This document shows, piece after piece, positions 1-64,000 of a stretch of 64,000 nt of DNA. The notes below the pieces were generated by a model. The model saw only the letters and a list, made by a program, of their open reading frames with translations, was not told the origin of the DNA and ran no database searches. This DNA is from Xestospongia bergquistia (Eukaryota > Porifera > Demospongiae > Haplosclerida > Petrosiidae), in NCBI GenBank assembly GCA_963965975.1, contig OZ014418.1, forward strand, positions 2,678,775 to 2,742,774. The letters are read 5' to 3'. How positions within the stretch are numbered: position 1 is the first letter of the stretch; the number at the start of each line of letters is the position of its first letter. Position numbers and translations under genes: made by a program.

Positions 1-676
1 ATAAACATTGATATAACCTGAATTCTGTTACATTTATTGCTCTATTTTATTACATTTATAGCTCTCCTCTTTTATTTCATTTATCTCATTAAAACAGATT
101 TATTAGAGTTACAGTGGTTCTTGTCATTTATAATGTTATAAACATTGAATGGTGTTACTGTTCACTACCTTGATAAATGAAACCTCTTCACATATCAGTA
201 CTTGTCGCTATAACTAATATATTTTGAATATAATTAATTTAGTTTTAAATATTCACAACTCGTTAATTTTATCACCAGTATAGACATGACATGTATCAAA
301 TAAGCCCCTACATAATATGCAGTCATATTTGCATAGTGTTTTTGATGTTAGTGTTTCAACAAACTAGATTACATATAATGTTTGATAATCTGATTTTTAT
401 TGTAAACTGTTTGGATAGTTCATACTATTAGTCACAGGACTGGTTAATAGTTTTTGTAACAGTTATAAACAAACATCCTTCAAACATTCAAACAAATTCT
501 ATACTTTTGTATTTTTAAAATATACAAATCAGTTTATTTAAGTTTATTTATATAAAAATGTTGATGTGTACTATTGTATTAATTATTATATAGTTGAAAG
601 TAAGACTGCAATTTTTATTGGCTACATAAAAAATGTGAATATATAAATTCATACATCACTAAACAAGTAATTCTAA
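1..676. other. AT-rich stretch, no gene recognised
   Basis: Very AT-rich sequence with stop codons in all frames. I see no coding exon, tandem repeat or terminal repeat. It lies outside the duplicated block that begins near 677. Confidence 0.5.
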
Positions 677-1345
677 GATATGATAACAATCCACCAACAT
701 ATTCTGAGGAGTGTTCATCAATTGTATTTGTAATTTCACCATTGCCTGTACTAATAGATCAAAGCACTATATGGAAATGTTGTTGCTTCTGTATTTTTGG
801 GAACAAAGTCTGATATTTTCCCTAATATTGCTGAAAAAAATGTTGCTATTATCCTTAATGAATGAACTTTATTTATTGTAATGATAATAAGTGATAATAT
901 ATCATTTATGTGATAATGTTAATTTATGGTTACTTAGTGGAAGGTGGAGAAGTATGGTCAACTAAAAGAAACACAAATGACTATAACAGAGTTATAGATT
1001 CTAAGAAACATAATACTTTTAAATGTGTGTGTTCATTTGTATATTCTATTTATCCATTGTATTTGTAATAAGAGTTTGAGTGTTATACCTTCATTTTCTA
1101 CAATTTAAAAAAACAACTAAGAAATGTTAGTTGTATTCCTCTTGTGTTCAATCATAACTCCCTATTGACCTACAATAATATCAGATATGTGATTTGTAAG
1201 TAGTCTGGGACTGAGGTAATACTGAAAGGAAGTCAATTAAATGAAATCTTCCAAATAGAGAAATAAATGGGTCTATAATGATGATTCTTTAGCTAGCTTA
1301 ATTTGACAAAATCCTGAGTTTTCATTAACTTGGATATTGGTTTGG
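677..1345. repeat. Long dispersed repeat, copy 1
   Basis: This block is clearly similar to 55919-56610 in the same orientation, with small indels. Both hold the same succession of landmarks, for example GGAACAAAGTCTGATAT and TCCTGAGTTT. On the minus strand the right end (about 1290-1345) still reads as a piece of Ty3/gypsy reverse transcriptase, LGDTKPISKLMK, matching the LGNAKLISKLMK seen in copy 2. Both copies lie near Frizzled-like genes or pseudogenes, so the block may have been copied together with them. Confidence 0.7.
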
Positions 1346-1589
1346 TGTCTCCTAACAAAATAAAATTAATAAAAATTAGTTAAAAGCAGTCGAAAAATGT
1401 TAACATTATTTGAAGTCTTAAAATGCATATTTTTGACATAGTGCATATAAACTAATTAGATTTAAAAAATTGTTAAATCTAAATGATATAATTAAACAAA
1501 ACAATACAATATCTAATATCTATTTTATGGATATTAAAATTATGAGTTCATAATGTTACAAATGCAAAATACATGTTTCAGGTAAAATT

Positions 1590-2105
1590 ACACTGGGCAT
1601 ACTTGAAAGATTTGTAATCTCAGAAAATTTCCTTAAGAGTTGTTGAATGATTTGATTGCTATGTCTTTTACTGACCTTTTACTTCAGCACAAAGTTGACA
1701 ATACCAAATGGAACTTGTCCTATAAGAGTATATGATATCGCACTCATGTAGGGGTTGTAGTATTGTTCAAACTCGGATCTGTGCATTTTTCAGTAACATG
1801 TCATCAAGCCTCCCACTTAAAATATTTTGGTGCTGCAGAAAAAAATTTGTCAGATTTAGCTGTAACAATGGCACTGTACTAAAGTAAATACTGCAAATAC
1901 TATAATTAACCACATTGCAATAAGAATTTTGTTCATAGCTCTCTTTTATTTTTGTTAGATTGTTTATAGATTTCTAAAAGACTAATTGCTGTAAACTTTA
2001 TTAAAAATAATTCTATCTGTTGTACAATGTAAAGAGAACAAACAGAAGGTATATGTGTTTCAATATCTACAAGTACATCAATAACAACATGATTTGTGGA
2101 AAGAA
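1590..2105 (-). pseudogene. Frizzled-like receptor pseudogene, 3' end
   Basis: The minus strand matches the last two coding exons of gene A. The sequence around 1660-1850 corresponds to the loop and seventh membrane helix, and 2040-2090 to the sixth-helix exon. The frame is broken by small indels, for instance near 1800-1830 where the conserved CKCEALG region should be, and no upstream exons follow. It is a decayed partial copy lying downstream of gene A, consistent with tandem duplication followed by loss. Confidence 0.65.
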
Positions 2106-2335
2106 ATCACTGTTAAAACACTTCAAAAAAGGCTTGTATGCATGCAGTTGCTATATATATGTATATATATATTATACACATTCATGATAATTGTACATAT
2201 ACAAAACTGTTTTTGAGGTGATTTAACAGTGGTTCCTTTTCATAAATCATGTATTACTAACAAATGTTTTGACAGAAGTGGTCCCTTATTGCAAATCAGG
2301 TCACACACTGCAATAACTTAGTGGTGATGTTCACT

Positions 2336-2400
2336 AATCATATAAGAGCATATGATATTGCTCTCTAATAGAAGTTGCAGAGTTGTTCAAGTAATAGATA
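2336..2400 (-). pseudogene. Short remnant of a Frizzled-like last exon
   Basis: About 65 bp resemble the part of the last exon that codes for the entry to the seventh helix (compare 3110-3175 in gene A: a CATATAAGAGCATATG core followed by an AGAAGTTGCAG-like segment). No open frame remains. It is a second, smaller relic beside the one at 1590-2105. Confidence 0.4.
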
Positions 2401-2974
2401 CGATAAAGTCAGTAATAATTAATAACACTTGATAAAATTTACTAAAAATAAACTACCATATATGTACTACAACATCTCTGTATATCAACAAACGTTATTA
2501 AAAATGTGTTACTAATATATTACATAAAGTCATATACACTTGCTATCTATTAGTGGTTCACACTTGTAATAAAAATCATTAGTTGGTTTAGATTGATGAA
2601 GACCTTAGGGCTCATTGACTTTCATCTCAATATCTTCATCAGTTCTATAAACAGACAGTGTATGAGTTAACACAACATAGCAGAAATATGATAACATACC
2701 TACTGTTTGTTCCTTTAGTTGCATTAGTTACCACTGATTTGAGACTGTAAAAGTAAAAAGTAAAAATTGTTTGTAAGGAAAACATTATATGCTTACATAC
2801 ATTGATGATGGAACAAGTTATTACTACAATCAACAGTATAAAAACATTTGAAATTAAAATTATATATACTTATTATATATAAAATTGAAATAGCATAATT
2901 AGTTTACATCATTACACGTATACAACAATTAAACATTTTAATAGAAATTACAGTGAAATGTTTATCAAAGCCAC

Positions 2975-5900
2975 TCACACTATATTGTCTGATAATGAAC
3001 TTGAAACATTTGTTATCTCAGAAGATTTTGTTGAGAGCCAACGAAATGATTTCACTATTACCTCTTTTACTGACCTCCATTTCAACACAAAGTTAAGAAC
3101 ACCAAGTGGAATTAGTCCTATAAGAGCATATGTTATTGTACTCATGTAGGGGCTGTAGATATTTTCAAATTCTGATCTATTACATTTTCCAGGAACATGT
3201 CCTAGAGCCTCACACTTGAAATAATCTGTCACTGCAGCAATAAATTTGTCAGATTTAGCTGTAACAATGGCACTGTGTACTAAAGAAAATACAGCAAAGA
3301 CTATAAACAAAAATATTGCAATAAGGACTTTCTTCTCAGCTGTACTTAGTGTTCTATTATTTTTGGTAGATTTTGATTGAAAGATAGATTTCTAAAACAA
3401 TTGTAATTTTAATAAAAAAATTTAAAAGTATGTTTACCTTGTGAATAATCCCAAAGACAATAAATAGAAGATATGTTCCAATACCTACAAGTACATCAAT
3501 AATGACAGTGATGGAATAGAAGTACATAGGTCCATTGCTTATACAAATATTTGGTGGAAGACGATGAATATTATATTTATAATCATCCACAGAAAGAGAT
3601 ACTATAACAGCTGGTAATGGTATAACAAATCCTGTGAAATTAATGAAAATTTGTTATTTTTAATTTTGACATACCAAGGAATATCATCACAGCTGAAATG
3701 TATTTGTTCCGTCCTATTTTTTCAATTCTATTGGCATGAAAGGGAAAGACAACTCTATAAAAAAATATAGTGACATGAAAGAACCACAATAGCATCATGT
3801 TGATAATAGCATAATGAAAAACAGCTCCTATATAAAAACCACATAATGTGTCTGATGTAAAATAGTATCATTAAACCTGATAATGTACAAAATGGTGTTG
3901 GATTATTGAGAGTATCAATAAGACTTGTTGAACTGCAGAATAAAGTATTTCTGTCAATAGAAATGATGATGGTCAAGAGTGCTATATAAAGAATTAAAAC
4001 TTGCTCAATAGTCATTTCATTAGATTACAACATACCTATTACTGAACAGTCAATCACTACAAATATTAACAAGATAGATGGATATGAAAACCTAACAAAA
4101 TATTTTACAATCACATTCAGGTATATACACTGTAAAGTGAATATGTTATACTTTCACAAAAACGTTTATGGTATACACGTCTGTACATTATGGAATGTAG
4201 AGTTCATGTGAATTACTTACTGCATTAATGGTATACTATTCCAACAAATTATACAGTGAGTAATTCATAAGAATTATAGACTGTATAGTAATCCACTTAC
4301 GTAAGGTAGGTTGCTGATTGTTAAAATTCTATTACAGAAATGTATGTGATAAACTCACATTGTTTTGTAATTTTTGATTGATATCGTCACAATCAGTATA
4401 CAAAGTAACAAAGCAACACATGATGCTATTAATTCTGAGTATATCAAAAGTTGACTTCCATCATGAGTGCCTTGTTCAAATCTGTCACATCGAGGGTGAC
4501 ATGTATTGTTGATGTTAATAAAATCTTCTCTGCATGTAATATTTTGAAGAGTAGAATTGAAGGATTCTTTTATAAAAGAGTCATTCCCCGTATCTATAAT
4601 AAATTAAGAGACATTAATATAAACCCTATGAGCGCATGAGCGAGACACGTGATCGACACCCCCACGCGATTGCTGATTCAAAGGTGTCGTGTTGCAACAC
4701 CTTTGTTTTCTCGAGCTTTATAGCGTTTTTAGTTATTATCGCTATCAAATAATGTTTCTGAAAGATTCTACTAACTCAATTCTCAAGCCATGGTGATTTG
4801 AACAGAAAATAGTGAACATTTGATGATACTTGGCAAACTAGCGATGGACCACTGCGAGCACTTTTAATGCATAAGTAGGTTGAAATAGTCACTAGTCGAG
4901 GTGGAAGAGCTTTGGAATTGGGTTTCGGTTCATCTGTATCAGCCCAGTGATTTGTCACTCCTAAGTATAATATATACACATGCAACGTAAATTGACTAAT
5001 TCAAATTTGTATATAGCTTCTAGTTATATATATAACCATTGTGTCAGTCGGCAAAGACATAAGGTTTCATGCACCAGCAAGTTGGCTTTTTAGTAATATA
5101 CTGATAAAGGATAACTTCCCTTGATAGCTAACCATTTGTTTATCTTTTATAACTTCTTTCCTATAATAAAGTTAGAACTAACAATTTCTCAATAGAGGTT
5201 CTAATAGTGGTTGTAAGTTTATATAAAGATCAGATCAAAGTGAATCATTAGGAATGTACTTTGAACTGTCATTGAGATGTAAAACTTAGAATAACAGCGA
5301 AACAATCTCGATATATTATTTTAGAAAAGGTACAAGTTTGGAAATGCTATGAAGTAGACCAGTAATCCTTCAGCTTGGGATATTGTATGAAACCCATGCA
5401 CAAAATAATGCTAAAACACTTAATTAATTTACCTAAAGAAAAAAACAAACTTTTTCTCCATACATGGAAATCGCTGTAACTGATCATTTTTTCTAAAACT
5501 GGTTAACATAGATATTTGTTTCATCTCAATTATATTATCAGTTATCAGAAAGTTTAAAAAATCAATTGGTATTTGTTTGTCATGTCAACTGTCACTCTAA
5601 GACAATCAGAATAATTGGGCAGAATTACTTCATCTTAATTGCTTTCAATAGTTGAGTCCTTGTCATCCAAATCAACAGCCTCGTGCTTATCATCACCTTC
5701 ATTCTATTTCTATTCATCTTAATAATTTTTACTTTTTTTATTATTTCCACATTCATTATCTAAAATCTGATCTTTATCAAGTCATATTCAATATATCTTG
5801 TAATTTTATCGACCTCACAATCATCAATGTAGCCATCAAACTCATCTTCACCACAATGTTCATCAAAACAGTCATTATCAAAAACTTCCTTTCTACACTG

Positions 5901-7677
5901 TAAAAATTGAATAGTTGGTTTAACCAATACATGGTTATATGGGCTGCATATGCAAAAAGTAAACTTAAAACTATTTTGATTACTAATGTGTTACGAAATT
6001 AGTGGGTGTGGAGCTAGTAGTATATTAGTAATGAAAACAGTATTATGCTAACTTTTCAACAAAAATAAGTTTGAAATTGCAACCTGTATAACCGAATAAT
6101 GGTTAAATCAACCAATCAATTTTTACATTGTAGATAAGATTTCCCCATTGTACTGAAGAAACTTGATAAAGAAAGATCAGAGCACAGTATAAAGGAAGAT
6201 CAAAGAACAGTAATTACAACTTCAAAAGCCATAGACACACATCTTTCTTTAATAATAAATAATTTAAGCTGGCTATAAAAATATACCTTCCGCATTTTTA
6301 CGATGTATTGCGAGTGTATAAATATAAGACCTTTGTGCTCAAAGGGTAATTTCACTTATAAATGTGGTACAGTGAAACCTGTCTATAGCAACCACCTATG
6401 TGACCAATGACAGTGGTCTTAATGGAGAAGTGGTCTGTAGATGTAATATTTCTTTTTTACAAACTGCACACATGCTAGTTTTCATTCTTAAAGATGTTTT
6501 ATATTATTGTATACTATTATAGAGCTACTCAGAGTGGTTCTTAGAGAAAGGTGATTGCTAGATGGAAGTTCTCACTAAGGCAGGTTTCACTGTATTATAT
6601 TAAAATGCACAATGTAAAGTTGTCATAGTTATGATATATAACAATGTGGTTACATAGGAAAGCTAGAACCAGGTTTAATTAAACTTTCACATATTATTTT
6701 TAAACATTTAAAATGGAATGCTAGCTAAAAATTGAAATTTGTAAGTTGCTATTTCGAGTAAAATTACAGTTGTCTATTAATTATTATATTAATTTAAGAT
6801 ATATATGTACTCACAAGTTGAGAGTGTTTGACAATTTGGTAATCTATCACCATACCCATTATTAATAGCCAGATTCCATTGTAAAGCACATATACCAGTA
6901 CTAATGTCAATACAATCTTCTCTTGATGCTGTATATATGTCTCCTTTAGAACAGTCATAAAGTGGAAAGTAATATTGACAGAGAAATGGAATAGCAACTT
7001 GTTGACATTCTTTGTAGTACACTATTGAACAATCATAATAGAAACCATACAAAATTGTAACACTTCAGTATAACCTAATAATGAATTCAACTTGATTAAA
7101 TCCTTTTCATGTTGTGCCTGAGTTTTCTCTGATTTATTACTGTATATGACAACCTCTCCATCCTCTACTGTACACAAATGCCATGCAGTGAGAAGATCCC
7201 TACATATTGTACCAATATATGGATTGTCATCACAGTCTATAGGTGTTATATTTATCTTAACTCTACTCCAAGTTATTGATAGAATATTACAGCTTTTTTG
7301 GAATTGATTGGTATTGTTGCTATTGTTATTGTTTGATTGTGATGTATTGTTATAGGATGAACCCTAAAGGTCAAAAAAACATTCCTACTAATACATGATA
7401 TAATCATAATAAATAACAAAATGTATAGTGTAATCCTAAAAGAGTATATGACAAAATAGTAGATAGCTAATATATTATGAATTCACAAATATATAACGTG
7501 TGTGTGTGTGTATTTTATTAATGTAGCAATACAATCAAAGATACTACTTACAGAAACGTAATAAAACACAATTGGCAAAGAGAAGACAGCCACTATAATA
7601 CATAGAACAATAACCAGAACAATGATCTCTACAAAATTCACAGATAAGGTTCTTCGAGTTTTACAGCCACAGCCCAT
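2975..7677 (-). CDS. Frizzled-like class F receptor, gene A
   Basis: Nine exons join in phase to 593 codons plus stop: 7677-7552, 7363-7075, 7021-6815, 4593-4359, 4091-4036, 3981-3877, 3827-3675, 3631-3438, 3391-2975. Order: a short Cys-rich start (MGCGCK), one hydrophobic segment at residues ~17-41, an Asn-rich glycosylatable linker, then a Cys-rich domain. The core of that domain is the exon at 6815-7021, with CQQVAIPFLCQYYFPLYDC, SREDCIDISTGIC and a final LPNC. Seven membrane helices follow. Frizzled Cys-rich domains bind Wnt lipids in known relatives; that role here is inferred. The tail after the last helix (LKWRSVKEV) has no KTxxxW motif. The large intron 4594-6814 carries two MITEs. 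A 30-nt exon present in genes C and D (DHT..FS) has only a degenerate counterpart near 7415-7445. Gene B starts head to head 2 kb away. Confidence 0.85.
4186..4293. repeat. Fold-back repeat, family 1, copy in gene A intron
   Basis: Within the intron between the first- and second-helix exons, the sequence beginning TTATGGAATGTAGAGTTCAT pairs imperfectly with the one ending GACTGTATAGTAAT, around a central CCAACAAATT. The same arms and loop occur at 13531-13620, 16949-17062 and 54131 onward. This indicates a small non-coding mobile repeat. Confidence 0.5.
5893..6133. mobile_element. MITE-like element with 55-bp inverted ends
   Basis: The left end (5893-5947, starting CTACACTGTAAAAATTGA) and the right end (6079-6133, ending TCAATTTTTACATTGTAG) are imperfect inverted repeats of about 55 bp flanking some 130 bp of AT-rich DNA with no coding capacity. 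It sits in the long intron of gene A. I could not define a convincing target-site duplication. Confidence 0.7.
6370..6592. mobile_element. pogo/Tc1-type MITE flanked by TA
   Basis: A 223-bp element begins CAGTGAAACCTGTCTATAGC and ends CTTAGTGAGAAC reversed, with CAGGTTTCACTG as its last 12 bases. The termini are perfect 12-bp inverted repeats. TA dinucleotides lie immediately outside both ends, as expected for Tc1/mariner/pogo insertions. The terminal motif is of the type common in Tigger/pogo MITEs. It has no coding capacity and lies in an intron of gene A. Confidence 0.75.
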
Positions 7678-9679
7678 ATTTCTATGCAGACGTCTTATTC
7701 ACAAGTGAGTTGTTTTAGTAAAATCAAGATTTTAACTAATAATTGGTTAGCAACGGTTGCTATCCACTAACTATCTAGCCCCTCCTTCATTTTATAAGCT
7801 ATGCTTCAAGCAAGTGAAGTCAACTATAAACTTTTCCACTTCTTGACTCCAACTTCTGTGATAAAATGCAACATGATGTAGCTGTAGGTACAAGCAAAAT
7901 CATAAGAAATAATTCAGTTTAGTTCCACAACTGCCTACATCTAATGACCTGCTGTTACCATTGATGAATTTCACTGTTTATTGAAATCATAAGGTATTTA
8001 TGGTGATAATGTTAATTATAGTTAATTTACTTGACTAAAGGGGAAAGAACACAGTAATATTCAGGAAGTAATATAATCAGCTAAGAGAAACTAGAGCACT
8101 TAGTCTCATCTAGATAGTCACTCTTCCCTGTAGGAAGGGTCTGGTCAACTATAAGTATAGCCTCGTACTTAGGTGTTCGTGAAAGAACTACCGGAAATCT
8201 GGTAGTTGATAAGTAGTGTTATGAGGAAGAAGGGTGGCGATTTGACAATTCTGTTATCTCTGAGCCATATAGAAGTTTTAGCTGCTCTTTTGTCTTCAAC
8301 AGCTACTTACATCATTTTGCTGTCTTTAAATGTATTTGTTTTTGTCAATACTTATAAATTTTGTTTTTTTGAGTTTTTTGTCTGTATGGGTCAACCATGC
8401 ATTAATCTTAGTTGAGTGTAAGTGCAACACAATGTATTGGACAATCACTAATTTTATACCTATGTTACTTCTGTGTATACACTAAATGATATGATGGACA
8501 CAGACACATTGTGAGAAACAATATTTATTCTTTCTTTACCTGTAAGCTTATCATCTGAACTGTCTAGTTCTCCTATATCACCCTCATCTTTATTTGAATG
8601 ATTGCTTCTAATATATGTAATTATAATTTGCAAATTAAGACTAATATTATATCAATCAGTTATCTTAGTTGCCACTCCTCTGGTTATATCTGTGTTTCCT
8701 GAGTGTGGATCCTGGTCCACAATGATGTCCTGACTCACACATTTACATCTGGCTGTCCTACATCCAGTCTTGCATCTTTATCCATGTGTCAAGAAGGCTG
8801 ATTGTATCACAACAGGATAGTTACCAGTATTCACGTACCCAAATAGATCTAAACCAGTGACATTTGAAAGCTTTGATTAATTATGGTAGTCTGTCATATA
8901 AGTATCCATAAGACATATTATTTGTCACTTCATTTACACTCTATAGTTCAAGTACCCTTCATACTTATTTATACTTCAGTCATCCATTCATTCATACAGT
9001 CCTTTTTTAATTTTATTGTATTCTAAGAGATTGTATTGATTATTTCTAGTTATGTTAAAGAGTTGTAACATTTAAGTGCTGGACAATTATAATACTACTG
9101 CAACAGGAAGATACATATATATCTGGTACATTATGTACTTAATTACAGCTGTAACATTATGAAGAAAGTCAGGCTAACAAATTTAATTGCTAAGATTACA
9201 ATGATGGGCTGTACCACATGAGATGAAATAACTCCCTTATATTTATCGTCACAATAATAATGATTTTAATTGTTATAGTTGCATCCATTTATAAATACAC
9301 AAAGTTAAAAAAATTAGTTAATATCTCTGATGTTTTACTAATATTAAATTATGATTATACTTAGATTAAATTAAATACACAACTATCACTTTAGTTAACT
9401 TGTCATCACTGCCTGCTTTCTACAGTGACTACATTAAATGTGATGCATTCAAGATAGATCCTCTTCTTTGACGTCCGAGAAACAAAGATGAGGGTTTAAC
9501 TTAATTGACTTATTGTCCTCAAGCACCAAATCAATATAGGTGGGTCAATAATATTTATTGACGTTTAGGCGTGGGTGTCAAATTTTGATTATAGAGACGA
9601 AGGAGTCCCTCTGCAACAAAAAGCACAGTTTTAAACGGAAGAACTAAATCTTTGTACTAATTTTAGAATAATTGTGATT
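7678..9679. other. Intergenic region between head-to-head genes A and B
   Basis: The region between the start codons of two divergent receptor genes should contain both promoters. No coding exon is convincing; the open frame at 8206-8415 has no recognisable product. A short stem (ACTACCGGAAATCTGGTAGT) lies near 8190. The part just before gene B (about 9450-9660) is less AT-rich than its surroundings and may be the proximal promoter. Confidence 0.45.
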
Positions 9680-12600
9680 ATGGAAGTTGAGGCGAATGGC
9701 CAACTCTGCTCACGGGAAAGATCATCATTATGCTGTAGATCACAAAGGGCTATCAATGTAATAGAGATTACAGTTCTGATTACTGTTCTGTGCATTGTAG
9801 TGTCTCTCTTTTCTCTACCTATTGTATTCCACTTTGCTTTGGTAAGTTAACATCATAATCCATAAAGAATCATTTAATATATGAAAAGTACAATGATTAC
9901 AAATTAAAGCAAATTATATGCACTACTAACTGTACTTATTGACAATTATTGTTTTGTTGTAACACTTGGTCTATTACCAAGTGGTGATGTGGTCTATTAC
10001 ATTCTGTATATTGCTACTAGTATTTTGTACTACATCTATTTAACATGGCCTTACATGCCATAAGTGCATGGTGAATAAATTCAAAGTTCTGTTTCCTTAT
10101 TGCTTGTTTCTAAAGTGTATATAATTGTCGCTCTTATATGCATATATGCATGTATATAGATACTATAAATAATTATATAAATTAATTGGATCACCATTAA
10201 ATGTTGACAAAATTGTTGTTTTAAAATAAGAATCCATTAACAATATCCATAATTAAAAAAGAGGTGTGTATAAGTAATGACATATGCCTGTGAAGATAAT
10301 GATGTGAAATATGTTAAAGTAATGATTCTGTAGCTAGTCATTGAGTTTATGTAAGGTTTACATTGTTTAATGATTTATGTATATGTGTATTGGGTATATA
10401 TAGCAACTACAGGTATAGGAATCATTGTATATACATCATTGTTAAACTAAATTGGTTATTTTAATTGATTCAAATTCAGTTGAGTTTCATGCATCCCTGA
10501 TAAAAATACATTTAAAAAAACATTTCTTTAAAAATATTTACAATGTACATTGTTTTGATTACTAATTCAAAGGAACTGCATAGTTTGTGTACTTAAACAA
10601 ATTATATCTCAATTAGGACATGTATAAGAATGTATTGTTATAATTTCATAGTAATTTGCCTTAAACACATAATGGTACAATAAAGCTACCACTGTACATA
10701 ATGACAATGCAAGTCCAGTATGTACCCATAAGAAATGATTATTATTGAACATATCTTTATTGATCTGACAATTAGAAAATACATATCAGTATTTTTTAGC
10801 AAAAGACACCAAAGACATGTTTACTCTTTATAGCATGTCATCCTGCTATCCTCTTTATAGCATGTTAACATGTTAATGATCATTGGTTAGTTAGATCAAC
10901 TATGCCATTTCACAGTGTTATTCATGAAAAATAGTACAGAATGTTATTTGTAATTGGATATACTGGTCAGTTGATTACAAATGAAAACATTTTATTCATG
11001 TTGGAATTATATTTACTTTTATCACCTCATAGACTACAAATAACAATGTTGTGTTGAGAAGTAACAGTTCTAACAATACAAACAGCACATTAAACTGTAC
11101 TTATCTTCCTGTTGCTTGGAGTAAACTCAACACAACATCACCAGGCTGTTATAACTATGACATATATACTGGTACAATATGTAGGGACTTTCTCACGAAA
11201 TGGGATTTCTGTACTGATGGAGATGGACATCTTTATGTCAATCAATCTGAACAAAGTCAGCTTCAAAAAGATAAGATCTTGATCATGGTCAATAAATTTT
11301 TAGGTTTGTAATATTATCAGTACTGAAAATACATGCAGCAGTTCACAACTAGAATGTATACATTTGGGAAAACCATTATCATTAATCTATAAGAAGTGAA
11401 AGAAATAGCTAATCTTTTATTTTGAGGTTATGTTTGTAGATATAGATAAACCATAAATTGTAACAAGTTAGCTAATATGAACACATCATCATCATGACCC
11501 TTATATTAGATATAATTATCAATAAGAGAAACACCATAGTTCACTTTTTAATATTTATTTCTACATTACTAAATAGCTGTGTTTTTATTGACATACTTTC
11601 ACTTTTAGAGCAAAAACAAGACTGCCAAGAAGTAGCACTTCCATTTCTCTGTCAATTTTATTTTCCACTCCATGACTGTCCTAGTGGAGACATATATACA
11701 GCATCAAGAGAAGACTGTATTGACATTAGTACTGGTATATGTGCTTTATTATGGAATCTGGCTATTAATTATGGCTTCGCAAAGAGCTTACCAAACTGTC
11801 ACGAGTTACCATCTGGTATATATATGAGAATAATACAATATAACCTACTTCATATTACTCTATATAGCTCAAAATATGTCTAAAACTTGTCGTGAGGACT
11901 TTATTGAAATTAATAGGACATGTCAACCTAGATGTGACAAATTTGAACAAAGTAGTCATGTAGGAACTCAACTTCTCATCATATCAGAAATATTTGCATC
12001 TGTTTTTGGCTTGTTGGTTTGTATTCTAATAATGGGACTATCAATTAAAGATTATAAAACAATGTTAGTGATATTACATTTAATTACTGTAACAGTAATG
12101 AATATTTATTATATAAAGGTTGACATATCCATCAATTTTTGTGGTATATGTCACAATTGACATTATTATCATTGGTAAGTTATACAGAAGATTTATGTAT
12201 TTTAAAATTTTAAATTTATTACCTTTATATAGCTATTTTGTTACTAATTGTGATAATTAGAAGGAATTCTTTACTTTGCAGTTCAGTAAGTCTTCTTGAC
12301 AGTCTAAATACTCCAACAACATTTTGTACACTATCTGGTAATTTATCTTTACAATTACATACTAGTGACTATTGTTATATTTATAGGTACTTTATTTCAT
12401 TACTGTACATTAAACATGATGTTTTGGTGGGTTTTTAATGTGGGAATCCTGTTCTTTAAAGTGACATTTCCTTTCAAAGCAAATTGCATAGAAAAACGTG
12501 GAATGATGAAATATGTGTTTGCTATAATGACAATTCTAGGTAAATATATCATAAGGTACAGATAATTATATTTTATTTAATCAATAGCTCTGATCATGCC

Positions 12601-13288
12601 ATTACCTCCTGTTATTGTGTCACTTATTGTTGAAACATACAAGTATAATTTGCGCAGATTTCCACCAACTCTTTGTAATAGTAGTTCTGATATGTGGTTT
12701 TATACTTCTGTTATTATTGATGTTATATTAGCTATTGGAGTGTGTTTATTGATAGTAGTTTTCTGGACAATTCACAGGGTAATTTTACAAACTAACCTTA
12801 TTACCATTAGCAATGTTTTAATCTAGTACTCCCTCTACACAAGTAAGAAGGATGATCGGAAGACTCGTTTAAGTACAGGAGAAAAGAAAATCATTTTAGT
12901 ATTTTGTACAATAATTGTTTTTGGTGTCTTTACTTTAGTCAATGTCAGCTACAACACAGCAAATACAGACAAGCTAGTTATTGCATTAGCAGATTATTTT
13001 AACTGTGAAGCTTTAGGTTATGTTAGTGGAAAATGTAACAGAGCTGAGTTTGAACAGTACTATAATCCTTATGTCACTGCTATTGCATATATTCTTTTGG
13101 GATTAGTACCTCTAACTATACTGAACTTTGTGTTAAAATGGAAAGAAGTTCAACAATATTCTAAAAAAATACTGCAAAAACTAAGAATGAGAAGAACGAG
13201 AAAACCTGTTAAAGAAGTGAATTCATCTGCTATGACTTCTTCATTTGCTGATGGTGGACTTACAATAAGTAGCATTGCCAAGAAATAA
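9680..13288 (+). CDS. Frizzled-like class F receptor, gene B
   Basis: Nine exons join in phase to 600 codons plus stop: 9680-9841, 11033-11303, 11609-11815, 11868-12063, 12119-12174, 12233-12337, 12387-12539, 12588-12778, 12827-13288. The first exon has a 30-residue polar start, then a hydrophobic stretch (IEITVLITVLCIVVSLFSLP). Next come an Asn-rich linker and a Cys-rich domain with CQEVALPFLCQFYFPLHDC, SREDCIDISTGIC and LPNC. Seven helices follow, starting at QLLIISEIFASVFGLL. The tail after the seventh helix (LKWKEVQQYSKK) is basic and lacks KTxxxW. Genes A, C and D carry 235 and 194 nt where this gene has 196 and 191 nt in the first- and sixth-helix exons. The 207, 56, 105 and 153 nt exons are the same length in all. 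It is the living counterpart of the dead copy at 57.2-58.0 kb. Confidence 0.86.
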
Positions 13289-13369
13289 TTACTTCAAATT
13301 TTTTTGTGATAAGACATTTTTTATTTTCTTTTTTTATATATCTACTTTTAAATATGTAAATGTCAAATA

Positions 13370-13625
13370 ATTTCACATTCTTATTATACTAAGTACATGC
13401 ATTTGTATTAGCCAGTATCCCTACATTGGCTTTAGACTCATATTTTATCATACTGACATTAACAAAATTTTATCACTATGTTCATACTATAAAAATGTTA
13501 TTTTAACAATTAATTCGTAGCTTAACAAAATAATGATGGAGTCTAGAGGTCGTGTAAAAAACTCATTATATAGTTTGTTGGTAATTTTAACCAACAATTT
13601 GTATAGTATAAAAGTATGGAAGCCA
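13370..13625. repeat. Dispersed repeat with fold-back core, copy 1
   Basis: This stretch, just 3' of gene B, is similar over about 250 bp to 16769-17062 in the same orientation (shared start ACTAAGTACA.GCATTTGTATT). The right part, 13531-13620, is the fold-back core, with TTTGTTGGTA and TACCAACAAATT-like arms. There is no coding capacity. Confidence 0.6.
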
Positions 13626-14130
13626 AAGGTTGACACCCATTGCCTGAAAGAAATGAAAATTGCAAAGTAGAATATGAAATTTTAAAGTAGAAATTACAGA
13701 TGCTGAGGACGAATACTCTATAATTCCTATTTTCTATTTCTTCTGCGCACCTTTGCGTATTTTGAAAATTCCAATTAATAACCTAATTGATGCATTAAGT
13801 TCCATATTCCTTATTTCATTCTTGGCACGTTCTTGATTTCTAGCTGTCTCTTAGAATCAAACAAAAATGAGACTTTTCCAGTTTGGTTGGGTTCCCGATT
13901 TTTGTTGTATATTATAGGTCTGTCATACATGGAAACATAGGACAACTTTGAATTGATTGAAATTGTAAATAGGAATTGGAATGTCCGTCCTCAGCTTCTG
14001 TAAGAAATGGTGTCTGTCTTTGGCTTCTGATGTATTTGTTGCAGTTCTGTTATCCTCCTCCACTTGACAGCTAGCATATCAAAAAAGAGGAGGAGATAGG
14101 TCGCTAGACTAATGAAATGCACTAAAGTGC

Positions 14131-14780
14131 TTAACCTCGCTGGGGTCTTATCCAGAGACTTTTTTAGCAACTTCAAGTGACGTAATCTCACGTGATGCGC
14201 AAGATGACTATTGATGACTCAGCATTTCTCTTCAATCAAAGGGGAAAAAAGCTTTGCCTATTAGTGCGTCTACTGGGTACTTTGCACTCTAATTGATAAA
14301 AGGTCCAATACTTTCCAACTTCTTAGTAAAAGTTAGTGATTCTCCAATGATAGCTATGGTGCTAGTATTTTTAGTTCGCGCTCAATGTATCAACAAAGAT
14401 AACTGCCAAAAGTTAGTAAAATTGTCATAACTTTCCAAAGAAGTATTTTTGCAAAAATTCTCACTTTAATAAGTTAGAAAATGTCATAAGCTGTATGCAG
14501 GAGGTTTTTATTGAATTCTCGAGTCTTCACTGAAAGCTGTGCTTTTTTTCAAAGGTTTTCAGACTTTTAAAGCTTTTTGTTCGTTTGACGCTCCTTCTGG
14601 CTGTATTTTTAAGAAATACAGAAGTTTTGCTACTGTCCACTATAGTTTGGTGGCTACCAGTGCCGTGTTTGCCGAGTTAAAGCAGTTCAAAGCCATTTGT
14701 CCGGGTAACAGACAGACAGACACGCACACACTGACAGACTACAGTAACCCTCGCTATGCGCCCACGCACAGCGAGGTTAA
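14131..14780 (+). mobile_element. Non-autonomous element with TTAACCTCGCTG ends
   Basis: The element starts TTAACCTCGCTG at 14131 and ends with the exact inverse CAGCGAGGTTAA at 14780. Its base composition is richer in G+C than the surroundings. Near the right end are a run of CAGACAGACAGACACGCACA and a local hairpin (CCTCGCT paired with AGCGAGG). No protein is encoded in a convincing way. An older, reversed relative lies in an intron of the receptor kinase at about 33705-34230, which supports a mobile origin. The class is unclear. Confidence 0.6.
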
Positions 14781-15109
14781 TAAAAGTTATTTTGTATCTA
14801 AACTACCTAGATATCTTTTAAAATGAAAATTCCTTATTATATAAAAAGAATTACACTTTAACACTTTTTATAAAAAAAATACAATAGATAATGGAGGTTC
14901 CAATAACTAACTAACATATAATAGTAAATGGCAAACTTTATACCCCACAAAGCATAATATACCAATCAACTATAGTTTGAACATAAATTTAAACAAAGAG
15001 TCCAAACTGCAAACAAAACATCATTACATGCAGCCAGGTAATAAGTTTTATACACCAGTATATACTACTTAAAATAACAATGACCATATATGGTTATAAT
15101 TAAATTAGA

Positions 15110-18100
15110 ATGGCTATAAACTCAGATGACAGCTTTGTACCTTCTACCAAGGAATATCTGGTGATACAGAAATACTTCAGTAGATTACATCATGTCATTG
15201 ATGATCCTGTAACATTAGCTATTGGTTTGTTCTCTGCTGGTCTTATCTCTGATTGGGCAATGATGAAAGCTTCTTGTGAAACCAGCTGTGTTGTTGTTAG
15301 GAATTATCACTTACTAAATGGAATGAAAGGGGCAATAGTTTGTGACCCTAACAACCTTATTAAGATCATCTCAGTGTTAGAAGACCATCCTCCATTAGAC
15401 TCAATTGCTCAAGAAATGAAGACAGACTATGGTAATTTACTCTGTTAGTAAAGCATGCTGCTGTGTAAATTGTTTGGACTAGTCTTGTAAATAAGAGACT
15501 AGATTTTGACAGTGCAAGCTTTAATGACATTATTTATTAATTAAAATCAATTGAAGTGTGATAACAGCTACTTCTAGCTATACTTTATTTTATGCATTTT
15601 TAGAATGTTATAACATTACTACATGATTTTCCACTTAAATTCCTTCTAGAGTCACCTGACTTCAGTTATGAACCATCTGTTACTCCAACAACTAGTACTA
15701 TAGACAAACAATCTCATAGTAAGTTTACATAACACCATATTTTCGTGAACATTGTCTATATATAATATGTACTATTCACTCTTTCAGAAACTGTCACAGT
15801 TGACGAAAGTGTCCATAAAGATTTGAGTATAATGCAAGGAAAATTAGGTGCTTTGGTACTTGATGTTCTAGATGTTGCTGATTCAGCTAAAATCAACACT
15901 GATAAGATAAAACAATTTCTTATCCTGTCTTATCCATTTAAAGAGTTTAAGGAAGAAATCAGAAGAGCACAAGATTTAACTGATGTATTTGTTGCAGTTC
16001 GTAAGCTTTGTTCTCCAGTTAATTTGACCATTCTAGTAGCTATTGTTGATCGTTTTAAATTGTCTGGTGCTCTAAAAAAAATTGAAGATTATGAAGTTGA
16101 AGAACAGATCTATCGTAAGAAGTTGATGAGTGCTGCATTTGCTCAAGAACTACAGGAAGAGATAAAACTAACAGGTTATACTCCTACAGTGAAGTGCACT
16201 ATCACTCTACATCTGAATTGGTCTTCACCTGAAAATTTTACAATCAAGGAGTTTGAGAAAATTGTCAAAGATGTGTTCTCTGATCTCTCTCAATATATTC
16301 ATATCATTAAAGTAGAGGCTGGTTCTATCATTGTCATTATGTGTGCTCCTGAGTCAGTCATAGGAGCACTGAGTGCAATAGCAAAGTCTAGCCTACTATA
16401 TCTCCTTGATATTGGAGTGATCTTTTTACAGGTTGGAGATGAGATTATTCTTGACAAGAAAGATAAACAGGTACTTACACATTTATATCAATTAAGGTGC
16501 ATATACCTATGTCTTTTTATCTATGCATCAATATCTATATACATTATTTATGTCACTATACCTTAGGAACCACAATATCCTAATCTAAACATCATTGACA
16601 CTCCTGGTAATGGTAATATCCTTACTCAATATGTCCCTGGAGATGACAGTTATGAAAATCCAAACCAACCAATTCCAGTATATTACTCTTCTATTATCTC
16701 AACTATCTCTCAGACAAGTTAGTAATTTTATGCAGCAATCCAAAATCTTGCTCTATTACTTTAGCAATTTCACATTGTTAGTATTGCAATACTAAGTACA
16801 CGCATTTGTATTTGCTAATATCCTTGCATTGGCTTTAAAATCATATCTGTTTATGCTGATATTAGCTAAATTTTATCATTATGTTTATGCTGTAAAAAGT
16901 AATATGATATTTTAAAAACTAATTTGTAGCTAAGTAATGCATTGATGAAATACTATGGAGTCAAGAGCTCATGTAGATTATGTACTATATTATTTTTGGT
17001 ATGTTTTACCAACAAATTGTATAGTAAGTAGTTCAAATGAACTCTAGATTCCATTGTTATCCATCTATGTAAGCTACAAATTAGTGGTTTATAAAGTATT
17101 AATTTTTACAGTGGCATGTAGCAATCCCAAAAATGTAAAACAAATTTGTTCATTTCTAATATAATTCACATAGTAGTGATGGTAGCAATATTATTTCTAT
17201 AAAGTTAATACCGTATCAATAAAACAATCGTTGCATTGCTAGAAATGCATGGGTTTGTACATATGAGCAATGCTACTGTTTTCCCTTGTTCCCTGCATTT
17301 GTCTTTTATGAGGTCAATCTATGGTCTAGTATTCATAAGTAAAACATTCCAATTATTATATTGTCAGCATATAAATGTAATATATAAGGACAATGCTGCT
17401 GCCTTCCCCTATTCCTAGCATGCTATCTTTTATAAAATGTCTGAAGGTCAATTTATTAAAAGTTCATATTTTGTCATATGTTGTTAATATTAACGATTTG
17501 GATCTTATACAATGAAGTATTGACTTCCGCTTATAGACTCCTCCAGACAATTAGTTCCTTTTATTTTAAAATTTGTAATTTAAAGTTCTTGTGAATATGT
17601 AGCAACAATTCAGTATATTATCAGCACAGTCGAATATATAATAATAAATTATTAAATAATTGATCATATATATTGTTGAAATAGCCATATCTGTGACAGA
17701 TTACATTTTAACGAAATTAGATCACAACAGTTGAACTATAATATTACAGAATCAGTATGTATGTTATTATTGAATATATCATTGATTCAACCACAGATAC
17801 ATGAGAGGAGAGGGATTGGAAATAGAAGTGAATTATACATAGATTAGTATACAGTATATGATGATTTCATCTGTGTTTTGTCTGTGTTGTATACTTTTAG
17901 TCAAATGTTGCTACATCAATAAAACAATGCAAAGTTTTAAGTCTTAAGAGATAATTATTGTAACAACATCACTTATTCTTGTATGGTATGTTAATAACTT
18001 TGCCACTAGGGTTATTAAATAAGTAGATGAATAATCATTGATGATCTTCATTATGCCAGTAGTTTATATTTGATTTCCTTTACAGCTCAACAACAACAAA

Positions 18101-21100
18101 ATCAATTGTCAAAGGATGTCACTGATAAACAAAGAGGAGATGAGGTAAGAAAAAGTAGTATTAGATAACTGTTACTACTTGTTTTGTTAATATGTCTATC
18201 TACAGGAAGTTAGAGCTCTTGCAGAAGAAATTGAAGAGTTACGAGATCAACTGGAAATACATGTACAACAAATCATTAGTGAACAACTGACTATGGAACT
18301 TGAGTCAATTGTACAACAAGGTGAAGGTATTAATTTTGTATAAGTTGTGTGTTTTAGAAGATGAAATGAAGTATTGATTTAAGGAAATATATGTACGTAT
18401 GGAAGAATTGATTAACATAAAACATTAGTCCATTCTTTAGCTCTCAAACTAAGACTAGTTCGGCTTTCATATTTTACATGTAGAAAGAAACACAATTTAG
18501 CTCACATAAATAGAAATTCATTAAATTTCTAGAAGCTGGATCTGATTCTGTCTATACAAGCAAAGTAGTTGATAAGCATCAATCAGCAGATTTTCATTGA
18601 CCAAGTAGCTGTTTTTATTTACTCAGGCACCCCACCAGTCATTAGTTAAATTGCTAAGCTATGAGGGATGTCTGAATTTTGGTGAACTTTAAAGAGGTGG
18701 AATACTTTAACCTGTCTTATGTGAAGTATTGATTGTTGTTATATTACTATAACATATTCAATATATTTTTTGTATAGCAACTAAGGAGTTATTACCAATG
18801 ACAGCAAAACAACAACATGAGATTGAAGAAATAGTTAGTTCATTGACTTTGCAATTAAGTAAGAGAGAAAGAGACAATATACAACAGAGTTTGAAAGGTA
18901 GCTTATCTCATTACCAATTATTGTCAAATTTCATTGACTACAGGCCTAGCCTTGTTATTGAAGGCTACAGAACAAGACACATCTAGTCATGGACTAAAGG
19001 GGACCCAAACCATATCTAGTAAAGAAATAGAGTCTACATCATCAATCAATAAACATACAGGTATTATAAAACAGCACTAATGGTAGGTATGTAATATTAT
19101 TAACAACATTACTTTCAAATATTGTCCTATCTATGATAACATGATCTCTACTGGTTCTAATACTTCACAACAATAACTAACAGATTTTCTTATTTTTTCA
19201 CTATGGAACAGATTCAAATTTTATTGATTCTTTTGAAAGACCAATAGTTAATACTGCTGAGAACAGTGCAGAGAGAGAGGTGAAACTAATGCATTAATTT
19301 ATATAAGATAAATTAAGTGTACTTTTTATGTTAAGATACATACAGAAAGGTATCAAGAGCAGCCTCTTCCAGTAGATAACTCTTTTGTCATTTCAACTAC
19401 TTCTCAGACAAGTTAGTAATAACAGTAGAACTACAACTATAATTAATGTCTAGTAATATATATTAAAGTACAGTCAATGTATTGTTACTTAATTTATAGC
19501 TAAACAACGACAAAGTCAACAGTCTACACTAGAGAAGAATGTCACTGATAAACAAAGAAGTGATGAGGTAAAAGATAATTTTTTGCTATTGTCTTGGCTT
19601 CAAAGTGTATCACCATGACATCAGCATGTTACAAAAAATAACAAGGATGATTGCTAGCATCAATAAAAAGTTTCATAATATGTTAATATCTACAGGAAGT
19701 TCAAGCACTTGTAGTAGAGATTGAAGAGTTAAAATATCAATTGGCAATACAACAAAATATTAGTCGAGAGAAGACTATGAAAATAGACTCTATTGAAGGT
19801 ATTTATAAACACTGTCTATTTCATTCAATGTATAAATTTCATCTATGTTTAATTACCTATTTAAATTATATTTAGTAATTAGCCATGTTTGTATCTTTAG
19901 AAAAGAGAAAAAAGATGGAAAGAGATGTTCAGAATCTAACATCACTTCTAGAAGAAAAGGAAGGTACATGAGGACAATTATTACAATTTCTTCTTTAAAA
20001 ATAGATTTTAAATGGGGTAGGATTAGTATAATGCAAACAAGGTTGTAGGTCTCATTTTGACCACTTCAGAAACAGATTTAGAGATTCCATATTCAAGCCT
20101 ATTACCTGACTTTAACTTTATTGTGCAAGTAAATGAAAACATTTTTATAAGAAATTAAGCAATATAGGGATGGTTGATATATCAATACAATACAAAGAAT
20201 TCAAACAAGATGGTAAAGATGGCAATCGTATCATCTCTATATAATAGTACTGGCATAAAATGCGACAATATATGATGTGAGTGATGGTAATAGCATTCAC
20301 TCTACATAATAAAAATCAAATGCTAATCAATTGACAAATTGCTAGTTACAAAGTAGTGTGTTTCTTGTGTATATTTTATGTAGTATAAATGCTATTGCCA
20401 TTACTGCTAAATAGATACTCATTTTATGGATCTGTTCCCTCTGTGAAAGACTACTTATTGCCTTTTAATTTAAATTATTTTGTGTGATTGGTGCCTATAA
20501 AAATAAAACAGATGACAAAAACTCAAATATGATTTTTAAATTTTTTTTTATTACTAAACCTATAATTTAGTCACTACAAATATGTTTTTCCAATGCTACA
20601 ATATATTGAGAGGCTGTGATCACTGAATTCCGTTTACATGAGATACAAACATATACCGTTAAGATATTTTGAATGGGCAATCTGAGCTATCCCTACATAA
20701 GTACTAGTAGTGCTACCAACTGCTCACATCTATGACAATTATCTCTTATTTTGTATAATATTACTAGTCTGTTACATTGAGCATTAAAGATAACACTAAT
20801 AGTAATGCTTCCTTTTAGCTAAAGAGAAAGAGCAACAACAAAAGATACTAAAACTTCAGGAGAATGTAAAATCACTTACATTACAACTAAGTAAGAGAGC
20901 TATAATTACTATTGTAATATGTAACCTACATTCAATGTTATACAATTCAAATATCATAATATGTACATAATTATATTAATTTAACTCATTGTTAATATAA
21001 TTTAACTTAAAATTTAATTTGACTACAAACATGGTATACAACAAATTCTCTTAATCTGCTGGCAAACTTCAGATATTGTTGGCGCTCCTAGTAATATTAG

Positions 21101-22132
21101 TCTCTCACAATACATCTATGAAGATGAGAATACTGAGGAGCATACAGAGAGAGAAGTGAGACTAATGGATTGATTATTTAAGATAATTAAGTGCAATTTC
21201 TATGTTAAGGTCCATACAGAAGTGTATCAAGAACAATCACTTCCAGTAGATAATTCTTTTATCATCTCAACTACCTCTCAGACAGGTTATTAATGATATT
21301 AAAAGTAAACCTATAATTACTGTCTAGATCATATATCTAAGGACCACTTACATTCTTGTGAATAATTTTGAGGTTACTATGAAGTTAATTAATAGTTTTT
21401 ATTGTGCATATATCCCATAATGAAGGTCAATAACGAATTTGTTGATGTTATTTGCAAAGACTTAATATCAATTCTATAAACTGAGCAGTTCACATAAGAG
21501 TTTAGCTATATCACTCCTAACTGTGCTCATCAATGTAGTAATGACAGATATATATGTAGATATTTGACCTCTTGTATGCCATTACAGTTTATGCAGGGTT
21601 TGCCCACTCGTTTTTTGCTTACTATGTTATTGCCTACTTAAACATCAAAGTACAGAAATACAAAGTCTGTACCACATAATACATAGTGGTTTTTTAAGCT
21701 ATTTACAAATGCATGATCTATACAAGTACAGAAACATTTTATTTTGAAAGACATAAAACAACGGAAGTCAAATACTGGTGATAAATAGACCTACAGAATC
21801 ATTTAATATCAATGAAATATGTATTACACTACTGCACAATGCATGTTTACTTAATTTATATTCAGTACATAAGTATATGGCTTTTCAGTAACCACTAAAA
21901 GACGTTACCAGCTGATGAGTAGTCTGACAATTAGTATCATACTAATCCCATTTGAAAGTTTTATCAATAAGCTTTAATTATTAAAATAATGTGGACCTAT
22001 GAAATGCCAACTTGTCATGTTGAAATATCAATGATAGCATTATCTGTAGTTTACTTGTTTGCTTACTATTTTGTTATTACCTTCAAAAATGTAAAAGCAT
22101 TGCAGGATATATATACAAATATATATTATACA

Positions 22133-22203
<71 letters not shown>

Positions 22204-24330
22204 GATTTATTTTTTTGATTTACAGCTACACAACAAGAAAGTCAACTGTCTAAACTGGAAAAGGAAAAAACTGATAAACAAAGAAGAGATGAGGTAAAGG
22301 TCAATAGTATTAGATAGCAGTTAATACTTCTTTTGTTGATATATCTACTATCTACAGGAAGTTAGAAGTCTTGTAGAAGAGAATGAAAAGTTAAGACATC
22401 AACTTAAAATGCAACGAAGAGCTAGCAAAGAACAGACTGAAGAAATAGATTCTATTAAAAAAGGTATTTCTACATCATAATAATAAGTCATACTAATTGA
22501 CCTTGATCATGATGGGAAGTCAAAATTCGGTATTTGGTTCTAGCTATCCTTATGGTTGATAATTTGTAAAAAGATGGCATTTATAGGTAAGTGCATCCTT
22601 TCAAATATATTTGTCTGAAAGCAAGTAACAGATTGGTGCCTTGTGCTATGTGTGAAAAGAGTTTATCAGAATATAGCAACTTCCTGATTTCCTTACTTCC
22701 ATTGAAAAACTATAAACTTGGAACCAGCCTAGACCTAAAAAACTCAAGCCAGTATTGGTTAAGGATGTGTACACACAAAAGCAAGAAAATATGCATCCTA
22801 AAATAAGAATCAATCAACATGTATTGTTTCTCATTTTGATTCTTGAGCAGAAGAATTAAAACAAATGATCTAGCAGCATCTGAATGTCTTTGATGCAGAT
22901 TACTTTGATTTTATAAACCATGTGCTTTGTCTGAACTATTAAATCAGTTAACAAAATTGCATACCATACTTACTGCATGAAACTCAGATTGCTACTAGTA
23001 CCATCACTTCTATAAAATTGACACATGATTCTCAGACAAAATATCATGTTCTTCATTAACAGTCAATCAATCACTGCAGATAATGTTTGAAAGGTAAAAC
23101 AGACTTTATGTGTTAATAATCAAGCTCGACTAGAGATTGACCTTGAAAACATGACAATAGTCTGCTTCAAATTTAGTGCCCAGTCTAAAGTCAGGTTTTG
23201 TAGTGTCTCACTAGAGCAAATCCAGTTATGCCACAAGTCCAATCTAAGTATGAAGAATTAGCAATAATTCTCATTGATGTTAATGAGAAACATAAGGCAT
23301 CTATAAGGAAAACCTGTGTTTATATGTCTTTGTGCTCTATTAGTAGATAGATACCTCATGTTTCTTATTTGTATTAAAGGTAATTACACATAAATTGTCT
23401 AATTACTTTTAGAATCAACAAAGCAGCAACAAGAGACTAGAAGATTACAGGAGCAATGTACATTATTGAATTTACAACTACAGGAGTATACTTCCGTATA
23501 TAAACCAACCTATCAAGATTGTCAGTATGCCACGTATGATCTCTTGATAATTGGATCATTTGGAGAAGTGTCTGATTTTCAAACACTTCAAGTTGCACAA
23601 AAACGTATACCCAATGATCAAGAAGGATCTAACCAATGGATGACAAAGGAGATTAACCTCACTAGAGAAATGTATGAATTAGACCCAAGTTGTCATCACG
23701 TTTCAGTTTGTTCAGATTTACCTGGAACAAAACATTCCAAAGATTACTACTTAGAGAAGATAAGAAACTTCCTAACTAGCTGTAAACAAGATGTAGGTAA
23801 GAGACATATATACATAAATTACTTTGATGTTACATATTAATTACCTACATTTAGCTGTTGTATGGTACACGGGTCATGGAGAAAGAAACACTGGTAATTG
23901 GTGTTTTAAAGATGGTGTCATCACCTTCCAAGATATCTTTGGTCTATATATGGATTGCTACAGAGGAAAACGACTCACAGTACAGTCTGACTGTAGCTAT
24001 TCTGGTAATTGGATCAAAGATTGTATAAGCATTCTAGATGACCTTGGTATCCCATCTTGTGGGCATTACACAAAAGAACAAGGAATATTACTCAGATTAT
24101 TCTGTTCCTGTGGTGCTAATGAAGAAGCTACTGGACTCTGTTACATTACTGAAGCTCATAAATTTGATGAAATAAATAAATTCATTATAACTTATGCTGA
24201 TAAAAAGCTCTCATCAGGACAGACTACGATATGGGGTGACTTTAGAAGAATTCGCTGTAGCAAGACAACCTCAGAGAAATGTCAAATTGACACCACGTGT
24301 ACCTGGAAGGAACATATGGCACAATACTGA
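15110..24330 (+). CDS. CARD-like / coiled-coil / caspase-like (C14) multidomain protein
   Basis: Twenty exons join in phase to 1094 codons plus stop: 15110-15431, 15650-15718, 15788-16470, 16567-16717, 18086-18144, 18206-18326, 18778-18897, 18944-19060, 19212-19279, 19336-19411, 19500-19567, 19696-19798, 19901-19963, 20819-20890, 21073-21155, 21210-21285, 22226-22293, 22358-22463, 23413-23796, 23855-24330. Residues ~10-107 have the helix pattern of a CARD (YFSRLHHVIDD, GLISDWAMM, VLEDHPPLDSIAQEM). Exon 3 codes for a helical part and an alpha/beta module (TITLHLNW, then SIIVIMCAPESV). The middle is three repeats of a linker (LPVDNSF..STTSQT), a Gln-rich exon ending DKQR.DE, and a coil exon (EVRALAEEIEELRDQLE). 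The last ~270 residues resemble the caspase/metacaspase fold, with candidate catalytic His in YTGHGERNTGNW and Cys in SDCSYSGNW. A death-fold adaptor plus protease suggests apoptotic or immune signalling; this is inferred. Substrate and activity are unknown. Confidence 0.78.
16769..17062. repeat. Dispersed repeat with fold-back core, copy 2
   Basis: In intron 4 of the caspase-like gene. It is similar to 13370-13625. The terminal 114 bp (16949-17062) form a long imperfect hairpin: TACTATGGAGTCAAGAGCTC pairs with the reverse complement of GAACTCTAGATTCCATTGTT around a TTTTACCAACAAATTG loop. Confidence 0.65.
22131..22201. repeat. (CATA)n(TA)n microsatellite
   Basis: A run of CATA units passes directly into about 40 bp of TA. 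It lies in the intron just upstream of the exon that begins at 22226. Confidence 0.95.
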
Positions 24331-24345
24331 ACACATGTATATTAA

Positions 24346-24351
24346 AATAAA
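24346..24351 (+). promoter_or_regulatory. Candidate polyadenylation signal AATAAA
   Basis: A canonical AATAAA lies 15 bases after the TGA of the caspase-like gene, the expected place for 3' end formation in a compact genome. Confidence 0.5.
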
Positions 24352-24558
24352 GCACTTCAAATCTTTTGCCCTTTTCAGGGAAAAAGGGTTAATATTATGG
24401 AATCCTGCTTTTATAATAATCTAAATGTATAAAATTTCTGATATCTCAAATATAATTCTCATTGTATACTTTTTGAAAAAAAACACATTGTTTTGATATT
24501 TAACATTGGAACAGAATTTGAAAAATGCAAAAGTTTTAATTATATTACGTATTATTTA

Positions 24559-26390
24559 TAAAAATAAACATTCGATATTACTAATAATTACAAGAGCACT
24601 TTCAGGAGATGATCTGAGATTAATTTTCCATCTACTTCCTTTGGTTTGTTGTTCTTTTATTAATCTGCTAACAACCTCTTCACATTGTTCAATAGTTGGT
24701 GAGATAACTTGAACATTCTTTATGTCATGTCTCCACTCAACTATTCTATTATTTCCTGTTATAAACAAGATATAGTGTACACATGTAATATATAGTGTTA
24801 TACATTGTACTATACAAACATTATAAATTAAGTTCTAATAAACAAATTCCAGGAATTACCTCTTAATTTGGGATCATCATGAGATAATTCTAATTTAGAT
24901 AGTTGTAGGTCTATTCAGAGTGCCCTTACATATTCCATCCTTCACCAATCTATGAAATTGTATAATATGAATTGAAATAATTTTAAATAACATGTCGACA
25001 TAATGAATGGTACCATATTAGATACATGCTTTCATAGGAAAAGTCGTGGCTATGATTACATGGTTTAACCTCAAGTACATGCTAAATTAACATTTTTATA
25101 TATGAGCAATGGAATACATAGATATTTTACTATGACACTTACCATTGATAGATACTATGGACTCTTTTTGGCTAGACTTATGAAATCCTTCATCAGTTAT
25201 TGGTTTGTGAGGCTTTTGGATAAATGCTAAATTTAGTAAAAATGTCATATAATATGAAGTAGCAATTATCTACTAATATTAGTTATCTTTCAAGCTTTGC
25301 TTTAAGTCCTCAATCTGTTTATCTCTCTCTCTCTTAATTGTAATATCAATTTTGCTATTATTTCTTGTAGTGTCTCTATCTCTCCTAGTCTCTCAGTAGA
25401 CACTGACAATAACTCTTTCTCAGTAGCTATATACAAAGAACATAAAACAAATGATCATTATATCTTATGTCTACCTTTTTTGTCTTCATCTATTTGTCTT
25501 CATCTATTTTTGTACTTCCTCTTCTTTTATTTGTATATTTTCTATAAAGACAAAACTAGTCAAGATGCATTATATATTAAATATAATAGTTATAACAGCC
25601 ACCATATAGTATAACCTTAGTGATATATCTATATTATAGTACATGTACATTTACAATATATTGGTGTTACCTTCATGTTCTCTGACAATAGAGTCCTTTT
25701 TTATTATCATTTCTCTACTGATGGTTTGTTGTAGTTCCAGTTTACTTCTTAACTCCTTAGTGTAGTCATCTACAACAGTTTTAGTCTCCTATGTACAATA
25801 CATGTAGTAATTGTTGTCTAATACTACTCATCTCTTACATCATCTCTCTGATGTGTGTCAAAAATGGATATTATAAATTTGGTCACTCCCATCTTTTTCA
25901 GCAGGTCAAGATTATTTTTTGTTGTCAATAATAGAGTGTCCATCATGTATTCTGGTGTATAGCAGGTTACAATGATAGAGTTGCATTCGTTTATGGTTCT
26001 AACTTGGACAGATTTTGCCATATCTTCAAATGCTTTTGATAACAAATCTTTTTTTGTGACTGAGTATGTGTTCATCTCTTTTCCATTCCAAAACAAACTC
26101 GATAGTCTCACAAGCGAGATAATAAGAAGACGAAGTAATTTTCAAATTTTGTTTAAGCCATTTATCAGCTCTAACATCTGCACAAAAGGTATCAATTGTT
26201 GTCTTGAATTTTGTGATGTGTGGTGGTTACCTTCTGTGATATTATAGTGATCAACAAAAGCTTCCAAACAGCAGATGTTAATAATAGCACATGTATCTTG
26301 TACCAGATCCATCACATCATCAAATGATTCAGCTGTAGCCAGTTGGGGTCTTAGCTCTCGAAAACATGCAACCTACCTCAGTAATAAGAC
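24559..26390 (-). pseudogene. Decayed paralog of the CARD/coiled-coil gene
   Basis: The minus strand holds, in order, a helical segment (about 26390-26245, LRPQLATAESFDDVMDL), the alpha/beta module (26240-25824, with SIIVTCYTPEYMMDTLLLTT), and several coil exons (25795-25678, 25430-25280, 25228-25146, 24905-24860). A final exon at 24761-24559 (NVQVISPTIEQCEEVVSRL) follows. The first two match exon 3 of the plus-strand gene. The frame shifts within the alpha/beta module near 26065-26085: the upstream part reads ETIEFVLEW in one frame, and the downstream match continues in another. A second frame break falls in a GA run near 25320-25332. No caspase-like part was found. It converges tail to tail on its relative. 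Calling it dead rests on these two breaks; sequencing error is possible. Confidence 0.55.
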
Positions 26391-27560
26391 ACAGTAACTT
26401 CAATACAGGCATCTCATTTTTAAGTGAGCAGATCATGTGTTCAAATCTTTAACATGTACAATGGCAAACAGTGAGTTTATTATTTGCTGAGCCCTTTGAA
26501 ATGTTAAAAAATGCCTCATTGGAATGACTGTTATTCCAGAATGGTTCAGGTATAAGTCTGGATCTAGTTGATGTGTTTGATATTTTAATTACTAATTCCT
26601 CATTTACTCATAACCATTCCTTTGAGAGGTGCTCAGAAAAATATAACTGTTCTGAAGGTATTGCACATAAAGCCTGTACTCACTGTGGTAGACCAAGTAA
26701 ATGGTTTGAATATTAGTTAAGCCTGTAATGCACAAGCAAGATAGAAATTGAAATAGAATTTTAAAATTAACTTATAATTCCAACAAAATACCAGCTATTT
26801 ACACAAAACATGACACAATATAACAAAGATCTAAAAAATGTCTTGATAAGAAACATATAATATAAATAAAGTATTCTAACTATCAAATGCAAGACATTAG
26901 CACTGACATCATATATAATAAGACCAATGCAAAAATTAACACTTGAAACAGAAATACAATTTTTAGAATATTACACTTGACAGAAATAAATTTAACCCAT
27001 ACGTTACATGAGGGGTTTTTCCTCAACACTGACCAAACCAATAATAAAACACTATACAGTTTTAATATTACTAAGTCAAATTTTACATTTGGTTTGAGCT
27101 CTGGTCATGGTTTTTGATTTAATTATAATGGCTGTGACTTCAGTATTTGTTTAATATTTCAACAATTTAAGTGTAGAATTTTATTGGCTGAAGTAATTTC
27201 TATGGCAACAGAGCACGACTTTAAATTTTATGGTGACATCGTTTAATAGTAAAAGTGACATGGACATACTGAATGGATTTATTGATTGAAATGAGAAAAT
27301 CAATAGACTTAGTTTTCACATATTTAATGTAGTACATAACAACAACAGTGAGTATTGTAAAATACATTGTTAACTGCATACATGTACAAAGTTATTTTCA
27401 TTCAGTTTTTTATACATTTTTTGTTTATGACTGTTTCTTGTTAAGCATCACTTCATGTTACAACAAACACTTAATGACTAGTTTATTTTATTTTATTAAC
27501 TATTAGTATCAATTACTGGAAACTTTAAAATATTTACAGTATCAAAGAGAATTCTGTTGA
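26391..27560. other. Intergenic, nothing recognised
   Basis: AT-rich sequence between the decayed paralog and the 3' end of the receptor kinase. I see no exon, terminal repeat or tandem array. Confidence 0.5.
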
Positions 27561-27563
27561 TTT

Positions 27564-27569
27564 TTTATT
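27564..27569 (-). promoter_or_regulatory. Candidate polyadenylation signal of the receptor kinase
   Basis: AATAAA on the minus strand, about a dozen bases after the stop codon of the kinase gene at 27581. Confidence 0.5.
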
Positions 27570-27580
27570 CCATCAAAGTT

Positions 27581-30500
27581 TCATTCTTTGTCTTCTTCAA
27601 CGTCTGAACTGGTGTAGTATAGCTTGTGTGAGTCAATGTTTAGATCAATGTATGGCATGTGATCTTGTTGACAACAAATAAGATTGTCAAATTTTTCTCG
27701 GAGTAATGTAAATGTTGGTCTGCTATGTGGATCTACCATCCAGCATTCTACCATAATTTCATAACTGTATAATATACAACAGCAATAAAGTCTTTGCATT
27801 AAACTATACAACGTACACATCTTTTGAACAGTTATCTGGTTTCTCTAGTCTCAGACCACTTTGTATAAATTCCAGTATTTCACTATTTGGTATGGATGGA
27901 TAAGGAGATCCACCTACATAAAAATACAAGAAACCAAAAGTAATGCATAATTTAATTTGATATTATACTCCATTACCTAATGTTGATATTTCCCATAGAG
28001 TAACTCCATAAGCCCAAACATCAGAAGCAGACGTAAACTCTCTATTACAGAGAGATTCTATTGCCATCTGTAATGTTTATTATTATTATTGTTATTATTA
28101 TTTGGTCACGTGATCAAGTGTGACCTCGTGTTGTTAATATCTAACCTTGTGAATTGAGTTATCCTAAAGAATCTGATTGTTGGTATATCAAACAACATTA
28201 TAATTGGCGACGAGAGGATATATTTTATGGTCATTTTAAGTCCAAATGGCTACTAAGCTTGATTTGGCATCGCTTCCACCGTTTGATCCTATTTCGGACC
28301 CGACATCGTTGAGTCAACGTTGGAAAATATGGAAACGACGCTTCGAGACATATCTAGTGGCTGTGGGAGTCACAGATGATCAGCAGAAACGCGCTCTGTT
28401 ATTATACCAGGCAGGAGCTGAAACTCAAGAAATATTTGAAGCGATTCCAGAAGCAGGAAATGATTATGCGTCCGCCATGAAGAAGCTAGATGATTATTTC
28501 ACACCTAAGAAAAATATTGATTATGAAGTTTTCCAGTTCCGACAAATCACACAACATGATGGTGAAACGATCGATCAATTTGTAACCAGGCTAAGAAAAT
28601 TAGCTGTCCACTGTGAATTTGCTGATATTGACAGGGAACTCAGGTCAATGATTATTCAAAATTGCAAATCAAAACACCTAAGACGATATGCGTTACGAGA
28701 AGATGACCTCACACTTGAGAAACTACTAGCAAAAGCCAGAGCACTAGAGGAAAGTGAGAGATTAGCCAGTGGCATGGAACAATCAAGTAATTACGAAAGT
28801 GCAAGACTGATTAAACATCAACAGTTTAAGTCGAAAACAAAAGTAACCCAGTCAACGAAACCTAAATTATCACTTTATGAATGTACTCGATGTGGGAAAA
28901 CACACAACAAAGGAATGTGTCCTGCTAGAGGTGAACAGTGTCACAAATGTTTAAAATTCAATCACTTCGCAAAAATGTGTCGACGAAATAATAGAACTCG
29001 AAACAAACTACAACCATCTCATGTTCGTAAAATTAGTGAAAAGTCAACGCCAAGTAGCAGTGAGGAAGAATACGTTTATACTCTTGGTGATAATACTGGC
29101 AAAGTCCCTGAGATGATGGTCAAAATAAATGGAGTACCAATTAAAGTCACAATTGACACTGGAGCATCAATCAACATTATTGATGAATCAGCATTGATGA
29201 CAATCAACAAGAGGAAACAGGTGACCCTTCGAAACTCATCCACTCGAATTTGTGCATATGGATCCCAGTCGTGTTTAAAAGTATTAGGTCAATTTGATGC
29301 ACAAGTACAAACAAAAGATAGCAGTATCAAAGCGACAATCCACGTACTTCAAGGTACAAATGGCTCTCTCATGAGTTATATTACAGCCCGAGAACTTGGA
29401 CTAATTAAGGTTAATGTTTGTGCTATGAACATCAAACAGTTGACAGAACAGTATGCTGAAGTATTTGAAGGAGTTGGTAAATTAAAGGACTACGAAGTAA
29501 TGTTGCACATAGATGAGTCGGTAACTCCAGTAGCACAACCGGCACGACGAATTCCATTTCACATGAGGAAGCAAGTTGAGATAGAGCTGGAAAGATTAGA
29601 GAAACAAGACATCATTGAAAAGGTAGATGGTCCCACTCCATGGATTTCTCCATTAGTAATTATTCCCAAAAGGAATGGTGAAGTTCGTCTCTGCATTGAT
29701 ATGCGGATGGCAAATAGAGCTATACTTAGAGAACGGCACCCCAGTCCCACAGTAGATGATTTGATACACTCTCCTAATGGTGCAACTGTATTTTCCAAGT
29801 TAGATTTGAGATCAGGATATCACCAGTTGTCTTTAGCTTCCGAAAGTAGATATATCACTACTTTTGCAACACACAAAGGATTACGAAGGTATAAACGACT
29901 GAATTTTGGAACTAATTCAGCCAGTGAGATTTTCCAGAATGCTATTAATGAACAAGTCAGAGACATTCAAGGTGTAATCAATATTAGTGATGATATCATT
30001 GTGTTTGGCGAAACTCAAGAGAAACACGATGAAGCACTGGAAGCAGTATTCAGAAGACTCTTGAGCGTAGGATTAACAGTAAACAAAGAAAAATGTGAAT
30101 TTAACAAAAAGTCACTTGAATTTTTCGGATTTGTCTTCTCAAGAAAGGGCATTTCTCCAGATCCTCGAAAGGTCAAGACAATACAAGAAGCAAAACCGCC
30201 ATCATCAACCACAGAAGTACGAAGTTTTATCGGCATGGCAACCTACTGTGCCAAGTTTATTCCAAATTTCAGTGACATTACAAAGCCACTACGGGAGTTA
30301 ACAAAGAAAAATGTCAACTTTAAATGGACAGAAAAAGAAAGAGAATCATTTGAGCAAGTTAAGCAAATGTTGACTAGTGACACAGTGATGGCTTATTTTG
30401 ATGGAACGAAGCAAACGGAGCTCACTACAGATGCCTCACCATGGGGATTGTCAGCCATATTGTCACAAAAGACACCCGGTACAGATGACCGAAGGATAGT

Positions 30501-33500
30501 TGCTTATGTGAGCAGATCGTTATCAGCCACAGAACAGAAGTATTCACAGACAGAAAAGGAAGCTCTTGCTATAGTTTGGGCAATCAAGCGACTACACATA
30601 TATTTGTTTGGTGGTCATTTCACGTTAGTCACAGATTGCAAGCCACTTCAATTCATTTTTGAGAATAAAAAGTCGAAAGCATCGGCAAGAATTGAGAGGT
30701 GGAACATGTTATTACAAGAATATGATTTTTCAGTTAGACACATAAAGGGAGAGAAAAATCCATCTGATTACTTATCGCGACATCCGAGCCAGAATGTTAC
30801 TGAAGACGAAGTTAAAGTTGCGGAAGAATATGTCAAATTCATCAGTATTAATGCAGTTCCAAAGGCAATGTCACTAGCAGACATACAGAAAGCAACAAAA
30901 GAGGATAAAACATTACAAAGGTTGGTACAAAGTGTTAGATCAGGAAAATGGGATTTTTCTGGTGAAGTCAATGTAAAAGAACTCAAGCTATTTCACAAAG
31001 TTCGTGATGAATTGACGATACACAGTGATTCGAATATCATTCTCAGAGGAACTCGAATTGTGATACCAAGTGCACTAAGAAAACGTGCAATGGAGTTGGC
31101 TCATGAAGGACATCAGGGACTAGTTAAGACAAAGCAATTGATCAGAGAAAAAATATGGTTCCCAGGAATTGACAAAGAAGTAAAACAAGTGATAGACTAT
31201 TGTACACCATGTCAAGCAAACACATCAAGTTTATGTCCAAGTCCATTACAGATGTCAGAGTTGCCACCAGAGCCATGGCATACTGTACATGTAGATTTTT
31301 GCGGACCTTTCCCCACTGGTGAATACCTATTAGTTGCCATAGATGCATATTCACGATTTCCTGTAGTTGAAATTGTCCAGACGACCTCTGCTAAAAGTAC
31401 AATCGTGAAGTTAGAAAAAATATTTTGTACTCATGGTATTCCAAGAATTCTGAAAAGCGACAATGGACCTCCTTTTAACAGTCAAGATTTTAAAGTGTTC
31501 ATGCAAGAATATGGAATCAATCACAGAAGAGTGACACCATTGTGGCCGCAAGCAAATTCCGAAGCAGAAAATTTCATGAAGCCATTGTCAAAAGCGATAA
31601 AAAGTGCTCATGTAATGAAGAAGGACTGGAAGAAAGAAGTCAATGTATTTTTACTAAATTATAGAGCTACACCTCACTTGACGACAAACGAACCTCCATC
31701 TAAATTGTTGTTTAATAGAGTCATAAACACAAAACTTCCAGAATTGGTAAAGCAACAAGATCATCCAGTTAGAAAGAGAGATAAAGAAAAGAAAGTACAA
31801 ATGAAAGAAGATGCAGATAGAAGAAGAAGAGCCAAAGTGTTGGAGTTGAAAGTAAACGATGTGGTACTAATGAAACAGAGGAAAATCAATAAATTTTCAA
31901 CAATGTTTGATCCAGTTCCATTCAAAGTAGTGAGAGTGAAAGGATCGATGATAACAGTAACTCGAAATGGAAAGTATCTTACGAGAAACATATCAATGTT
32001 AAAGAAAGTTAAAGTCAGTGGAAATGTAACAGATGATAGTGATTATGATATAGAAGATGACAGAGATAAACAAGAAAGTGATGAGCAAGACAGAAATGAA
32101 CAAGATAGAGACGGAAATGAATCAAGGTATCCTGTGAGGAACAGGAAACGTGTTCAACGATATGGACAGAACATTTACAATTATTGATAACAATTTGTGT
32201 GAGTTATTTACATTGGTATTTGAGACATATTTCATTATGTTATTTGAGTTATTATTTTATTTTGAGAGAAAGGGAGATGTTGTAATGTTTATTATTATTA
32301 TTGTTATTATTATTTGGTCACGTGATCAAGTGTGACCTCGTGTTGTTAATATCTAACCTTGTGAATTGAGTTATCCTAAAGAATCTGATTGTTGGTATAT
32401 CAAACAACATTATACCATCCATTTCCAGGGAAGTCGACCTCTGGTATTCTTAACATAAATGTCATTATCTCCTAATGTTCGAGACATTCCAAAATCTGAT
32501 ATCTTTAACTTCTTTTCATTTCCCACTAATATATTACGACAAGCCAAGTCACGATGAACTAAACCAAGACTGGCTAAGAATTCCTGAGAAGCAATGAGAA
32601 AGAAGATATCAAGAAAATATTGTGATCAATATGGACACACTATATGCAATACATATGACTTCATATTTCATGAGTTATAATATACCATGCCTGAAGCTAT
32701 CTGATAAGCAAATGATAGAAAATTCACAGACTCAACAGCTCCTAGTTCTGCATATGGAGATTTTAAATCAGGTATGACAATACTGAGTCTCTTAGGTGAG
32801 CAGTCGTCTGTCCTTGACATCTATTAACAATAATTATTTCAAATTATTATATGCATTTACCATGTGATATTCAACCTTCTCATAGTTTGAACATTGACCA
32901 GCTGTTATCATAATTTGTTTTTCAGTTATCTGAAAAATTTAAAAATTTCCTCAGTGACTGTCACTGTGTCATTATTTAAAATGCTTACTGCATTCCTGAT
33001 GGATTTTAAATAAGAAAGAAGGTCACCATGTTTTACAAACTCCATAATAAGATAAAGAGGTTCTTCAATAGTGACACACCCAACCATATTTACAACATGA
33101 GGATTCCTTCCTTTAGCTATATTTTTCATTGTATTAATCTCTTGAAGAAAGTCAGCTCTCTCACTTGCACTGGCAGTACCTAAAGACATTTAAGGAAATT
33201 ATTAATGTTTCGGTACAAAGGATCTCACATTTTAACTGTTTGATTGCCACAATGGGACATATATTATTCCTTATTGAGGCTAGTACTTTGGAATTGCTGT
33301 CTAGACCCACAATCACACCCTGAAAAACATATCCAAAAAATCCTTCCCCCAATCTTTTTTCAATTATAACTTGACTAGCAGGGACTTCCCACTCATCTAC
33401 TTTCATAGTCAACTTTTGATTCAGCCATAGAGTTTGACTCACTATTCCTCTGTTTTGCATACTATTGATCTCCTGAAAAGATCCAAAAAATTGCACAAAG

Positions 33501-36500
33501 TCAGTGTTTAAACAATACCTTAAACGATTTCAAGTATTGTTTTCTTATATGATATCGTTGATATAGTACAACTGCTGTTGCACAGATCAGTACAATAAGA
33601 ACCAATCCAATCAATGATCCTGTTACATTTCCAATAATGTCCGCGTTGCTACTATCTATCAGGAGTAGGAATATATAAACATTTCAGGGTGCTAGCCAAG
33701 CATATGTTATTAACCCTTGCAGCTTACTGCATAAAGGATTGTTTCAGTATTTGGTTTATTTGTGTGTATGTGTCTATCTGTTAACTACCAATGCACTTTG
33801 AACTGCTCTTATGTGGCAACAATAGTGTTACAGTTACAAAAGTTTACAGAGAAACGATGATAAGCAGTTGGACTGTCAAACGGAAGACAAAGCTAAAAAA
33901 GTAGGACTTTTTGAAAAGCACAAGAAAGAGACTAGGGACTGGTGTTACAAAAGCTGGCTAAGTCTACAAAATGCACAAGTTAGCAAAAAACAGAGTCTTA
34001 TAAAACTGCATCTTGACTGTAATTGTCACTGCCACACCCATTATTGTTAGACCTGCACTTGTCACCCCTATAGTTCAAACACCATTTACCACCCTGCATC
34101 ACTTACATTAAATAAAAATATTCGCATGATCCTGTTGCCTATTTTATTTTAAGTGTTTATGAAGTTATCATGCAGTGCAGCATCATAATTTTAAGCAAAC
34201 TAACATCATTATAGAAACTACAGCAAGGGTTCTGTACTTTATTCCCTTTCATTATACAATGATAAATTTACTTACCAATAGATGATTGTATAGTGGGCCT
34301 CAATGTAGGTTTGATCGTAGATTCTACAAGAAATATGAGAAATTTTATGAATTGAAATAATTGCCAAATAAGCTATTAAACATTATTACATTTAGATTAG
34401 TTATCTCACCATTATAATATTGTGTAGTTAGCTCCAGTGTAGTAGAACTAGTAACATGTCCTTGACAATGAGGATCATTTGGATATTTTGATAGCCTAAC
34501 TGGTTCACTCCAATTACTCCAAAGGTAGTTGTTTTTTGTACGAATCTAACAGCAACAAAATGACACTCTTTTACTTTATTCAATTATTTGTACTACCTGC
34601 AAATACAAGCAAAACAGTTCCTTAATTTGATATATTGCACTTGTATTAATAACAGCTTCAGTGACATTTCTCTTGTAAAGATTAATCATTACATTTCTTG
34701 TGAAAATATGTCAAGCTACCTTTATTGTGAGAGTATATGAATAGTAAATTGGTTCATCTTCACTAGTTGGTAGTAGATACTCACGAGCAATACGCAACTT
34801 TGACTTAGTTAATTTGCCATTAAGAGATTCTGGAGGTTCCCACAAAACATCCAAATATAGCTTTTTACTTGTTAATATTAAGTTTTGTATTACAATATTG
34901 CTAGCATTAACAGGAAATGGTGGTACAGGATGAGAATCTACAATGCAACTTTTATAGTGGGGCATGTGTCTCCATGGATACAAATGGTTGCTAATGGTAT
35001 CCACCTTGAGGGATTTAATAAGTTTAGTTTAGTCATATCCTGGAAGACATTGGATTACCCTTAGTTTGTACTTCCTGTTCATATTTTCTATTGGCATAAG
35101 GTTCTTCATAAGAAAAACATTGATAGTCGCGTTAGCCTTGTAGCAGAAAAAAATACATTAATTTTATAGACAGCAAATTGTTTATAGCAAATATAATTTG
35201 CACATGCTTGAGCTTACATTTGGTTTGATTCTAATTGTTTCATATATTTTTAAAGTAATATCGATAGAAAAAGTAGTATCCACTAATTGTGGTGTTAGAA
35301 TAAATTTATCAATAGCCTCTAACAATCCTTGAGATATCTCTGCTAATGTCCATTTAACATATACATCAAATTTTCCATTGGATTGATACTGTCGACTACA
35401 AATCAAGTTAATTGTTGTTGGAGGAGCACTCACAGCTATTAGAAGAGAAACATAAATTACATTATAAAGATATTTGCATTGGAAACTCAAGTTAAAGAAA
35501 ATATATATTATTAATTATCTCCAGATACTTACACTCTGGATTGACCAACTTGGCAGTAATTTGTCCATCATTGAGTGTAGTTGGTTCACTTATTAACTAA
35601 TAAAGATCAAAATAATAATTATATCAAATAGTTATTTATAAACTAACTCTAACAAAATACTTGCATCGGAAAAATAGTGGTTTATTTGGTGCATCTGCAA
35701 TGATTGTAATGTTCATAGCATTCTAAAAAAGAGTGTACTTATTATAAGGTATCGTGTAGAGTCTCATTCACATTACATTTAAATTAAAATATGATTATTA
35801 GTGAATCTACTAAAACTAGTGCTACAATAGCAACAATATTCTGTACAAAGCTTAAATGTTTATTGCAGAAAATTCTGAGTTGTACAATAGCTGTTGTCTT
35901 ACTTTATCAATACAGTATTCATAAGTTTTTCCAACTCCACCACAACGATTAGTCTGAGAAAAAAGAGTCAGTCGATAGTTTGACAGGAATGATGCATCTG
36001 CATAAAATATAAAATATATAGTATTTCATCACAAGAATTTATTAACACAATTTAATCTCACTTTCTGGTTTAGGCCACGAGAAGGTAGCTAGTGCATGAC
36101 CAATATAGCCATCTCGGAAATCTTCCATATAGTAAGTTTGAATGTCTAAATAATGGACCTGGCTTGGATAGTCTTCTGCATAGGAACGTCTACTGATAAT
36201 CTCAACTTTGTTTGGGGAATACAGACTGTCACCAAATTTGGTTACAGCTTTGTAAGAAATATTGACATTATCACAAGCAGCAAATTCTAAATTTAAATAT
36301 CCACTACTGCTGGGCTGAAAAATAGATATCATTATTAAAATGTGAATAATTGAGTATTACAGCTCACTGTCCAAATGTAGACTGAATTATTATCTCTTGG
36401 AGTGAAGATTTTGAAAACAAAGGAGGTCATATGAACAGTCTCATCTTCTCCACTGCCTACATTAGTAGATACTCCAGAGGCAACATTGTATACATATTGG

Positions 36501-38102
36501 TCTTCATATGGTGGATTTAATGGAAAAATTAATGGAGTAGAGTTAGGTTTTGCCAGAGTCAATGAGGGAACTAGATACAGTTAATAAATAAAGTCAAATT
36601 ATATAATAGACTTACCAGTAGACTTTAGCTCCTTATTATATACTTTACAGCCAAAGAAGCAAAGAGGGACACTCTATACAACAGTATGATTATTGTTATT
36701 TATAACAACTATAATATGGTAGAATTGATACTTACACATGTAACATTACACTTAGTGTGTGAATAGGTGCCAGCTTCAGAGCATTCATTTATCTATAGAA
36801 TGTCAAAATTTAAAGTCATAAAGAGAATACAATACTTACACATTGATCTCTACACTCTTCAGTAGTTATATTAATGTTATTGGATTTGATTGCACAACCT
36901 CTTTGACAGCTTAAGATCTAAAATGTACCCATTGCATTTTGACAATATAGTCTAGTGCTATACCATTTGGTAAATTGTGCAGTTTCCAGTGATTTGATAG
37001 AAGCCAAGTGAGTACCATTGTCCCTATAGTAAAATGAATGTTTCAATAGCCACTATAGATTTGATTGCAAACCCTTGTTGACAATTTATAATTTAAAACA
37101 GTAATGCCACAATTTGTCAATTAAATCAAGTAATATCATTGTTAAATAATGCAGTTTAAAATAATTTGAAAGAAGCTGTAAGTACCATTTTCGCTATGAT
37201 AAGAGACCCCTTGCATTACCACTTTAATTTTTTGTGTCTATTAAAGATTTTATTGTGTACATGAAAATGTGGTCATAGTCTGATAAATATCCTGTTTATG
37301 AAATCTTTATTATATTATATGCCCACACATAACATCATTATGACTAGAGCATAAAGGTAGTACTCCTACATGGGGATTTTAATAACTGTATAGGTTATAA
37401 GCCCATTCAGCATCTTTTGTTAACATTTTGTCTGTGGTTATCAATGGACTACCTTCCTCTAATAAACATTTAGACTAGCATGCATATTAGCACATAAATA
37501 TGAACAATGATTTAAATTAAAATGTTCCACAAATATTAATGAAAAATACATACTATACATAAGTACATGCACATGCATAATTACAACTAAATGGGGATAA
37601 GATAACAAAGTATTGCTATGAAGGAAGAATTACTACTTAAGTGCTGCAATTATTTAAATTTAATAAAGTAAGAAAAGCAGAATGCCTCTAGTGTTTTCTG
37701 TTAGCATGTTTAAATGACATAGACTGGTTATTTTGTCAAACTTACTTGAGATGTTGGAACCACATCTGAGAGATATTTACTAGACAACTGCAAGGTAAAT
37801 AAGAAGTTATTGTAACAATTATTGCTAGCTTTGTGATATATTACTGCTGTAGTGAGTGGCTCTCACATTATTATGAGAGGAGAGGCCCAGAGCAAGCTGA
37901 TAAACCAAGTGTGCACACATGGTGATAACCTTACCATATCAACACAAGATGAAAGACATTTAGCCTGCATTACTGCTTCAACTTCTGTAGATGCATCTGG
38001 AAAAATATTGGATGATTTGTAGCAGCATTTTTCTGCACAGCTACAGCTGACTACCAATATAAGTGACAGCAATTGAGGATATAGCATTGTAAGCATTGAC
38101 AA
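27581..38102 (-). CDS. Receptor tyrosine kinase, split by an LTR retrotransposon
   Basis: Starts at 38102 with a signal peptide ([20 protein letters not shown]). Exons: 38102-37935, 37787-37746, (two uncertain small exons 37474-37453 and ~37020-36962), 36917-36840, 36792-36736, 36673-36616, 36570-36368, 36314-36062, 35997-35903, 35722-35654, 35596-35533, 35435-35218, 35136-35059, 35004-34720, 34545-34410, 34323-34276. Membrane exon 33655-33519 carries [16 protein letters not shown]. Kinase exons: 33472-33229, 33179-32989, 32929-32861, 32820-32686, 32583-32415 joined to 28063-27977, 27913-27817, 27764-27581. The ectodomain has small Cys-rich exons, then fibronectin-III-like units, including one with LWSNWSEP. 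Kinase hallmarks are [28 protein letters not shown] and KWMAIES, with [13 protein letters not shown] near the end. Removing the gypsy element restores the exon in frame (256 nt). On this haplotype the kinase cannot be read through unless the insert is spliced out. The ligand is unknown. Confidence 0.8.
28069..28202 (+). repeat. 5' LTR
   Basis: 134 bp starting TGTAATGTTTATTATTATTA and ending AAACAACATTATA. It includes a palindromic TGGTCACGTGATCA-type segment around an E-box CACGTG. It is identical by eye to 32281-32414. Confidence 0.93.
28204..28217 (+). promoter_or_regulatory. Primer-binding-like site
   Basis: TTGGCGACGAGAGG begins two bases after the 5' LTR, the position of the tRNA primer site. 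TGGCGACGAG-type sites are usual in several animal gypsy lineages. Confidence 0.6.
28246..32187 (+). CDS. Ty3/gypsy Gag-Pol polyprotein
   Basis: A single uninterrupted frame of 1313 codons from an ATG shortly after the primer site. In order: Gag at ~1-200; two CCHC-type zinc knuckles at ~213-246 ([27 protein letters not shown]); aspartic protease with IDTGAS at ~303; reverse transcriptase at ~430-620 with [12 protein letters not shown] and catalytic ISDD in place of the common YxDD; RNase H with TTDASPWG and TEKEALA; and integrase with an HHCC finger (HEGHQG...CTPCQ), [15 protein letters not shown] and a Glu in ANSEAENF. The C-terminus is acidic then basic. It copies element RNA into DNA and inserts it. 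Fusing gag and pol in one frame without a shift is known in several gypsy clades. No envelope gene is present. Confidence 0.96.
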   Translation: MATKLDLASLPPFDPISDPTSLSQRWKIWKRRFETYLVAVGVTDDQQKRALLLYQAGAETQEIFEAIPEAGNDYASAMKKLDDYFTPKKNIDYEVFQFRQITQHDGETIDQFVTRLRKLAVHCEFADIDRELRSMIIQNCKSKHLRRYALREDDLTLEKLLAKARALEESERLASGMEQSSNYESARLIKHQQFKSKTKVTQSTKPKLSLYECTRCGKTHNKGMCPARGEQCHKCLKFNHFAKMCRRNNRTRNKLQPSHVRKISEKSTPSSSEEEYVYTLGDNTGKVPEMMVKINGVPIKVTIDTGASINIIDESALMTINKRKQVTLRNSSTRICAYGSQSCLKVLGQFDAQVQTKDSSIKATIHVLQGTNGSLMSYITARELGLIKVNVCAMNIKQLTEQYAEVFEGVGKLKDYEVMLHIDESVTPVAQPARRIPFHMRKQVEIELERLEKQDIIEKVDGPTPWISPLVIIPKRNGEVRLCIDMRMANRAILRERHPSPTVDDLIHSPNGATVFSKLDLRSGYHQLSLASESRYITTFATHKGLRRYKRLNFGTNSASEIFQNAINEQVRDIQGVINISDDIIVFGETQEKHDEALEAVFRRLLSVGLTVNKEKCEFNKKSLEFFGFVFSRKGISPDPRKVKTIQEAKPPSSTTEVRSFIGMATYCAKFIPNFSDITKPLRELTKKNVNFKWTEKERESFEQVKQMLTSDTVMAYFDGTKQTELTTDASPWGLSAILSQKTPGTDDRRIVAYVSRSLSATEQKYSQTEKEALAIVWAIKRLHIYLFGGHFTLVTDCKPLQFIFENKKSKASARIERWNMLLQEYDFSVRHIKGEKNPSDYLSRHPSQNVTEDEVKVAEEYVKFISINAVPKAMSLADIQKATKEDKTLQRLVQSVRSGKWDFSGEVNVKELKLFHKVRDELTIHSDSNIILRGTRIVIPSALRKRAMELAHEGHQGLVKTKQLIREKIWFPGIDKEVKQVIDYCTPCQANTSSLCPSPLQMSELPPEPWHTVHVDFCGPFPTGEYLLVAIDAYSRFPVVEIVQTTSAKSTIVKLEKIFCTHGIPRILKSDNGPPFNSQDFKVFMQEYGINHRRVTPLWPQANSEAENFMKPLSKAIKSAHVMKKDWKKEVNVFLLNYRATPHLTTNEPPSKLLFNRVINTKLPELVKQQDHPVRKRDKEKKVQMKEDADRRRRAKVLELKVNDVVLMKQRKINKFSTMFDPVPFKVVRVKGSMITVTRNGKYLTRNISMLKKVKVSGNVTDDSDYDIEDDRDKQESDEQDRNEQDRDGNESRYPVRNRKRVQRYGQNIYNY
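32264..32280 (+). promoter_or_regulatory. Polypurine tract
   Basis: GAGAGAAAGGGAGATGT directly precedes the 3' LTR, where second-strand synthesis is primed in LTR elements. Confidence 0.65.
32281..32414 (+). repeat. 3' LTR
   Basis: 134 bp identical by eye to the 5' LTR, followed at once by the target duplication CCATC and the continuation of the kinase exon. Confidence 0.93.
33705..34230 (-). mobile_element. Old relative of the TTAACCTCGCTG element, in a kinase intron
   Basis: Read on the minus strand, this intron shares spaced blocks in the same order with 14131-14780. Examples are CCGTTTGAC, GAGCAGTTCAAAG..CATT, TTAACAGATAGACACATACA and a terminal GGGTTAATAA. Divergence is high and the left end is poorly defined. 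Confidence 0.45.
37030..37205 (-). pseudogene. Decayed duplicate of a receptor-kinase exon
   Basis: The segment at 37140-37205 resembles the probable exon at 36962-37020 (shared AGTACCATT, GAAAGAAGC and TGCAGTTT blocks) but is shifted and lacks proper splice sites. This suggests a local exon duplication that died. Confidence 0.4.
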
Positions 38103-39399
38103 GACTAAAATTAATCCTGGATAAATATACCTTTAAGAGAATAAAAACAACTTTAAATAAGGTAGGAAGCCAAAGCAATCCAATATGGTCAAGCTCCACC
38201 TTGTCTAGTCAGCAAAACACACAGAGAAAACCACATTCAAAACGCCTACTCAATTGGATCATTTGAATGTGAGGTTGGAAGCAGTGGTTGCATGTCAAAA
38301 CATGACAGCCACACTTCTTGACATAGTAACGCCCACTCAACAGTATAAGCGACAGCGCTTTCTTTCTTATAGTATATTCAGTCGCTAAATATACTGTCAA
38401 TAAATTTATATTAGATCGTTTATACACCATTAAAAGTGACTTGTCATTTTAATGCATAAAATAGTCTATCATATGATAAAGTCAACTAGAAGCCAAAAAG
38501 AATGTTGTACTTTTTAATTGAAACCATTGGCAAGAGATGAGGCAGATATACTTTGATCTGATCTATCCAGGGTTTTAGTTAATTCAGCTTAAATAATATC
38601 CAATCCATTTACATTTCTTGCTAATGGTTTCTTTGCTTTGTACAAATTGAATTACATTAGGCTTACATAATACTGTGATGTCTGTAGCAATTGCTCAGTT
38701 GAAATGATATTATATACCTTTTTGAAGTGTAGTAAATCTGCACGATTGCAAACTCACCCAATGAAATTAACAACTAATATATATATATTATATCTTTTTA
38801 CTTGTCCTTATAACTTTATGCATTACCACATATTGAAAGTAATGAGTGTCATATTGACATGTGAAACTCACATAATTTTATGCATTAAAATGACATGACT
38901 TTTAGCAGTAATAAGTTTAAGTGTTTTTCTGTTATGTCTAATGTTGTACCATGTTTTGAGTGTGAGCAATTCAATTTATTAGTTGTTACATTTGTGGTCA
39001 CAATGCTCATGTATTTATTTAAGTAGACGTCTTTGACAGTACGTATGTGTCATGCAGGTAAAGGAGTTTCTATTCAATTTCTTGTTACTACATATATATA
39101 CAGATATAATATACTATAATGTGTCAGGGAATCTAATGTAGACGCAAAATATTATACAATTATATAATTCTATGTAATTATATAATTGTATAATTTACAA
39201 GTATATATATATATATATATATATAATTATATACATATATATGTATATAATTATATCTTTATGTCTGGACTATATGTTATGGGAGAGTTCATGTGTACGC
39301 AGTATCTAGATTAAACTAAGTCAAATTCAGGAGCTGAATAGTTGCCTTTCCATTTTAAGTTTTTTAAATAACATAAATATTTCAAAGTCCGACACAACA

Positions 39400-39479
<80 letters not shown>

Positions 39480-40703
39480 TGTATGTATGTATGTATGTAT
39501 GTATGTATGTATGTATGTATATATAACATATATTATATATATATATATACACATGTAATTTCTAGTTTGGAAGTCTTAAAGTATATATAAGAGCTTATAT
39601 TTAACATAAACCACATCCTTATATTGGTAATGTACTAATTGTGTTATTTAAGGAAGAAATTCTTGTCACCAAATTTGTTGTAAGAGATAATGATCATGAT
39701 AGACTTAGCAGGAGCTACATCTTTGAAGAAGTTAAAAAAAAATCCAATAAATGCAATAGTCAGTGTATTATATGATAGTATGAGTATTAGTATTGGTTTT
39801 CAATATGTGTGGCTTAATAGTCACATATAATACATACATACGTACAAAAATAAAGTACAAACATAATATAAACCTGATGTCATTACAAGCTATTATACTA
39901 GTATATAATGGATGTACATGTAAATAATAAAGTAATACTTACATCCTTCCACACAATATTGTAGTTATCTTAGACTGAACACCATTACAATCTGTATGTT
40001 GCATACTTCAGATTACAATACTTTATTCTCTTCCTCTTGTTTTAGATCTGAATCTATAAACTCATTTTTCCTTTATTATTCAATATCACTATTGTTAATT
40101 ATGGATTGGAACTCATATGCAATCAAGCAACTGATAACGTGACTGGTATGCTTACTGGTGTTTTTTCCTGATACATAGAATGTACAAGCATAGGTGTTTT
40201 GATTCTATGATCTTTTTTTAGCATTCTTTGGAATTTTTGTTTTATAACAGTACTGTGAAGGATTGAAATTTGATGTTGAAATGTTTCAAGAACATAGCAA
40301 GGTTTAGTGCAGACTTTAAATCATTTCCTTAACTTTATTGCACCTATGACTCTATTTTGTAAGGTGTTTGTAGTGTAGCTTTGTCTACACTGACATGTTC
40401 TTAAGACTTTTCACTTTCTCAGAGAGTTTCCTGCTGGTACCAGTAACAAGTTTAATAGAGATCGAATTTTCAACTTCATACTAGCAAGTGCCTTTTATTA
40501 TGTAGTTTGTTCAATTTCTGTAATACTGTGTGCTATTAGTTCAAAATATTTAAGATTTTATATCTTAAAATAAACAATATCAAATAATGAACCCTGAACA
40601 TGATTGAAAATCTACAAAACAAGAACAAAGTTTGATAATGAGGTTTAATGTCTTTTTCTCATTGTGCAACATGTATACACATGTGCAAATGTTTCAATAA
40701 CAA
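38103..40703. other. Intergenic region between receptor kinase and gene C
   Basis: Upstream of the receptor kinase and downstream of gene C, which runs the same way. It contains the long microsatellite at 39402-39549 and AT-rich palindromic runs at 39150-39260. No coding exon was recognised. Confidence 0.45.
39402..39549. repeat. (TA)n(TATG)n microsatellite
   Basis: About 50 bp of TA are followed by about 68 bp of GTAT units and more TA. Open frames across it (runs of Tyr-Ile-His-Thr) are artefacts of the repeat. Confidence 0.95.
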
Positions 40704-43446
40704 TTAAATTTGATTAGCACCTTCAACTTTATTCTTCGGTGAAATATTTGTACATTTGGAAAACTTCCTTGCAAGCCAACGAAATAATTTAACTGTTACC
40801 TCTTTCACTGCTCTCCATTTCAGCACAAAAGTAATTATACCAAGTGGCATTAGTCCTAGCATAGTGTATGCTATTGCACTCATAATTGATGTGTTGTACT
40901 GTTCCATTTTAGATCTGTTGCATTTTCCAGGAACGTAGCCTAGAGCCTCACATTTGAAATATTCTGTCACTGCAGCAATTGATTTCTCAGATTTAGCTGT
41001 GACATCACCAGAATGTGCTAAACTAACTACAACAAAGACAACATAACAACACATTACAATGAGAATTTTCTTTTCGGCTGTTGTCAGCTGAATTTTCTTC
41101 TTTGATGACTTTGAACCAATAAGAGAGTTCTGTAAAAATCATAATAAATGCAAATATTTGTTAAAATGATTACCCTGTGAATAATCCAAAAGACAACAAA
41201 CAGGAGGTATACTCCAATACCAACGAGTATATCAATAAGGGCAGTCATGGAATAAAACAACATAGCACCATTGGTTATACAAATCCCAGGAGGAAAACGG
41301 TATATTCTATAATAATAATCTTCAACAGAAAGAGACAATATAACAGCTGGCAATGGTATCCCTAGAGCTTGAAATAAATGCTTATAATAGCATAGTGAGT
41401 GACTCATTGACTTACCTAGAACTATTATTACCACAAAAACATATTTATTTCGTCCTAATTTTGTCATTTGATTTGCATGAAATGGAAAGACAACTTTGTG
41501 AAAAAATATAGTTACATGAAAGAACCACCAGAGAGTCATATTGACAATTGCATAATGAAAAACAGCTCCTTTTAAATATAAGTTTATATATAATTATAAT
41601 GAGCAGTATATTATAACCTGATATTATACAAAATGGTGTTGGATTATTAAGACTGTCAATAAGACTTGTTGAACTGCAGAGTAAACCATTTCGATCAATA
41701 GAAATGATAATCACCACGATTCCTAAGAGAAAAAAATCATTTAATTAGTTCTTGTTACATAATAATATAGTGACCTACCTATTGAAGCACAATCAATGAC
41801 TTCAAATATTATAATGACAGATGGATATGAGAGCCTATGAAGACATATTATATGATAATGGACTTTTAGCAATGTTGTTTGTCAACAATATATCTAACCA
41901 TACTTTTGAGGCACATTCTTGAGCCATCCTAGTTGTGGTATATTACTATAGAAATCAATCACAGCTAATGGAAAATTATTCTCATTATATATATAGCTAG
42001 TTCTAATAAAATGAATTTAAAGAAAATCAAAATCTATAAACTATAGTTGTACACTGTCTTATAACAAAATTGACATGTTAGGGTTCATGTTCCCAAGCTA
42101 AAGGACACATGGTGTGTTCTAGTCTGGGTCAACGTTCATTTGCTTGAAGTTTCTGCAAAATGGCTTTTAACAATAAAAACTCTTGGAACAATTTTGTACA
42201 ATTTTGATTTAGTTATTAGAATAAATTCTTAATTGAACCTTTTGCATTTACTAATGCATATAACTCACATTGTTTTGTAATCCTTGATTGATAGTACTAT
42301 AATTATTATGCAAACAAAGAGACACAGACATGATGCTATTAATTCTGAGTAAATGAAAATTTGAGTTTGAGTGTGAGAAGCTTGTTCAAATCTATCACAT
42401 CGAGGTTGACATGTATTATTGACTTTATTGAAATCATCTTTGCATGTTATGTTTTGAAGAGTTGAATTTCCTACTTGGGTTACTGAAGAACCATTTCCAG
42501 TATCTATATATAAATAAATTAAAAATAGATATATACTTTATATGAAATAGATATTTTTTTAGCAAAATAGATATTAAATATGAATTGATTTTCCTCCTGT
42601 TAAGAAACCTACGTGTATTGTCATGTTGCTAAATGTAACATAAATAAAAATTATACTAGAAATATTTTTAACCATTATTTAATTTTGCTTGTGTTTGTTA
42701 ATTTCTATATATAATTTAAACTGTTCAAGTATTACTTAAAATTTATTCTTACCTTTTGAGTAAAATATCTGCTAATAAATGGTAATTGTTTTAAATTATA
42801 ATATATATCACTGCTAAATGTGATCTGCATGTCATTTATTATATAAAATTGCTACATGAGTCTGATTTTTAAAAAGGTGTGATGTATGTACAGATTGATA
42901 AGTTCATTGAGTGAATTTTGTAAACATATTGATGTAATATGGCTGTATGTGTGTGGATGTAATGACAGATGCCAGTGTTTACAAGAATATATCATCACAT
43001 CTATTACTTTATCCTAGTGAATGTTGTTAGAGTATCCATTTTAACCAAATATCAAATAAACTTTGAAATCTATATAATATTTGCTAGTAGGTAAACTTAA
43101 TAATTAGGTAACAAATAATTTGAAACTCTAATAACAAAGTGATGTGTTAAATGACCCATCACTATAATATCTAATAATATTCCACGTGTGATTCTTGTGA
43201 CTTGTCAATGTCAAATAAACGCTATAGATGCTACTGCATGATAAATTACTATCCATACTATTTTAAAAAAAGAATTAATTTTATTGCATGAATAAATGAT
43301 TGTGACATATGAATAGTTCCTCCTGCATCATTCACTTATGAATTAGTCATATATAATTTAAACTGCTTAGCTGTTAATTTAATACTTCAAATTTATGATT
43401 GCCTTTTGAGTAAAATGCCTGTAATAAATGGTAACTGCTTTAAATT

Positions 43447-43494
<48 letters not shown>

Positions 43495-45303
43495 TATATA
43501 TATATATTATAACAGTTAAAATGATTCTGTTTGTTAAACACTTAAATACCAGCTGTGTGTCAAAGGTAATTTGATTATCCTAGTTGCTAAGTTATGTTAG
43601 CAATGTGAAAACTATGTTTGGTGTATATACTATACCATAGATAAGAGAATATTTAATTTACATCTAATCATGCGGTCTTTGTCATAGCTATGATTTAAGA
43701 TACTTGTTATCACAGTTTCACTCATAACAATTAGTTAAAAATGGAAGAACACTGTCATTCATAATAACAGGCATATTTAACTCCAAACAGTGAGTAACTT
43801 TGTCAATCAGAGTGAAGTCAAAAGGACAAATAACGCTGTAAAAAATGGTGTCTCATTTTAACATATCAATTTTGTTATTTCAGATTCAAGTCACTCATTA
43901 GTTGTGCATTAGTGAATAAGATACCAAACAGATCTACAGTATGCACACACATGTAATGGTTTCCTCATATTTGTTCATTAGGTGTCTAGACTAATAACCC
44001 CAAATATATACAACACTGTACACTTAGCATCCATAATAATGATTCAAATCAAATTCAATTCCATATATGGGTATATACAAAATAGTAAATTTATGCTAGT
44101 ACATCAAGTGTATAGGCATTAGATCTGATGCTTTCTTATTAAATACTTCCATGTAGCTAATTTTAGTGTGTCACAAGTCTATACATACACATCTCTAAAA
44201 CTCAGTAATTTTACTCAACAAGCTACTAATATGCAGAATGATATATAAAGTTATATTCATGCATAAAACTAATAAAACATATCACTTTTGGCAGTGAAAG
44301 TACTATAGCTTCATTCAACATACTTGAAAATCCTCTTCAAAGTCTAATTGGAAGTGACAAATTAAATATATACTTACAAGATGGTAACTCAAGACAGTCA
44401 GGCAGTCTGTCCCCATACCCATAACTAATAGCCACATTCCACTGTAAAGCACATACACCAGTACTAATGTCAATACAGTCTTCTCTTGATGCTGTATACA
44501 TCTCACCACCAGGACAGTCATAAAGTGGAAAATAATATTGACAAAAGAATGGAATAGCGATCTGTTGACAATCTTGGTAGTGTACTAGAAAATAAAGAAA
44601 GAGATTAAATGATAAGTGACATTTTTATTACCTAAAAATGAATTCAAAAAAAGCAAATCATTTTCTTTTTGGCTCTGAGTGTGTTTTGGCTCATTAATGT
44701 ATATAATATCTGCATCTCCCAAAGTACAGAAATTCCACTTTGTAAGAAAGGTCCTACATATTGTCCCCAAATATACATAGTGATTGCAATTTGAAGATGT
44801 TATATTGGTGGTACGTCTACTCCAAGTCATAGTACAGTTGATTGTCGTATCATTAGTCTTGTTATTTTTGCTATTTAGAATGTTATTTTCCTGTAAGACC
44901 AGATAAAGCATTCTTTAGTGATATATTTTTACACATAGAAAGATTAGTTTCTTATAATGCCAGAAATTAATATTTAGTGATGTAATATCATGCTGAAAAT
45001 GTATTGTTATAGATATTATAACTTTGTATACACAATAATACACTTACAGTAGCAGTGTCTGAAAAATCAGTGTGATCCTGAAAATGAATTAATAATTATA
45101 ATTTGATATAGACATTGCATATTTGGCTTATATGTCATCCATATAACCTATAAATAAGTATATTTACTTACTGATATATAGTAAAATACAATAGGTAGCG
45201 AAAAAAGAGCCACTATAACAGCTAGTGCAAAAACCAAAGCAACAACATCAATGATGTTTGCTGTTTTCTGAGATATCTTCTTTTGTGTTCTGCAACAGAT
45301 CAT
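40704..45303 (-). CDS. Frizzled-like class F receptor, gene C
   Basis: Ten exons join in phase to 598 codons plus stop: 45303-45172, 45077-45048, 44890-44632, 44584-44378, 42503-42269, 41834-41779, 41722-41618, 41568-41416, 41367-41174, 41129-40704. The start exon codes for a basic 15-residue head and a long hydrophobic stretch (VVALVFALAVIVALFSLP). A 30-nt exon (DHTDFSDTAT) and an Asn-rich linker follow. The Cys-rich domain has CQQIAIPFFCQYYFPLYDC, SREDCIDISTGVC and LPDC, and seven helices complete the protein. The last exon ends with a basic tail (LKWRAVKEVTVKLFRWLARK) and no KTxxxW. The long intron 42504-44377 holds a direct repeat and a microsatellite. The upstream region is tandemly duplicated. 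Confidence 0.86.
42686..43460. repeat. Direct repeat pair in an intron of gene C
   Basis: Two blocks of about 120 bp, 42700-42830 and 43350-43460, share TATATATAATTTAAACTG, CCTTTTGAGTAAAAT and AATAAATGGTAA in the same order. The sequence between them is not obviously related. Confidence 0.55.
43451..43508. repeat. (TA)n(CA)n microsatellite
   Basis: TA dinucleotides interrupted by ACACACACAC, at the edge of the second direct repeat. Confidence 0.9.
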
Positions 45304-45675
45304 CTTAAGAAAGAATGACTTCTATTGATATTTAACAGGAGGCTAAGTGTATGAATTTATTTATTAGTCCTGCGAGCTAGCTCGTTTTATAAGCTAACAG
45401 GTGGAGAAGGGTGTGGCTCAATGACAGTACCTTAATGTTTACATAGTGGTTATAAACTGTTATTACAATTGCCATGTGGGAGTTACATATAATGGCGGAA
45501 AAGAATGTTCTAATGACTATCAAAAAGGAGGAAAGACAAGCTTGTTAGACTACTACTTATATGCAGTATAAATCTGGGTTTTCTGGGTTTTATCTACTGG
45601 GGAGTGGGGGTGAAGTTCCCCCCCCCAAACTCAGTAACTTTCCCCAAAAAACTTTACAGTGATTAACATTGTTTT
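45304..45675. repeat. Upstream region of gene C, tandem copy 1
   Basis: The region immediately 5' of the gene C start codon is repeated at 45827-46200 in the same orientation, with CAGGTGGAGAAGG, CATAGTGGTTAT, GCCATGTGGGAGTTACATAT and GGAGGAAAGACAAGCTTGTT in both. It should contain the promoter. The distal end has GGGGGTGAAGTTCCCCCCCC, a short hairpin. Confidence 0.8.
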
Positions 45676-45826
45676 AATGAAAAAAAATGTGTCAAGCTTT
45701 AAATTAACAGTAAGACATCATCATCACAAAATCATCAAGAATTCAGGTGCTAGTTATGTAAACTAAGTTACACCTGAGCCGATAAAACTACTGAAGTGTA
45801 GAGTAGTATACTATTAGTATGCTACT

Positions 45827-46200
45827 TAAGAAAGAATGAGTTCTTTTGGCATTTAACAGGATGGCTAAGTGTATAAACTTAGTCCTGCGACCTAGCTCCT
45901 TTTTCGTCTTTATAAGCTAACAGGTGGAGAAGGATATAAGTTTACTGGCTCATTGGACAGTACCTTAATGTTTACATAGTGGTTATGAACTGTTATTACA
46001 ATTGCCATGTGGGAGTTACATATATGGAGGGAAAGAATGTTCTAATGACTATCAAAAAGGAGGAAAGACAAGCTTGTTAGACTAATACTTATATGCAGTA
46101 TAAATTTGGGTACTGGGGAGTGGGGGGGGGGGGGGGGGGGAAGGGATCCCCCCCCCCAAAACTCATTAACTTCCCCCAAAAAAATTTACAGTAATTGACA
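45827..46200. repeat. Upstream region of gene C, tandem copy 2
   Basis: Second copy of the block at 45304-45675. It starts just outside the position equivalent to the start codon, so the coding sequence was not duplicated. It carries an enlarged poly-G/poly-C hairpin at 46122-46157. Confidence 0.8.
46122..46157. repeat. Poly-G / poly-C hairpin
   Basis: Nineteen G in a row, a short AAGGGAT spacer, then ten C. It could fold as a stem or a G-quadruplex. It is expanded relative to the five-G counterpart in the first tandem copy. Confidence 0.9.
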
Positions 46201-46271
46201 TTGTACTACTGCACTACACTTCAGTAGGCTATGCTTTAATTGCAGCTGTGACAGTATAATAAGAAAAAGTA

Positions 46272-47500
46272 ATGGATAGATTTATTATAAGAACACCAGC
46301 AAAACGGGTGAATGGTAGTTCTCAAGACTCTCTTGATGAACAACCACAAAAGAGGGTATCTCATAAGCCAAGTTCACTGCAGAAATACAAAGACAAATTG
46401 ACGTATAATCCTTCATGGAAGAATAAACACCCCTGGATGGACTGCATGACTCAACCAAAAATGAAAATGGTATGATTTTCAAAGGTTTTGATAATCCACA
46501 AGTACAGCCTCGAGGTGTATGGCCTATTAACAACTGGGTAAAGGCTACAGCTCTTTTGAGCAAACATGAAAAGTCTGAATGGCACTTAACTGCAGTGGAA
46601 AAAAGGCACTAGCCCTTTCTTCAGTTGAGAACAGAGATGTAGTAGAGCAATTTTATTCTGTCAATGAAGAGGAAAAAAGGGAAAATTGTGAACTAATGAA
46701 GAAACTCATTCAATCACTCTATTTCTTAGTGAAACACCATATACCTCATACCACTACATTTAAAGACCTTGTAACATTGCAGATTGAAATGGAGATGTTG
46801 AGCTACAATCCCATCGAGAAAAATGCCCAAAAATGCTACATATGAATCATATTCAACTGTAGTTGAATTGTTATCATATATCAGCAAGATTCTAGAGCAC
46901 AAGCTTCTTGATAGCTAAGGGAAAGTTTGCACTATTCATTACTAGCACTAAATGCACTGACATAGTGTCAAAAGAAGAGTTGTCAGTGTGTGCTTGTTGG
47001 CTAAGTCAAAACAAGCTTGTTGAACATTTTGTGTGCAATATACATGCTAAAGAAACTAATGCTGAGACAATTGCTGCATGGTTACCTTAATGATTTTCTT
47101 CAATCAAAACCATGAAATTGGAGAATATGCATGGCTGGGTTTTGGTGGTACTAATACTATGTCAGGCCACAGAACTGGTGTTCAAAAACATTTGAGATTC
47201 TTATCACCAAGTGCTCTGTATATCCATTGCCGATGCTATCAACTATAACTAGCTGCCATTAGTGCTGCTAATGATCACACTGAAGTACAGATAGTTCTAG
47301 GAAAACTCTTAACAATTTGGAAAGCATTTCACTACCCTCCTAAAAAAGCAGAAAAGCTAGCTTTGATACAAGCTGAGCTTCAGTCTCCAGAAATAAAAAG
47401 GGAAAACCTAGTGATACACGATGGTTTCTCGTTAGAGAGCAGTACGTGAATTCTCATACACGTTGAATAATATTAATAAAATTATTTCATGCATTCACAG
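46272..47500 (+). pseudogene. hAT-type transposase relic
   Basis: Pieces in several frames give a recognisable order: a basic head, YNPSWKNKHPWMDC (a TTF/BED-type finger start), GVWPINNWVKATALLSKHEK, helical segments such as EEEKRENCELMKKLIQSL, ELSVCACWLSQNKLVEHFVC, and KPSDTRWF near 47410. These match hAT-family proteins related to domesticated zinc-finger genes. Frameshifts separate the pieces, so it is not functional. No terminal inverted repeats were identified. Confidence 0.6.
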
Positions 47501-47559
47501 ACATTTAATTTACGACAATTACCGAGAGGTAAGGCTATACTTTTCTAATATCATCAACA

Positions 47560-47925
47560 ATAAAGCAAAAGGGTTAAATACAAAGTAAGAAGAGGCAACG
47601 AAAGAGGCCATTGTTAAAATTATAAAAGAAAAGAATGACAGCTTATAGTAATCAAAAAGTTAACAACATTCCTAAACAAACTTTAAGTGATAGATTGATC
47701 GGAAAAGTAGACCACATTGCTAAACTAGGAAGACTAACACCTATAACAACAATTAATATTGAAGAAAATGAAATAGTTGAAATGTGGATTTTGTTTGCCA
47801 ATTGGGGATTTGGGATGGGAAAATTAAAGTATTCAGGATGGCATCAGACTATTGTAGTAGCACAAAATGACACAACCAATTTCACAAAGGTAGTCCAAGT
47901 AATGATTAGTGGAAGGTTTTGATTG
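47560..47925 (+). pseudogene. pogo/Tigger-type transposase fragment
   Basis: After a frame break, 47635-47922 codes for NNIPKQTLSDRLIGKV and then EENEIVEMWILFANWGFGMG. This is the arrangement of a psq helix-turn-helix followed by the start of a CENP-B-type DNA-binding domain in pogo/jerky-like transposases. The catalytic DDE part was not found downstream. It abuts the hAT relic. Confidence 0.5.
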
Positions 47926-47929
47926 ACAA

Positions 47930-48960
47930 TTTTCCAGTACCATTAACTGTAACTCCAGAATTAATCATATCTAGTTCTAAGAAATTTCTAATTTGGTTAG
48001 CATTAAATTGTGAGCCCAATACCTATGCAGTACTATCGACATTATGTCTGTTCTATAACAATTCTACATGAGCTATTAAGTACTTTAATGTATCATCATC
48101 TGGCACATCTCATCCTCTCCTAGCTGGATTGATATATGGAGTGGGTCATACAGCCTTAAACAAGAAAAATATCAATAGCATGGAATAATGAGTAATGATA
48201 GATGTAGAGACATATACAGGTGAGCCAAATGAGTTGCATTGTATTAGGCATAAACGACCAGCATGCTTCTGCCCTATCCTAAAGTGGAGTAGGTATATAG
48301 GGTTGTTTAAAAACAGTGGTTTACTTAGTAAGACTTTTATAACATAGCACTTCATGTACTTGGATGACGTGTGTAATTAGTGTGGCCTGTGAAGTTTTAT
48401 AAATCCTAAAAAGATTACTTTGTCTGGTTCTTTATCCATTTACACCTTAATTGAGTAGGGGACTGAAAGGATATGCCTTGAAGAACTTTGGGATACCTTC
48501 TGCATCAAAAATCCACTTTTGTTTATCAATCTCACAATGATATCATGTTGAGTAGACAACTTGGATACTGGTTGGTATACTTAAGATCCAACTAATTTCC
48601 ATAATCGCATACTATTTGTGTACAAACGTGTCTACCAATTGAATATGTACTTAAATATGCACAACATTATAATAAGTTGGATACTGGGAATATTCATGTT
48701 GGTATACCTTTGCGACACCCCACTAATATATACTACTGGATACCTTTGGAGTACTCAAACAAATAATTATGAAATTCATTGCTACTTTCTGAAATTTTAA
48801 ATTCCAATTACATATTACAAATGAATTCAAGGAATAGTCAGGCACATGTAATTAGCACTTAGTCCCATCAGAATCAATAGTCTTATTCATACATAGTCCA
48901 TGATTCTGCATTGAGTGATGGAGGTAACGATGATGAGCTTCCATTTTTTTCTAACTTTTC
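47930..48960. other. Intergenic, no gene recognised
   Basis: Short open frames only. 48480-48740 has several loosely repeated TTGGATACTGG and GGTATACCTT motifs. Nothing is assignable. Confidence 0.4.
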
Positions 48961-48964
48961 TTAG

Positions 48965-49545
48965 AAATACACCACCGTTGTTTCTAGCATCTCGTCCAGC
49001 ATTTTCAATTCTAAAATAATATAGTAATAATTAATGTTAACTTGTGGTTTACTTTCTGGTCTCCAAAGGTAGCTTGTGTACAATCAAACTGTTTTTTAGA
49101 ATTGAAAGTAACGGGATACTGCTTCACTCAATCATTAAAGGCTTTAGTTTATCACTTCATGGAAAATGGGTGTTTGTATACTTGGCTTCATGGGGTGAGA
49201 ATGTTTAAAATTTGTTTTAATTATTCAACCTCTGGATAGTCTTCAATTCCCTTGGGTTGGGAAATGAAACAATCTATTTTGAAAGATATGTTTAGAGGAG
49301 TAGCATATTTACATGCTGGACAACTCATTCATCAAGATATAAAAAGGTCAGACTTTTAACTTACTGTCAGATAAGCATTTCTCAGCATGTGTTTGAGATT
49401 TTGGAATTGCATAGGAACTCCCACAATCTGTATCTGGCCATACAATGGTTACTGAACCCATGATAGCCATGAAATCCTGACTGGGAAAGTATCACCATTA
49501 TTTAGCTGTGGAGTAGTAAGTCATAAATAAAACATTCTGATACCA
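48965..49545 (+). pseudogene. Protein kinase pseudogene, copy 1 (IRAK/Pelle-like)
   Basis: Fragments read GYCFTQSLKALVYHFMENG, SILKDMFRGVAYLHAG and LIHQDIK (catalytic-loop region, Gln in place of the usual Arg). They then continue into the segment before and after DFG, here interrupted by a stop, and ILTGK. It lacks 22 bp around 49471 that are present in the second copy (63878-63899), which breaks the frame. The pattern GYC...LVY.FMENGCL...WL resembles IRAK/Pelle and plant receptor-like kinases. It is one of two copies of a segment duplicated at 60153-60575 plus 63768-64000. Confidence 0.65.
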
Positions 49546-50439
49546 AAACCTTCAAGAATATCATGCATTCAAAGAAACATAAAGGCATATTACTTCATTA
49601 AGGCCTTCAGTTCAAATTGTATTCTGATCAGATGGTGTTGTATCTACTAAAGCCTGACTTCCTTCCTATTAAAATTATATATTTTGACAACATAAAGCAT
49701 ATACTACATATTACCTCACTAAGCACTTTCACAGTAGCCTTAGTACCAAAGCAACCATTAACTCATTGACTGAAAATAGTAAGGAGTCAACTAAGAAAGA
49801 ACATATTAACTTTAATGTGACAAAAACAAAGTACATGGAAACCTCACATGTAGGAGAAGCTACGATAATAGTTTTGATGGTAGTCATGCCATCCCTTTTA
49901 TTCGTAGGTATAGTGACAAGTGGAAACATCATCACAGAGATCAACTAAAATTTTACTGAAATTAAAAGACACATTTATTGTTAAAATAATATTTAATAGT
50001 ACAATAACAAAATATAAGCAATTAACCTGTAACATTTTTACATCAAAAATGGTAGAAGATACTTAATCACCATCAATACTAATAATACATTGAAAAAGGA
50101 GTGGCTGGTCAACAAATACCACGGGTAATGAAAGGAATTCTATGTTGTCATCTTGAGGACAATCCCAGGTATACCCACAATTTGGATGACTTGAAGAAAT
50201 AACAAGTGGAATTACGTGGATACTTCAGACTTGGAATGAGGTGTGATGTGAATGAAAGAGGTGTATCTTCTTGATACATACATATTACATACATGTACAT
50301 GTCATTATTGTTTTCTCATACTGGAATGATGAGAGTCTTTGGTATTATTTTCTGATGGTCCCAATACAACAATATCTTTGCATTCTGAATACATACACAG
50401 TACTGCAATAAAGAAATAAATCGTTGTACAAACCTTTTT

Positions 50440-51275
50440 CACCAATTACTTTAAAAATGTCAAAGTCATACATATTAAAAGGTCTCTTTTTGTCCATTAT
50501 ACATGAAGCTCCACCCATTTTATACTCTACCTCTTCTGAAGTTAATGGCATCATGTTGTCTTATTGACAGTAGTATACTGCATGTATAGAAAACACAAAT
50601 GACTTCCAATTAGCTGAATATTTATTGTCACCTTTGATGATGTCATCATTGCTAGCTTCAGATAGACTAATATCTGAAATTTATAACGTGTAAAGATGTT
50701 AAAATTTGGTTGGATACCATTTTTTTTCTTTTTGATGGGTGCCTTATCAGTGCAACGATTACTTATGTGTCCTATACCAAGGGTCAACTTCTCTGGACCA
50801 ATACTTCTTTTGTTTTGATATCCACAGTTGCTACTTATTTCCTATCTGTACTATCTCAACTGGAATAATATGGCAATGTGAGGTAAGAACATATTCTGTT
50901 TCAATGATATTAATAACTTATGATGTTTACATTATACATGTGGTATATGAGTCTGCTTTCTTTAGATCAATTTCAAACATGGGAGATTCTTTCACAATTT
51001 TTTTCCTTTTACTATCATTTAGTAGGAATTTAGCTAAAGAAACAACTTTCAAACATCACAACATATAACTTGGACAGTGTTTCGAGTTCGCCCTTTATAC
51101 AAGCCAGTCACAGTATGTCTACAAGCTGGCTTTTTCTTTTATTGCATTTTGGTTTCCCTTTGCACTAATGCAATTAAAGATAAGTTGACAATTATTGTTG
51201 ATTCTAACTAAGAATACTTACCCTCCATTTTTTCATATTCCTCTTCCTCCAATTCATTTACTTTTGCCACAACGT
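50440..51275 (-). other. Possible small multi-exon gene or relic, uncertain
   Basis: Three minus-strand stretches look exon-like. 51280-51220 reads SLSEDVVAKVNELEEEEYEK followed by a donor GTAAGT. 50678-50640 reads DISLSEASNDDIIK after an acceptor. 50555-50438 reads MPLTSEEVEYKMGG...FDIFKVIGEK before a GTTTGT. The last piece faintly resembles the start of an AGC-type kinase domain. I could not join the pieces into a convincing frame. A CpG-rich patch just upstream (51370-51510) could be a promoter. Confidence 0.25.
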
Positions 51276-51369
51276 CTTCACTTAAAGACACAAAACTAGA
51301 GACTATACTGTCCCTTGCATGTTGACACTCCGCTTACTAACCTAGCCCAGGCACAAGTTACTATATTAG

Positions 51370-51510
51370 TCACCAGATTATTTGTCATATTCGCCCGACA
51401 TATCCGGGCGGAAAAATCGCCGTGTCCTTTTTTTGACGCATCCGGGCGGGTTTCATGACGGACCGGTCAAAGGATTGTCCTTCATGTCCACCATAGTTTA
51501 AAGCTAGTTC
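51370..51510. promoter_or_regulatory. CpG-rich patch in AT-rich surroundings
   Basis: Contains CATATCCGGGCGGAAAAATC, GCATCCGGGCGGGTTTCATG, GACCGGTC and CCCGGTACCGGG, with repeated CCGGGCGG units. This is unlike the flanking DNA. It may be a promoter or the end of an unrecognised element. Confidence 0.35.
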
Positions 51511-52166
51511 CCGGTACCGGGATTGAAATTATGAAAATAAAAATATCAGCTAATCAAACTGTGTACACAAGAATCTCTTTTAGTGTAGGAAAAGTGTATG
51601 GCTGTTGCATGCAGAAGTTGATGTTGTGAAAGAGTGTTTGGAAGTTGTTTTTAATGTAGGAGACACCTTTGATATTTTCGACGTGATTATAAAGATAAAA
51701 GCTTATGAGTAGACTAAATTTGTTCAATTCTGGTATCATGATGCTCAAAACATTGAGGCTGTTTTTTTTATCATGGTGAGTTGATGATTGGTACATATTC
51801 CAAAAAATGTTTTAAATATTGCTTTTTCATTTAATGGTACTGCTACAAGAACAAGCTGTTATGTAATAAGATATATAAACATTTTAATTTTTTTTCATTT
51901 GTATTATAGTATTATAATAAGTTTATTGTCATTATTGGAAAAGAATATAATGATAGTCAGCTTGTAACAAAAAAATTCAAGAGTTTTACTAAAATGTTAA
52001 ACAAAAGTATAAGATCAAAAATAACAATAGTTATAAAATATCTATTGAATTAATCGTATACACATTTATTTCTTTAAATTATAAATAACATGATAACATT
52101 ATAACATTACACATATATCAGTACATGTTTTAAGTAAAATTATACTGGGATGTTTATCAATGTCAT

Positions 52167-55100
52167 TCATACTCTATTGACTATTGACAAAGTTAAAGGA
52201 TTTATAATAACAAATGATTTTCTTGGGAGATGATGAAATGATTTCAGTGTTATGCATGCCTTTTTGATTGACCTCCACTTCAGCACAAAGTTGAGAATAC
52301 CAAGTGGAATTAGTCCCATAAGAATATATGATATTGCACCCATGTAGGGGTTGTAGTATTGTTCAAACTCAGATCTGTTACATTTTCCAGGAACATATCC
52401 TAAAGACTCACATTTGAAATAATTTGTCAGTGCAGCAATAAATTTATCAGATTTAGCTGTTGCAATGGCAGTTTTTACTGGAATAAATACACCAGAGACT
52501 ATAAATAAACATATTACAACAAAGATTTTTTTCTCAGCTGTACTTAGCTGCCTTTTATTGTTGGTATACTTTGATTGGAAGATAGATTTCTAAAAAAATG
52601 ATAATATTTGTAATATTTTTTTAAAAAAACATGTTTACCTTATGAATAATCCAAAAGACAACAAACAGAAGGTATATTTCAATACCTCCAAGTACGTCAG
52701 TAATGACAACAACAGAATAGAACCACATAGGTCCATTGCTTATGCAATGACTTGGAGGAAAACGGTGTATATTATATTTATAATCTTCCACAGAAAGAGA
52801 TACTATAACAGCTGGTAATGGTATAACTAGACCTGTGAATTAATGATAATCATTTGAACAGGTTTGTATTATATATTTAGACATACCTAGGACTATCATC
52901 ACAAATAAAATGTATTTATTCCGTCCTGTTTTTTTCATTTGATTAGCATGAAAGGGAAAGGCAACTTTGTAAAAAAACGTAGTTATATAAAAGAAACACA
53001 ATAGAATCATTTTGATAAAAATATAATGAAAAACAGCTCCTATATGAAACAACTATAAAGTTTCTGATGTGAAATAGCATCATTAAACCTGATAGTGTAC
53101 AAAATGGTGTTGGATTATTGAGACTGTCAATAAGACTTGTTGAACTGCAAAGTAAATCACTTCTGTTGATGAAAGTGATGATGTCCAAGAGTGCTATGTA
53201 ATGAATTAAAAGCTTTTGTAGTTGCCATTATATAAGATTATAACATACCTACTACTGAATAATCACTTACTAAAAATATTAGCAAAATATATGGATATGA
53301 AAACCTAAAAAATATTTTAAAATAATTCATGTACATGTGATCAACTCACATTTTTTGGTAATGTTTGATTGATATTGCCACAATCAGTATACAAACTAAC
53401 AAACCAAAACTTGAAGCTATTAATTCTGAGTATATCAAAAGTTGACTACCATCATGAGTCCCTTGTTCAAATCTGTCACATCGAGGCAGACATGTATTGT
53501 TGATGTTAATAAAATCATCTCTACATGTTATATTTTGTAGAATAGAATTGAAGTATTTATTTATAAAATAATCATTTCCGGTATCTATAATGAATTAACA
53601 GATATTAAATAAAATTTACTGAAAAAAGAAAGTATGTATAATAAAATAATTTACGAAAGTGGCGACGAAAACTTACGACTTTCAGCTGGCACTCCACTCT
53701 GATTGGTCAAAATACATGACACATAAAGGAGGTTGGGGTGTTTAATTAATATTCATAACTTTCTCTTAAAATATACTATGTTGATCGAGAATTGCATGTT
53801 AGGTAAGTGACATGACAGATGTAGGTTTTAGTCCACTTTAACTTCCTATTACATTGTGTTAATTTTTTGTTTCATGGTCTAGATTTCGTTAAATATTGTT
53901 CTTTTCAAATTGAAGGTATCATTATGGATTTTTCTGTAGAGTACATTAAAGCATGTTAGGAGAGATTACTTACTCTTAGCAACACACTCAAGAGTTAGGG
54001 TGTATGGTCTAGGAAACCTTTTCTGAAATCCTTAAGTCATAAAGCTGAGTAAACAATCATGCATACTTGCATACATTGCAAAAACTAATGTGTTATTTTA
54101 ATTAAAATAATTTGTGCCTACAAGGTTGAGTTACTATGGAATCTAGAGTTCAAGAAAGTGACTTACTATATGATATGTTGGTATGGTACATTATAACAAT
54201 TAAAGCAACAAACTATATATTGCATAATTGATGTTCATATACATGATGTACAAGTTCATGTACATTTGGTTGCATACATCTCTACAATATACATTAAAAT
54301 GTATGTATGAATTCATAATAACAGCTCTGGTCCAACATCCCATCATCATTCTAACAATAATATGCATGAATAGTCAATTTCATAGTACATTAATTGTATT
54401 ATGTTAGTAATAAAACGTTTACATGATGTCTACTTTATATCATCAAATAATATACATACATGTAACTTGTGTATCCATATATTTGTTTAGTTAATCAATC
54501 AATTTTTACAGAGAGATTCCATAGTAATCCTCCCTTTGTAAATTACTTAACACACTGATGTTACAGTGTGCAGAATAGAGTGCTGGTTAAATAGCTGATA
54601 CTTGTAAGTTGACTGTCATTGTCAAATAACCACAGTCTATAATTTATATCATAATTTAAAGTATATACTCACGAGGTGATAGGTTTTGACAATTAGGCAA
54701 TCTATTTTCAAAGACATAATTAATATCCTGATTCCATAATGAAGCACATATACCAGTACTAATGTCAATACAGTCTTCTCTTGATGCTGTATATATGTCT
54801 CCATTAGGACAGTCATAAAGTGGGAAGTAATATTGACAGAGAAATGGGATAACAACTTTTCGGCATTCTTTGTAGTGCACTATATACAAACATAATAGAA
54901 ATTATGCATAATTATATTAATTTAGTATAACCTAATAATGAATCCAACTTGAGTAAATCACTTTCGTATTGTGCAAGAGTTTCCTCTGATTTATTACTGT
55001 ATATGACAATGTTTCCATCTTCTACTGTACACAAATGCCATCCAGTGAGAAAGTCCTTACATATTGTACCAATATATGAAATGTTATTACAGTCTGTAGG

Positions 55101-55569
55101 TGTTATGTTTATATTAAGTGTACTCCAAGTAATTGACAGATTAGCACAACTATTTTTTAAAGAGTTCTGTCCATCAATTATGTTGCCATTGCTAATGTTC
55201 AATGAAAATGTGTTGTTATAGGATGAATCCTACAAATCAAATAAACATTTCTAACAATAATATATTGTATAAAATTAAAAAAAATGAAATATACAAGTTA
55301 GTTACTTATACTTACAGGAGAGGCAACTGAAAAGTTAGTGTGATCCTAAAAGAATTTATGAGAAAATAACAAAAGAATATTATCAATTAACATGAGTGTA
55401 GCAAATTGTATTAATTTAGCAATTTAATAAAGGTAATACTTACGGAGATATAATAAAATACAATTGGTATGGAGAAGAGAGTCACTATGATACATAGAAC
55501 GATAACCAGAACAATGATCTCAATTACATTCACATGTAACTTTCTTTGAGTTTTAGAGCCACACTCCAT
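52167..55569 (-). CDS. Frizzled-like class F receptor, gene D
   Basis: Ten exons join in phase to 608 codons plus stop: 55569-55444, 55345-55316, 55229-54932, 54879-54673, 53584-53350, 53304-53249, 53193-53089, 53039-52887, 52832-52639, 52589-52167. The first exon (MECGSKTQRK, then IIVLVIVLCIIVTLFSIP) is closely related to gene A. A 30-nt exon (DHTNFSVASP), an Asn-rich linker, the Cys-rich domain (CRKVVIPFLCQYYFPLYDC, SREDCIDISTGIC, LPNC) and seven helices follow. Its CRD-core, helix and loop exons have the same lengths as in A and C. The C-terminal tail differs from A (ITLKSFHHLPRK) and lacks KTxxxW. Upstream, on the opposite strand, lies a dead relative of gene B, so the D/dead-B pair copies the A/B layout. 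Confidence 0.86.
54131..54527. repeat. Element with TTACTATGGAATCT ends, fold-back family 1
   Basis: TTACTATGGAATCT at 54131 is inverted at 54514-54527 (AGATTCCATAGTAA). The left part continues into the same AGAGTTCA..GTGACTTACTATA..TGTTGG series seen in the fold-back repeats at 4186, 13531 and 16949. It lies in the long intron of gene D. Confidence 0.5.
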
Positions 55570-55918
55570 GTTTCAATTGTGACGTTTTAAGCCGTGAATG
55601 ATATCTTATCAACATCAATCAACTTAGGTAGGAACGGTCGCTTTCTAAAACTAACCAAGCGTGATAGCCCCTCCTCTTTTTGATAAACAAGGAGGAGGAT
55701 CCAGAGAAGCTTTGGGGCAGTACGATAGTGGTTATAAGTCGTAGTCATAAATGTCAAGTTAAGTTATATCAACTTATATACGAACTGAATGAAGATTCTT
55801 GCAATTGAATTTGAATAAGACTATCTTTAAACGGCTGAATTGTCTTTTATTTCTTTGCAACTGCTTATAACAAATATCTGATATTTCAAGTTCTCCTATT
55901 TGCTATTAAATATTTAGG

Positions 55919-56610
55919 AAGATATGATGACAATCCATCAATATCTTCTGAGGAGTGTTCAGTTGTATTTGTTATTTCATCATTGCCTGTACTAATAGAT
56001 CAATACAAAGCACTATATAGAAATGTTATTGTTTCTGTATTTTTGGGAACAAAGTCTGATATCTCCCCTAATATTGCTGAAAAGTGTTGTTATTATCCTT
56101 GTAGAATGAAGTTTAATGTCTTTTGTAATGATAAAGTTAATATATTACTTATGTGATGATGTTAATTTATGGTTACTTAGTGGAAGGTACTGGTGGAATA
56201 ATATGGTCAGTTAAAAGAAACACAAGACTATAACAGAGTTATAGAATCTAAGAAACATAATACTTTTAAATGTGTGTGTTCATTTGTATATTTTATTATT
56301 CTATTCATCCATTGTATTTGTAATAAGAGTTTGAGTGTTATACCTTCATTTTCTACAATTTAAAAAAACAACAATGAAATGTTAGTTGTATTCCTCTTGT
56401 ATTCCTCGTGTTCAATCATATTAATAACTTCTTGTAGACCTACAATAATATCAGATATGTAGTTTATATGTAGTTTGAGACTGAGGTAATAATGAAAGGG
56501 AGTTAATTAACATGAAATCTTCCAAATGAAGATATAAAAGTGGTCTATATATGATGATGATTCTTTAGCTAGCTTAATTTGACAAAATCCTGAGTTTCAT
56601 TAACTTGGAA
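55919..56610. repeat. Long dispersed repeat, copy 2
   Basis: Similar along its length to 677-1345, same orientation. The right end passes directly into the gypsy reverse-transcriptase relic at 56575-56940, which shows that the repeat derives at least in part from a retroelement. Confidence 0.7.
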
Positions 56611-56940
56611 ATTAGTTTGGCATTTCCTAACTGAGCTAACAACTGTTCAATTGAGGGAATAATATGTCTCTCTTTAACTACTTCCTCATTTAAATTAGAG
56701 AGATCAATCCAAATACATTACTTTTTTTTTGAGTTAGGAACAACCATTTGTAAACACTACTATATAATGTCATGTTGGTTCATTAAATTTACAAATAACT
56801 CCTATTATCTCCGATCAAGTAATTTCTTCCTTCACTTTATTTAACAAGGGAAGTAGTACTCTTTGTGTTGTTTCAAATGGATTCACACTTTCCATTAGCT
56901 TAATATAATCTTTTAATTGTGCCAAAATCATTTAAAATTC
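56575..56940 (-). pseudogene. Ty3/gypsy reverse-transcriptase relic
   Basis: On the minus strand, with stops and small shifts, one reads RVLLPLLNKVKEEI, MVVPNSKKK, DLSNLNEEVVKERHIIPSI and EQLLAQLGNAKLISKL. These are the successive landmarks of a gypsy reverse transcriptase before its YxDD site. It is unlike the young element at 28 kb and belongs to another, older lineage. Confidence 0.7.
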
Positions 56941-57164
56941 AATGGTGAGGTTTTATAATTTGCTCACTACAACTATTAGTAACAGAGTCTACAATGTCAC
57001 TAACTACAGAATTTCATTTGCTGGATGTCCACAAATGAAACGGACGGATTAAATTGTGGACAACATAGAGCTCTTAATTATTTGATTTCTCAATCTTTGT
57101 ATCTTAGGTACGAGTAAATTTACATTTGATATTCAACTGATGTGAACTAGGACCTCATTGGTCA

Positions 57165-58045
57165 TTGGTTAGTTATGTCAACTTTACCACTTTACAATGA
57201 TATTCATGACAAAATAGTACAATATATAATTTGTAATTGGATATATTGGTCAGTTGATTACAAATGAAAACATTGTATTCATATCACAATTAAATTTACT
57301 TTTATCACCTCATAGACTACAAATAACAATATTGTGTTGAGAAGTAACAGTTCTAACAATACAAACAATACATCAACTTGTACTGTTGCCTGGAGTAAAC
57401 TGAACACAATATCACCATGTTGTTTTAACTACTATGTATATATATGTTGGTACAATATGTAGGACTTTCTCACAAAATAGGATTTCTGTACTGTTAGAGA
57501 TGGACAAGTTTATGTAAATCAATCTGAACAAACTCAGCTTCAAAATGAAAAGAACTTGATCATGATCAATTCATTTTTAAGTTACTGATATCTGTGCTAA
57601 TAGTGCATGCAACTATTCACAACTACAATGCATACATTTGGGAAAACTAATCTTTAAGAATTGAAAGAAATAGCTAATCTTTTATTTTAAGTCTGTGTTT
57701 GGATTTAGATAAACAAAAATATGTAATCAAGTTAGCTAATGTGAACACATTAACATCACAACATCATTGTTAGACAAGTAAAGGTCACATGTTATATGAG
57801 AAGCATCAGAGTTCACTTTTCAAAATATTATCTACATTATTAAATAGTTGTGTTTCATTGACATTCTTTCATCTTTAGTATAGCAAAAACATTGCCAAGA
57901 AATAGCACTTCCATTTCTCTGTTTATATTTTTCCATTTTATGACTGTCCTAGTAGAGACATATATACAGAATAAAAAGAAGACTGTATTGACATTAGTAC
58001 TTGTATATGTGGTTTACAATGGAATCTGGCTATTAATTATGTCTT
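57165..58045 (+). pseudogene. Frizzled-like receptor pseudogene, gene B relative
   Basis: Intron and exon sequence matching gene B: 57165-57315 corresponds to the end of its first intron, 57316-57590 to the linker exon and 57879-58040 to the Cys-rich exon. A G is missing in the ATATGTAGG.ACTTTC segment, a TGG codon has become TAG near 57479, and the Cys-rich exon has a TAA near 57971. No first exon or membrane exons were found. It stands head to head with gene D as B does with A. Confidence 0.85.
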
Positions 58046-58482
58046 ATTAGTGGACAGCTTACCACAATCAATATAAATTGTTACTTAAGACTTGTATTCA
58101 TTCAAGGACCAACATTTTTTGAAAGTGACAAAAGTTTCAGTGAAGTTGGTATTGACTTAAAAATTTAAAAGAAAAGCTTGAACTGCTGTGTCATGTTTTG
58201 TGTGTTGCTGAAAGATTGATCATTGTACACCTGTTTTCAGTAACTAATCCTTCAAAATAAATTCTTGAGCCTGCTTCTGTCCTATGACTACATGATTGAT
58301 TTATTTCATCTATTATTTCTATATTGTTTAATATTATATTAATATTAATATAATATATTATGATATATGTATTTACATGTACATAGATATATAATTCTCT
58401 ACAGGTACATAGTGTGCCCTCTCTTAATGTAGACATAATTAATTTATTTTGATCGCATATTTCTGGGTGGGACAAAAAAATT

Positions 58483-58484
<2 letters not shown>

Positions 58485-58557
<73 letters not shown>
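58485..58557. repeat. (AC)n microsatellite
   Basis: An unbroken run of about 36 AC units. Confidence 0.97.
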
Positions 58558-58559
<2 letters not shown>

Positions 58560-60152
58560 AATATGATATAAAAGATTGTATGAAGATGAAGGTGATATGT
58601 TTCCTCCTTCATGCAGAAGTGAAAATTAGTTCTAATTAATGAAAACATAAGAGGCTATAAATGACATATATTACAAAATTCTAGAATTGAACAGATCTGT
58701 AGATTATACATTTACTTCATTGATACCATGAACTGTATGTAGGGCATGCTATATGCAAGTAAAGTAGTTGTCATATCAAAATATATCTTCTGAACCTACA
58801 TGCACACACAAACATACACTAAAAATCACAATGTTAACCATAAATATGAAGATTAAGTATGTTATAGATGCATGAAAAGTAACTCTATATTTAGAATATA
58901 TATTTAGATACATTACAATAATTAGTTACAATAATCACTATTACTCCAGCCTATGACCATGGTCTATATATCATATACCATAATCAAATTTTTGCTAGTT
59001 TTTGTGATGGTAATAGTGAAAATGTAATAGACTCTAACGTGCCTGTTTTCAAACTTGTGCAGACAGACAGGGGAGAGTTGGGCCATTAGAATATTTTAAC
59101 TCCATCGCAGGTAGTTAAGGCCAGACTGTTGTTTCCAATCTAAATTTAGCTGTCACCACTGTGCAATTAAGAGTGTGGCATGGGGTGGACTTGTATGTCA
59201 TGCTCAAAAATTGTCAAGAACATTACCAACAAATGGTCTGTCAGACACCTAATCACCTTATACAAACGCATATATACACAAACACAATACACATTATACA
59301 TACCAATATGTGAATTGGTAATAATCTATTTTTTGATATACTTTTTAGGAGGATACCTACTTTTTATGCGATTCTTCTCTAAGAATATGTAATTAGTTCA
59401 TATAATTCAATATTTTATTGTATATAATATAAATTTGTAGTAAAATATTATTTGAACTTTAAGGTTTATCTGATTTTCAATGAATAATAGTTCCATTGGT
59501 ATTTCATTGGATCCTAGGATTTTAATATAATTCACTTTATGTTCATTAATATATTATAATTAGTATTTATATTTACTTTTTATTTCCAAGAACTATCAAT
59601 ATTTTCTTTTTATCTGGTTGTCTCTTCACTTATTTGTCACACCTCTGCCTCCTCTATACCAGGAATGGAGCCAAGTACATTGGTACTTGTACTTAAGTAC
59701 TATAAGTACAACTATGAAAGCACTCGTACTTATACTTAAGTCCTTCCTTCATTTTTGTGCACTTTTTGTACTTGTACTCAAGTATTGAGATATATACTTG
59801 CAAGTACATAAATATTTGTATTAGTATAATTATTTGTATTATAAGTATTTTAAAGTACTTTTAAGTCCTTTTAATCTTATTCATCAAAGTCTACAAAGTT
59901 AACCCTATACCCAAGTTTGTGTTGAGAGTAGTTTGGAACCATCTTCAAAGAAGAGCAAAACCTTATTTATCTTCATGCCTGAGACTGAGCCTGAAACCAT
60001 ACCTATGGTATGGAAAAATAAAGGTGCTAACAAGCTTTTATGGTACGCCCCAGAAGCTGAAATTCGATAGAAAGGAAGCAGATTCTCAACCTGATGTAGA
60101 CCCAGAGGAGGCTGAGTCAGAATAGAAACTGTTTAGAAGAATCATTTCTAAA
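58560..60152. other. Intergenic with a degenerate AAGTAC-rich repeat
   Basis: No gene is recognised. At 59670-59880 many overlapping TACTTGTACTTAAGTAC-type words occur in both orientations, as in sub-terminal regions of hAT elements. An open stretch at 59919-60125 has no recognisable product. Confidence 0.4.
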
Positions 60153-60575
60153 CAGAAATACATCACCGTTGCTCCTAGCATCTTGTCCAGCATTTTTCAA
60201 TTCTAAAATAATATAATAATAATTAATGTTAACTTGTGGTTTACTTTCTGGTCTCCAAAGGTAGCTTGTGTACAATCAAACTGTTTTTTTAGAATTGAAA
60301 GTAATGGGATACTGCTTCACTCAATCATTAAAGGCTTTGGTTTATCACTTCATGGAAAATGGATGTTTGTATATTTGGCTTCATGGCGTGAGAATGTTTA
60401 AAATTTGTTTAAAATTTAAAATTATTCAACCTCTGGATAGTCTTCAATTCCCTTTGGTTGGGAAATGAAACAATCTATTTTGAAAGATATGTTTAGAGGA
60501 GTAGCATATTTACATGCTGGACAACTCATTCATCAAGATAAAAAAAGGTCAGTCTTTTAACTTACTGTCAGTAAC
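60153..60575 (+). pseudogene. Protein kinase pseudogene, copy 2, 5' part
   Basis: Nearly the same sequence as 48965-49375, with GYCFTQSLKALVYHFMENG and RGVAYLHAGQLIHQD. The right side is interrupted by the hAT-like element at 60605-63767, beyond which the kinase sequence resumes. Confidence 0.65.
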
Positions 60576-60604
60576 AAATTTACCTGTTGTAGCAACATAC
60601 TTAA

Positions 60605-63600
60605 CAAGGGCTGATCCAGTGGGGGTGGTAAGGGTGGATTTCCACCCCCCTTTTCTCATGAATTACTTAATATAAATAATTTTAATAAAGCCAATAATTA
60701 ATCAATTGAAAAGAACTGAATCACAAGTCATTTTTCTAGGGTTTCTTAATTTAAATTGTTCACAAAATTTTTCTTTACTTATTTCATAATTAAATCCTTG
60801 CATCCCTATTACACCTAAATTGCCAAGTCTGTCAGAAGTCATTGTTGTTCACAACCATGTGTGAATCTGTCTTAAACACGAAAATGATCTTTCTACTTCT
60901 GTACTACCTATTGGAAGAACTGCCAGGATACATAAAAGCTCTCTGACATTTGGGTAAAAAATGGAATCAGCATCTAATTTAAGTAAACTTGTTACTGATC
61001 TTGGTTCTTTGATACTTTCACAGTGTACTTTCCATCATCTAAGTTCACTTTCAAAGTTATCTGGTGATGGCATCAGATGGGTCCATTTTAAAGCTTGAAG
61101 ATCAGCTGTGTCACTAATATCACTTTCATCCTTTTTAGTGATGATTTCAGGAATTAAGGAGCAAAGCTCATAATGTGCCCGTTTTTTTGGTGCAAACCTA
61201 CACTCTAACTCAGAAACAATTGAGTCAAGGAAGGGAATTGTAACTGTTACTTTCCAGTAATCCTTTGGAGACGTAACATCAGGATTTGATCTCATTGTTT
61301 GTCTTCCCTTCAGTATACGTGGCATGTCCTCATTACTCCCTATGTCATCTGCCAGCTTGAGAGCTTTAGAATAAACAGAATTGTGCTGAGTAGATACATC
61401 TTCCCTCATTCTCTTGTAGGCCTCTTTTACTTCATCAACCTTTTTAAAGCCAAAGTAAACTTCCTGTAGTCTTCCTTGAAAGCATTCAGCAATTGGATGA
61501 ATTGGTTCCAAAAGTTTTTTGCAATCAAGAAGACGACTATGTACTCAAATTTACAGAAAGTGTGTCGAAGTCCATTTGCATAACTGCGAGATTCAGAATC
61601 CCAGTTCCAATGATTACCTTCTGGATATAACTGTTCCTCATCACTTGGATGGCATATCTCATTCCAAGTTTGAACAAGATATGGATACAATTCAAAAATA
61701 GCTGTAAAAGTGGTACGTTTGTTGTTCAATCCATCTGTTTTTGCATAGGCCATTTATTTTAACTTTCTTTGCATGATTAGGACAAAAACATTTGATTACC
61801 ATTCAAGAAATCGTTGGCGCTTTGGGGGATTTTCAAAGAACAAAAATGCTTGATGGCAGCTGTCTATCATATTTCTAATAAATGAAATTTTCGAGTAGTT
61901 GCATGTTACAAGGTTTAAGCTATATAATACACATCCTTGGTAAATCGCATCAGGAGCAAATTTCTGAATATGGGCTTGTACACCTGGTCTTGAAGAATTC
62001 ATAGAGGCTGTAGTGTCATATGCTTGCCCACGACATTTTGTTACATCGATTTCATGACATTCAAGTACCTTTAGGATACCCTCAGCTATCTTTTCCCCTG
62101 TGATTCTTTCTAAGAAGTGAAAATCCAAGAGGACCTCATGTTTCTTGGCAACAAATTCAGTGTTAGTCCTAACTTCCAGAAAGCGTAAGCAAACTGATAA
62201 GATCTCTTTACCATGAGAAGTTACTTCATCTGCTATCACTGAAAAGTGAGGACAAATCATCAAGCAATCTCGATAAAATTGACGAATTTGTGTGGCAGCT
62301 ATTTCTAGGATCTCATTTTGGATTGGTTTGCTAATATACTTTGCATTTTTTGGACCAGAAACTAGATGCGCCTGCAAAGTGCTGTTTGTTTTGGCAAGCA
62401 GTCTTAAAATAGCTATGGAATTACCTTCCTTGAAACATGGAGGCTTGGAGAAATCTATCTTGTCTTGTTTATGTCCTTGCAGGCCATAAAACTGCTTCTA
62501 CTAAGACAGTAAAATTTCAGAATTGAACAAAAAATTTTTCTGATTAGTATCTGTGAGTCTACTGTCAATTCTGATTTCTGGATTGGAATAGCTAGCTTTG
62601 AAGGTGTACGGTCTCTGAACTGCACGCAAGTGATAAACATTTTTGCAGTGTCTAGCAAGAATCTCGGGGGGATTTGTTGTAATTGACAAAAGGGGTGTTA
62701 ACAAAACTCTTGAGCTGTGCCTTCTCACTATCTGTTAAGAAAATTATGCACGGTAAGCACCAACCCCATTTCTCCACACATCCACCATAGAAAAGCCATG
62801 TGTGCTGTTCCAACCATTTCCTTTGAAAGGATATCTTTTGCTCTTGACTATCCCTTTTATAAGGAAAATATCTGTAATCCAAGCTTGAGGTTTGATTGTG
62901 TGGAATTTTTTCATTCGGTGATGCAGTAAGAAGTTTGTACTTTTCAGACTCTGTTAGCACTCTGGTTTTTTGAATTGCTACCTCTATTAGGTTTAATGGA
63001 TGATTGTGGCAAGGTGGAACAATTACACTGCTTGAATTTTCCTCACATGAGTTGGAACATTGTGTCATTCCTGATCCTGATGCAGTAATGACATCATTAT
63101 CACCCGTGATCATAGGTGTACCAAGATCATCCTCACTGGTATCTTGTTGGGGAATTTGGGATGTACTGTCTCCTGTATTCCTATGTTGCTGGGGACTCGG
63201 AGGTATACTGGTACCAATACTGATATCTTCATCTTGTAAACTGTCATGTGGAAACTCTTGTGACAGCTAGTTACTGGTACTAGATAAGTCATTATTAATA
63301 GTAGACTGAGATGAGTGCAACTCTGAATCATGGGCCTGTGAAGATGATTGACTATAATAATCAATTCGTAACTATTATTATTACACCTTGTACTGATGTT
63401 GAGCTTGACTGGTAAATAAAGACCTGATGTCTTTAGCACCATTGCTGCTTTTCTTTTTCCACTTTCCCATGACACAATGACATTAACTGAGGACACTTAG
63501 TCACAGCTGCACAAACACATGTAGTAACCTGAAGTATACTGAAGTCTTAGGCTCCAACAATCAAACAGTCATGCATGCAGTTAAAATTTCACAAGTCATT

Positions 63601-63767
63601 GTCAACTCAAGTGTACATACATGATCATGTTTGAAGTTAACAGTAAACCTGACTGCTGCAGTCAGTGCATGATCAAAAGTGTAGTGCTACATGTAATTTT
63701 TTCTCATAGAGTTTCATAGTTTTACTTTAATTCCACCCCCCTTTGGGAATTTCTGGATCAGCCACTG
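60605..63767 (-). mobile_element. hAT-like DNA transposon inserted in the kinase copy
   Basis: The ends CAAGGGCTGATCCAG (60605-60619) and, inverted, CAGTGGCTGATCCAG (63767-63753) form 15-bp terminal repeats with two mismatches, of hAT type. Inside both ends lie GGGGTGG / CCACCCCCC runs. The interior encodes a ZMYM1/DUF4371-like hAT transposase on the minus strand. The kinase sequence continues on both sides. The expected 8-bp target duplication is not clean (ATACTTAA against TACTATTA). Confidence 0.8.
60780..63496 (-). pseudogene. hAT transposase (ZMYM1-like), nearly intact but broken
   Basis: The reading order on the minus strand is an acidic Ser/Thr-rich head (63480-63110), then LLTASPNEKIPHNQTS and LEQHTWLFYGGCVEKWGWCL (TTF-type finger). 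Next come SGPKNAKYISKPIQNEIL, the catalytic-core segments VIADEVTSHGKEILS and RGQAYDTTASMN, and ELYPYLVQTWNEIC. The final dimerisation region at 60840-61010 contains STEVERSFSCLR. The frame is lost at several places between 63260 and 61430, and a stop follows HTWL near 60868 where the family has Arg. It is therefore a young but inactivated copy. It would have cut and reinserted elements bearing these terminal repeats. Confidence 0.75.
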
Positions 63768-64000
63768 TACTATTAGATAAGCATTTCTCAGCATGTGTTG
63801 GAGATTTTGGAATTGCATGGGAACTCCCACAATCTGTATCTGGCCATATAATGGTTACTGCACCCATGATAGCCATGAGTGAAGGTTATTTTCCTCCTGA
63901 AATCCTGACTGGCAAAGTATCACCATTATTTAGCTGTGGAGTAGTAAGTCATAAATAAAACATTCTGATACCAAAACCTTTAAGAATATCATGCATTCAA
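63768..64000 (+). pseudogene. Protein kinase pseudogene, copy 2, 3' part, runs to window end
   Basis: Resumes the kinase sequence after the transposon: [20 protein letters not shown] (DFG motif), then [13 protein letters not shown] (activation segment and P+1 region). It keeps the 22 bp missing in copy 1. The similarity to 49340-49595 extends to the last base, so the duplicated segment continues outside the window. Whether the kinase reads on in frame there cannot be told. Confidence 0.65.

Follow-up and report, generated by a model that had tools for sequence, protein, structure and literature searches.

The window analysed here is a stretch of 64,000 nucleotides from the Xestospongia bergquistia genome (contig C8, positions 2678775-2742774; the assembly comprises 146 Mb in 21 contigs). 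It contains on its forward strand a gene of 20 exons (15110-24330), whose 3285-nt spliced coding sequence specifies 1094 amino acids and a stop codon. The features of the gene are as follows, with the basis for each in parentheses.

15110..15431, + strand: exon 1, start codon and CARD-like domain (profile match to CARDs of the same genome)
15650..15718, + strand: exon 2, linker (exon chain)
15788..16470, + strand: exon 3, death-fold-like six-helix bundle and probable TRADD-N-type domain (AlphaFold, fold comparison, genome matches)
15805..16125, + strand: six-helix bundle, module residues 6-112
16195..16455, + strand: probable TRADD-N-type beta-alpha-beta-beta-alpha-beta domain, module residues 136-222
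16321..16326, + strand: Gly-Ser, turn between strands 2 and 3 (model strands; motif as in PMC8195603)
16567..16717, + strand: exon 4, linker, then first unit of cassette 1 at its end (exon chain, cassette alignment)
18086..18897, + strand: coil cassette 1, exons 5-7 at 18086-18144, 18206-18326 and 18778-18897 (exon chain, cassette alignment)
18944..19279, + strand: inter-cassette spacer, exons 8-9 at 18944-19060 and 19212-19279 (exon chain, paralog comparison)
19336..20890, + strand: coil cassette 2, exons 10-14 at 19336-19411, 19500-19567, 19696-19798, 19901-19963 and 20819-20890 (exon chain, cassette alignment)
21073..21155, + strand: exon 15, spacer (exon chain; no match in paralog L023)
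21210..22463, + strand: coil cassette 3, exons 16-18 at 21210-21285, 22226-22293 and 22358-22463 (exon chain, cassette alignment)
23413..23796, + strand: exon 19, last coil and first half of caspase-like domain (exon chain, homolog comparison)
23855..24330, + strand: exon 20, second half of caspase-like domain and stop (exon chain, homolog comparison)
23875..23877, + strand: His of YTGHG, general-base position (sequence; homolog alignment column 92)
23992..23994, + strand: Cys131 of SDCSYSGNW, catalytic Cys of the original prediction (Cys in 151/151 listed homologs)
23995..23997, + strand: Ser132, probable nucleophile position (homolog columns, gapless 3bij alignment)
24312..24330, + strand: short C-terminal end, lacking the domain of about 75 residues that follows in most copies read (paralog comparison; same end in P0089)

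The exon chain was rebuilt in phase as originally predicted. All 19 introns have GT-AG borders and their phases are only 0 or 1, with the longest introns reaching 1368 nt. Over the same exons the chosen frame is free of stop codons and the other two contain 75 and 124, and 2000 control chains with the same exon lengths placed at 28-64 kb of the window had a mean of 76 stops and a minimum of 35. Because the exon borders were picked so that the frame stays open, the lack of stops alone is no independent proof of the chain, which is supported by dN/dS ratios and by the domain order at paralogous loci. The gene is under selective constraint. Compared with five paralogs from its own genome, the exons encoding globular domains have dN/dS ratios of 0.15-0.46 (exon 1, 0.15-0.25 with four paralogs; exon 3, 0.32-0.46; exon 19, 0.33-0.42, where the match of paralog L017 fell in an adjoining copy; exon 20, 0.16-0.33; five paralogs for each of the last three), and the whole comparisons gave 0.27-0.41. 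For the coil exons, compared with paralog L023 only, the ratios range from 0.04 to 0.93 with one undefined, the exons being short and the values noisy.

Matches to the last 114 residues of the protein occur at 32 genomic places, fragments included. At seven of these, including the window, the CARD-like exon, the exon-3 module and the C-terminal domain follow one another in the same order on one strand with no other copy in between; one of the seven lies on contig C1. The remaining places have within 10.5 kb only the module (seven), only the CARD-like exon (three) or neither (15). All 40 genomic matches of exon 1 entered this count, as did 36 of the 150 for the module and 4 of the 99 for PF00656, so loci may have been missed. 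At L023, matches to exons 5-9, 11-14 and 16 follow the order seen in the window. None exists for exon 15; exons 17-18 align only where exons 11-12 do, and the best matches of exons 4 and 10 both lie at the position of exon 16. Since exons 4, 10, 15 and 17-18 have no in-order match there, L023 has fewer clear cassettes.

Most other copies that were read are longer by about 75 residues, which form a further domain absent from the window gene, and in the window similarity to the paralogs stops at 24306-24317 for five of the six loci compared. L023 shares a tail with the window to position 24542 and likewise lacks the extra domain. Relatives of this domain were found in 15 bacterial records at 32-46% identity (ten Wolbachia, three other Rickettsiales, one Candidatus Mesenet and one alphaproteobacterium), where the stop-to-stop ORFs are about 145-195 codons long (13 of the 15 read). 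Three of the bacterial relatives gave no Pfam or NCBIfam call over the cut-off, and a Rickettsiales protein had no match among 50,697 phage records.

Introns of up to 1368 nt and the absence, in the window copy and L023, of the domain that ends most other copies could mean that two neighboring genes, or a decaying copy, had been wrongly joined, which we regard as improbable. Both halves of the gene are tied to the cassettes, since exon 4 combines the linker behind the TRADD-N-type domain with the first cassette unit, and exon 19 encodes both the last coil and the beginning of the caspase-like domain. In addition, the domain order recurs at other loci, dN/dS is low at both ends, and the same short C-terminal end occurs in a public ORF (P0089) that is 88% identical.

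The CARD-like start that had been predicted for the protein agrees with a profile match over the whole domain. A profile of ten relatives of exon 1 aligned with a profile of 12 of the 13 PF00619 matches in the same genome over 73 columns (hhalign probability 92, E 6e-7) with a score of 41, versus 13 for the reversed CARD profile and 23 for the best of 200 column shuffles. Exon 1 received no Pfam call, does not reach the PF00619 cut-off and is absent from the 13 genomic PF00619 matches, and its profile had no relevant match among sequences of solved structures.

Exon 3 encodes the helical plus alpha/beta module of the original prediction, a description which is right as far as it goes and incomplete in that the alpha/beta part is probably a TRADD-N-type domain located behind a second death-fold-like bundle. 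The AlphaFold model of exon 3, which has a moderate mean pLDDT of 77, predicts the RRM/ACT-like beta-alpha-beta-beta-alpha-beta fold of the TRADD-N superfamily, and the tiny residue and Ser expected at the turn are present as Gly178-Ser179 between strands 171-176 and 180-186. The TRADD-N identity is thus supported, if less firmly, by the predicted fold and turn. The window copy received no Pfam call and had no match to the TRADD-N profile PF13820 at E<=1, leaving it short of the cut-off. PF13820 weakly matches nine of the 70 members of the exon-3 alignment (best E 9.8e-4), and the unrelated family FcoT (PF10862) also matches nine of 70, with a better E of 9.2e-5; in the genome PF13820 has eight matches, none over the cut-off. 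Foldseek searches with the exon-3 model returned nothing significant (best E 0.068), and there is no TRADD chain among the 50 fold-comparison matches listed, which excludes nothing. The helical half matched neither the CARDs of the genome nor exon 1, and the exon-3 profile had no relevant match among sequences of solved structures.

Between these domains and the caspase-like end lies a coil cassette in triplicate, as predicted. The three cassettes (exons 4-7, 10-14 and 16-19) align pairwise at 16-21 SD above shuffles, and their matching DNA pieces are 72-85% identical, which demonstrates cassette duplication. The cassettes are rich in charged residues and poor in Pro and Gly. A crude heptad-moment test, in which 26, 101, 234 and 166 of 1000 shuffles reached the observed value, is weak and only suggestive of coiled coils.

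For the C-terminal end the original prediction had proposed a caspase-like fold with an active-site motif nearer to those of metacaspases than to the QACxG of classical caspases, and both proposals hold, the first through a homolog. The predicted model of this homolog has the caspase-hemoglobinase fold (clan CD), with 6zpn_B as its best Foldseek match (E 1.2e-5, TM-score by query 0.37). The homolog P0116 passes the PF00656 cut-off with 21.6 bits, but the window domain falls below it (E 0.12, 12.4 bits vs 21.4), with no match for its exons alone. No piece of the window gave a caspase, CARD or TRADD-N call over the Pfam cut-offs. Weak caspase matches were found for P0039 only (NCBIfam caspase_w_EACC1, E 0.01; PADLOC caspase, E 0.044). 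Neither the caspase-like profile nor P0116 had a relevant match among sequences of solved structures, and the family profile did not align significantly with eight caspases of the genome (hhalign probability 0.5). The pattern D-x-C-[YF]-[ST]-G-x-W was found in the genomic DNA at four places; in viral contigs 20 stretches fit a pattern and none is a relative. With regard to peptidase family C14, the catalytic His is present, and the gapless alignment described below does not place a Cys at the nucleophile position.

The position of the nucleophile was examined in 151 homologs, consisting of the best 120 of 231 found and 31 of 321 from a second search; because the query of the second search was a protein with Cys at position 132, this state is over-sampled if anything. 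All 151 listed homologs have Cys at position 131; at position 132 there are 139 with Ser, nine with Cys, two with Asn and one with His. The nine Cys132 homologs read DCCYSG, DCCHSG, DCCFAG or DCCSAG, and at the His position four keep His whereas the other five carry Tyr. At E<=10 the profile of these nine matched only one PDB entry, the bacterial caspase relative GSU0716 (3bij, a weak E of 0.067), and the gapless alignment places their second C on the C of DSCHSG. Cyanobacterial orthocaspases have the C-pocket consensus D(T/C/A/S)(C/S)(H/Y/R)(S/N), in which the nucleophile is two residues after the Asp and Ser marks a mutated, presumably inert active site; trypanosome MCA4, with C replaced by S, is named a pseudopeptidase (PMC7475262). 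Based on the 3bij alignment, the orthocaspase consensus and the end of the preceding strand at residue 130 in the predicted model, Ser132 probably occupies the nucleophile position, so DCSYSG would bear Ser there. The Cys of SDCSYSGNW that had been predicted as catalytic is then probably one residue off, an assignment which is supported but weaker than the gene structure.

The His of YTGHG is present in the window, as predicted, and is kept in 93 of the 132 readable listed homologs. Among the copies in the genome 19 of 27 have His and the other eight Asn, and all 26 readable copies have DCSY. In a quick tree of 155 rows with the trait columns masked, at least 22 changes between His and not-His were needed and eight at position 132; FastTree with the trait columns kept gave 21 and six. 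The tree is unrooted, so taking Cys132 as the older state depends on outside families. The sequence around the site belongs to the most conserved portions of the domain, a pattern that can reflect retained catalysis.

It is possible that the protein is an active cysteine protease in which Cys131 and the His of YTGHG act together and are switched on by the coils and CARD. Cys131 is invariant, as a mere active-site neighbor need not be, the His is kept in the window, a homolog has the predicted caspase fold, and the very weak profile alignment to the caspases of the genome (hhalign probability 0.5) puts Cys131 rather than Ser132 on the caspase Cys. The 3bij alignment and the orthocaspase consensus nevertheless move the nucleophile one residue on, and the His has been lost repeatedly while Cys131 was kept, which makes this reading unlikely. 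Alternatively, the His and Ser132 could form a working dyad in a caspase fold with a Ser nucleophile, as the near-fixation of Ser132, with no random spread, and the retention of His in most homologs might suggest; this is very improbable given that Ser stays while the His is often lost, and that the same change in cyanobacterial orthocaspases is counted as presumably inert (PMC7475262). Since the nucleophile position probably carries Ser, a scaffold whose protease fold is dead or altered is more likely than the scaffold-activated protease that was first envisaged.

We consider it reasonably likely, if short of firm, that the gene encodes a cytosolic adaptor of an expanded Death-like plus TRADD-N family, a scaffold with a non-cleaving caspase-like end, and its product probably passes on immune signals rather than cuts proteins. 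An upstream death-fold partner would nucleate the CARD, and the coils would multimerize the chain. The TRADD-N domain may hold or release the flanking parts as a switch, as Kaur et al. suggested for the superfamily (PMC8195603). The caspase-like end could bind active caspases or other partners, or act as a decoy for them, without cleaving. More tentatively, the gene may represent a large animal family in which the caspase fold has turned into a non-cleaving signaling or ligand-binding module, fused to a CARD and TRADD-N relay and to duplicable coil cassettes as a single-chain platform, most other members ending in the further domain with Wolbachia/Rickettsiales relatives. If this is true, an early-branching animal has retained and amplified the caspase fold minus its cutting residue and wired it to CARD and TRADD-N, which would offer a natural test of the fold's roles besides cutting and bear on the assembly of early animal death-fold complexes. 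A check is needed before motifs of the DCSYSG type are taken for catalytic Cys sites.

The original prediction knew of no described family with this domain order. The overall plan is in fact known, since one or more Death-like domains followed by TRADD-N and a variable C-terminus, including caspase, were described in 2021 for the sponge Amphimedon (PMC8195603). As in that expansion, the window protein has a predicted N-terminal death-fold domain, then a probable TRADD-N domain with a Gly-Ser turn, then a variable C-terminus, and the family within one genome is very large, with 357 proteins in Amphimedon (PMC8195603) and, here, 505 candidate module matches of which 150 were scored. The caspase of the Amphimedon expansion is termed a potential enzymatic effector, and the available text makes no mention of triplicated coils or a Ser-site subfamily (PMC8195603). 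What would be new are the cassettes of coils and the caspase-like family with Ser at the site, with no mention found in that text or the other searched literature, largely outside subscription papers. A caspase-type p20 domain whose nucleophile Cys is replaced by Ser is also found in cyanobacterial pseudo-orthocaspases and trypanosome MCA4 (PMC7475262). In the CARD-coiled-coil/Bcl10/MALT1 system a CARD, a coil and a caspase-like domain cooperate, which in the present protein would be joined in a single chain. Bcl10 and type 1 paracaspases are reported only from cnidarians and bilaterians, with type 2 paracaspases in Porifera among others (PMC5978004). Unlike MALT1, an active paracaspase, the window gene has no Ig match in the exons scanned and probably lacks the nucleophile. 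The best Foldseek match of the homolog model, 6zpn_B, is the N-terminal caspase-like domain of Raptor. In Raptor, a large mTORC1 subunit with other repeats, the caspase fold serves binding.

Replacement of the GHG histidine by asparagine recurs among the caspase-like copies of the sponge's own genome, having occurred in 8 of the 27 (loci L024, L028-L030 and L032-L034) with DCSY kept. Two caspase-like copies on the contig that holds the window, C8:1526281 and C8:1545301, have equal scores and lie about 19 kb apart, as if from a recent tandem duplication. The Pfam profile of peptidase family C14 (PF00656) has 99 matches in the same genome, many of which lie in clusters on contigs C11 and C12, and the best 8 of the 99 keep SHG or THG together with QACRG.

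The CARD-like exon and the module also occur together at a locus on C11:

C11:6715900-6719700 (L063), CARD-like exon and module upstream of further ORFs and a PF00656 match

These two parts are 84% and 69% identical, respectively, to those of the window. The ORFs downstream of them are death-fold-like in appearance, as judged by eye, and the PF00656 match, also downstream, has apparently lost the usual His and Cys motifs. The parts of L063 may or may not belong to one gene.

Beside the 20-exon gene, and tail to tail with it, is a second module-type sequence (25302-26372, minus strand) consisting of helical pieces, TRADD-N-like pieces and coil pieces, the last of which are as follows:

25302-25454, minus strand, coil piece
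25651-25788, minus strand, coil piece

The reading frame differs among the pieces, which may be exons or parts of a decaying copy.

Most of the caspase-like paralogs read carry an extra C-terminal domain, which the window copy lacks. None of the three bacterial relatives of this domain that were scanned gave a Pfam or NCBIfam match over the cut-off. The bacterial relatives, from records of Wolbachia and other Rickettsiales type (L035-L049), lie in small proteins and are 32-46% identical to the sponge domain.
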